From assembly GCA_019750465.1 (NCBI GenBank), contig JAIEOP010000256.1:1-38270 (forward strand): 38,270 bases of DNA, written 5' to 3'. A program made the position numbers and the translations under genes. This document shows, in pieces, positions 1 through 38,270 of the stretch. Positions within the stretch are counted from its first letter, which is position 1; the number at the start of each line of letters is the position of its first letter. Source of the stretch: Acetobacteraceae bacterium (GTDB lineage Bacteria; Pseudomonadota; Alphaproteobacteria; Acetobacterales; Acetobacteraceae). The notes beneath the pieces are model-generated. The model searched no databases. It saw nothing but the letters and a program-made list of their open reading frames with translations, and was not told the origin of the DNA.

Positions 1-160
1 CGGCCAGCACCGCGGGACGCAGCCCCGCCAGCACCTGGCGGACGGCGGCGGTCGCTGGCGCGCGGCCATGGCGTGCGATCGCGAGTGTCCCCGCCGCGCC
101 GCGCAGCACGGCATCGACGGCGGGCAGGCGTGCAACGGCGGGTCGGGCACTCTCCGGCAT
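1..160 (-). CDS. selA: L-seryl-tRNA(Sec) selenium transferase, N-terminal part (runs off left edge)
   Basis: Reverse-strand frame from the ATG at 160 stays open for 53 codons to the window edge. The residues LPAVDAVLRG at 12-21 match the SelA N-terminal signature (E. coli has LPAIDRLLRD), followed by a stretch ending in VRQVLAGLR that resembles the SelA N-terminal helix region. SelA is a PLP enzyme that converts Ser-tRNA(Sec) to Sec-tRNA(Sec) in the cytoplasm, so the organism probably makes selenoproteins; selB and selC would be expected outside the window. Only about a tenth of the usual ~460 residues is present and the PLP lysine is not visible. The gene is divergent from the acyl-CoA dehydrogenase. 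The call rests on the N-terminal signature alone. Confidence 0.68.
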   Translation of the reverse strand, partial: MPESARPAVARLPAVDAVLRGAAGTLAIARHGRAPATAAVRQVLAGLRPAVLA

Positions 161-188
161 GACGGGAGCATCGCACCGGCGGGCTTCG

Positions 189-217
189 TTGACAGCCCCC
201 CACCCCCTGCCCAATCT
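189..217 (+). promoter_or_regulatory. Candidate promoter for the acyl-CoA dehydrogenase
   Basis: A perfect TTGACA -35 box (189-194) is followed after 17 bases by CAATCT (212-217), a poor -10 match. It lies 24 bases before the GTG start, in the short divergent gap between selA and the dehydrogenase. Inference from consensus only. Confidence 0.3.
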
Positions 218-241
218 CGCCCGCCGCAGGAGGACCGCGCC

Positions 242-1408
242 GTGAGCTTCACGCTGACCGAGCAGCAGGCCGAAATCCGCGATCACATCCTGCGCCTCTG
301 CGCCGGCTTCGACGACGCCTACTGGCTGCGCAAGGAACGCGAGGCCGTCTTCCCGGAGGAGTTCTACCGCGCCATGGCCGACGGCGGCTGGCTCGGCATC
401 GCCATGCCGCAGGAGCATGGCGGCGGCGGCCTCGGCATCGCCGAGGCGGCGGTGATGATGGGGGCGGTGGCCGAGAGCGGCGCCTGCATGTCGGGCGCCT
501 CGGCCATCCACATGAACATCTTCGGCCTCAACCCGGTGGTGGTCTTCGGCACGGAGGCGCAGCGCCGCCGCATGCTGCCGCCGCTGATCGCCGGGCACGA
601 CAAGTCCTGCTTCGCGGTGACCGAGCCGAATGTCGGGCTGAACACCACGGCGCTGAAGACGCGTGCCGAGCGGCGCGGCGACCGCTACGTGGTGCACGGG
701 CAGAAGATCTGGACCTCGACGGCGCAGGTGGCGAACAAGGTGCTGCTGCTGGCGCGCACCACGCCGGCCGACCAGGTGCGCAAGCGCACCGAGGGACTCT
801 CGCTGTTCTACACCGACCTGGACCGGTCGAAGGTCGAGGTGCGGCTCATCGAGAAGATGGGCCGCCACGCCGTCGATTCGAACATGCTGTTCATCGACGG
901 CCTCGAGATCCCGGAGGAGGACCGCATCGGCGAGGAGGGCAGCGGCTTCCGCACCATCCTGCACGGCATGAACCCGGAGCGCATCCTGATCGCGGCCGAG
1001 GCCGTGGGCATCGGCCGCGCCGCGCTGCGCAAGGCGAGCCAGTACGCGCGGGAGCGCATCGTCTTCGACCGCCCGATCGGCCAGAACCAGGCCATCCAGC
1101 ACCCGCTGGCGCGCGCCTGGGCGGAGCTGGAGGCGGCCGACCTGCTCACCCGCAAGGCCGCCTGGCTCTACGACGGCGGGCAGGAGTGCGGACCGGAGGC
1201 GAATGCGGCGAAATACCTGGCGGCAGAGGCCGGCTACCGCGCCGCCGAGACGGCGGTGATGACGCATGGCGGCATGGGCTACGCGCAGGAATACCACGTG
1301 GAGCGCTACCTGCGCGAAAGCCTGATCCCGCGCATCGCGCCGATCAGCCGCGAGCTGATCCTGAGCTTCATCGCGGAGCGGGTGCTGGGCCTGCCGAAGA
1401 GCTACTGA
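242..1408 (+). CDS. Acyl-CoA dehydrogenase family protein
   Basis: FAD enzyme that oxidises acyl-CoA to enoyl-CoA and passes electrons to ETF. The GTG at 242 is chosen because AGGAGG lies at 228-233 and the family N-terminus begins there; the open frame extends upstream to 68 but that part overlaps selA. The 388 residues are the normal family length. FAD-binding middle-domain motifs FAVTEPNVG (~124-132) and IWTST (~156-160) are present, and the C-terminal GGMGYAQEY motif is at ~343-351. The Glu of the short-chain type (IYEGT) is absent: the sequence there reads RIAPIS. A Glu at ~246 in NPERILIA aligns with the base of isovaleryl-CoA and long-chain enzymes. Substrate unknown. Confidence 0.93.
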   Translation: MSFTLTEQQAEIRDHILRLCAGFDDAYWLRKEREAVFPEEFYRAMADGGWLGIAMPQEHGGGGLGIAEAAVMMGAVAESGACMSGASAIHMNIFGLNPVVVFGTEAQRRRMLPPLIAGHDKSCFAVTEPNVGLNTTALKTRAERRGDRYVVHGQKIWTSTAQVANKVLLLARTTPADQVRKRTEGLSLFYTDLDRSKVEVRLIEKMGRHAVDSNMLFIDGLEIPEEDRIGEEGSGFRTILHGMNPERILIAAEAVGIGRAALRKASQYARERIVFDRPIGQNQAIQHPLARAWAELEAADLLTRKAAWLYDGGQECGPEANAAKYLAAEAGYRAAETAVMTHGGMGYAQEYHVERYLRESLIPRIAPISRELILSFIAERVLGLPKSY

Positions 1409-1435
1409 CCGGGCGCGGCCCGCCCCCCACCCCGG

Positions 1436-1497
1436 CCCTCCCCCGCAAGCGGGGGAGGGGGTGCTTGCTTCCCCTCTCCCGCGAGAGCGGGGGAGGG
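1436..1497. repeat. GC-rich palindromic repeat, two hairpins in a convergent gap
   Basis: Two hairpins in tandem. The first (1436-1459) is a perfect 11-bp stem with left arm CCCTCCCCCGC. The second (1472-1497) is an 11-bp stem with one mismatch and a GAGA loop. The same left arm recurs at 32640. The element fills the gap between the convergent dehydrogenase and the 1564-1920 gene, so it may act as a two-way terminator or be a REP-like dispersed repeat. Nothing else was seen in the gap. Confidence 0.6.
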
Positions 1498-1563
1498 AGG
1501 GGCCCGCGCGCAGCGCGGGAGGGTGGAGGCGCTGCCCGCCGCAACGCCGCGCCGGCCGCGGCC

Positions 1564-1920
1564 CTACTCCACGCCGACCACGCGGTAGCTGTAGTCGCGC
1601 CCGTCCTCGTCGCGCAGCGTCACGTATTCGCCGGGGCGCAGCACGCCGGCGCTGATCAGCGGCTCGGTCAGCTCGCGCGCCTCCGGCGTGGAATCGAAGC
1701 GCAGCGACCAGCCGGTCTCCGCGTCGTGCTGCACGTCGCCGGTGCGCACCTGGCCGCCGGGGCGGTAGCGCCGCGCCGGCCAGGGCCGTGGATCCTCGTG
1801 CCAGGCCGCGACATCGAGCCCGCCATTCGCATCCAGCGCCGCCTCCATCTCGTAGCGGTGGGCCTCGCTGCCGCCGGGAAAACCAGGGCCGCCTGCCAGC
1901 ACCAGCGTCACCCTCGGCAT
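1564..1920 (-). CDS. Hypothetical protein, 118 aa
   Basis: I do not recognise a family. The ATG at 1920 is preceded by GGGAGGAG at good spacing, so it is preferred to an in-frame start at 2019. The product is acidic, with no signal peptide or membrane segment. It begins MPRVTLVLAGGPGFPGGS and ends with a strand-rich segment (GEYVTLRDEDGRDYSYRVVG), which suggests a small soluble beta-rich fold. It lies downstream of kup on the same strand, about 110 bases away, and converges on the acyl-CoA dehydrogenase. Codon use is like its neighbours. Confidence 0.7.
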   Translation of the reverse strand: MPRVTLVLAGGPGFPGGSEAHRYEMEAALDANGGLDVAAWHEDPRPWPARRYRPGGQVRTGDVQHDAETGWSLRFDSTPEARELTEPLISAGVLRPGEYVTLRDEDGRDYSYRVVGVE

Positions 1921-2029
1921 CACTCCGCTCCTCCCTGTCCGGCGAGCATGACAGCGGCCGCCCGCATCGGCCAGCGGCGCAACGCCAACGTCCTGCGCCA
2001 CCAAGGGTTCATGCACCACGCGGCGCCGG

Positions 2030-3964
2030 TCAGATCGCCACGCGCACGCCGAGCTCGACCACCCGGTCGGACGGGATGCGGAAGAATTCCGTCGCCGGCA
2101 CGGCGTTGCGCGACATCAGCGTGAACAGCCATTGCCGCCAGCGCGACATCTTCGGCACCGCCGCCTGCACCAGCGTCTCGCGGCCGAGGAAGTAGCTTGC
2201 CTGCATCGGGTCGAAGGCGATGCCCTGCGCGCCGAGCGATTCCAGCTCGCGCGGGATGTGCGGGCTTTCCTGGAAGCCGTAGCGCAGGGTCACCCGGTAG
2301 ATGCCCGGGCCCAGCTCCTCCACCGTGCGGCGGCGCTCGGGCGGCATCTGCGGGATGTCCTCGTTCAGCACGGTGACGAACATGACGCGCTCGTGCAGCA
2401 CCTTGTTGTGCTTCAGGTTGTGCAGCAGCGCGCCGGGCAGGTAGTCCGCCTGGCTGGTCATGAAGACGGCGATGCCGGGCACCCGCACGGTGCGCGACTG
2501 CGGCAGCCGCGCCAGGTAGGATTTCAGCGGCAGGCTGTCCTGGCGGAAGCGCGCGAACAGCAGCTGGCGGCCGCGGTACCAGGTGGTCATCAGCGCCATC
2601 AGCGCGAGGCCGAGCACCAGCGGCACGTAGCCGCCCTGCGGGACCTTCAGCACGTTGGAGGCGAAGAACACGAGGTCGAGCGCCAGCAGCGGCCCGAACA
2701 CCGCGGCGGCCAGCGGCAGCGGCCAGCCGAACCGCCGGTGGAACACGATGATGGCGAGGCAGGAGGTGGCGACGAAGGTCCCCGTCACGGCGATGCCGTA
2801 GGCCGCGGCGAGGCTGTCCGAGTTGCGGAATTCCAGCACCAGGATCACCACGCCGATGAGCATCGCGGCGTTCACCTGCGGCAGGTAGATCTGCCCCTCC
2901 TCGGTCTCGCTGGTGTGGCGGACCACCAGGCGCGGCAGGAAGCCGAGCTGCACGCATTGCCGGGCGATGGAATAGGCGCCCGAGATCATCGCCTGGCTGG
3001 CGATGATGGTGGCGGCGGTGGCCAGCACCACCAGCGGCAGGCGGAACCACTCCGGCGCCAGCAGGAAGAACGGGCTCTCCAGCGCCCCGGGCTCGGACAG
3101 CAGCAGCGCCCCCTGGCCGAGGTAGTTCAGCGCCAGCGCCGGCAGCACGAAGGCAATCCAGGCGACGCGGATCGGCCGCGCGCCGAAATGCCCCATGTCG
3201 GCATAGAGCGCCTCCGCCCCGGTCACGGCCAGCACCACCGATCCCATCGCGACGAAGGCGGCGATGCGGTAGTGCAGGCAGAACTCGATGGCGTAGTGCG
3301 GCGAGAAGGCCACCAGGATGCTGGGGTGGCGCAGCGTCTCGATCAGCCCGAGCAGGCCGATGACGGCGAACCAGATGGCGGTGACCGGGCCGAAATAGCG
3401 GCCCATCGCCCCGGTGCCGCGGTACTGCACCAGGAACAGCGCCACCAGGATGCCGAGGGAGAGCGGGATCACCGCGACCTCGAAGGCCGGCGAGATCACC
3501 TTCAGCCCCTCCACTGCCGAGAGCACGGAGATCGCCGGGGTGATGATGCCGTCGCCGAAGAACAGGCAGGCCCCGGCCATGCCGATGAGGGCGATGGCCT
3601 GGCGGCCGCGCTCCGAGCGCGCCGTGCGCTGGGCCAGCGCCATCAGCGCCATGACGCCGCCCTCGCCGCGGTTGTCGGCGCGCAGCATGAAGACGACGTA
3701 CTTCACCGTGACGGTGAGGATCAGCGACCACAGGATCAGGCTGAGCAGCCCGATGATCTCCCAGCGCTCGACGGCGCCGTCATGCGCGAAATGCGCGGCG
3801 GCGGTCTTCAGCGCGTAGAGCGGGCTGGTGCCGATGTCGCCATAGACGACGCCGAGCACGCCGAGCAGCAGGGCCGGGGTCAGGGCGCGACCGCGATGCG
3901 CTTCGTCGGTGCCGGGGGGAGGTGGGGTCAAGGCGGGCAGCACCTGCGGATGAGACCCGCGCAT
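2030..3964 (-). CDS. kup: Potassium uptake transporter Kup
   Basis: Low-affinity K+/H+ symporter of the KUP/HAK/KT family in the inner membrane. The ATG at 3964 has GGAGGGG just upstream and gives 644 residues, close to the family norm of ~620-640; an in-frame start at 4048 would add 28 residues without family support. The signature [10 protein letters not shown] is at 41-50. About twelve hydrophobic segments follow up to ~residue 450, then a soluble C-terminal domain of ~190 residues (region with [15 protein letters not shown]-like [11 protein letters not shown]). [14 protein letters not shown] is also typical of Kup. Divergent from the ferredoxin-NADP reductase gene across a 179-bp gap in which I see no clear operator. 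Confidence 0.96.
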
Positions 3965-4143
3965 AATCCCCTCCGCGGCGGCAGGGCAAGCACCTTTGAT
4001 GCTGCGGCGCAACGCGCGGCCGCCCATTCGGCCATGCGCGGGGGACATGCCGGTGCCGGCGGGGCGCCCGACTTTGCCCCGGCAGGCTTTGCCCGGGCCG
4101 GCGCGTCCCGGTAAGAGCGCGCCCTGGCGGGGACGGGCGCGGC

Positions 4144-5157
4144 ATGGCGGCGAGCATCGAGACGGACGTGGCGATCATCGGCGCGGGCCCCGTGGGCCTC
4201 TTTGCCGTCTTCGAATGCGGCATGCTGAAGATGCGCTGCGTCGTGGTGGACGCGCTGGACGCGATCGGCGGCCAGTGCACCGCGCTCTACCCCGAGAAGC
4301 CGATCTACGACATCCCGGCGCACCCGGCGATCGACGCGCAGGACCTGGTGGCGCAGCTCGCGAAGCAGGCCGCACCCTTCGTGCCCACCTACCTGCTTGG
4401 CCGGCGCGTCGAAGCGCTGGTCGAGGTCGGCGGGGTCTTCACCCTGACCACCAGCGCGGGCGACACCTTGCGCGCCCGCGCCGTGGTGATCGCCGCCGGG
4501 GCCGGCGCCTTCGGCCCGAACCGGCCGCCGCTGGAGGGACTCGCCGGCTACGAGGCAAGCGGCGCGGTGCGCTACCTGGTGGGGCGGCGCGACGAGTTCG
4601 CCGGCCGGCGGGTGGTGATCGCCGGCGGCGGCGACAGCGCCGTCGACTGGGCGCTGAGCCTGAAGGACATCGCCCGCGTCACCGTGGTGCACCGGCGGGC
4701 GAAATTCCGTGCCGCCCCGGACAGCGCCGGCCGCCTGGAAGCCGCCGCCACGGCGGGCGAGATCGAGATGGCCATCCCCTACCAGCTGCACGGGCTGGAG
4801 GGCGACGGGGCGCGCCTCTCGGGCGTGGTGCTGGCGACGCTGAAGGGCGAGACGCGGACGGTGCCGGCCGACCACCTGCTCGCCTTCTTCGGCCTGTCCA
4901 TGGAGCTGGGGCCGATCGCGCAATGGGGCCTCGGCATCGACCGCCACCACGTCACGGTGACGCCGGCGACCTGCGAGACCTCCCTGCCCGGCGTCTTCGC
5001 GATCGGCGACATCGCCACCTATCCGGGCAAGCTGAAGCTGATCCTGCAGGGCTTCTCCGAGGCGGCGATGGCGGCGCATGCCATCCATCCGCGGGTCTTC
5101 CCGGGCGAGGCGCTGCACTTCGAATACTCGACGACGAAGGGCGTGCCCGGGGCGTGA
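4144..5157 (+). CDS. Ferredoxin--NADP+ reductase, thioredoxin-reductase-like type
   Basis: FAD flavoprotein moving electrons between NADPH and ferredoxin. The 337 residues match the TrxR-like FNR class (B. subtilis YumC type). FAD Rossmann motif GAGPVG is at ~13-18; [18 protein letters not shown] (~41-58) is diagnostic for the class; the NADP motif GGGDSAVDW is at ~158-166; [13 protein letters not shown] near the C-terminus is the second FAD motif. No CxxC redox pair is present, which separates it from thioredoxin reductase. It could reduce ferredoxins for Fe-S or oxygenase systems such as the Rieske genes at 34 kb, but no linkage is shown. The downstream Uma2 gene starts 21 bases after its stop. 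Confidence 0.92.
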
Positions 5158-5178
5158 GCGGCGTGCTAGCCTGGCGCC

Positions 5179-5778
5179 ATGTCGGCCAGCCTGAAGATCC
5201 CCAGCCCGAGCGTCCCCGGGACCATGACGGTGCCGGAATTCCTGGAATGGTGCCCGGATGACGGGCAGCGCTGGGAACTGGTCGATGGCACGCCGCGCGC
5301 CATGGCGCCGGCGAAGATCCGGTACGGGGCCCTGCAGAGCGAGTTGGCGCGCCTGCTCGGCAACCACCTGGCGGAGCGGGACAGCCCCTGTCGGGTCATC
5401 ATCGCGCCCGGCGTCATCCCGCGGGTGCAGGCAGCGTCCAATGTCCGCGTCCCCGACCTCGCGGTGACCTGCACGCCCTTCGATGCCACGGACGGGCACC
5501 TGACCGACCCGGTGCTGATCGTCGAGATCCTCTCGCCGAGCAACCATGCCGACACCTGGGCCAATGTCTGGGCCTATGCCAGCATTCCCAGCGTGCGGGA
5601 GATCCTGGTGCTGCGCACCGTGACGATGCGCGCCGACCTGCTGCGCCGCAATGCCGACGGCACCTGGCCGGAAGGGCCGGAGCTGATCACCGAGGGAGCG
5701 CTTACCCTGGCCAGCATCGGCTTCGCCGCCCCGCTGGCCGCGTTCTACCGCACTGCGGAAATGCCGCCACCGGCGTAG
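5179..5778 (+). CDS. Uma2 family (DUF820) restriction-endonuclease-fold protein
   Basis: The 199-residue product has the Uma2 layout: ELVDG (34-38), VPDLAV (91-96) and PVLIVEILSPSN (111-122), then an IPSVREILVL strand (137-146). These give the Glu, Asp and Glu of the PD-(D/E)xK nuclease core. In many family members a Lys follows in a D-x3-K-x3-Y helix; here the matching residues are D125, N129 and Y133, so the Lys is Asn. That may mark a subgroup or reduced activity. The biological role of the family is poorly known. It follows the ferredoxin reductase by 21 bases and converges on the 127-aa gene. Confidence 0.85.
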   Translation: MSASLKIPSPSVPGTMTVPEFLEWCPDDGQRWELVDGTPRAMAPAKIRYGALQSELARLLGNHLAERDSPCRVIIAPGVIPRVQAASNVRVPDLAVTCTPFDATDGHLTDPVLIVEILSPSNHADTWANVWAYASIPSVREILVLRTVTMRADLLRRNADGTWPEGPELITEGALTLASIGFAAPLAAFYRTAEMPPPA

Positions 5779-5790
5779 CCAGCCGGGCTG

Positions 5791-6174
5791 TCAGCCGCTC
5801 GCCATCGGCATGGCCTGCCGCCGCAGCAGCGCTTCCAGCCGGCCCCGGTCGGCCGGCGGCACGGTCAGGACCAGCTCCGCGCCTGCCGCGCCGGGCCGGA
5901 TCGCGGCGCAGCGGCGGTCCAGCGGGCCCTCGCGCACGAGCTGCTCCAGCGCCAGCTTGGCGGCCTCCGCATCGGGGAAGGCCTGGGTCAGGGTCGCCGC
6001 GCCGGCCGGCGTGCCATCCGGCATCCCACCCTCGTCGCGCAGCATCCGCTCCACCGGGACAGCCCGCACGCTGTCGGCGCCGCCCACCGCCGGGGCGTCG
6101 CTGGCGGGGAAGGTGTCGCGGGCGGCGATCTCCGTCTTGCGCTCCGGGGAGGGCGAACCGCTGCGGTCTGACAT
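5791..6174 (-). CDS. Hypothetical protein, 127 aa
   Basis: No function recognised. The ATG at 6174 follows only a weak ribosome site. The N-terminal third is polar and contains DTFPASDAPA (~20-29), resembling the FPASDPP motif found in many short alphaproteobacterial proteins. The rest (~60-127) predicts two helices and two strands (PDAEAAKLALEQLVREG; AELVLTVPPADRGRLEALL), a compact ferredoxin-like or general-stress type alpha-beta domain. No signal peptide or membrane segment. It lies 71 bases downstream of the gentisate dioxygenase on the same strand and could be read from the same transcript. Confidence 0.72.
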   Translation of the reverse strand: MSDRSGSPSPERKTEIAARDTFPASDAPAVGGADSVRAVPVERMLRDEGGMPDGTPAGAATLTQAFPDAEAAKLALEQLVREGPLDRRCAAIRPGAAGAELVLTVPPADRGRLEALLRRQAMPMASG

Positions 6175-6245
6175 GATTCGGATTCCGTGCTGCCTGCAAC
6201 CCGAACGCGAGGCAGGGAGCCGGGTTCGCCCGCACCCGCCCTGGT

Positions 6246-7322
6246 TCAGGCCGCCAGCCGCTCCTCCCGCCACAGGCCGAGCCGCTCCTGCGCCGCGCGG
6301 TCGGAGTAGCCGAACAGCACCAGCCGCGTCTCCGCCCGCAGCCGCAGCGCCTGCCAGGAGGGCACCACCAGCAGGTCGCGCTCCTCCAGCCGATGCTCCA
6401 CCCCCTCCACCTCCGCCGTGCCGCGGCCCTCGACCACGACGAGGATGGTGCCGTCCGTGCCGCGGCGGGGCAGCGTCTCGAACCCCGCGGGCAGGTGGCG
6501 CACATGGGCGGCGATGGTCGGCATCACCGCGCCGCCATCGGCCGGGTTCACGAACTCCATGGCATGGCCGAGATGCGCGTCCGGCGCCTCCGCCGCGGCG
6601 AGCGCCAGCAGGCTCTCCCGCCACTCGGCATGGGGGTAGTGGAACAGCGGCTGGTGCGCCGGCCGCCGGTCCGCCGCGGTGCCGCGCATCGGCCGCAGGT
6701 TGCGCCCGTAGCGCCGCAGGCTGTCGCCCGCCGGCACCGTCTCCGCGTGCGCGGCGACGTCCAGCCGCTCGGCGAAGGAGGCGTCGTAGAAGCGCACCGT
6801 CGGGATATCCAGCCCGTCCAGCCAGATCATCGGCCGCGCGCTCTCGTTGCCATGGTCGTGCCACTGCCAGTTCGGCGTCAGCACCAGGTCGAAGGGCCGC
6901 ATCACCGCGCGTTCCCCGTCCACGGCCGTGTAGGCGCCCTCGCCCTCCAGCACGAAGCGCAGCGCGCATTGCGTGTGGCGATGGCAGGGCGCCACCTCCC
7001 CCGGCAGGATGAGCTGGAGGCCGGCATAGAGGCTGGGCGTCACCGCCGAGCTGCCCGGCAGGCCCGGATTCTCGAGGATCAGCACGCGCCGCTCGGCCTG
7101 CTCGGCGCTGATCAGGTCGCCGGCGCGCAGCAGGTAGTCGCGCGCCGGGCCGTAGGACCAGCGATGCGCCCGCGCCGGCGAGCGCGGCACCGGCGTCACC
7201 AGCGCCGCCAGCACCTCCCACAACGGGAACAGGCTGTGCGGCCGCATCTCCGCGTAGAGCGCCTCGAGCCGCGCCCGCTGGCTGTTGGCGCCCGCCGGGG
7301 CCGCCTGGGTGGTGCCGTCCAT
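6246..7322 (-). CDS. Gentisate 1,2-dioxygenase (bicupin)
   Basis: Cleaves the gentisate ring to maleylpyruvate with Fe(II) and O2, a lower pathway for aromatic acids. The 358 residues match the family (~345-370). The N-terminal cupin holds the metal ligands: CHRH (113-116, His114 and His116) and NWQWHDHG (~151-158, His155). The region NWQWHDHGNESARPMIWLDGLDIP is typical of gentisate and related salicylate dioxygenases. A second degenerate cupin lies at ~260-345. The ATG at 7322 is preceded by GGAGG. No maleylpyruvate isomerase or fumarylpyruvate hydrolase lies nearby, so the rest of the pathway is elsewhere. A salicylate or 1-hydroxy-2-naphthoate dioxygenase is the main alternative. Confidence 0.88.
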   Translation of the reverse strand: MDGTTQAAPAGANSQRARLEALYAEMRPHSLFPLWEVLAALVTPVPRSPARAHRWSYGPARDYLLRAGDLISAEQAERRVLILENPGLPGSSAVTPSLYAGLQLILPGEVAPCHRHTQCALRFVLEGEGAYTAVDGERAVMRPFDLVLTPNWQWHDHGNESARPMIWLDGLDIPTVRFYDASFAERLDVAAHAETVPAGDSLRRYGRNLRPMRGTAADRRPAHQPLFHYPHAEWRESLLALAAAEAPDAHLGHAMEFVNPADGGAVMPTIAAHVRHLPAGFETLPRRGTDGTILVVVEGRGTAEVEGVEHRLEERDLLVVPSWQALRLRAETRLVLFGYSDRAAQERLGLWREERLAA

Positions 7323-7448
7323 GTTCGGGTCCTCCGCTGCGGCGGAGTGTAGCGCGCCCGGCGCCGCGCCGCAGGTCCCGCAATCGTGGGAACCACGGGC
7401 CGCGGCGGCGGCTATCATGCCGGACCAGCCATCGGGGAGGGCGCCGCC

Positions 7449-7877
7449 ATGCCGCAGGCCTTCAAGGGCAAGCCGCCCGGCAGCGGCGCCGGCGAGATGT
7501 CGCACCGCACCGCCGCGCTGCGCCCCGCCATGGCCCTGACGCCCGAGGAGGCCGGCCGCGCCCGCGCGCTGCGCCGCAAGGGCGCGGACCCCGAGGCCAT
7601 CGCCGCCCGCTTCGGCGTGCCGCTGGAGGAGGTGGAGAAGGCCCTGGTGCAGATGCGCAGCCGCCGGCCGGAGACCACGCGGGGGACCCTGAACGTGACG
7701 CTCGCGGCGCACCGCTTCGTGCTGGCCGAGCGCGTGGGCGAGGAGCCGCTGTGGCAGACGGTGGACCGGCTGGTGGACGAGCTGATCCGGCGGCGCACGG
7801 AAGCGGCGGCGGCGCCGCGGCGTGGGCGGAAGGTCGCGGCCGGCGACGAGGAGATGCTGCCGGGGCTGCTGCGGTAG
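7449..7877 (+). CDS. Hypothetical protein with helix-turn-helix-like segment, 142 aa
   Basis: The ATG at 7449 is preceded by GGGGAGGG at seven bases. Residues ~31-70 (LTPEEAGRARALRRKGADPE then AIAARFGVPLEEVEKALVQM) look like a helix-turn-helix of the kind that reads 'recurring unit, factor present, next helix'. Residues ~85-120 (LNVTLAAHRFVLAERVGE, then VDRLVDELIRRR) predict two further helices, and the tail is basic. It may bind DNA, but no regulator family is recognised. Divergent from the gentisate dioxygenase, which makes a local regulatory role possible but unproven. Confidence 0.7.
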   Translation: MPQAFKGKPPGSGAGEMSHRTAALRPAMALTPEEAGRARALRRKGADPEAIAARFGVPLEEVEKALVQMRSRRPETTRGTLNVTLAAHRFVLAERVGEEPLWQTVDRLVDELIRRRTEAAAAPRRGRKVAAGDEEMLPGLLR

Positions 7878-7891
7878 GGATGCGCGACCCT

Positions 7892-7947
7892 GGGGAAGGG
7901 CTTTGCCCTCCCCCAGACCCCCACCCACCAAAGGCCGAAAGGCCCTT
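7892..7947. repeat. Two-hairpin intergenic repeat, probable two-way terminator
   Basis: Hairpin 1 (7892-7914) has a 10-bp stem with one mismatch and a TTT loop. Hairpin 2 (7930-7947) has a 7-bp stem with one mismatch closed by a GAAA tetraloop. The text around it (CCCCCAGACCCCCACCCACC) resembles a repeat I know to be common between genes in Acetobacteraceae; that recollection needs a search. It sits in the 122-bp gap between the convergent 7449-7877 gene and the restriction-modification gene. Confidence 0.55.
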
Positions 7948-7999
7948 GGAACCCGGTTGTTGGAGCGGGCGGCGCGGGCGGTGCCGCCACCGGTAGCGG

Positions 8000-9436
8000 C
8001 TACTCGCTGCCGGTCTGCAATGGCCGGTGCGCGGCGGCGCAGGCACGGAAGCTGGCGTCGAGCGCCTGGCCCATCAGCCGGATCGCCGCGAGGCGGCGCG
8101 CGACGGACTGCACATGCGCCACCTCCTCCGCCGTCAGCGCCCGATCCAGGATCGAACGGTCGCGGTAGGAGAGCCACTTCTTGATCACCTGATAGCCGCC
8201 GATATGTGTCTCCCACACCGCCTCGGGGATGTTGCGCCAATGGCTTGCGTCGTTCATCGCCACGTCCAGCGTGCGGGCGCCGAGCAGGCTGGCCTGCGCG
8301 GCTGTCGCGGCCTCCTCCGGGGCATAGTCGCGCAGGGTGGTGGCGCCGCGGCCGGGCATGGTGACGCCCCGATCCGTGCGATGGCCCCAACCGACGAGGT
8401 GCCAGTCGCGCGCGGCGCCGGCGCGCGTGGCGGGTACAGCGATGGACGCGAGGTCGGGGGCGATGTCGCCCTCGGTGACGCCGGGCACCGGCGTGTCGGC
8501 GTCGAGCAGCACACCGAGGCGCGCGCCGAGCGAGGCGGAGGCGCGCAACAGGTCCGCCCTGTCCGGCAGCGGGATGCGCGGCCAGCCCTGGCGGATACCG
8601 GCGGCGTTCTCGGCGAGATAGGCGGGGCTGTAGGTGACGGCGAGGGCGTGGTGCCAGACGAAGCGCGAAGTGTCCGCGTCGGGCGGCAGGCCGAGCGCGG
8701 CGGTCCAGGCGAGGGCGGCGGGAGAGAGGTTTGGCCGGGGCGGCGCATCGGAGGCAGGTGCCAAGGCACCGGCCGCGACGGGATACAGCGCGTTGGGGAA
8801 GGGATGGCTGTTCGGGTCCAGAATGTAATCGCCTGGAAGCGCGCGGGTGACGATAACCGGAAGGCCGAACTCGGCGCGGCGAAAGCCGTTCCGAGCAGCA
8901 AGGAACGCCGCGCCGGCGGCTTGTTGAGCGGCAATGTCAGGCCGCGATCGGTTCCACAAGGGTTGGATGTCGCTATGGAAGCACCAGCGCACGTCGAAGG
9001 GCAGAACCGCGAGCCGACGAATGTTGCCAGTCTGTGTTCCTCCTGCCGCAAGAAATTTCCCGCGAACCTTGGCGGCATCAAAACCAGCAGCGCTCTCGAT
9101 CGGACCGTCACGTCCGGGTACTAGCGCCGCGAACGGAATCTTCGGGTCCGTGTAGCGCCGCATCCGCGCTTCCAACTCGGAGCGGTCATGTGCCAGCAGC
9201 GCACCCTTCCGCTTTTCAAGCAGTCCGCTCCAGTCCGATGTGAGCGAAAGGTCCGGCAAGGTTGCCCAAGAGATGTAATCGGCTTGACGCGTACCGGGCC
9301 GGAACGCGCGTTTGCCGGCTTCGGAGAGAGGAAGCGCCTCATAGGGACGGGCGACGGTCTCCTGGTTCAGCGAATCCAGCAATTCTTCCCGCTTCCGCTC
9401 CCCCCAGAACTCCCGGTACCAGACCTTCGCCGCCAT
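8000..9436 (-). CDS. Type ISP/IIG-like restriction-modification enzyme, C-terminal (target recognition) part
   Basis: The 478 residues resemble the C-terminal end of type ISP methyltransferase-nuclease proteins: VWYREFWGERKREELL at the start continues the methyltransferase fold, and the remainder matches the specificity region (blocks such as FDVRWCFHSDIQPLWNRSRPD, read in two parts, and GGYQVIKKWLSYRDR near the end). It begins only 4 bases after the stop of the preceding part, in a different frame, and its ATG has no separate ribosome site of note. Removing one base in the C run at 9449-9452 would fuse both parts into one ~1,125-residue protein. Parts of it (about 8.8-9.4 kb) are less GC-rich than the rest of the window, as expected for exchanged recognition domains. 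Confidence 0.82.
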   Translation of the reverse strand: MAAKVWYREFWGERKREELLDSLNQETVARPYEALPLSEAGKRAFRPGTRQADYISWATLPDLSLTSDWSGLLEKRKGALLAHDRSELEARMRRYTDPKIPFAALVPGRDGPIESAAGFDAAKVRGKFLAAGGTQTGNIRRLAVLPFDVRWCFHSDIQPLWNRSRPDIAAQQAAGAAFLAARNGFRRAEFGLPVIVTRALPGDYILDPNSHPFPNALYPVAAGALAPASDAPPRPNLSPAALAWTAALGLPPDADTSRFVWHHALAVTYSPAYLAENAAGIRQGWPRIPLPDRADLLRASASLGARLGVLLDADTPVPGVTEGDIAPDLASIAVPATRAGAARDWHLVGWGHRTDRGVTMPGRGATTLRDYAPEEAATAAQASLLGARTLDVAMNDASHWRNIPEAVWETHIGGYQVIKKWLSYRDRSILDRALTAEEVAHVQSVARRLAAIRLMGQALDASFRACAAAHRPLQTGSE

Positions 9437-9440
9437 CCCG

Positions 9441-11378
9441 CTATGCCGCCCCGCGCTTCACCAGCGTCGCGATCGCGGTCCCCACCCGGATGCCCTCCCG
9501 GTTGTACTCTGTCGAGAACACCGACGGGTCGGGCCGTCCTTCCGGCGTCAGCTTCCCCGTCTCGCGGCTGTCGCCGTTCAGGTTGTCGATCCAGATTGCG
9601 TCGAACTCCGCCAGCATGCGCTGCCGCATCACCACGTAGGAGGCGCCGGTGAGCCAGGAGAAGTTGCTGATGAAGCAGATCACCCCGCGCCCCGTCACCT
9701 CCGCGATGCGCCGCTCCGCGATGCGGAAGAAGCGCACATAGAGGTCGTCCAGGTTGAACTTCCGCACGCCCCACTTGGTGTTCAGCCCCTTCTTGTAGGG
9801 CTCCACCAGCCCGCCTTCGCTCTCGGGGCTGGTGCCCGCGTAGGCGTTGTACGGCGGGTTGCCAAGCACGACGAGGATCGGCCGCCGCTGCTTCACCGTC
9901 CGCGCCTCGGCGCGCTCGGCTTCCAGCGCGGCATAGGCGCCCTCCAGGCTGCCCATCTTCTCGTCGGCATCCCAGCCGGTCAGCGCGTTGGTCAGATAGA
10001 CCGCGGCGCGCTCGCCGTCGCGCAGATGCGCCTGCACGCCGCGCAGCGCCTCCCCCACCTGCCAGTGCGCGATGACGAAGGGCGCGGGCATGATCTCGAA
10101 GCCCACCACCCGCGTCGTCGCGGCGCGGCGCATCGCCTCGGCCAGCAGGTCGCCCATGCCGCGCGCGGCCAGCGTGCGGCGGATGCGGTCCAGCACCGCC
10201 ACCAGGTAGCTGCCCGTGCCGCAGCAGGGATCGAGCACCCAGACGCTCTCGTCCGCCAGCCCGTCCGCCACGCCCAGTTCCTCGCGCAGCACGCGGTCCA
10301 CGCGCTCGACCATGTACTCGACGATCTCGGGCGGCGTGTACCAGACGCCCAGCTGCTTGCGCAGGTCTGGGTCGAAGAAGGCGAGGAAGGGCTCGTAGAA
10401 GTGCCGCACCGCGGAGGCGTCCTCGAAGGCGCGGAAGAAGGCGGCGCGGTCCACCCGCGCCAGGGCTGCCTGCGCGGCATCCAGCAGCGGCGCCAGTCCC
10501 AGCGGCTGCAACGCCTGCGGCGAGGCGACCTGCTGGAACAACAACTGCATCACCGGCACGTGCAGCGACCAGTCGGCCTGGCGCCAGGAAAACGCCTCGC
10601 CCGGCCGCTCCTGCGCATGCGCGACCCAGGCGGAGAACAACCCGTAGAACAGCGTCTGCACCAGGGTGGAGCGGAACAGGCGCTCGCCCTCGCGCTGGTC
10701 GAAGGCGAGGCCGAGGCCACGTTCCAGGTTCTCGCGCAGGCTGCGCAGCGCCGGCAGCGAGGCGTGCTCGGCCAGAGAAGCAAGCGCATCGCGGGCATAC
10801 GAGGCAAGGAAGAACGCCACATCCTCCGGCCGCGCCAGCGGCGCGCGGGTCAGCATGCAGCGTTGCAGGAAATCGTTGAATCGGGTGCGCAGCGTGTCCG
10901 AGCGGCTTCCGTGCAGCAGGGCGTGGAAGCCGGGCTCGTCGGGAGCGAGGTCGAAGCTTTCGAGCACTCCGCCGCCGCCGGCGGCGAGAAGACGGAACTG
11001 CCGCAGGTTCGTCGCCAGCACGAGACCATAGGAGTCGCGGTATCGCGCCACCTGCTCCGAAGCGAGGAGTGCGGCCATGGATTCGGCGACGCCCTTGACC
11101 TCCACCACCCCGCGGTCGGCGGGCACGCCCGCATCCCAGCGCGGCGGCGGCGCACGGCGCGTGGTGGGCGCCTCGAACAGGCCGAAATCGGGAATCCCCG
11201 CCTGCTTGCGGCCGGTGACGTGATGCAGCGCGAAGACCTTCGGCTTGAGCCCGGCGCCGACCGCGTTCAACGCGGTGTTGAGCGCTGGATAGTAGGAGGT
11301 TTCGGCCGTGCCGCTGCGCGTGGCCCGCACCTGCGCGCAGCCGTCGAGGAATAAGTCGAGCGCGGATCTGGCTGCCAC
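9441..11378 (-). CDS. Type ISP/IIG-like restriction-modification enzyme, nuclease and N6-adenine methyltransferase part
   Basis: Single-chain restriction-modification enzyme that would methylate adenine and cut DNA. Residues ~60-96 carry GIPDFGLF and GVVEVKG, a PD-(D/E)xK nuclease core (D64, E93, K95). A helical linker leads to the methyltransferase: motif X region VWYTPPEIVEYM (~345-356), SAM motif I DPCCGTGSY (383-391) and catalytic motif IV NPPY (507-510). No helicase or translocase motifs are present, unlike classical type ISP. The frame ends with TAG right after VGTAIATLVKRGAA, in the middle of the methyltransferase fold, so as written this product lacks its recognition domain. The start is GTG at 11378 with no strong ribosome site. 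See the separate finding on the split. Confidence 0.88.
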   Translation of the reverse strand: MAARSALDLFLDGCAQVRATRSGTAETSYYPALNTALNAVGAGLKPKVFALHHVTGRKQAGIPDFGLFEAPTTRRAPPPRWDAGVPADRGVVEVKGVAESMAALLASEQVARYRDSYGLVLATNLRQFRLLAAGGGGVLESFDLAPDEPGFHALLHGSRSDTLRTRFNDFLQRCMLTRAPLARPEDVAFFLASYARDALASLAEHASLPALRSLRENLERGLGLAFDQREGERLFRSTLVQTLFYGLFSAWVAHAQERPGEAFSWRQADWSLHVPVMQLLFQQVASPQALQPLGLAPLLDAAQAALARVDRAAFFRAFEDASAVRHFYEPFLAFFDPDLRKQLGVWYTPPEIVEYMVERVDRVLREELGVADGLADESVWVLDPCCGTGSYLVAVLDRIRRTLAARGMGDLLAEAMRRAATTRVVGFEIMPAPFVIAHWQVGEALRGVQAHLRDGERAAVYLTNALTGWDADEKMGSLEGAYAALEAERAEARTVKQRRPILVVLGNPPYNAYAGTSPESEGGLVEPYKKGLNTKWGVRKFNLDDLYVRFFRIAERRIAEVTGRGVICFISNFSWLTGASYVVMRQRMLAEFDAIWIDNLNGDSRETGKLTPEGRPDPSVFSTEYNREGIRVGTAIATLVKRGAA

Positions 11379-11484
11379 CCGGGGAGCTTGGCGGAATTTT
11401 CTCCGTTCCGCAATCGGTGCACCCTGCCGCGCCGCGACCCGCTCACTGCGCGCTCACCGGCGCATCTCCGGTAAAAGTTTCGGC

Positions 11485-11513
11485 TTGCAAATAGGATTAA
11501 TATCCTGTATTGA
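11485..11513 (+). promoter_or_regulatory. Promoter with dyad operator upstream of the DUF4096 gene
   Basis: TTGCAA (11485-11490), a 17-base spacer and TATTGA (11508-11513) form a sigma70-like promoter in an island of AT-rich sequence. The spacer contains the dyad AGGAT-TAAT-ATCCT (11493-11506), placed where a bound repressor would block RNA polymerase. The expected transcript starts near 11520, about 24 bases before the ATG at 11544. Confidence 0.5.
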
Positions 11514-11543
11514 AAGTCATTTCGCCCACCCTGGAACACCGCC

Positions 11544-12143
11544 ATGCCCTCCCCCCTCCGCCCCCGCCGCTCCCGCTACTCCCCGCCCCGCCCCTGGGCG
11601 CCCATGACCGACGCCGAGTGGGACGCCCTCGCCCCCTTCCTGCGCCCCGCCGGCAGCCGCGGCCGCCCCATCGAGGGCGGCGCCCGCGCCCGGCTCGACG
11701 CCGTCTTCCGCATCGTCTCGGGCAAGCTCCCCTGGGGCGCCGAGGCCGACACCCTCTCCCGCCAGTTCCGCCGCTGGGCCGCGTCCGGCCTCTTCGCCCG
11801 CCTGCTGAAGACCGTGGCCAGGTCCCGCCGCGCCCGCTCCGTGCCCGAGGCGCTGCGCGGCCTGGAGCACTGGATCTGCGCCGCCCACCGCCGCTCGGTC
11901 CGGGTCTGCGGCGTCGGCGCCATCGCGCTGGCGCGGCGGCTGGGAATGCTCTCGGCGCTGCCAGGACCGCCCTGGATGCTGCCGGACCCGGTTTTGTCCG
12001 AAAGGCTCGGCAGGATCATGCGCGACTGGGCGCAAACCCTGCCGCGGCAACGGCCCGCGCCGCTCGATCTCGCCCTGGCGCGGCGCCTGCTGCGCACCTT
12101 TGGCGGGGCCAGGCGCATCCATCCAGGGCTGGTGCCGGCGTGA
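11544..12143 (+). CDS. Free-standing transposase N-terminal (DUF4096) domain protein
   Basis: The 199-residue product has the DNA-binding N-terminal domain of IS5-type transposases: MTDAEWDALAPFL (21-33), RGRP (~39-42), a shortened loop, then LSRQFRRWAASGLFARLL (~73-90). The catalytic DDE domain is absent. Instead ~105 residues follow that I cannot assign (LEHWICAAHRRSVRV, then a basic tail). No terminal inverted repeats or target duplications flank it, and the frame is intact, so it looks co-opted rather than mobile. The ATG at 11544 has a weak ribosome site; an internal ATG at 11604 is an alternative. Its TGA overlaps a GTG at 12140 that is in frame with nth. It may be a DNA-binding regulator. 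Confidence 0.72.
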   Translation: MPSPLRPRRSRYSPPRPWAPMTDAEWDALAPFLRPAGSRGRPIEGGARARLDAVFRIVSGKLPWGAEADTLSRQFRRWAASGLFARLLKTVARSRRARSVPEALRGLEHWICAAHRRSVRVCGVGAIALARRLGMLSALPGPPWMLPDPVLSERLGRIMRDWAQTLPRQRPAPLDLALARRLLRTFGGARRIHPGLVPA

Positions 12144-12196
12144 ACGCGGCCCCGCGACCCGGCACATCCCCGCGCCCCCTGCCGCGTTCCGCCCCC

Positions 12197-12901
12197 ATGC
12201 CCGCCACCCCGCACGCGGTCGCCGAGACTCCTGCCGCCGGCAAGGACCCCTTCGACATCGACCACGTCTTCCGCCTGCTGCGCGAGGCCACGTCCGGCCT
12301 GCCCCCGGCTGCGATGTTCGCGATGCGCGACGCCGGCTACGCCACGCCCTTCGAGCAGCTCGTTGCCGCCCTCGTCTCCGCCCGCACGCGGGACGAGACC
12401 ACCATCCCCGTCTGCCGCCGCCTCTTCGCCCTGGCCCGCACGCCGGAGGCCATGGCGGCGCTGCCCGAAGCCACGATCGCCGCCGCCCTGCACGGCGCCA
12501 CCTTCCCCGAGCCGAAGGCGCGCGACATCCGCGCGCTCTCGGCCCGCATCGCCGCGGCGGGCGGCGTGGTGCCGGACAGGATGGAGGGGCTGATGGCGCT
12601 GCGCGGCGTCGGCCCGAAGATCGCGGCGCTGACGCTCGGCGTCGGCTTCGGCCGGGCGGCGGCGATCAGCGTCGATATCCACGTGCACCGCGTGGCCAAC
12701 CGCTGGGGCTACGTGACGGCGCCGACGCCGGAGCGCACCATGCTGGCCCTGCAGGGCGTGCTGCCCCGCGCCTATTGGGTGGAGATCAACGAGCGCCTGG
12801 TGCCCTTCGGCAAGCATGTCTGCACCGGGGAGCGGCCGCGCTGCTCCACCTGCCCGCTGCTGGGCCAGTGCCGGCAGGTCGGCGTGGGCGCGCACCAGTG
12901 A
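12197..12901 (+). CDS. nth: Endonuclease III
   Basis: Base-excision repair enzyme: removes oxidised pyrimidines and cleaves the abasic strand. The 234 residues fit the family. The helix-hairpin-helix reads LRGVGPKIA (135-143) with catalytic Lys141, and the catalytic Asp160 is in VDIHVHRV. The [4Fe-4S] cluster cysteines are 209, 216, 219 and 225 in the diagnostic C-x6-C-x2-C-x5-C spacing. The ATG at 12197 is chosen. A GTG at 12140 that overlaps the preceding gene's stop would add 19 low-complexity residues and would couple nth to the DUF4096 gene. Downstream the MetE-like gene starts 56 bases later. Confidence 0.94.
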   Translation: MPATPHAVAETPAAGKDPFDIDHVFRLLREATSGLPPAAMFAMRDAGYATPFEQLVAALVSARTRDETTIPVCRRLFALARTPEAMAALPEATIAAALHGATFPEPKARDIRALSARIAAAGGVVPDRMEGLMALRGVGPKIAALTLGVGFGRAAAISVDIHVHRVANRWGYVTAPTPERTMLALQGVLPRAYWVEINERLVPFGKHVCTGERPRCSTCPLLGQCRQVGVGAHQ

Positions 12902-12957
12902 GCTTCCGCCCCGTCGCGCCGCCTGCCAGCATGGCACCCGAGGGAGACCCCGGCGCC

Positions 12958-14049
12958 ATGACCCAGACCCTGCTGCCCACCACCGTCGTCGGCAGCTACC
13001 CGCAGCCCGACTGGCTCGTGCGGCGCGAGGCGCTCGGCGCGCGCGTCCCCCGCATCCACGCCCCCGAGATCTGGCGCCCCGAGCCCGCGGTGCTGGATCA
13101 GGCGCAGGACGACGCGACGATCCTCGCGATCCGCGACATGGAGCGCGCCGGCATCGACATCGTCTCGGATGGCGAGATCCGCCGCGAGAGCTACTCCAAC
13201 CGCTTCGCCCTGGCGCTGGAGGGCATCACCGCCGACCCGCCGGCGACCATCATCAGCCGCAACGGCAAGCCCGCGCTGGTGCCGCGCATCACCGGCCCGA
13301 TCCGCCGCACCCGCGCGGTGGAGGTGCGGGACGTGGAATTCCTCCGCGCGAACACCGACCGGCCGATCAAGATCACCCTGCCCGGCCCCTTCACCCTGTC
13401 GCAGCAGGTGGTCGATGAGCACTACGGCGGCGAGGAGGCGGTGGCGCTCGCCTATGCCGACGCCGTGGCCGAGGAGGCGCGCGCCCTGCACGCGGCCGGC
13501 GCCGACGTCATCCAGCTCGACGAGCCCTGGCTGCAGGCGCGGCCCGAGGCGGCGGCGCGCTACGGCGTCGCGGCGATCAACCGCGCGCTCGCCGGCGTGC
13601 CGGGGGTGACGGTGGTGCATCTCTGCTTCGGCTACGCGGCGACGGTGGCGGAGAAGCCCTCCGGCTACTCCTTCCTGCCGCAGCTCGCGGACTGCATGGC
13701 GCAGCAGATCTCCATCGAGGCGGCGCAGCCGCGGCTCGATCTCGGCGTGCTGCGGGAGCTGTCGGGCAAGACGGTGCTGCTCGGCGTGCTCGACCTCGGC
13801 AGCGCGGCGGTGGAGACGGCGCAGGAGGTGGCGGCGCGGCTGCGGCGCGGCCTGGAATTCGCCGATGCGGAGAGGATCATCGCCGCGCCCGATTGCGGCA
13901 TGAAGTACCTGCCGCGCGAGCGCGCCTTCGGCAAGCTGCGCGCCATGGTGGAGGGCGCGGCGATCGTGCGGCGCGAACTCCAGGGCGCGGTCCGATCGCC
14001 GGAGGCCGAAAGCCGCAGGCGTGAATCGGTCCGCCAGGCAGACACGTGA
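12958..14049 (+). CDS. MetE-like cobalamin-independent methyltransferase family protein
   Basis: The 363 residues match the C-terminal (catalytic) half of MetE and its free-standing relatives. GSYPQP is at 12-17, DGE at 71-73 and DEPW at 188-191. Zinc ligands are His221 and Cys223 in VVHLCFGY and Cys313 in PDCGMKYLP, with a Glu near 254. True MetE has ~750 residues with a duplicated N-terminal barrel, so this is the single-barrel type whose methyl donor and acceptor are usually unknown (archaeal core MetE and epoxyalkane:CoM transferase are relatives). The ATG at 12958 follows GGGAGA. Its stop overlaps the start of the DUF4031 gene by GTGA. Confidence 0.85.
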   Translation: MTQTLLPTTVVGSYPQPDWLVRREALGARVPRIHAPEIWRPEPAVLDQAQDDATILAIRDMERAGIDIVSDGEIRRESYSNRFALALEGITADPPATIISRNGKPALVPRITGPIRRTRAVEVRDVEFLRANTDRPIKITLPGPFTLSQQVVDEHYGGEEAVALAYADAVAEEARALHAAGADVIQLDEPWLQARPEAAARYGVAAINRALAGVPGVTVVHLCFGYAATVAEKPSGYSFLPQLADCMAQQISIEAAQPRLDLGVLRELSGKTVLLGVLDLGSAAVETAQEVAARLRRGLEFADAERIIAAPDCGMKYLPRERAFGKLRAMVEGAAIVRRELQGAVRSPEAESRRRESVRQADT

Positions 14050-14384
14050 CCATCTATGTGGACGACTACCGCGTGCCCTACCGCGGCCGGCGCATCTGCC
14101 ATATGATCGCCGACACGGAAGCGGAGCTGCACGCCATGGCGGCGCGCCTCGGCATCTCGGAGCGCTGGTTCCACCGCGACCACTACGACGTGACGGAGGA
14201 GCAGCGCGCGGCGGCGGCGGCGCTCGGCGCCGTGCCCATCCCCGCGCGCATCTGCGCCACCATGGCGACGCACCGCCGCCGCACCGGCCGCCTGCCGGCA
14301 CCGGAGGAGGTGCCCGCCATCCAGGCCGAGCGCGCCGCGGCAATCCGCGCCCGCCTGCGCGCGCGGGACGCGGCTACGCCATGA
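14046..14384 (+). CDS. DUF4031 domain-containing protein
   Basis: Small cytoplasmic protein of unknown function, 112 residues. It begins TIYVDDYRVPYRGRRICHM, followed by IADTEAELHAMAARLGI and WFHRDHYDV, the recognisable DUF4031 core (strand with two Asp, conserved His and DTEAELH). The start is GTG at 14046, overlapping the TGA of the MetE-like gene as GTGA, so the two are translationally coupled and probably work together. The C-terminal ~30 residues are an extra Arg/Ala-rich helix. Conserved acidic and His residues would suit a metal or nucleotide site, but that is inference. The 3' end overlaps the hydrolase remnant by 11 bases. Confidence 0.84.
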   Translation: MTIYVDDYRVPYRGRRICHMIADTEAELHAMAARLGISERWFHRDHYDVTEEQRAAAAALGAVPIPARICATMATHRRRTGRLPAPEEVPAIQAERAAAIRARLRARDAATP

Positions 14385-14580
14385 TGCAGGTCTCCGCGGC
14401 GAAGTCGGCGATGGCGCCGGCGATGCCGGCCGGATCCTCCCAGTGCGGCGAATGGCCCGCGCCGGGCTGCACCCGCAGCCGCGTGCCGGGGATCACGTGC
14501 ATGGCGGTGCCGTGCCTCCGTCGGGGTGCGGCGCGATCCTGGATGGCGGAGGTTGCCCGGCGATGTCGCGGCCGGCGCAA
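14374..14580 (-). pseudogene. Alpha/beta hydrolase, C-terminal remnant
   Basis: The last ~43 codons read as the end of an alpha/beta-hydrolase: IPGTRLRVQPGAGHSPHWED contains the catalytic-His motif GHSPHWEDP, and the chain ends in a typical terminal helix (IAGAIADFAAE). Upstream of ~14540 the resemblance stops, and the ~200 residues that would carry the nucleophile elbow and Asp are missing because gpsA ends at 14602. It is a 5'-deleted gene on the strand of gpsA. The frame upstream of the ATG at ~14505 is basic and looks non-coding. Confidence 0.65.
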
Positions 14581-14601
14581 AGCGGTTGCGTCGGTTACGC
14601 G

Positions 14602-15603
14602 CTACTCGTCCCGCCGCGGCCGGGCGAGCAGGCGCATCATCGCGTCGCCCACGGTCATCTCGCCGGCGAGCAGGTCGGCCACGGCCTGGCAGATCGGCAG
14701 CTCCACCCCGATCTCGCGGGCGCGGGCGACGATGGCGGGGGCGGTGGCGACGCCTTCCGCGACGCCGACCGTCGCGGCCAGCGCCTCCTCCAGCGAACGG
14801 CCGCGGCCGAGATCATTGCCGAGATGGGTGTTGCGGCTGCCCGGCCCCGTGGTGGTCAGCAGCAGGTCGCCGAGGCCGGAGAGGCCGGCCGCCGTCTCCG
14901 GCCGCCCGCCGAGCGCCACCGTCAGGCGCGACAGCTCCGCCAGCCCGCGCGTCACCAGCGCCGCCCGCGCATTCTCGCCGAGCCCCGCGCCGACGACGGC
15001 GCCGGCGGCGATGGCGATGACGTTCTTCGCCGCACCGCCGACCTGCACGCCCATCGGGTCGTCATTGCCGTAGATGCGGAAACCCGGCGAGCCGAGCAGC
15101 ACGCCGATGCGGTCGCGCAGCGCCGCGTCGCGACCGGCGCAGACCGCGGCCGCGGGCAGGCCGCGGGCGATCTCATGCGCGAAATTGGGGCCCGACAGCA
15201 CGGCGCCGGGGCCGCCGGGGCGCACCCCTTCCACCACCTCCAGCGGCAGGCGCAGCGTGCCCTGCTCCACCCCCTTGGCGCAGACCACGATCGGCGCGGC
15301 GGCGTCCGCCGGCAGGCGCTCCAGCACGGCGCGCAGGTGCTGCGCCGGCACCGCGGCCAGGATCAGCACCGCCCCGCGGGCGGCGGCGCCGAGGTCATCG
15401 GTCGGCGTGATGGCGGCGGAGAGTTTTGCGCCGGGCAGGTAGCGCGCATTCTCGCGGGCCTGCGCGATCTCGGCCACGCGCGCCGCGTCGCGGCCCCAGA
15501 GCGTCACCGCATGGCCGGCGCGCGCGGCCTGCACCGCCAGCGCGGTGCCCCAGGCGCCGGCGCCGAGCACGGCGATGCGCGGCCGGTGGGCGGCGTCGGG
15601 CAT
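14602..15603 (-). CDS. gpsA: NAD(P)-dependent glycerol-3-phosphate dehydrogenase
   Basis: Reduces dihydroxyacetone phosphate to sn-glycerol-3-phosphate for phospholipid synthesis; cytoplasmic. The 333 residues are normal length. The Rossmann motif GAGAWGTALA is at 14-23, CAKG at 108-111, and GGAAKNVIAIAAG (189-201) holds the catalytic Lys193; LSGPNFAHEIA (136-146) and GLSGLGDLLLTTTGPGSRN are also diagnostic. The ATG at 15603 lies one base beyond the rlmJ stop, with GGAGGAG inside the rlmJ end, so it is the third gene of the SDR-rlmJ-gpsA unit. Confidence 0.97.
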   Translation of the reverse strand: MPDAAHRPRIAVLGAGAWGTALAVQAARAGHAVTLWGRDAARVAEIAQARENARYLPGAKLSAAITPTDDLGAAARGAVLILAAVPAQHLRAVLERLPADAAAPIVVCAKGVEQGTLRLPLEVVEGVRPGGPGAVLSGPNFAHEIARGLPAAAVCAGRDAALRDRIGVLLGSPGFRIYGNDDPMGVQVGGAAKNVIAIAAGAVVGAGLGENARAALVTRGLAELSRLTVALGGRPETAAGLSGLGDLLLTTTGPGSRNTHLGNDLGRGRSLEEALAATVGVAEGVATAPAIVARAREIGVELPICQAVADLLAGEMTVGDAMMRLLARPRRDE

Positions 15604-15604
15604 G

Positions 15605-16432
15605 CTACTCCTCCGCGATCCGCGTCATGGTCCAGCCCTCGCCCGGTTCCCGACCCCCCAGGCGATCCAACAGGGCCGCGAGGATGGTGCCCGCTTCCGC
15701 CTCGAAACGGTAGGGCGGATTCGCGATGAGAACGCCGCAGCCGTTCAATCGCTGCGGGTCGGTCGGCTCGCGCAGCCAGAGTTCGGCCGCGACCAGGTCG
15801 CGCACGCCGGATCCACGCAGCGCGGCGTGGAAATCGCGCACCGGCGCGCGGTGCTTGATCGGATACCAGCAGGCCTGCACGGCGGCCCGGAAGCGGTGCG
15901 CGACCAGCGCGATGCCGGCGGCCAGGCGCGCGAACTCGCCGTCCTGCTCGAAGGGCGGGTCGACCAGCACCAGGCCGCGCCGCTCGGGGAAGGGGGTGAG
16001 GGCGCGCAGCGCCTCCCACCCGTCGCGGTGATGCACGGCGACCTGGGCATCGCCGCGGAAGAGGGCGCGCAGCGCCGCGTGGTCCTCCGGGTGCAGCTCG
16101 CAGCAGAGGAGGCGGTCGCCGGGGCGGAGCAGCGCGCGGACCAGGGCGGGGGAGCCGGGATAGGCGGCGGGCGCGCCGGCGGCGCGGGCCAGGGCGACGG
16201 TGTCGGCGAGCGGGCCGGCATCGATGTCCAGCAGCCGGCCGATGCCGGCGCGCCATTCGCCGGTGCGCCCGGCCTCCGGCGCGGAAAGGTCGTAGCGGCC
16301 GATGCCGGCATGGGTGTCGAGCACGGCGAAGGGCGCGGGCTTGCGGTGCAGGGCGCGCAGCAGCCAGACCAGCAGCGCGTGCTTCACGCAGTCCGCGAAA
16401 TTCCCGGCGTGGAAGGCGTGGCGGTAGTTCAC
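15605..16432 (-). CDS. rlmJ: 23S rRNA (adenine-2030-N6)-methyltransferase
   Basis: SAM-dependent methyltransferase for A2030 of 23S rRNA. The 275 residues match E. coli RlmJ (280). The N-terminal signature NYRHAFHAGNFADCVKHA is at 2-19, LDTHAGIGRY (38-47) is the SAM region, and the catalytic DPPF is at 158-161; a late NPPYRFE motif also matches. The start is GTG at 16432, overlapping the TGA of the SDR gene (GTGA), so it depends on translation of the upstream gene. It ends one base before gpsA. Confidence 0.94.
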   Translation of the reverse strand: MNYRHAFHAGNFADCVKHALLVWLLRALHRKPAPFAVLDTHAGIGRYDLSAPEAGRTGEWRAGIGRLLDIDAGPLADTVALARAAGAPAAYPGSPALVRALLRPGDRLLCCELHPEDHAALRALFRGDAQVAVHHRDGWEALRALTPFPERRGLVLVDPPFEQDGEFARLAAGIALVAHRFRAAVQACWYPIKHRAPVRDFHAALRGSGVRDLVAAELWLREPTDPQRLNGCGVLIANPPYRFEAEAGTILAALLDRLGGREPGEGWTMTRIAEE

Positions 16433-17148
16433 CGCGCGCGCAGGCGCACCACGGCGCCGTTCCGCGTTTCCTCCGGCAGGCAGAGCGCGGCGATGGCCGG
16501 CGCGACATCGGCGGGCTGCGCCAGCGTCGCCGGGTTCTCCCCCGGCATGGCGGTGCCGCGCAGCCCCGTCGCCACCGGACCGGGATCGGCCAGGTTCACG
16601 CGCAGCCGCGTGCTGGCGACCTCGGCGGCCCAGGTGCGGCCGAGATGCTCCCCAGCCGCCTTGCCGAAGCCGTAGAGGCCCCAGTAGGCGTGCGGCGCCG
16701 CCACCACCCCGTCGGTCAGCAGCACGGCGCGGCCGGCGGGTGCCGCGCGCAGCGGCGGGTCGCAGGTGCGGATCATGCGCCAGAGGGCGGCGATGTTCAC
16801 CGCCACCGCCTCCTCGAAGTCGCGCGGCATGATGTGCGCGACGGGCGTCAGCTTCGCCAGCACGCCGGCTGCGTGCACCAGGATGTCGAGCCGGCCGAAG
16901 CGCTGCACGATGGAGGGGCCGATCATGTCGAGCTCCTCCCCCTTCGCGCGCGCCAGGTCGAGCGGCAGCAGCGTCGCGCCCTGGCCGCCGGCGGCGCGGA
17001 TCGCGTCGTCCGTCTCCTCGAGGCCGCCCTGCGTGCGCGCGGTCAGCACGCACTGCGCGCCAAGCCGGGCGAGCTCCACCGCGACGGCCGCGCCGATGCC
17101 GCGCGACGCGCCGGTTATCAGCGCGACGCTGCCCTGCAGCGCGTTCAT
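16429..17148 (-). CDS. Short-chain dehydrogenase/reductase, YciK-like, with altered Ser
   Basis: Classical SDR of 239 residues. TGASRGIG is at 12-19, the YxxxK pair is Tyr159 and Lys163 (YGFGK), and LRVNLADPGPVATG is the region after the active site, as in YciK. The catalytic Ser normally sits 13 residues before the Tyr. Here that residue is Asp146, in LLTDGV, where relatives read TSG or TSS. Activity may be lost or changed. The ATG at 17148 follows GAGGG. It is first in a tight three-gene unit with rlmJ (stop-start overlap) and gpsA. Substrate unknown. Confidence 0.9.
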   Translation of the reverse strand: MNALQGSVALITGASRGIGAAVAVELARLGAQCVLTARTQGGLEETDDAIRAAGGQGATLLPLDLARAKGEELDMIGPSIVQRFGRLDILVHAAGVLAKLTPVAHIMPRDFEEAVAVNIAALWRMIRTCDPPLRAAPAGRAVLLTDGVVAAPHAYWGLYGFGKAAGEHLGRTWAAEVASTRLRVNLADPGPVATGLRGTAMPGENPATLAQPADVAPAIAALCLPEETRNGAVVRLRAR

Positions 17149-17239
17149 GATGCCCTCGGGCGTCGCGCGGGCGTTCCGCGCCCTTGGCTTCGCGGCACTG
17201 GCCGCGACGCGCCGCCGTCGGCCGATGTCACGCGCGGCC

Positions 17240-18718
17240 TCACTCGCTCGCCTGCAGCAGCGAGAGCTGCCGCTCCGCATTGCCGAACTGGTCGGTCAGC
17301 GGGATGGCGTAGTCGCCGGTGAAGCAGGCGTCACAATAGGCCGGCTTCGCGGTGTCGCGGCCGGGCCGTCCGAGCGCGCGGTACAGCCCGTCCAGCGAGA
17401 TGAAGGCCAGGCTGTCCACCCCGATGATCGCCGCCATCTCCTCGACGGAGTTGCGCGCCGCCATCAGCTTGCCGCGCTCCGGCGTGTCGATGCCGTAGTA
17501 GCAGCTGTGCGTCGTCGGCGGCGAGGAGACGCGCATGTGCACCTCCGCCGCGCCGGCGGCGCGCACCATCTCCACGATCTTGCGGCTGGTTGTGCCGCGG
17601 ACGATCGAATCATCCACCAGGATCACCCGCTTGCCCTCGATCATGGCGCGGTTGGCGCTGTGCTTCAGCTTCACGCCGAGGTTGCGGATCTGGTCGGTGG
17701 GCTCGATGAAGGTGCGGCCGACATAGTGGTTGCGGATGATGCCGAGCTCGAAGGGGATGCCGGCCTCGGCGGCGTAGCCCATGGCGGCGGGGACGCCGCT
17801 GTCGGGCACCGGCACCACGACATCCGCCGCGACGCCGCTCTCGCGCGCCAGCTCGGCGCCGATGCGCTTGCGGGTCTCGTAGACCGGCGTGCCTTCGACG
17901 ATGGAATCGGGGCGCGCGAAGTAGATGTACTCGAAGATGCAGAACCGCGACTGGTGGCGGCCGAAGGGCTTGATGCTGCGCGGGCCGTCCCTGTCGATGA
18001 CGACGATCTCGCCCGGCTCCACGTCGCGCACGAACTCGGCGCCCACGATCTCCAGCGCGCAGGTCTCGCTGGCCAGTACCCAGCCCGCCTCCGCATCGGC
18101 CTCGCCGCCGAGCCGCCCCAGCACCAGGGGCCGCACGCCGAGCGGGTCGCGCGCGCCGATCAGCGCGCCGTCGTGCAGCGCCACCAGGCTGTAGGCGCCC
18201 TGCACCTGCTTCAGCGCATCGATCAGCCGATCGACCACCGTCGAGTAGAGGCTGATGGCGATGAGGTGGATGAAGACCTCGGTGTCGGTCGTGCTCTGGA
18301 ACAGGCAGCCGCGGTTCACCAGCGTGCGGCGCAGCCCGTGCGCGTTGGTGAGGTTGCCGTTGTGCGCCACCGCCAGCCCGCCGAAGGCGAAGTCGGCGAA
18401 CAGCGGCTGCACGTTGCGCAGCGCCGTCTCCCCCGTGGTGGCGTAGCGGTTGTGGCCGACCGCGGCGTGGCCGGGGAGCGCCGCGATCACCTTGGCATCG
18501 GAGAAATTGTCGCCGACGAGGCCGCGGCCGCGATGCGCGTGGAAGGTTCCGCCGTCGTTCAGGCTGACGATGCCGGCGGCCTCCTGCCCGCGATGCTGCA
18601 GCGCGTGCAGGCCGAGCGCGGTCAGCGCCGCGGCATCCTTCGCGTTCCACAACCCGAAGACGCCGCATTCCTCGTGGAACTTGTCGTCGTCCGGCAGCGC
18701 CGGGGCGAGGCTGATCAT
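17240..18718 (-). CDS. purF: Amidophosphoribosyltransferase
   Basis: First committed step of purine synthesis: PRPP and glutamine give phosphoribosylamine. The 492 residues are normal length. The first 17 residues form a propeptide; Cys18 (in EECGVFG) is the N-terminal nucleophile after processing. Glutaminase motifs HRGQEAAGI and GHNRYATTG are present. The PRPP loop reads VILVDDSIVRGTTSRK. Bacillus-type enzymes carry four Fe-S cysteines; C-terminal Cys residues (CDACF, SCYYG) fit that type, which also has the propeptide. The ATG at 18718 follows GAGGGG. It lies 10 bases after cvpA, the same order as in E. coli. Confidence 0.97.
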   Translation of the reverse strand: MISLAPALPDDDKFHEECGVFGLWNAKDAAALTALGLHALQHRGQEAAGIVSLNDGGTFHAHRGRGLVGDNFSDAKVIAALPGHAAVGHNRYATTGETALRNVQPLFADFAFGGLAVAHNGNLTNAHGLRRTLVNRGCLFQSTTDTEVFIHLIAISLYSTVVDRLIDALKQVQGAYSLVALHDGALIGARDPLGVRPLVLGRLGGEADAEAGWVLASETCALEIVGAEFVRDVEPGEIVVIDRDGPRSIKPFGRHQSRFCIFEYIYFARPDSIVEGTPVYETRKRIGAELARESGVAADVVVPVPDSGVPAAMGYAAEAGIPFELGIIRNHYVGRTFIEPTDQIRNLGVKLKHSANRAMIEGKRVILVDDSIVRGTTSRKIVEMVRAAGAAEVHMRVSSPPTTHSCYYGIDTPERGKLMAARNSVEEMAAIIGVDSLAFISLDGLYRALGRPGRDTAKPAYCDACFTGDYAIPLTDQFGNAERQLSLLQASE

Positions 18719-18728
18719 TCGGGTCCCC

Positions 18729-19289
18729 TCACGTCCGGTTGCGGGCCGGCGGTCGCATGAGATCGTCCTGGGTCGGCATGGGCCGGACCGGTGGCGTGGC
18801 AACGCCTGGCCGGATGCCGGGCGGCAGCTGCTCCGCCAGCCACTGCGCGCCGTCCACCACGGGGGGCAGGAAGCGCGCGTCGCGCACCGCGGGCGGCCAC
18901 TGCTCCGTCGCCGGCAGCAGCATGCCGCCGAGGATATAGGCGACGACCACCAGGAAAGCACCCCGTGCCAGGCCGAAGACCAGCCCCAGCGCGCGGTCGA
19001 CGCCGCCGAGCACGCTGTCCTGCACGCGGTTGGCGATGGCGCCGATCACGATCTTCAGCACGATCAGCACGGTGAGGAAAACACCGGCGGCGGCGATCGC
19101 CTCCGCCACCCAGGGTGGATCGACCGCGTGCTCGAACAGGGCGGCGACGTCGTGCCGCAGCACGAGCGCGGCCAGCACGGCGCCGATCCAGGCACCGACG
19201 CCGAGCACTTCGCGCACCATGCCGCGAAAGAAGGCGATCACGCCCGAGAAGGCGAGCACCGCCAGCACCACGCCATCGACCCAGGTCAT
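18729..19289 (-). CDS. cvpA: CvpA family inner-membrane protein
   Basis: Inner-membrane protein of 186 residues upstream of purF. Four hydrophobic segments lie within the first ~125 residues. The start MTWVDGVVLAVLAFSGVIAF and the motif FFRGMVREV match CvpA, as does GGVDRALGLVFGLARG. The C-terminal ~50 residues are soluble and Pro-rich. In E. coli the protein is needed for colicin V export and contributes to envelope homeostasis; the mechanism is not settled. It is 10 bases before purF, in one transcription unit. radA, often found upstream in alphaproteobacteria, is not here. Confidence 0.93.
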   Translation of the reverse strand: MTWVDGVVLAVLAFSGVIAFFRGMVREVLGVGAWIGAVLAALVLRHDVAALFEHAVDPPWVAEAIAAAGVFLTVLIVLKIVIGAIANRVQDSVLGGVDRALGLVFGLARGAFLVVVAYILGGMLLPATEQWPPAVRDARFLPPVVDGAQWLAEQLPPGIRPGVATPPVRPMPTQDDLMRPPARNRT

Positions 19290-19468
19290 CGGGGGCGGGG
19301 TATAGGGCGGGGGGGTGGGGGTGTCACGCCGAGGAAACGGCGGACATGGGCCATATGTGAGGGATCGGCACGTCGCGGGGGCCGCCGTTGCGGCGAACCC
19401 TTGGCGGCGGCGGCCGTTAGCGCTGTTCCCGCCGCCACAGGCGGCCGCAACACGGGAGACGCCATTCC

Positions 19469-20200
19469 ATGCGCCGACAAATCCTTCTTGCTTCCGCCGC
19501 CAGCCTGCTGCTCGCGGCGTCCGCCCTGGCCCAGCAGCCGCAGCCGGGCTCGACAGCGTCGCCTGGGCGCACCCAGTCGGGCAGCGCCACTCCTGGCAAC
19601 GCCCAGCGCCTGAGCGCCGCCGAATTCGTGCGCATGGTCCAGATGAGCGACCGCCACGAGATCGCCTCCAGCCGCCTGGCGCAGAATCAGGCCCAGCACG
19701 ATCAGGTGAAGCAGTTCGCCGCCGAGATGGTGCGCGACCACACCCGCACCATGCAGGAACTGATGGAGGTGACCCAGCGTGCCGGGCTGCAGGTCTCCGG
19801 CATGATGCCGCAGGGCAGCGGCAGCGCGTCCTCCTCCGCCCGCGCCGGTGCGCCGGGCGCGCCGACCTCGGGCAGCGCCGGAGGGGCCGGCATGTCCTCC
19901 ACGCAGGGAGCCGGCCAGGGCGCGGCGGCGACCGCGGCCCACGGCGGCATGGCGATGGAAGGGCTCGATGCCGAGCACCAGCAGATGATCCAGCGGCTCC
20001 AGGGCCTGCGCGGCGCGGAGTTCGACCGAATGTACATCCAGCAGCAGGTGCAGGCGCACCAGAAGGCGGTGGACCTGTTCACCGCCTACTCGCAGAACGG
20101 CGACCAGGCCGAGCTGAAGCAGTGGGCGGCGCGCACCCTGCCGGCGCTGCAGCAGCACCTGCAGCGGGCGCAGCAGCTGCAGCGGACCGTGCAGGGCTGA
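19469..20200 (+). CDS. DUF4142 domain-containing exported protein
   Basis: The 243 residues start with a signal peptide cut near ALAQ-Q (residues ~21-22), so it is periplasmic or surface-exposed. The DUF4142 helical domain is visible in two halves: AAEFVRMVQMSDRHEIASSR, with KQFAAEMVRDHTRTMQELM, at ~50-105, and FDRMYIQQQVQAHQKAVDLF near 190-210. Between them is a ~55-residue Gly/Ser/Ala low-complexity insert (~112-165). The family is ferritin-like in shape and linked to stress resistance, function unproven. The ATG is preceded by GGGAGA, and a strong hairpin terminator follows at 20233, so the gene is monocistronic. Confidence 0.88.
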   Translation: MRRQILLASAASLLLAASALAQQPQPGSTASPGRTQSGSATPGNAQRLSAAEFVRMVQMSDRHEIASSRLAQNQAQHDQVKQFAAEMVRDHTRTMQELMEVTQRAGLQVSGMMPQGSGSASSSARAGAPGAPTSGSAGGAGMSSTQGAGQGAAATAAHGGMAMEGLDAEHQQMIQRLQGLRGAEFDRMYIQQQVQAHQKAVDLFTAYSQNGDQAELKQWAARTLPALQQHLQRAQQLQRTVQG

Positions 20201-20232
20201 TCCTTCCAGTCTGACGCGTCCCGGCTGACCGG

Positions 20233-20269
20233 CGGGCGGGGCGGACCAGCGCCCCGCCCGTCCACTTTT
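20233..20269 (+). terminator. Rho-independent terminator after the DUF4142 gene
   Basis: A perfect 11-bp GC stem (left arm CGGGCGGGGCG at 20233-20243, six-base loop, right arm 20250-20260) followed by TCCACTTTT. It lies 33 bases after the stop codon. Confidence 0.75.
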
Positions 20270-20322
20270 CCCTGCGCCGCATCCGCGCCAAGGTCGCGGC
20301 ATGCGCCCGCGAGCCCCCATTC

Positions 20323-21591
20323 TTGTCCGCCACTGATCCGGCCCGTGGCGGCCGGCTCGCCGGCCCGGCCGGCGTGGCGGCGCTGCTCGGCGTGGCGCAG
20401 ACCCTGGCCTGGGGCACCACCTTCTACCTGCCGGCCGTCCTGATCCCGTCCATGAGCGAGGAGCTGGGCGGCGACCGCACCCTCATCTACGGCGCCTTCT
20501 CCCTGGCACTGCTGATCGCGGGCCTCGCCGCCCCGCGCACCGGCCGCGCCATCGAGCGCCGCAGCGGCCGGCCGGTGCTGGTGCTCTCCTCCTGCGTGCT
20601 GGCGGCGGGGCTGGTGCTGCTCGGCGTGCTGCCCGGGCTCCCGGGCTGGTTCCTGGGCTGGATCGTGATCGGCTACGGCATGGCGCTCGGGCTGTACGAG
20701 GCGGCCTTCGCCACGCTGGGCATGCTGTTCGGACGGGCGGCGCGGCGGCCGATCACCTTCGTCACGCTCTATGCCGGCTTCGCCAGCACGATCGGCTGGC
20801 CGATGACGGCGCTGCTGCTGCCGCTGGCCGGCTGGCGCGGCACCTGCCTCGTCTATGCCGGGGTGAACCTGCTGGTCGTGCTGCCGCTCTATCTGCTGCT
20901 GCCGCGGGAGCCGGCCGGGGCGGCGGGCGTGCCCGCCACGCAGGCGGCGGCCCCGCTGCCGAAGGAGGCACCGCCGCCGGCTGCCTGGGCACGGCGGACG
21001 CTGCTGCTGCTGACCGCGTTCTTCACCATCCGCGCCTTCATCTCGGCGACCTTCGCGGTGCATGTGGTGGCGCTGTTCGGCGGGCTCGGCCTCGGCGTCG
21101 CGGCCGCCGTCTCGGTGGCGGCGCTGCAGGGGCCGTCGCAGGTGGCCGGGCGGGTGCTGGAATTCGGCATCGGCACGCGGGCGCATCCGCTGACGGTGGC
21201 GCGCTGGGGGGCGGCGCTGCTGCCGCTCGGCATCGGCGCGCTGCTGGCGTTCGGCACCCCCGCGGCGGCGGCCTTCATGATCGGCTACGGCGCCTCCAAC
21301 GGCATCATGACGATCAGCCGCGGCGCCGTGCCGCTGGTGCTGTTCGGGCCGCGCGGCTACCCGACGCTGATGGGCCGGATGGCGCTGCCCATCCTGCTCT
21401 CCCAGGCGATGGCGCCGATGGCCACGGCACCGCTGGTGGGCCTGCTCCCGGCCCCGACGATCTTCGCCGCCGGCGGCGCCATGGCGGTGGCGGCCATGGC
21501 CTGCCTGCTGGCGATCAGGCCCCCGCCCGCCACGGGCGGGCTCAGCCCGCCGCCAGCGGCTTCTGCCCCGTCTCCGCCCGGACCGCATTGA
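20323..21591 (+). CDS. MFS transporter
   Basis: Major facilitator superfamily protein of 422 residues with about twelve hydrophobic segments and a central cytoplasmic loop around 195-225 (PAGAAGVPATQAAAPLPKEA). The loop after segment 2 reads GRAIERRSGRPVL (~73-85), the usual MFS cytoplasmic signature. Family resemblance is to the short drug/organic-anion MFS members of alphaproteobacteria; the substrate is unknown. The start is uncertain: the TTG at 20323 has no good ribosome site, and a GTG near 20371 is possible but would trim the first segment. The last 50 bases overlap the end of the convergent epimerase gene; the C-terminal tail there is Pro/Ser-rich. Confidence 0.85.
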   Translation: MSATDPARGGRLAGPAGVAALLGVAQTLAWGTTFYLPAVLIPSMSEELGGDRTLIYGAFSLALLIAGLAAPRTGRAIERRSGRPVLVLSSCVLAAGLVLLGVLPGLPGWFLGWIVIGYGMALGLYEAAFATLGMLFGRAARRPITFVTLYAGFASTIGWPMTALLLPLAGWRGTCLVYAGVNLLVVLPLYLLLPREPAGAAGVPATQAAAPLPKEAPPPAAWARRTLLLLTAFFTIRAFISATFAVHVVALFGGLGLGVAAAVSVAALQGPSQVAGRVLEFGIGTRAHPLTVARWGAALLPLGIGALLAFGTPAAAAFMIGYGASNGIMTISRGAVPLVLFGPRGYPTLMGRMALPILLSQAMAPMATAPLVGLLPAPTIFAAGGAMAVAAMACLLAIRPPPATGGLSPPPAASAPSPPGPH

Positions 21592-22471
21592 TGATCTGCA
21601 GCACGCGCGCGCGGAAGGGCGCGTACTGCACGCCGAATTCCTCGACCAGGCGGCGGTTGTCGATGAGGTAGTTGCCGGATTTCTCGCGCCCGCCGGTCTC
21701 GTGCTCGAAGCGGATCTCGGCGCCGGGGATGAACTCCCGCACCATCGCCGCCAGCTCGCCGAGGCTGATGGTGTGGCCGCCGGTGGCATAGACCGCGTGC
21801 TTCGGGCGCTCGGCCGCGGTGACGCGGGCGAAGACCTCGGCGACGTCGTCCACGTGCACGGGGCAGCGCATGGCGTCGCGGTAGGGGAAGCTCACGGGCT
21901 GGCCGCGCGCCGGGGCGGTGATGCAGTGCACGTGGTCGACCGAGCCGAACAGCTTGTCGGGTCCCGTCACGTTGGCGGGGCGGATGCCGGTGATGACGGT
22001 GCCGTGCTTCTCGCGGTAGTCCTGCGCCTGGAACTCGTTGAAGATCTTGTGCATCGCGTATTGCAGCGTGCCGCGGCGCGGGTCCTCCTCGGTCACCGGG
22101 CGCTCGCCGAAATGGCTCTGCAGTCCACTCACCGCGAGGGAGCTGGCGTAGAGCGTGTGCGGCACGCCGACCAGCCGCGCCGCCTCGAACACGTTCTGCA
22201 TGCCGAGGACGTTCAGCTTGAACGCCACCTGCGGCGGCAGGTCGGAGCCGATGTGGTAGGCCAGGTTCACCAGCCGGTCGGGCCGCGTCTCCGCCACCGC
22301 GGCGATCACCTCGTCGAACTGGCGCACGTCGCCGCGGCGGAAGGCCGCGCCCTCGGTCAGCGCGGGCGGCGGGGCGATGTCCATGCTGACCGCCTCGTCG
22401 CCGCGCGCAAGCAGCAGGGGGATGAGGCGCCGGCCGATGAAGCCGGAGCCGCCGATGATCAGGACCTTCAT
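21542..22471 (-). CDS. NAD-dependent epimerase/dehydratase family protein
   Basis: Extended SDR of 309 residues. The NAD motif GGSGFIG is at 7-13, the SDR catalytic pair is Tyr138 and Lys142 (YAMHK), and Ser/Thr lies in the ASSLAV segment (~110-115). IRPANVTGP and CPVHVDDVAEV (typical of nucleotide-sugar epimerases) are present. No sugar gene cluster is adjacent, so the substrate is open. The ATG at 22471 follows GGGAGGAG. The 3' end overlaps the MFS gene by 50 bases in opposite orientation. Confidence 0.88.
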   Translation of the reverse strand: MKVLIIGGSGFIGRRLIPLLLARGDEAVSMDIAPPPALTEGAAFRRGDVRQFDEVIAAVAETRPDRLVNLAYHIGSDLPPQVAFKLNVLGMQNVFEAARLVGVPHTLYASSLAVSGLQSHFGERPVTEEDPRRGTLQYAMHKIFNEFQAQDYREKHGTVITGIRPANVTGPDKLFGSVDHVHCITAPARGQPVSFPYRDAMRCPVHVDDVAEVFARVTAAERPKHAVYATGGHTISLGELAAMVREFIPGAEIRFEHETGGREKSGNYLIDNRRLVEEFGVQYAPFRARVLQIINAVRAETGQKPLAAG

Positions 22472-22641
22472 TGCGCCTCTCCTCCCGGTGTCCTGCCCGC
22501 TGCGCAGGCCGGCATCGCCGGCGAACGCAGCGGACAAGCAGGCCATTGGCAACCCGGCCCGATGGTGCGCCGCGCGGGTGCGCCCGGCAACCGCCGCTGG
22601 CGGTGCCGCGTTGCCCGGTCCGACAGGGAAGGGCGGCGGGC

Positions 22642-23304
22642 ATGACGGAGCAGGTTCGGGCGAGGGCGGCAGCGGGCGAGGCGGCCGGCGTCCCCTTCGA
22701 GATTCCCGGCGCCACCGGCGGGCGGTTCCGCATCGAGGTGCTGAACGAGAATGCCGAGGCGGGGGTGGTGACCAGCATCGTCCACCTGCCGCCCGGCGGA
22801 CGCATCCCGGCGCATCGCCACGGTGCCGGCGCCGAGATGCACTTCGTGCTGGACGGCGACCTGATCGAAGCCGGCGAGGCGCTCGGCCCCGGCGCCTTCC
22901 TGACGCATGCCGCCGGCGTGGTGCACGGGCCGCAGGAAAGCCGCGGCGGCGCGCGGGTGCTGACGGTGCAGCACTGGCAGTCGCGCGGCGGCAGCTTCGA
23001 CTTCGAGATCGTGGAGGAGGGCGGCGCGGGCGCGGCGCCGGTGCAGGGCGGCGGCGAGACGGCCGCCGCGCCGCGCATGGAACGGAGCGACACGACCCAC
23101 ATGGAGCGGAGCGACACGACCCGCACCGCCTCGGCGGCGGCGCCCGGGGCGGCGCCCGGGGCGGCGGAGGGGCATGCGCCCAAGGCACCTGATGACTCGG
23201 GCGGGCCGGCGGAGGCCGCCGAGGGCGTGCCCGTGGTGGGCGGGGATGCGGCGGCGCAGGACCGCGCCGTGGCGGAGCAGTCCCTTGGCAAGGGCTACGG
23301 CTGA
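22642..23304 (+). CDS. Cupin domain protein with repeat-bearing disordered tail
   Basis: Residues ~20-125 form one cupin: PPGGRIPAHRHGAGAEMHFV gives the HxH(x)nE metal motif, and THAAGVVHGPQE the second His. The remaining ~90 residues are low-complexity (Gly, Ala, Pro, Glu) and contain a 24-bp tandem repeat giving MERSDTT twice, plus a 12-bp GC repeat. The ATG at 22642 follows GGGAAGGGC. The tail is unlikely to be catalytic. Substrate unknown; small cupins can be metal-binding dioxygenases or sensors. It is divergent from the epimerase. Confidence 0.82.
   Translation: MTEQVRARAAAGEAAGVPFEIPGATGGRFRIEVLNENAEAGVVTSIVHLPPGGRIPAHRHGAGAEMHFVLDGDLIEAGEALGPGAFLTHAAGVVHGPQESRGGARVLTVQHWQSRGGSFDFEIVEEGGAGAAPVQGGGETAAAPRMERSDTTHMERSDTTRTASAAAPGAAPGAAEGHAPKAPDDSGGPAEAAEGVPVVGGDAAAQDRAVAEQSLGKGYG
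23077..23124 (+). repeat. 24-bp tandem repeat inside the cupin gene
   Basis: Two copies (23077-23100 and 23101-23124) differing at two positions, each encoding MERSDTT plus one residue. The copy number keeps the frame. A shorter repeat of GCCCGGGGCGGC follows at ~23145-23165. Confidence 0.85.
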
Positions 23305-23311
23305 GCGGCGC

Positions 23312-23686
23312 TCAGGCGCCGACGCGCCGCTCCGCCCGCCGCAGCACCGCGCAGAGGCGGGAGAAGGAGAGCCAGAAGGCGCCGTGGCGCGGTGCATGCT
23401 CGGCATTCGGGCCGGCCCCGGGCTCGCCGCGCCGCAGCAGGCCGAGCCGTGCCTCGAACCGGCCGCGGGCGTTCTCCAGGAAGGAATCGGCGGCGCAGAG
23501 GTACTGTTCCAGCATCTCCGCCGCGACCTCGATTTCGACGAGGGCCTGGCCTTCCAGGCTGAAGCGCTTGAGCGCGCGGCATTCCTGCGCGAGCGCCAGA
23601 TGCAGCCGGTGCTGCTCGGCCAGCAGCCGGGCCATGCGCAGCCGCGCCTCGCGCGCGGCATCGACCGGATCCTCCCCGCGTTGCAT
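23312..23686 (-). CDS. Hypothetical helical protein, 124 aa
   Basis: No family recognised. The ATG at 23686 follows GAGGAGG at seven bases, which decides the start over an upstream in-frame ATG at 23782. The product is almost all helix with strong heptad-like Leu/Ala spacing (ARLRMARLLAEQHRLHLAL; FSLEGQALVEIEVAAEMLE) and many Arg, suggesting a coiled-coil or helical bundle. No signal peptide. It converges on the cupin gene and is divergent from the CoA-transferase. Confidence 0.72.
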   Translation of the reverse strand: MQRGEDPVDAAREARLRMARLLAEQHRLHLALAQECRALKRFSLEGQALVEIEVAAEMLEQYLCAADSFLENARGRFEARLGLLRRGEPGAGPNAEHAPRHGAFWLSFSRLCAVLRRAERRVGA

Positions 23687-23814
23687 GCGCGGCCTCCTCG
23701 GCTGGCGAGCCTGCATCCTGCCGCGCCTGGGTGAAGGCCCCGTGAACGCCGCTGGTTGACCCGGCCCCTTTCGCGTCCGCAAGCTGCCCCCGTCGAGGGA
23801 AGGAACGGGCCGGG

Positions 23815-24951
23815 ATGCTGCCGCTAGAGGGCGTGAAGGTCGTGGAGGTCGCGCAGAACCTGGCCGGCCCCTATGCCGCCGAGATCCTCGGCATGCTCGG
23901 CGCCGAGGTGGTGAAGATCGAGCGCCCCGAGGGCGACGACGCGCGCGGCTGGGGCCCGCCCTTCTTCGAGGACATCGCCACCTCCTTCCATTCGGTGAAC
24001 CGCAACAAGCGCAGCGTGGCGCTGGACCTGAAGGATGCGCGCGCCGTCGCCTGGCTGACGGAGTTCGTGCGCGGCCAGGACATCCTGGTGCAGAACATGC
24101 GGCCCGGCTCGCTGGAGGCGATGGGGCTGGGGGCGGAGCCGCTGCGCGCGATCAACCCGCGGCTGATCTACTGCAACCTGCACGGCTTCGGCGCCAGGGG
24201 GCCGAAGGCGCTGCACCCGGGCTACGAGCCCACGGTGCAGGCCTTCGCCGGCATGTTCAGCATGAACGGCACCATCGACGGCCCGCCATCGCGCGTGGGC
24301 ATGCAGGTGCTCGATCTCGGCACCGGCGTCTGGGCGGCGCTGGGGTGCCTGGCGGCGCTGCAGCGGCGGCACCACACCGGCGAGGGCTGCGTGGTCGATA
24401 CCTCGCTGCTGGAGACCGGCATCGGCTGGATGGCGCAGCACATCACCGGCTACAACATCACCGGCCGGCAGCCGCCGCGCGACCGCACCGGCAACCCGAA
24501 GCTGATCGTCTTCCGCGCCTTCGACACGGCGGATGGCGAGATCGTCGTCGCCGCCGCGAACGACCGGCTCTTCGTCAAGTTCTGCGCCGTGCTGGGGCAT
24601 CCGGAATGGGGCGCGGACCCGCGCTTCCGCACCAACAAGGACCGCATCGCCCATCGCAGCGTGATCGAGCCGCTGCTGGAGGCGGCGATGCGCACGCGCA
24701 CCAACGCCGAATGGGAGGCGCTGCTGGAGGCGGCGGGCGTGCCGGCCTCGCCCATCCACGACATCGCCGCGGTGAAGGCGCATCCGCACGTGCAGGCGCT
24801 GGGGATTTTCCAGCGCATGGGGCGCTTCGATTTCGAAGGCGTGGCACTGCCGGTCAGCTTCGACGGCGCGCGGCCGCCGGTGCGGGAGGGTGCGCCGGTG
24901 CTGGGCGAGGCGAATGCGGCGCTGGGGGCGCCGGTGCCGAAGCGGGGATAG
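23815..24951 (+). CDS. CaiB/BaiF (class III) CoA-transferase
   Basis: Moves CoA between carboxylic acids through an aspartyl-CoA intermediate. The 378 residues are typical. The start VKVVEVAQNLAGPYAA (~7-22) and GAEVVKIERPEGDDAR (~29-44) are family signatures. The catalytic Asp is D167 in VLDLGTG. The C-terminal domain carries VPASPIHDI. The donor and acceptor cannot be told from sequence. It opens the accessory catabolic region, followed by the convergent ParE gene four bases away, and would activate a carboxylate for the enoyl-CoA hydratase or ThDP enzyme, which is inference. Confidence 0.92.
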   Translation: MLPLEGVKVVEVAQNLAGPYAAEILGMLGAEVVKIERPEGDDARGWGPPFFEDIATSFHSVNRNKRSVALDLKDARAVAWLTEFVRGQDILVQNMRPGSLEAMGLGAEPLRAINPRLIYCNLHGFGARGPKALHPGYEPTVQAFAGMFSMNGTIDGPPSRVGMQVLDLGTGVWAALGCLAALQRRHHTGEGCVVDTSLLETGIGWMAQHITGYNITGRQPPRDRTGNPKLIVFRAFDTADGEIVVAAANDRLFVKFCAVLGHPEWGADPRFRTNKDRIAHRSVIEPLLEAAMRTRTNAEWEALLEAAGVPASPIHDIAAVKAHPHVQALGIFQRMGRFDFEGVALPVSFDGARPPVREGAPVLGEANAALGAPVPKRG

Positions 24952-24954
24952 CGT

Positions 24955-25254
24955 TCAGCGGCCGAGCAGGCGCGGCAGGTCGCGGGCGGCGTGGAGGATG
25001 CGTTCGATGACGACGCGGCCATCCGGCCGTTCAGTATAGAAGATCAGATAGCGCCCGTGCACCGCGGCACGCACGCCAGGGCCGAATTCCTCCCGCATCC
25101 GGTGCAGGCGCGGACGCGCGGCGACCCGGCGGCAATGTTCGCGCAGGTCGTGCACGAAGGCGGCGGCGCGGTCCTCGCTGTGCTGGCCGATGAATCCGGC
25201 GATGGCGCGAAGGTCGTCACGCGCCGCGGGGGTGTAGAAGGGACGCGCGGTCAC
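24955..25254 (-). CDS. parE: ParE-type toxin (type II toxin-antitoxin)
   Basis: The 99 residues match the RelE/ParE fold: start YTPAARDDLRAIAGFI (helices), then a basic strand region VRAAVHGRYLIFYTERPDGR and a terminal VVIERILHAARDLPRLL. ParE members poison DNA gyrase, RelE members cut mRNA; the spacing and R-V-x-H-G-R-Y strand favour ParE. The start is GTG at 25254, overlapping the TGA of the antitoxin gene. No target data can be inferred. Confidence 0.86.
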   Translation of the reverse strand: MTARPFYTPAARDDLRAIAGFIGQHSEDRAAAFVHDLREHCRRVAARPRLHRMREEFGPGVRAAVHGRYLIFYTERPDGRVVIERILHAARDLPRLLGR

Positions 25255-25520
25255 TCGCCCGCGCGCTCGGGCACGGCACGGTACTTCGCCTCCAGGGGGC
25301 CGAAAACCTCTTCCTCGGTCAGGAGCGCGCCATCGCGCCGGTTCTCCTCGATCGAGCGGCGGATCGCCTCGACATCGAGGCCCTCCAGCATCGCCTCCTC
25401 AGCCTCCAGGGCGCGCAGCGCGTCGCGCACGGCCTCCTCGGCGCTGGCATAGCGGCCATCGCGCATCAGGCTCTCGATCAGGCGTTCGGATTCGGCATCA
25501 AGCGTCACGGTACGTGGCAT
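25251..25520 (-). CDS. parD: ParD-type antitoxin
   Basis: The 89 residues begin with a ribbon-helix-helix DNA-binding domain (VTLDAESERLIESLMRDGRY, then SAEEAVRDALRALEA), followed by an acidic tail (EEAMLEGLDVEAIRRSIEEN) that would wrap the toxin. It neutralises ParE and is expected to repress its own promoter. Antitoxin precedes toxin with a GTGA overlap, the usual order. The ATG is at 25520 with a weak ribosome site. Confidence 0.88.
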   Translation of the reverse strand: MPRTVTLDAESERLIESLMRDGRYASAEEAVRDALRALEAEEAMLEGLDVEAIRRSIEENRRDGALLTEEEVFGPLEAKYRAVPERAGE

Positions 25521-25561
25521 GCCCGGAGCCTACCACGCCCCGCCCCCGCGGGTCACGCGCG

Positions 25562-26527
25562 CTACTCCGCCCGGATCCCCGCCTCCCGCACCACCCGCGT
25601 CCAGGTCGCCAGCTCCGCCGCGAGCTGCGCGGCGAAGGCCTCCGGCCCGACCTCGATCGGATCGAGTCCTGCCGCCATGATGCGCGTGCGCAGCGCGGGC
25701 TGCGCCAGCGCCGCGGCCATGTCGGCATGGATGCGGTCGCGCAGCCCCGCCGGCAGCCCCGCCGGCGCCAGCACGCCGTACCAGGAGCCCGCCAGCACGC
25801 CGGCATGGCCCAGCTCCGGCATGGTCGGCACCTCCGGCAGGTCGCGCCAGCGCCGCTCCGCGGTGACCGCAAGGCCGCGCAACGCGCCGGACTGGATCGG
25901 CGCGACCGCGATGGTCGCGTTCAGGAATCCCGCCTGCACCTGCCCGCCGAGGATTGCCGCCTGCGCCGGCGCCGCGCCGTTGAACGGCACATGCGTCAGC
26001 TCGATGCCGACGGACTGCGCAAACAGCGCGGTGACGAGGTGGGAGGAGGTGCCGACGCCGGAGGAGACCATGGTCAGCCCACCTGGCCGCGCCCGTGCCG
26101 CCGCGATGAACTCTGGCACGGAGCGCACCGGCACGGCGGGATGCACCGCCAGCACCATCGGGTGGAAGGCGAGGTTGATCACCGGGGTGAAGTCGCGGAT
26201 CGGGTCGAAGGGCAGCCGCGCCATGACCGGTGGGTTCATCACATGCGCGCTCGCCGCGATCAGCAGCGTGGTGCCGTCCGGCGCGGCGCGGGCGACGAGG
26301 TCCGTGCCGATGGTGCCGCCCGCGCCGGGGCGGTTCTCCACGACCACGGGCTGGCGCCAGGCCTCGAACAGCCGCTCCGCCAGGGCGCGCGCGACGATGT
26401 CGGTGGGGCCGCCCGGCGCGAAGGGGACGATGATGCGCACCGGGCGATCCGGCCAGGACGCCTGGGCGCGCACCGCGGCGGGGGCGGCGAGCAGGGCGGC
26501 GAGGCTGGCGCGGCGCGTGCTGCGCAT
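25562..26527 (-). CDS. Bug/TctC-family solute-binding protein 1
   Basis: Periplasmic receptor for a carboxylate or related acid, feeding a tripartite tricarboxylate (TctAB) transporter or a non-transport sensor. The 321 residues start with a signal peptide (cut near VRAQ-A, ~22). WPDRPVRIIVPFAPGGPTD (~25-43) and the loop GAGGTIGTD are family signatures, as is the terminal EAGIRAE. The ATG at 26527 begins 4 bases after the flavin monooxygenase stop, so the two are an operon. No membrane permease lies near it. Confidence 0.92.
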   Translation of the reverse strand: MRSTRRASLAALLAAPAAVRAQASWPDRPVRIIVPFAPGGPTDIVARALAERLFEAWRQPVVVENRPGAGGTIGTDLVARAAPDGTTLLIAASAHVMNPPVMARLPFDPIRDFTPVINLAFHPMVLAVHPAVPVRSVPEFIAAARARPGGLTMVSSGVGTSSHLVTALFAQSVGIELTHVPFNGAAPAQAAILGGQVQAGFLNATIAVAPIQSGALRGLAVTAERRWRDLPEVPTMPELGHAGVLAGSWYGVLAPAGLPAGLRDRIHADMAAALAQPALRTRIMAAGLDPIEVGPEAFAAQLAAELATWTRVVREAGIRAE

Positions 26528-26531
26528 CGTC

Positions 26532-28319
26532 TCAGAGCGGCCCCAGCCGGCCGAGCTCCATCGCCTTGATCTGCAGTGCCAGGTACTTCGAGTTGATCCG
26601 GCACTGCGCCAGGCCGCCGGCGATGAACCATACCCCCTGCTGCGGCGTGCGCTTGAACATGTTGTTCAGCTCGCCGTCCGGACCGATGCCCCAGACCGGC
26701 CCGATGCGCTCCGCCATCGCCTCGCCCAGCGCGCGGCGCACGAGTTCCTGCTGGGGATAGTAGCCGGTGGCCAGCACGATGAGGTCGGCGGGCACCGTCG
26801 AGCCGTCCTTCAGCAGCGCGCCGTCGGCGCAGAAGCGCTCGATGCGGTCGAATTGCAGCAGGCCGAGCTCGCCATTCGCGAGCAGCGCCGAGCTTCCGGC
26901 GTCGAGGTTGTAGCCGCCGCCACGGCGGAAATACTTCATCTGGTGGCCGGTCTCGTCCTCGCCGATATCGTGCTTGAAGCCGACGCGCTTCAGTCCCTCG
27001 ATCAGCTCCCTGTCGAGCTGGAGCATGCGCTGCACGACGGCCTTGTAGCCCTTGATGATCAGCGGCGGCGGCGCCGAGGCGACGATCAGGTCGCGGTCCT
27101 CGAGCGGCCCGCCCTCGTCGAAGATCGCCTCGTTCAGCCGCGCGCTCGGGTTGATCGAGACGACGGTGGTGGAGCCGCGCTGGATCAGCGTGGTGTGCAC
27201 GCCATGGCTGTGCAGGTCGAGCGCGATGTCGTTGGCGCTGCTGCCGGTGCCGAGGATGAGCGCCCGCTTGCCCTCCCAGCCCGCGCCGCTGTCGAAGCCC
27301 TCGGAGTGGATGACCTCGCCCCCGAACTCATCGAGGCCGGGCAGGTCGGGCATCATGGGGTAGGAGCTGACGCCATTGGCGAAGACGAGGTGCCGGGGCC
27401 GGACGATGCGCTCGGTGCCGTCGCCCCGCCGCAGCCGCGCGGTCCAGCGCTTCGTCGCCTCGTCCCAAGTGCCCTCGACGAATTCCGTATCCGTCCAGCA
27501 GTTGATCTCCATGGCGTCGGCATAGAATTCGAACCAGTTCCCCAGCATGTCCTTCGGGATGTAGGTCGGCCAGGTCGGCGGGAATTCCATGTAGGGCAGG
27601 TGGTTGATGTGGACCGAGTTGTGCAGCGCGAGGGAATGGTAGCGCCGGCGCCAGCTGTCGCCGATGCGCGGCCATTTCTCGACGACGAGGGTATCGACGC
27701 CGAGCTGGTTGAGCCGCGCCGCCGCCGAGAGCCCCGCCTGGGCCGCGCCGATCACCAGCACCGCCGGCTCGCGGTCCTCGTAGGCCTGGGCCCTGCGGCG
27801 CATGTCGGCCCAGTTGTCGCCGCCGAAATTCCGCGAGTAGGCGGCGCCGGTCGGCCGGTTGGCGCCGATCCGCTCCTCATGGCCGTGCAGCGACTGCAGC
27901 GTCGTCGAGATCAGCCACGCCTTCATCGCGCCGCCATCCTCGGCCGCGAGGCGAATGATGCCGGCGCCGCGGCCCTCGGCTGTCGTGAACTCGAAGATCG
28001 CCTCGATGCTGTCGATGCCGAGGCGCTTCACCCGGCGCGGCGGCTTGCGATCCGGCGGCAGGTGGAACCCCCGCGCCAGCGTGCGCGCCTGGTCCGCGGC
28101 CAGACGGTCGGCGATGGCGTCACGGCCGGCGACCGGCGTCATGTGCCAGGTGAAGGCCAGGACGTCCCGCCAGTGCGAGTCGGCGTGGAACAGGGCCGCG
28201 ATGCCTGCGACATCCCGGGCCGCGAGCGCCGCCTCGAAGGCGCCGAGCCAGTCCGCGGCGGAACGCCGGGCGTGCTCCGCCCGCTGGAACTCACTCCAGG
28301 ATTGATCGGATCCGTCCAC
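26532..28319 (-). CDS. Flavin-containing monooxygenase with N-terminal SnoaL-like domain
   Basis: NADPH- and FAD-dependent oxygenase, 595 residues. The GTG at 28319 is chosen because GGAGG lies five bases upstream; a GTG at 28331 has no ribosome site. Residues ~20-145 resemble a SnoaL/NTF2-like pocket (FEAALAARDVAGIAALFHAD). The FAD motif is GAAQAG (191-196); the second nucleotide motif is LGTGSSANDIAL (~345-356). The FMO/Baeyer-Villiger fingerprint is only loosely kept (FGGEVIHS region), so the enzyme class within FMO-like proteins is uncertain. Its own promoter with a palindrome lies at 28365-28394. It precedes Bug protein 1 in an operon. Confidence 0.9.
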   Translation of the reverse strand: MDGSDQSWSEFQRAEHARRSAADWLGAFEAALAARDVAGIAALFHADSHWRDVLAFTWHMTPVAGRDAIADRLAADQARTLARGFHLPPDRKPPRRVKRLGIDSIEAIFEFTTAEGRGAGIIRLAAEDGGAMKAWLISTTLQSLHGHEERIGANRPTGAAYSRNFGGDNWADMRRRAQAYEDREPAVLVIGAAQAGLSAAARLNQLGVDTLVVEKWPRIGDSWRRRYHSLALHNSVHINHLPYMEFPPTWPTYIPKDMLGNWFEFYADAMEINCWTDTEFVEGTWDEATKRWTARLRRGDGTERIVRPRHLVFANGVSSYPMMPDLPGLDEFGGEVIHSEGFDSGAGWEGKRALILGTGSSANDIALDLHSHGVHTTLIQRGSTTVVSINPSARLNEAIFDEGGPLEDRDLIVASAPPPLIIKGYKAVVQRMLQLDRELIEGLKRVGFKHDIGEDETGHQMKYFRRGGGYNLDAGSSALLANGELGLLQFDRIERFCADGALLKDGSTVPADLIVLATGYYPQQELVRRALGEAMAERIGPVWGIGPDGELNNMFKRTPQQGVWFIAGGLAQCRINSKYLALQIKAMELGRLGPL

Positions 28320-28364
28320 CGCTGCCTCCACGAGGCGCTGCGGCCGAAGCCCGCCTCACGCGGC

Positions 28365-28394
28365 ATTATAGTCGGCCGACCGACCGTGCGTCCA
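28365..28394 (-). promoter_or_regulatory. Promoter with palindromic operator for the FMO-Bug operon
   Basis: On the reverse strand a perfect TATAAT (28370-28365) lies 46 bases before the GTG at 28319. A TGGACG -35 match sits 18 bases further up. The 10-bp perfect palindrome GTCGGCCGAC (28371-28380) directly abuts the -10 box, inside the spacer, where a dimeric repressor would block initiation. Confidence 0.55.
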
Positions 28395-28438
28395 TGCCGG
28401 TGGCGGCGGGTCTCGAAGGGTTGCTTCGCGAGCCCGCC

Positions 28439-30118
28439 CTACCCCTGCGCCCGCGGCGCTCCGCGCCGGCGCCAGGCGCTCATCTGCTCCGCGCTGGTGT
28501 GCACGTGCACCACCACGGGCTTCGTCCGGACCGCGAAGGCGCGCGCGATGCCGGCCTCCACCTCCGCCTCCGAGTTGATGGTGATGCCCTCCGCGCCGAA
28601 CACCCGTGCCCAGGCGGCGAAGTCGGGGTTGGTCAGCCGCACCGCCGCCTCATAGGGCCGGTTCGGGTAGCGCACCTCGTGGTGCATGCCGATGGTGCCG
28701 TAGCGCTTGTTGTCGGAGATGATGATGATCGGCGTGCCGCCATACTGCATGGCGGTGGCGATCTCGTTGCCCGTCATCAGCGCGCCGCCGTCGCCCAGGA
28801 AGGCCACCACCTGCCGCCCCGGGTTGCGCAGCGAGGCGGCGACCGCCATCGGCACGCCGGCACCCATCGCGCCCACCACCGAGGAGAGGAAATTCTGCCC
28901 CGGCCGGAAGCCGATGTAGCGGTGGATGAAGGAGGAGAAATTCCCCGCATCGCTGGTGACGACGGCGTCCTTCGCCAGGTGCTTGGCCGTCTCCACGCAG
29001 ATGGCCGCGAAGTTCACGCCGTCCGGCATGCTGTCCCATTCGGGCGCCATCAGCCGGCGATGGATGGCGTTGAGGCCGGCGACCCAGCCCGCGCGCCTGC
29101 CCGCATCCGGCGGCGCGCCGCGCGCGAGCAGCGCGCGGATGATCTCGGCCGGTTCGGCGGCGATGCCGAGCTCGGGGCGGAAGACGCGGCCGATCTCGTT
29201 CGGGTCGGGCCAGACCTGGATCAGCGGCAGCTGCGGGTCGGGCGCGGTGGGGAAGGAGTAGGACTGGCTGACGCTGTCGGTGATGCGCTCGCCGATCGCC
29301 ACCAGCAGGTCGGCGCGCCGCATCTCCGCGACCAGGTCCTTCGGCACGCGGATGCCCATGTAGCCGCCGTAATTCGGATGCTCCGCGTCGAAGAGCTGCG
29401 GCCGGCGATGCGTCGGGCTGATCGGCAGCACCCATTGCTCGGCGAGTTGGCGGAGCTGGTCGAGCGTCTCCATCGAGGCGTTCGCCAGCGCACCGCCGAC
29501 CCAGATCAGCGGCCGCTCCGCCCCCGCGATCATCGCCGCCATGCGGTCCATGTCCTCGGCCCGCGCGCCGCCGAAGACCCGCGGGCGGGGCCTGGCCAGC
29601 GCGGTCTCGGTCTGGATGTCGAAGATGTCCTCCGGCAGCACCACGGCGACGGGGCCGGGGGTGCCGCTCTCGGCCAGGTGGAAGGCGCGGGCGATGGCCT
29701 CGCTGGCCTGCTCCGGCTCGTTCACCTCGATGACGTCCTTGGTCACGTCGGAGAGGAATTTGGAGTAGTTCTGCTCCTGCAGCGCGAGGCGGCCGAAATC
29801 CCTGCGCTCCACCTGCCCGACCAGCGCCACGAGCGGCGTCGCGTCGTGGAAGGCGGTGTGGAAGGCAACCATGGCGTTGGAGAGGCCCGGGCCGCGCGAG
29901 ACCAGCAGCACGCCGGCACGGCCGCCCTGCATGCGGCCATCGGCAACGGCCATGAAGCCGGCGCCCCCCTCATGCCGGCAGACGACGAGCTGCACCGAAG
30001 GCACCTCGGTCAGCGCGTCGGTCAGGCCGAGGAAGCTCTCCCCCGGCACCATCCAGATCTTGTCCACCTTGTGCGCGACCAGGCTTTCGGCCAGCAGGCG
30101 GCCCACGGTCTTGCTCAT
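28439..30118 (-). CDS. Thiamine-pyrophosphate-dependent enzyme (acetolactate synthase-like)
   Basis: The 559 residues have the three-domain ThDP decarboxylase layout. The N-terminal domain has the catalytic Glu27 in VPGESFLG; the C-terminal ThDP motif starts GDG at 442-444 and ends at Asn470 (SDNK), the GDG-x25-N pattern. HEGGAGFMA and PVAVVLPEDI are family segments. It could be an acetolactate synthase-like, benzoylformate/oxalyl-type or sulfoacetaldehyde-type enzyme; sequence alone does not decide. The ATG at 30118 follows AGGAGGAAGGA. Bug protein 2 ends 26 bases upstream, so they form an operon. Confidence 0.9.
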   Translation of the reverse strand: MSKTVGRLLAESLVAHKVDKIWMVPGESFLGLTDALTEVPSVQLVVCRHEGGAGFMAVADGRMQGGRAGVLLVSRGPGLSNAMVAFHTAFHDATPLVALVGQVERRDFGRLALQEQNYSKFLSDVTKDVIEVNEPEQASEAIARAFHLAESGTPGPVAVVLPEDIFDIQTETALARPRPRVFGGARAEDMDRMAAMIAGAERPLIWVGGALANASMETLDQLRQLAEQWVLPISPTHRRPQLFDAEHPNYGGYMGIRVPKDLVAEMRRADLLVAIGERITDSVSQSYSFPTAPDPQLPLIQVWPDPNEIGRVFRPELGIAAEPAEIIRALLARGAPPDAGRRAGWVAGLNAIHRRLMAPEWDSMPDGVNFAAICVETAKHLAKDAVVTSDAGNFSSFIHRYIGFRPGQNFLSSVVGAMGAGVPMAVAASLRNPGRQVVAFLGDGGALMTGNEIATAMQYGGTPIIIISDNKRYGTIGMHHEVRYPNRPYEAAVRLTNPDFAAWARVFGAEGITINSEAEVEAGIARAFAVRTKPVVVHVHTSAEQMSAWRRRGAPRAQG

Positions 30119-30144
30119 GAATGCTTCCTTCCTCCTGGTCGATG

Positions 30145-31146
30145 CTATTCCACGCGGATGCCCGCCTCGGCCACCACGCGCTGCCATTGCGGCACGTCGG
30201 CCTCCAGCAGCGCGGCCAGTTCCGCCGGGCCGGTCAGCAGCGGCACGGTGCCGGCGGCGGCGAAGCGGGCGCGGATGTCGGGCAGGTCGCGCAGCGTCCC
30301 CAGCGTCGCCGCCAGCCGTGCCACGATGGCGGGCGGCAGGCCGCGCGGGGCGGCGATGGCGTACCAGTTCAGCGCGGCATAGCCCGGCACGATCTCGGCG
30401 ATGGCCGGCGTCTCCGGCAGCGCCGGGATGCGCCGCGGCGTCGCCACCCCGAGCAGCCGCGCCCGCCCGGCCTGCACATGCGGCAGCGTCTCCACCGTGC
30501 TGGAGAACACCATGTCGATCTCGCCGGCATAGAGCGCCGTCATCGCCGGCGCCGCGCCGCGGTAGCTCACATGCGTCAGCTCGATGCCGGCCGCCGAGGC
30601 GAAGAGCGCGCCGGCGAGGTGGTTGGAGGAGCCGACGCCGCCCGACCCGTAGGTCAGCCGACCCGGATCGGCGCGCGCCGCCGCCAGCACCTCCTGCACG
30701 GACCGGAACGGCCCCGCGGCGCGCACCACCATCGCCGTTGGCACGTCGGCGACGTGGCTCACCGGCGTCAGCGCCACGCGTGGGTCGAGGTTCTGGCTGG
30801 GATACAGGGCAGGCACGCTGGCCAGCGAGGCGCTGGTCAGCAGGAAGGCCTGGCCATCGGGCGGCGCCTGCACCACGGCGCGGATGCCGATGCTGCCGCC
30901 CGCGCCGGGCCGGTTCTCGATGAGGAAGGGCTGGCCCAGGCGCTCCTTCAGGTGCTCGCCCAGCAACCGGCCCACCGTGTCGATCGGCCCGCCGGCGCCG
31001 AAGGGGATGACGAGGCGCACGGGCCGGTCCGGCCAGGCCGCGCCCTGCGCGCTACCCTGCGCGCTACCCTGCGCGCTACCCTGGGCACGCCCGACGCCGG
31101 GCAGCGCCAGGGCGGCGGCAAGCAGCACGGGGCGGCGATGGATCAC
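30145..31146 (-). CDS. Bug/TctC-family solute-binding protein 2
   Basis: The 333-residue exported protein starts at GTG 31146, seven bases after GGAGGAG. The signal peptide ends near GVGRAQ (~22); then a GSAQ block repeated three times (~23-34) lies between signal and mature domain. RPVRLVIPFGAGGPID is at ~41-56 and NRPGAGGSIG at ~78-87. The remainder matches the two-lobe Bug fold, ending EAGIRVE. It is first in an operon with the ThDP enzyme and divergent from the enoyl-CoA hydratase by 84 bases; the ligand is probably the substrate of one of these. Confidence 0.92.
   Translation of the reverse strand: MIHRRPVLLAAALALPGVGRAQGSAQGSAQGSAQGAAWPDRPVRLVIPFGAGGPIDTVGRLLGEHLKERLGQPFLIENRPGAGGSIGIRAVVQAPPDGQAFLLTSASLASVPALYPSQNLDPRVALTPVSHVADVPTAMVVRAAGPFRSVQEVLAAARADPGRLTYGSGGVGSSNHLAGALFASAAGIELTHVSYRGAAPAMTALYAGEIDMVFSSTVETLPHVQAGRARLLGVATPRRIPALPETPAIAEIVPGYAALNWYAIAAPRGLPPAIVARLAATLGTLRDLPDIRARFAAAGTVPLLTGPAELAALLEADVPQWQRVVAEAGIRVE
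31049..31084. repeat. 12-bp tandem repeat at the signal-peptide boundary of Bug protein 2
   Basis: Three copies of GCGCTACCCTGC (plus strand, the last ending GG), with a partial copy at 31040-31048. Each adds four residues (G-S-A-Q) and keeps the frame, so the linker length after signal cleavage could vary between strains. Confidence 0.85.
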
Positions 31147-31230
31147 GCGCGGTCTCCTCCGGCGCCATTGAAGCCGAGTTGCGCGCCGCTGGGAATGCGG
31201 GGAAGCTCCGCATCCTGACGGGGAGGGGGC

Positions 31231-32037
31231 ATGTACGAGCAGATCCTCTGCGATGCCGGCGCCGGGCACGGCGGCATCGCCACCGTCACGCTCAACCGCC
31301 CCGAGCGCCTGAACGCCTGGACGCCGGTGATGGAGCGCGAGCTGCGCGACGCCATGCAGCGCCTCGCCGCCGATGACACGGTGCGCGCCGTCATGCTGAC
31401 CGGCGCCGGACGCGGCTTCTGCGCCGGCGCCGACCTCGGGCAGCGCAAGCCGGGCGAGCCCTACCCGGAATGGCCCGAGGGCGGCATCGGCGAGGATGCG
31501 GACCCGAATTTCACCGGACGCTACACCTACCTCGCCGGCGTGCCGAAGCCGGTGGTCGCCGCAATCAACGGCGCGGTGGCCGGCGTCGGGCTGGCGATCA
31601 CGCTGTTCGCGGATTTCCGCTTCATGGCGGCCGGCGCCAAGCTTTCCGCCGCCTTCGCCCGGCGCGGGCTGATCGCCGAGCACGCCACCGCCTGGACGCT
31701 GCCGCGGCTGATCGGGCCGATGAACGCGATGGACCTGCTGCTCTCCGGCCGCACCATCCCCGCGGAGGAGGCCGAGCGGATGGGACTGGTGCGGGTGCTG
31801 CCGGCGGAGGGATTCCTCGACGCGGCGCGCGCGGCGGTGCGGGAATTGACCGGACTCTCCTCGCCGCGCTCCATGCGCGTGATCAAGCGCCAGGTCTGGG
31901 AGGGATTCTTCCAGGACCTCGCCACCGCCTCGCGGCGCGCCACCGAGGCGCAGGCCGACAGCCGCGACAGCGCCGACTACCGCGAGGGCATCGCCGCCTT
32001 CCTGGAAAAGCGCCGGCCGGGCTTCGCGGAACCATGA
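31231..32037 (+). CDS. Enoyl-CoA hydratase/isomerase (crotonase) family protein
   Basis: The 268 residues have crotonase signatures: oxyanion segment GRGFCAGADLG (60-70), INGAVAGVG (112-120), and RRGLIAEHATAW (144-155). The two Glu of classic hydratases (rat E144 and E164) align with Ala122 and Arg144. Glu150 in the AEH segment is where isomerase or other crotonases place an acid, so isomerase, hydrolase or dehalogenase activity is equally likely. The ATG at 31231 follows GGGAGGGGG. Its stop overlaps the start of the broken Bug gene (ATGA). Confidence 0.9.
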   Translation: MYEQILCDAGAGHGGIATVTLNRPERLNAWTPVMERELRDAMQRLAADDTVRAVMLTGAGRGFCAGADLGQRKPGEPYPEWPEGGIGEDADPNFTGRYTYLAGVPKPVVAAINGAVAGVGLAITLFADFRFMAAGAKLSAAFARRGLIAEHATAWTLPRLIGPMNAMDLLLSGRTIPAEEAERMGLVRVLPAEGFLDAARAAVRELTGLSSPRSMRVIKRQVWEGFFQDLATASRRATEAQADSRDSADYREGIAAFLEKRRPGFAEP

Positions 32038-32631
32038 ACGCCATGCACCGCCGCGCCCTGCTGGCCGCCGCCGCGCTGGCCGCAGAGGCACGGGCGCGGC
32101 CGGGGACGGTATCCTACGGCGACTTCAATGCCTCGTCGCAGGTGCCCGGCGCCTATCTGGGCGTGGTTGCGGGCGTGGACCTTCTCGGCGTGCCGTACCG
32201 GGCCATCGGCACCGCCTTCGCGGACCCGATGGCGGGGCGGCTCTCCTTCATCTTCGGCGATACCACCGCCGGCGACGCCTTCCTGCGCCAGGGCCAGGTG
32301 CGGGCCCTGGCGGTTGCGGGCCCTGGCGGTCTCGCGCGACGGCCGCTGGTCCCGCTTCCCCGACCTGCCGGCGCTGAGCGAGACCCGGCCCGATTTCGTG
32401 CTGACCGGCTTCCTCGGCCTGGCGGTGCCGGCGGCGACGCCGCGCGCCGTGGCGGAGCGGCTGAACGCGCTCGTCAACGAGGCGATCATGGCCGAGCCGA
32501 TGCGGTCGCGGCTGATCGAATTCGGCTTCGACCCGCGGCCGCTCGACCTGCCCGCCATCGCCGTGCTGGTGCGGCAGGAGCGCGAGAAATGGGCGCGCTA
32601 CACGCGGATGGCGGGCATCGAGGCGGAGTAG
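32034..32631 (+). pseudogene. Bug/TctC-family solute-binding protein 4, broken by deletion and 16-bp duplication
   Basis: The frame starts at ATG 32034, overlapping the crotonase stop, with a signal peptide (MHRRALLAAAALAAEARA). It then jumps straight to the middle of a Bug protein (RPGTVSYGDF aligns with residue ~161 of Bug protein 2), so about 130 residues of lobe 1 are deleted. After VRALAV the frame is lost at a perfect 16-bp tandem duplication (32299-32330). The second frame resumes LRALAVSRDGRWSRFPDLPAL and runs to the normal end (MAGIEAE) at 32631. Deleting one copy restores the frame exactly. The product could not bind ligand. Confidence 0.9.
32299..32330 (+). repeat. Frameshifting 16-bp tandem duplication
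   Basis: TGCGGGCCCTGGCGGT occurs twice in direct succession (32299-32314 and 32315-32330), identical. The 16 bases shift the frame by +1 in the broken Bug gene. Confidence 0.95.
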
Positions 32632-32639
32632 TCCACCTT

Positions 32640-32737
32640 CCCTCCCCCGCTTGCGGGGAAGGGCCAGGGTGGGGGTCGGTAAGCGTCGCAGCGGTGGTGC
32701 GGCCACCCCCATCCCCAACATCGGCGCAATGCGCCGA
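32640..32737. repeat. GC-rich palindromic repeat in a convergent gap
   Basis: The hairpin at 32640-32663 has left arm CCCTCCCCCGC, identical to the one at 1436, with one mismatch in the stem. A second palindrome, TCGGCGC-AAT-GCGCCGA, lies at 32721-32737. The element fills the 133-bp gap between the broken Bug gene and the convergent FAD reductase; it probably ends transcription from both sides. Nothing else was seen in the gap. Confidence 0.55.
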
Positions 32738-32764
32738 TCCCTCGCCAGCGGGGGGAAGGGAGAG

Positions 32765-33976
32765 CTACAGGAAGCTCCGCAACGGCGTGCCTGCATCGGC
32801 CAGCGCCGCCGCGTCCAGCACCTTTCCGCCCGCGATCAGCCGCCGGCAGGGCGTCGCGTCCCGCCCGTTGTTGATCAGCACCGCGCCGCGCGCGCGCCCC
32901 GCCGCGTCGAGTGCGATCGCCGTCAGCCGATGCTCGCCCTCCGCGCGCTGCACGAGGGTCAGCGAGGGGTCCGGGTCGCCCAGCACCTGCAGGTTCCAGC
33001 CGAACTGGTCGGTCCAGTGCCACGGCACCTCGTCCGGCGGCGCGTCCATGCCGAGGATCGCGCGGGCCACCGCGGCGGGCTGGGTCTGCGCCACCTGCCA
33101 GGCCTCCAGCCGCATCGCCCGCCCGCCCCAGAACGGGTGCGGGAAGCGCGCCACCTCCCCGGCGGCGAAGATGCCGGGGATGCTGGTGCGTCCCTGCGCG
33201 TCGGTGAGGATTCCGTCCTGCACGGCGATGCCGGCGGCCTCGGCCAGCGCCGTCTCCGGCACGCCGCCGATGCCGGCGACGACGAGGTCGGCGGCGATGC
33301 GGGCGCCATCGCCGATCAGCAGCAATCCGCCATCCGGCGTTGGCTCGATGGCGCGCAGCGCACAGGACAGGTGCAGGTCGACCCCGTGCCCGCGGTGCAG
33401 CGCGGCGTAGCGCGCGCCGATGGCGGGCGGCACGCAGCGCGCCATGAGCCGGTCCGCCGCCTCCAGCACGCTCACCGCGCAGCCGAGCTGGCGGGCGGAG
33501 GCGGCGACCTCCAGCCCGATCAGCCCGCCGCCGACCACCGCCAGTCGCGGCCGCGCCGCCAGCCGCGCCTTCAGCCCCTCCGCATCCTCCAGCGTGCGCA
33601 AGGTCAGCACGCGGGGGTCCTCGGCGCCGGGGATGCGGAGGCGCCGCGCGCGGGCGCCGGTGGCGAGCACGAGATGGTCCCAGCCGATGCGCTCGCCCGC
33701 GGCGGTCTCCACCGCGCGTGCCGCCGGGTGGATGGCGGCGACGCGCGTACCGAGGCGGAGGTCGATCCGCCGCTCCGCATAGAATTCCGCGGCGCGGACA
33801 AACAGCCCGTTGCCCGGATCCGTGCCCAGCAGCACCGCCTTCGAGAGCGGCGGCCGGTCATAGGGGGGGTGTGCCTCCTCGCCGAGCAGGAGGATCCCGG
33901 CCGCGGCGTCCAACTCGCGCAACGCCTCGGCGCAGCGGCGCCCAGCCTGGCCCGCGCCAATGATGACCGTGCGCAA
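32765..33976 (-). CDS. FAD-dependent ferredoxin reductase (oxygenase-coupled type)
   Basis: The 403 residues match the rhodocoxin/putidaredoxin reductase class that feeds electrons from NAD(P)H to a ferredoxin. FAD motif GAGQAG is at 7-12, PYDRPPLSKAVL at ~38-49 is diagnostic, the NAD motif GGGLIG is at 149-154, and GIFAAGEVARFPHPFWG follows. The C-terminal domain (~315-403) includes WHWTDQFGWNLQVLG. The only upstream start in frame is TTG at 33976, six bases after the ferredoxin stop, with no ribosome site, so translation is probably coupled. It is the last gene of the Rieske unit. Confidence 0.92.
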   Translation of the reverse strand: MRTVIIGAGQAGRRCAEALRELDAAAGILLLGEEAHPPYDRPPLSKAVLLGTDPGNGLFVRAAEFYAERRIDLRLGTRVAAIHPAARAVETAAGERIGWDHLVLATGARARRLRIPGAEDPRVLTLRTLEDAEGLKARLAARPRLAVVGGGLIGLEVAASARQLGCAVSVLEAADRLMARCVPPAIGARYAALHRGHGVDLHLSCALRAIEPTPDGGLLLIGDGARIAADLVVAGIGGVPETALAEAAGIAVQDGILTDAQGRTSIPGIFAAGEVARFPHPFWGGRAMRLEAWQVAQTQPAAVARAILGMDAPPDEVPWHWTDQFGWNLQVLGDPDPSLTLVQRAEGEHRLTAIALDAAGRARGAVLINNGRDATPCRRLIAGGKVLDAAALADAGTPLRSFL

Positions 33977-33982
33977 GCGGGG

Positions 33983-34291
33983 CTAGACCTGCACGAAGAC
34001 CGCGCCGTTCTCCACCTTGGTGGGGTAGGTCGCCACGTCCACCTCGGCGGGCTCGCTCAGCGCGCGGCCGGTGCGGATGTCGAAGCAGGCCTGGTGCAGC
34101 GGGCATTCCAGCTTGCCGTCCTCGCAGAAACCCTCGGACAGCAGCGCGAATTCATGGGTGCAGACATCGTTGATCGCGAAGATGCCGTCGGCCAGCCGCA
34201 CCACGGCGACCTGCACGTCGCCGATGCGGATGCCGAGCGGGGTCTCGGGCTTGAGCTCGGCCTCGGCGGCCACGCGGTGCCAGTCTGCCAT
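33983..34291 (-). CDS. Rieske-type [2Fe-2S] ferredoxin
   Basis: The 102-residue small Rieske protein has Cys44 and His46 (CTHEFALLSEG) and Cys63 and His66 (CPLHQACFD), the ligand set of the ferredoxin component of aromatic-ring dioxygenases. It would carry electrons from the adjacent FAD reductase to an oxygenase. The sequence DGKLECPLHQACFDIRTG is typical of biphenyl/naphthalene-type ferredoxins. It starts at ATG 34291, 19 bases after the 137-aa Rieske gene, and ends six bases before the reductase. Confidence 0.93.
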   Translation of the reverse strand: MADWHRVAAEAELKPETPLGIRIGDVQVAVVRLADGIFAINDVCTHEFALLSEGFCEDGKLECPLHQACFDIRTGRALSEPAEVDVATYPTKVENGAVFVQV

Positions 34292-34310
34292 GGTGGTTCA
34301 GCGCCTCGTC

Positions 34311-34724
34311 TCAGAGTTCCACAAGGATGTACTGGTCCTCGACGGTCACCGGGAAGGTCTCGGCGACGAAGGGACCCTTGGCCAGCTCCTCGCCCGGCGC
34401 GACCGTGACCTGGTAGGTGCGCGCGCGGATGCTGTCCGGGTCGGTGTAGGACTGGCCGGTGCGCAGGTCGAACTCCCAGCCATGCCAGGAGCACTGCACG
34501 AACTCGCGCGGGCGCGACAGGTCGTAGGTGCCCGGCTCCCGCGAGCTCAGCCGCCCGACCAGGCGGCCCTCGCAGAGCGAGCCGCCCTCATGCGGGCAGC
34601 GGTCGGTCAGCGCGTAGTATTCGCCGTTCGCGTGGAACAGCGCGATCTGCCGGCCCCGCACCTCCACCAGCTTGCTGCCGTTCTCCGGGATGTCGCCCAC
34701 CCTGGCGACGACGTGGCGGGTCAT
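34311..34724 (-). CDS. Rieske [2Fe-2S] domain protein, 137 aa
   Basis: A larger Rieske domain with Cys43 and His45 (CPHEGGSLCEG) and Cys78 and His81 (CSWHGWEFD). It resembles the stand-alone Rieske proteins found beside amidohydrolase and oxygenase genes in Bradyrhizobium-like genomes. No catalytic non-heme iron domain follows, so it is not an oxygenase alpha subunit. The ATG at 34724 follows GGAGG. First gene of the three-gene electron-transfer unit; Bug protein 3 ends 77 bases upstream. Confidence 0.92.
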   Translation of the reverse strand: MTRHVVARVGDIPENGSKLVEVRGRQIALFHANGEYYALTDRCPHEGGSLCEGRLVGRLSSREPGTYDLSRPREFVQCSWHGWEFDLRTGQSYTDPDSIRARTYQVTVAPGEELAKGPFVAETFPVTVEDQYILVEL

Positions 34725-34801
34725 GCGCGGCGTCCTCCGTGGCCATGATGGTGCGGTCGCGGCGGCAGGGCGTCAACGCGGCGCGCACTGTTCCCTCGCG
34801 G

Positions 34802-35764
34802 CTATTCCGGCCGGATGTTCGCGTCCCGGATCACCGCGCCCCAGCGGGCGCGTTCGGTCCGGATCAGCTCGTCCAGCTGCCGTGGCGTGCCGCCCATCAC
34901 CCGCGCGCCCAGCCCGGCCATGCGCTGCCGCGCCATGGGACTTTCCAGGGTCGCGTTGGCCGCGGCGTTGAGCGCGGCGACGGTGGGCGCCGGCATGCCC
35001 TTCGGGCCGAGCAGGCCGAACCAGCCCTCGATGGTCGCCTCCGGGAAGCCGCTCTCGGCCATGGTGGGGATCGCCGGCACCAGCGGGCTGCGGTCGGCGC
35101 CGGTGACGGCCAGGCCGCGCAGCTCGCCGCGCTGCAGGACGGGGGCCATCAGCGCGAGGTTCTCGAACATCACCGGCACCCGGCCGGTCATCAGGTCGGC
35201 GCGCACCGTGCCGCTGCCGCGATACGGGATGTGCACGATGTCGATCCCCGCCAGCCGCTTGAACAGCTCGCCCGCCAGGTGCTGCGCCGTGCCCATGCCG
35301 GTGGAGGCGAAGCTGATCGCGCCCGGGCGTGCCTTGGCGAGTGCGATCAACCCGGCGATGTCCGTCACCGCCAGGATTGGATGCGCCACCAGCGCATAGG
35401 CGGTGCCGGCGATGCGCGCGACCGGGGTGAAGTCGTCGTTCGGGTCGAACGGCAGGTTGGGGTAGAGCTCCCGCAGCACGCCGTGACCGGAGGAGACGAA
35501 GACCAGCGTATGGCCGTCCGGCGCCGCGTTGCGCACCCACTCCGTGCCGATGATGCCGCTGGCGCCGCTGCGGTTGTCCACCACCACCTGCCGCCCGAGA
35601 CGTTCGGACATGCCCTCCGCCACCATGCGGCCGAGCACGTCCGTGGTACCGCCGGGCGGGTAGGGCACCACCATGCGGATCGGCTGCGTGGGCACCCACT
35701 CCTGCGCGATGGCGGGCCGGGCCGCAGCGAGCGCGGCGGCGGCCAGGAATGCGCGCCGGGTCAC
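34802..35764 (-). CDS. Bug/TctC-family solute-binding protein 3
   Basis: The 320-residue exported protein starts at GTG 35764, overlapping the TGA of the TauD gene. The signal peptide ends near AIAQ (~21). PIRMVVPYPPGGTTD is at ~27-41 and NRSGASGIIGTEW in the next loop; the end reads DANIRPE. Translational coupling to a 2-oxoglutarate dioxygenase suggests both serve one substrate. It precedes the Rieske unit on the same strand, with a 77-base gap that could carry an internal promoter, although none is evident. Confidence 0.92.
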   Translation of the reverse strand: MTRRAFLAAAALAAARPAIAQEWVPTQPIRMVVPYPPGGTTDVLGRMVAEGMSERLGRQVVVDNRSGASGIIGTEWVRNAAPDGHTLVFVSSGHGVLRELYPNLPFDPNDDFTPVARIAGTAYALVAHPILAVTDIAGLIALAKARPGAISFASTGMGTAQHLAGELFKRLAGIDIVHIPYRGSGTVRADLMTGRVPVMFENLALMAPVLQRGELRGLAVTGADRSPLVPAIPTMAESGFPEATIEGWFGLLGPKGMPAPTVAALNAAANATLESPMARQRMAGLGARVMGGTPRQLDELIRTERARWGAVIRDANIRPE

Positions 35765-36678
35765 GACAGCGCCGCCACGGCCTGGATCATCTGCTCCCGG
35801 CTCGGGGCCGGCCCGGCATCGGCCAGCCGGCCCACCGCCTCGCCCTGCATGGAGCAGCGCAGCATGTGCCGCGGCTGGGCCTGGTCGAAGTCGGGCAGCG
35901 CGACATGGCAGGTGCAGCGGTTGTCCCACAGCACGATGTCGCCGACCCGCCAGCGGTGGCGGTAGACGAATTCCGGGCTGGTCGCATGCGCGTTGAGGAA
36001 GCCGAGCAGCGCCGCGCTCTCCTCCTCGGTGAGGCCGAGGATGTGCGAGACGCGCTCGCCGGCCAGCAGCGACTTGCGCCCCGTCTCCGGATGCACGCGC
36101 ACCATCGGGTGCACCACCGGCGGGTTGCGCCGGCGCATCTCGGCGACCAGCGCGGGGTCGCGCGCGAACAGGCCGCGCACCAGGGTCACGTCGTGCACCG
36201 CCTCCATGTCGGCGATGATCGCCTGCATCCGCGGACTCAGCGTGTCATGGGCCATGGTCAGGTTGGCCCACATCGTGTCGCCGCCGACGGGGGGCTTCTC
36301 CAGGCAGAGCAGCGCCGCGCCCTTGGCCGGGCGCAGGGAATAGGACAGATCGGTGTGCCAGTTGCGGCCGGTGTTGCGGGTCTGGCTGGGCCGGCCCAGG
36401 CGCTGCCTGTTGGAGACCACGAGGATCTCCCGATGGCCCTCCAGCAGGGTCTCCGGCGCCTGGGACTCATGCGTGTCGAGCTCGCCGAAATTGCGGCTGA
36501 AGGCGATGAGCCCTTCCGGTGTCAGCTGGGCATTGCCGGGGAAGACCAGCACCACGTGCCGCAGCCAGGCGTCATGGACGCGCCGCCGCGACGCCTCGTC
36601 GAGCGGTTGGGTCAGATCGAGGCCCGTGACCTCCGCGCCCATGGCATGGCCGAGCGGGGTGATCGACAGCTCCTGCAT
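35761..36678 (-). CDS. TauD/TfdA-type 2-oxoglutarate-dependent dioxygenase
   Basis: Fe(II) enzyme that oxidises a substrate with 2-oxoglutarate and O2. The 305 residues are normal. The metal ligands are His108 and Asp110 (WHTDLSY) and His258 (WDNRCTCH); Arg270 or Arg274 would bind 2-oxoglutarate. The first 30 residues (ITPLGHAMGAEVTGLDLTQP) are the family N-terminus. TauD acts on taurine and TfdA on 2,4-D; the present substrate is unknown. The ATG at 36678 follows GGAGG. It starts a gene unit with Bug protein 3 (GTGA overlap). Confidence 0.93.
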   Translation of the reverse strand: MQELSITPLGHAMGAEVTGLDLTQPLDEASRRRVHDAWLRHVVLVFPGNAQLTPEGLIAFSRNFGELDTHESQAPETLLEGHREILVVSNRQRLGRPSQTRNTGRNWHTDLSYSLRPAKGAALLCLEKPPVGGDTMWANLTMAHDTLSPRMQAIIADMEAVHDVTLVRGLFARDPALVAEMRRRNPPVVHPMVRVHPETGRKSLLAGERVSHILGLTEEESAALLGFLNAHATSPEFVYRHRWRVGDIVLWDNRCTCHVALPDFDQAQPRHMLRCSMQGEAVGRLADAGPAPSREQMIQAVAALS

Positions 36679-36708
36679 GGGCGTCCTCCGGTCGCGTTTC
36701 CCGGGAGG

Positions 36709-37102
36709 CTAGCCCGCGGCGACAGGATCGGGAACCAGGGGCTCAGGCCGCCCGCGCGTGCCGTTCGCCGGCGCCGGCGGGGCGTGGCGCTCGCCGAGGA
36801 CGGCGATCGCCACGTGCTCCACGGGATCGTGGGTGCAGAACACCGCCATGGGTCCGGCTAGAAGCGGATGCGCAGCACCGCGGCGTTCGACCAGGGTCGG
36901 CGGGGCCGGGGCCGCAGCATGTCGCGCAGCCCGAGGCCGGTATCGACCGGCACCACCCCATGCACCGGAGTCTCAATGGCGAGGCAGTGGCAGGTCAACA
37001 GTGGCAGGTCAGGCGCCCGAGGGCCTGGCCACGGCCCACGCCGTCCATGAGTGCGCCGCCGGGTGGCTGCATGGGGTCGCAATCAAGGTGATGGATGTGC
37101 AT
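36709..37102 (-). pseudogene. MBL-fold metallo-hydrolase, broken by duplication and internal deletion
   Basis: The start ATG at 37102 follows GGAGG. The first frame reads MHIHHLDCDPM and on to GRLTCHC, then a 14-bp-period duplication (36985-37011) shifts the frame; the next frame resumes LTCHCLAIETP and VDTGLGLRDML, then stops at 36858. A third frame from 36849 (MAVFCTHDPVEHVAIAVLGE) looks like the C-terminus and stops at 36709. The HxHxDH metal motif and most of the middle are deleted; members of this family have ~250-300 residues. Removing one duplicate restores the first junction exactly. Confidence 0.8.
36985..37011. repeat. Frameshifting 13-bp direct repeat (14-bp period)
   Basis: CAGTGGCAGGTCA occurs at 36985-36997 and 36999-37011, one base apart. 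The extra 14 bases break the MBL-fold gene. Confidence 0.9.
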
Positions 37103-37449
37103 GTTGTGTCTGCCTCCGAGGGGAGCCAGTGGGCGGCGGGCGGGGCCGGGTGGGCCCGGCGCATCCACGCCTCGGCGGAACGGGCAGCTCGCGCAGGCGG
37201 GCGCCATGGCGGGTCACCCGCGCCACGACGGCTCTTCCGGACTGCGCAAGTCACAAATTCGTGCAGAGCTTGATCCGAGTTCGCAATCGGGAGTGGAATT
37301 GGCCTTGGAGATTGTTCGTTTCCAAGGAAAATCCCAGGAAAATCAACAGTTTATCTCATACCGGAACGTTCTGTTTGCGCCTTTCCGCTTGCGGCCCCGC
37401 TCTGGTAAATAGTATGTGTTCGAAAGTTTCATGCATTGAAAGGCATCAC
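37103..37449. other. AT-richer intergenic region before the 72-aa gene
   Basis: About 350 bases without a convincing gene on either strand. The part from ~37230 to 37440 is clearly less GC-rich than the window. It has a 9-bp direct repeat AGGAAAATC near 37335, and a -10-like TAAATA or TAGTAT near 37406-37415. Just before the next gene lies the 15-mer TGCATTGAAAGGCAT (37432-37446), shared with the DUF4096 promoter except at two positions. It may hold the promoter of the 72-aa gene, or be a remnant of inserted DNA. Confidence 0.6.
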
Positions 37450-37668
37450 ATGCCCGCAGCCGTGAACCTGGTCGAGGCCGAGCGCAATTCCGTCGATCAT
37501 GCCGCGCTGCGGCTGATGCTGAGCTATGTGGAAGCGGAATGCCTGCGCATGGGCGCGACGGATGCCGCGCGGCATGCCGCGCTCGCGGCCTCGCTGGTGC
37601 CTGTGCCGCCAGCCGCCGACCACGGGGGGGCCGGGGCCGCGCACCGCTCGGACGCGGCGCTGCACTGA
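37450..37668 (+). CDS. Small hypothetical protein, 72 aa
   Basis: I do not recognise the family. Codon use has the strong GC3 bias of real genes in the window, unlike the AT-rich stretch before it. The first ~50 residues predict two helices (LVEAERNSVDHAALRLMLSY, then VEAECLRMGATDAARHAALA); the last ~20 are low-complexity. The ATG at 37450 lies four bases after the shared 15-mer; no standard ribosome site is visible. Soluble, no signal peptide. An upstream in-frame start is not plausible. Confidence 0.6.
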   Translation: MPAAVNLVEAERNSVDHAALRLMLSYVEAECLRMGATDAARHAALAASLVPVPPAADHGGAGAAHRSDAALH

Positions 37669-37852
37669 GCGTGGGCGGGCCCGTGCCCCTCCCCAGGACC
37701 GTGCCGTGGAACGCCCCGTGATCCCGAACAGGCCCTGACCCGTCCGGCGCCGGCCCCCGGCGGCGTTCCCGTCCCGGCGCGCCCGCCCTATCCTCGGGCC
37801 GAATGCGCCTGCCGCGCTCCCGAAGCCGCGTGACGGAAGGATGGCCTGTCCG

Positions 37853-38270
37853 ATGGAGCGCGAGGAGTCCGGGGATGCGACGCTGCGCCGGCGGGCCGAC
37901 CGCCTGGACGAGCTCGCCGCGCTGGCCCAGCCGGTCCAGCACGACCTGAACAACCTGCTCACCGTCGTCTTCGCCAATCTCGACATGCTGAAGCGCCGCG
38001 TGACCGACGCGGCGCCGCTGCGCCAGCTCGGCCGGGTGCAGGAGGCGGCGCGGCGGCTCGAGGCTTCGACCCGCGCCATCCTGTCCCTGGCGCGCCGCCC
38101 GGTGCCGGGCGAGGTGGTCCTGTCGCCAGCCACCGCGGTGGCTGCGCTGGAGCCGCTGCTTGCCGTGCTGCTGCCGGCGCCCGGCGCCCTGGCCCTGGAC
38201 CTGCCGCCGGACCTGCCGGCCTGCCGGTTCGACCGGGCCTGGCTGGATGCGGCGCTGCTCGGCCTCGCCC
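37853..38270 (+). CDS. Histidine kinase, N-terminal part (runs off right edge)
   Basis: The frame is open to the window edge (139 codons). Residues ~25-45 hold the H-box: VQHDLNNLLTVVFANLDML, with the phospho-accepting His in HDLNN as in PAS-less hybrid kinases of alphaproteobacteria. A helical hairpin follows (LGRVQEAARRLEASTRAIL), then the start of the ATPase domain. No transmembrane segment is seen, so it looks cytoplasmic. An in-frame ATG at 37841 directly abuts GGAAGG, so 37853 is preferred. The ATP-binding site is outside the window. Confidence 0.78.
   Translation, partial: MEREESGDATLRRRADRLDELAALAQPVQHDLNNLLTVVFANLDMLKRRVTDAAPLRQLGRVQEAARRLEASTRAILSLARRPVPGEVVLSPATAVAALEPLLAVLLPAPGALALDLPPDLPACRFDRAWLDAALLGLA

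What the first reader, a model, noticed from the sequence alone, without database searches (positions are those of the whole stretch)
8000..11378. A nuclease-methyltransferase restriction enzyme split into two frames by one base
Two abutting reverse-strand frames (645 and 478 codons, four bases apart) together carry a PD-(D/E)xK nuclease, N6-adenine methyltransferase motifs and a recognition region. Removing one base in the C run at 9449-9452 joins them into one ~1,125-residue frame with plausible sequence at the junction. The split falls inside the methyltransferase fold. It may be a sequencing error, an inactivated enzyme, or a length-variable switch that turns recognition on and off. It lacks the helicase of classical type ISP enzymes, so it resembles a helicase-free or type IIG-like form.
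Basis: partly seen in the sequence, partly recalled or inferred. Interest (0 to 1): 0.6.

Follow-up and report, generated by a model that had tools for sequence, protein, structure and literature searches.

The report
Frameshift-split single-chain restriction enzyme gene
A bacterial gene for an all-in-one DNA cutting and marking enzyme, which nearly all its relatives keep as one piece, is split in two here by a small frame error in a loop of the marking domain; most likely it is a recently switched-off copy of a known kind of enzyme.

Summary
ORF A (9441-11378, 645 aa) and ORF B (8000-9436, 478 aa) are the two halves of one helicase-free, Type IIG/IIL-like restriction-methylation enzyme: PD-(D/E)xK nuclease, N6-adenine methyltransferase, and Type_ISP_C specificity domain. 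Together they tile the family alignment with little missing. The frame change must lie in the 17 bases (9441-9457) where both frames are open. In 32 of 34 relatives this joint is read in one frame; one (G311) is split there too but is damaged again nearby, and one has a stop soon after. A length-variable switch is not supported: the run is four bases. The rest of the gene shows no decay, so the lesion is recent, or both parts still work, or it is an error. Best reading: a recent, genuine loss-of-function frameshift (0.50). The neat stop-start spacing (0.4% of simulated shifts of this kind) keeps a coupled two-chain enzyme open (0.26); a sequence error is also open (0.17). Similar frameshift-split systems are published for Helicobacter and Campylobacter.

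The parts
9441..11378 (-). ORF A: PD-(D/E)xK nuclease, helical region, and all but the last strand of the N6-adenine methyltransferase (645 aa, GTG start)
   Evidence: the GTG start lines up with the ATG of relative L029
8000..9436 (-). ORF B: last methyltransferase strand plus specificity (target recognition) domain (478 aa, ATG start)
9441..9457 (-). Joint: the only 17 bases where both frames are open, so the place of a single frame change
9449..9452 (-).
9434..9443 (-). stop TAG of A, four bases, then ATG of B; spacing that could allow coupled re-initiation
11187..11192 (-). nuclease motif P63-D64
11094..11102 (-). nuclease motif E93-V94-K95
10212..10232 (-). methyltransferase SAM-binding motif DPCCGTG (motif role recalled)
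9849..9860 (-). methyltransferase catalytic motif NPPY (motif role recalled)
8135..9046 (-). PF18135 Type_ISP_C match
8860..9340 (-). low-GC3 stretch of the target recognition part (GC3 0.62-0.74 over alignment columns 800-1000; approximate borders)

Best explanation
This is a chromosomal gene descended from helicase-free, single-chain Type IIG/IIL-like restriction-modification enzymes. It recently took a net gain of one base (or loss of two) in the loop before the last strand of its methyltransferase domain. Translation of the main product ends at 9441, giving a nuclease-methyltransferase fragment without its last strand and without target recognition; B holds the missing strand and the recognition domain. 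Without recognition, cutting and methylation are lost together, so one small indel can switch such an enzyme off without the self-killing expected when a separate methylase is lost. I think the enzyme is off in this genome. Shown: the split, its place, the fused state of the relatives, the domains. Inferred: that the indel is real, that it is recent, and that it abolishes activity.
For: 32 of 34 relatives read the joint in one frame. The halves tile the family alignment with only the linker out of register. The joint is about model residues 644-652 of a fused relative, between strands 636-643 and 653-658, inside the part that aligns to M.TaqI's catalytic domain (343/344-697). The family loses genes often: 8 of the 34 loci carry frameshifts, stops or deletions (L021, L022, L023, L031, L040, L042, L047, L052), and short C-terminal matches that look like remnants occur in further genomes. 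No intact stand-alone B-type gene was seen among 397 family genomes (at most four candidates per genome were scored, E <= 1e-8). The lesion is single: conserved positions deviate in 4 of 205 (A) and 4 of 76 (B) columns, within the range of the relatives. Published parallels: the H. pylori Type ISP loci HP0667-HP0669 and JHP0612-JHP0613 are split by frameshifts, in the former not at repeats (PMC3936762, section 28); for cj0031 the authors predict that both activities are lost together (PMC4889913, passages).
Against: No reads were available, so an assembly error is not excluded. The tidy arrangement (overlap of 20 nt or less and an ATG beside the stop) is reached by only 0.41% of simulated shifts of the window's kind, 1.9% with any start codon, a hint that the split could be kept. 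Lack of further decay is equally expected if both parts still work. G311 has an independent split at the same joint.
Confidence: 0.5

Rival explanations
1. Working two-chain enzyme: A stops at 9441, the ribosome re-initiates at the ATG four bases on, and B supplies the last methyltransferase strand and the recognition domain in trans.
For: Stop and start are four bases apart; with a short overlap and an ATG this arises in 0.41% of simulated shifts of this kind (1.9% with any start; 0.82% and 2.2% if only codons 620-680 are shifted). A and B keep conserved residues as relatives do. G311 has an independent split at the same joint with a GTGA overlap. Precedents: EcoKI M and S genes lie in different frames with coupled translation and work when fused (PMC3510504, abstract and sections 3 and 22); M.AquI and M.EcoHK31I are two-polypeptide methyltransferases (PMC3404938, passages); BcgI has an RM chain plus an S chain (PMC3874165, passages).
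Against: The cut is inside the methyltransferase sheet, about 45 residues before the catalytic domain ends. 32 of 34 relatives are single-frame there. G311's B part is itself interrupted at a contig end. Lesions in relatives do not cluster significantly at the joint: 1 of 11 within 15 residues, P=0.26. No strong ribosome-binding site is evident by eye before the ATG. The simulation's cut-offs were chosen after seeing the split.
Confidence: 0.26
2. Sequencing or assembly error: the genome really holds one frame.
For: The only lesion in 3.4 kb is one frame change in a GC-rich stretch with a G run; the assembly is in 522 contigs; nearly all relatives are fused.
Against: A four-base run is short for a consensus error of short reads (general knowledge; the platform is unknown). 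Of 10 other window frames checked, 8 match most of a Pfam profile in one frame and 2 (26535-28355, 20215-21588) match part of one.
Confidence: 0.17
3. Phase-variable switch: slippage in the C/G run turns the enzyme on and off, as in Campylobacter cj0031/cj0032.
For: A one-base change joins the frames at a homopolymer; cj0031 has a G9 tract whose changes split the gene in two (PMC4889913, passages).
Against: Four bases against nine. 32 of 34 relatives are single-frame at the joint. G311 has a five-base G run at its joint, also short.
Confidence: 0.03
4. Programmed ribosomal frameshift making both a short and a full-length protein.
For: Frames overlap with almost no lost sequence.
Against: No unusual RNA structure (z -0.83), no slippery site evident by eye, relatives do not share the arrangement.
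Confidence: 0.04

Closest known systems
DrdV (PDB 7lo5/7lvv; Type IIL/IIG label recalled)
   Same: Same order nuclease-methyltransferase-recognition, no helicase; best solved match by sequence (profile E=2.6e-54), nuclease match Z 14.3, aligned along nearly the whole chain (model 3-1107, Z 29.1 but rmsd 29 because the domains sit differently)
   Different: DrdV is one chain of 1,029 residues; about 20% identity; target sequence of the window enzyme unknown
Type ISP enzymes LlaGI and LlaBIII
   Same: Methyltransferase and recognition domain alike; Type_ISP_C in B; records annotate the fused plasmid relatives as 'type ISP restriction/modification enzyme'
   Different: No helicase-like ATPase found; relatives are about 1,100-1,200 aa, the LlaBIII chain 1,578. 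Type ISP is described as like Type IIL with a helicase-like domain inserted (PMC4872093, passages)
BcgI-like Type IIB systems (RM chain plus S chain)
   Same: Nuclease-methyltransferase in one chain and recognition in another
   Different: The cut here lies inside the methyltransferase; the relatives are single-frame; BcgI-type S subunits are described as tandemly repeated (PMC3874165, passages)
H. pylori Type ISP loci HP0667-HP0669 and JHP0612-JHP0613
   Same: Frameshift-split single-chain enzymes, in HP0667-0669 not at repeats (PMC3936762, section 28)
   Different: There HP0669, with methyltransferase and specificity together, was active by itself in E. coli; here the split separates them
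Campylobacter jejuni cj0031/cj0032 (phase-variable Type IIG)
   Same: One Type IIG gene that can appear as two frames (PMC4889913, passages)
   Different: G9 tract there, G4 here

Membership tests
Type IIG/IIL single-chain restriction-modification enzymes | N-terminal PD-(D/E)xK nuclease | tested here: met
   Predicted fold of the window N-terminus: DrdV Z 14.3, BpuSI Z 10.2; P63, D64, E93 and K95 present
Type IIG/IIL single-chain restriction-modification enzymes | N6-adenine methyltransferase followed by C-terminal recognition domain | tested here: met
   (over the two frames together)
Type IIG/IIL single-chain restriction-modification enzymes | all functions in one polypeptide | tested here: not met
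   Two frames in the window, so the window gene is filed as a disrupted descendant, not as a working member; 32 of 34 relatives are single-frame at the joint
Type IIG/IIL single-chain restriction-modification enzymes | cleavage at a fixed distance from the site; one-strand methylation (IIL) | not testable with these tools
   needs biochemistry or a methylome
Frameshift-split single-chain R-M genes (as in H. pylori and C. jejuni) | two adjacent frames that together match one intact chain of relatives | tested here: met
Frameshift-split single-chain R-M genes (as in H. pylori and C. jejuni) | frameshift confirmed in the genome | not testable with these tools
   no reads available
Type ISP | helicase-like ATPase between nuclease and methyltransferase | tested here: not met
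   No helicase family in A or B at E <= 0.001; matches to LlaGI and LlaBIII begin at chain residues 714-718 in structure and later by sequence
Type ISP | Type_ISP_C specificity domain | tested here: met
   PF18135 in B, E=9.6e-22
BcgI-like (Type IIB) | complete RM chain and separate S chain as the usual form | tested here: not met
   A lacks the last methyltransferase strand; relatives are single-frame
Phase-variable Type IIG (simple-sequence-repeat switch) | long homopolymer or repeat at the frame joint | tested here: not met
   G4 only
Phase-variable Type IIG (simple-sequence-repeat switch) | length variants in a population | not testable with these tools
   no reads available

The most novel reading that the evidence does not exclude
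The split is kept by selection: a Type IIL-like enzyme has become a two-chain enzyme by a frame change in the loop before the last methyltransferase strand, with B made by coupled re-initiation, completing the methyltransferase sheet in trans and acting as an exchangeable specificity chain. The independent split at the same joint in G311, and the separation of a fixed nuclease-methyltransferase block from a diverging specificity block just after this joint in G654, would be the same process at other stages.
Probability: 0.17. Interest if true: 0.6.

Novelty: new member of a known kind. Interest (0 to 1): 0.28.

Why it matters
If the split is a plain loss, it shows again how fused restriction enzymes can be lost without harm to the cell. 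If the two chains still work together, it would be a natural example of a step between single-chain and multi-chain enzymes in the scheme linking Type I, IIB and IIG systems, which has been explored by engineering EcoKI (PMC3510504, abstract and sections 3 and 22; PMC6158711, abstract and part of section 20).

Tried and rejected
Phase variation: rejected for a G4 run and single-frame relatives. Programmed frameshift: joint RNA not unusual. Natural two-gene form: not seen in 397 family genomes within the limits, nor in the 34 joint tests except the doubly damaged G311. Repeats that could explain a rearrangement at the joint: none among those listed (20 of 32 direct families, 25 of 78 inverted pairs shown). 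Exact joint sequence in viral contigs: 0 matches. Synteny with the same-genus genome G001: it had no match to the neighbouring HhH-GPD gene at E <= 1e-50, so the empty site was not examined. Selection by synonymous rates was not attempted because the nearest relatives are only about 65% identical in A. The coding scan is circular for A and B and was replaced.
Full report
What is there. ORF A (9441-11378, minus) and ORF B (8000-9436, minus) are as described. A ends with TAG at 9441-9443; B's ATG is at 9434-9436. B's frame is open back to 9457, so a single frame change must lie in 9441-9457, which holds the GGGG at 9449-9452. B is the +1 frame of A. With base frequencies from five other window genes, A scores 0.48 per codon in its own frame (best other 0.26) and B 0.27 (best other 0.16). 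The scan was trained on A and B themselves and is not independent for them. The GC-rich third position moves from frame A to frame B at the joint.

What it encodes. Pfam finds N6_Mtase and Eco57I in A and Type_ISP_C in B. PADLOC's best models for both are 'Type IIG restriction enzyme-methyltransferase' (E=2.6e-62 for A, 1.6e-8 for B). NCBIfam gives no model over its cut-off. The first 181 residues, folded from an alignment of 15 N-termini (pLDDT 89.9), match the nuclease parts of DrdV (Z 14.3, 135 residues, rmsd 2.8) and BpuSI (Z 10.2); the next chain has 7.8. P63, D64 and E93 are invariant in the 15; K95 is present in the window. Pfam shows no helicase. By sequence the solved relatives are DrdV, LlaGI and LlaBIII; B alone finds none at E <= 0.001.

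Relatives. With A as query, at E <= 1e-60: 16 of 397 family genomes and 7 of 385 class genomes, the window's own genome counted in both, at most three candidates per genome scored. Further: 9 loci in genome contigs and 6 plasmid records covered to at least 80%, five of them fetched. An order-level search of 318 genomes gave no new genome. Three genus searches of 13, 5 and 10 genomes added only matches of 33-38% identity. A scan of viral contigs with six peptide patterns of A, which reaches close relatives only, found none.

The joint. I tested 34 loci in which both sides of the joint are present. Several loci share a genome (three in G654, two in G205). In 32 of 34 the joint is read in one frame without a stop. 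L031 (G311) changes frame there and L047 (G473) has a stop soon after; the window scores as broken by the same test. The fused relatives are about 1,100-1,200 aa, and the linker between '...LV(K/R)R' and '...FWG' varies in length and sequence.

Breakage in the family. Eight of the 34 loci carry frameshifts, stops or deletions somewhere: L021, L022, L023, L031, L040, L042, L047, L052; L037 also looks damaged but is not counted. Short C-terminal matches that look like remnants appear in further genomes. Of 11 lesions that I placed by hand from match borders (L037 included, L023 not), one lies within 15 residues of the joint (P=0.26) and two within 30 (P=0.11), so the joint is not shown to be a preferred place. 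No intact stand-alone B-type gene was seen in 397 family genomes (at most four candidates per genome, E <= 1e-8). Across 398 genomes of the phylum PF18135 occurs in 39, most listed matches lying in frames above 900 aa; of nine short or stop-bearing cases that I opened, several are cut by contig ends and others are frame-broken or hold a stop.

Where the split falls. The model of the fused relative L029 (1,117 aa, pLDDT 76.5, pTM 0.72) has strands at 636-643 and 653-658. B begins at about model residue 650 and A ends in the loop before it (alignment; the aligner misplaced A's last residue). M.TaqI's catalytic domain aligns to model residues 343/344-697 (218-219 residues, rmsd 2.8-3.0), so B carries the last strand and about 45 residues of the methyltransferase. 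Whole-chain Z-scores come with large rmsd because domains sit differently; domain-level matches are the safer ones.

Is the split kept by selection? For: among simulated shifts of the window's kind in 12 intact relatives, 0.41% give an overlap of 20 nt or less with an ATG beside the stop, 1.9% with any start (0.82% and 2.2% for codons 620-680 alone); for the opposite kind, as in G311, the figures are 2.75% and 6.9%. Conserved columns deviate in 4 of 205 (A) and 4 of 76 (B); the relatives range from 0.5 to 7.8% and 0 to 14.1%. G311 shows a GTGA overlap at the same joint. Against: the place inside the fold, the fused relatives, G311's second interruption, no clear ribosome-binding site by eye. 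The cut-offs were chosen after seeing the split. In checking I found that I had first read the wrong column of this simulation (2.75% instead of 0.41%), and I raised the two-chain reading from 0.20 to 0.26 and its bold form from 0.13 to 0.17, lowering inactivation from 0.55 to 0.50 and error from 0.18 to 0.17.

Error or real? Of ten other window frames, eight match most of a Pfam profile in one frame and two match part of one. The second enzyme of this broad kind in the same genome is one frame of 1,172 aa (38% identical over residues 282-602).

Specificity exchange. In the window GC3 is 0.83-0.97 in A, 0.89 just after the joint, 0.62-0.74 over alignment columns 800-1000, and 0.85-0.95 after that. 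Several GC-rich relatives show such a dip (for example L029, L016, L002, L046), others little or none (L048, L017). In G654 two copies agree 100% (rounded) in 150-base blocks over the nuclease-methyltransferase part and fall to 61-93% just after the joint. This fits exchange of the recognition part. Whether an exchange caused the window's indel is not shown.

Known parallels. EcoKI's M and S genes are in different frames with coupled translation and work when fused (PMC3510504; abstract, sections 3 and 22). H. pylori Type ISP loci are split by frameshifts (PMC3936762; passages and sections 27-28). Campylobacter cj0031/cj0032 is split by a G9 tract (PMC4889913; passages). M.AquI and M.EcoHK31I are two-polypeptide methyltransferases (PMC3404938; passages). 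Type ISP is like Type IIL with an inserted helicase-like domain (PMC4872093; passages). None of the seven search listings shows, by title or abstract start, a split of a helicase-free enzyme of this family at this joint; beyond listings I saw only the sections and passages named.

Verdict. A frameshift-split descendant of a known enzyme kind; most likely a recent, real inactivation (0.50), with a working two-chain form (0.26) and a sequence error (0.17) as the serious rivals. 'New member of a known kind' refers to frameshift-split single-chain restriction-modification genes.

Noticed in passing
L002, L034, L035, L037, L038, L039: A subclade of the enzyme has E(V/I)DD where others have E(V/I/L/M)K in the nuclease motif (6 of 6), so the usual catalytic lysine is missing; these may be methylation-only or use another lysine.
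   Followed up: partly
L048, L051, L052 (one genome, G654): Three copies of the enzyme in one two-contig genome; two are identical over the nuclease-methyltransferase block and differ after the joint, the third is frameshifted.
   Followed up: partly
L073 (G906), oriented positions about 1450-1510: A related methyltransferase plus Type_ISP_C gene is split beside a run of eight A, well past the methyltransferase core; a better candidate for phase variation than the window.
   Followed up: no
window 11544-12143 (+): DUF4096 (putative IS4/5-family transposase) frame about 165 bases upstream of ORF A, facing away.
   Followed up: no
window 5179-5775 (+): Uma2-family protein (putative restriction endonuclease, PF05685).
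   Followed up: no
G000:C263 (L010, L053): Second enzyme of this broad kind in the same genome, single open frame of 1,172 aa with a strong Type_ISP_C match (E=8.6e-70).
   Followed up: partly
window 8860-9340 (-): Low-GC3 stretch over the recognition part, also seen in several relatives, which suggests exchanged recognition modules.
   Followed up: partly
L031 (G311), first ~133 bases of the contig: The B part of the other joint-split relative stops matching near the contig end and continues on another contig (C7), as if interrupted by an insertion.
   Followed up: no
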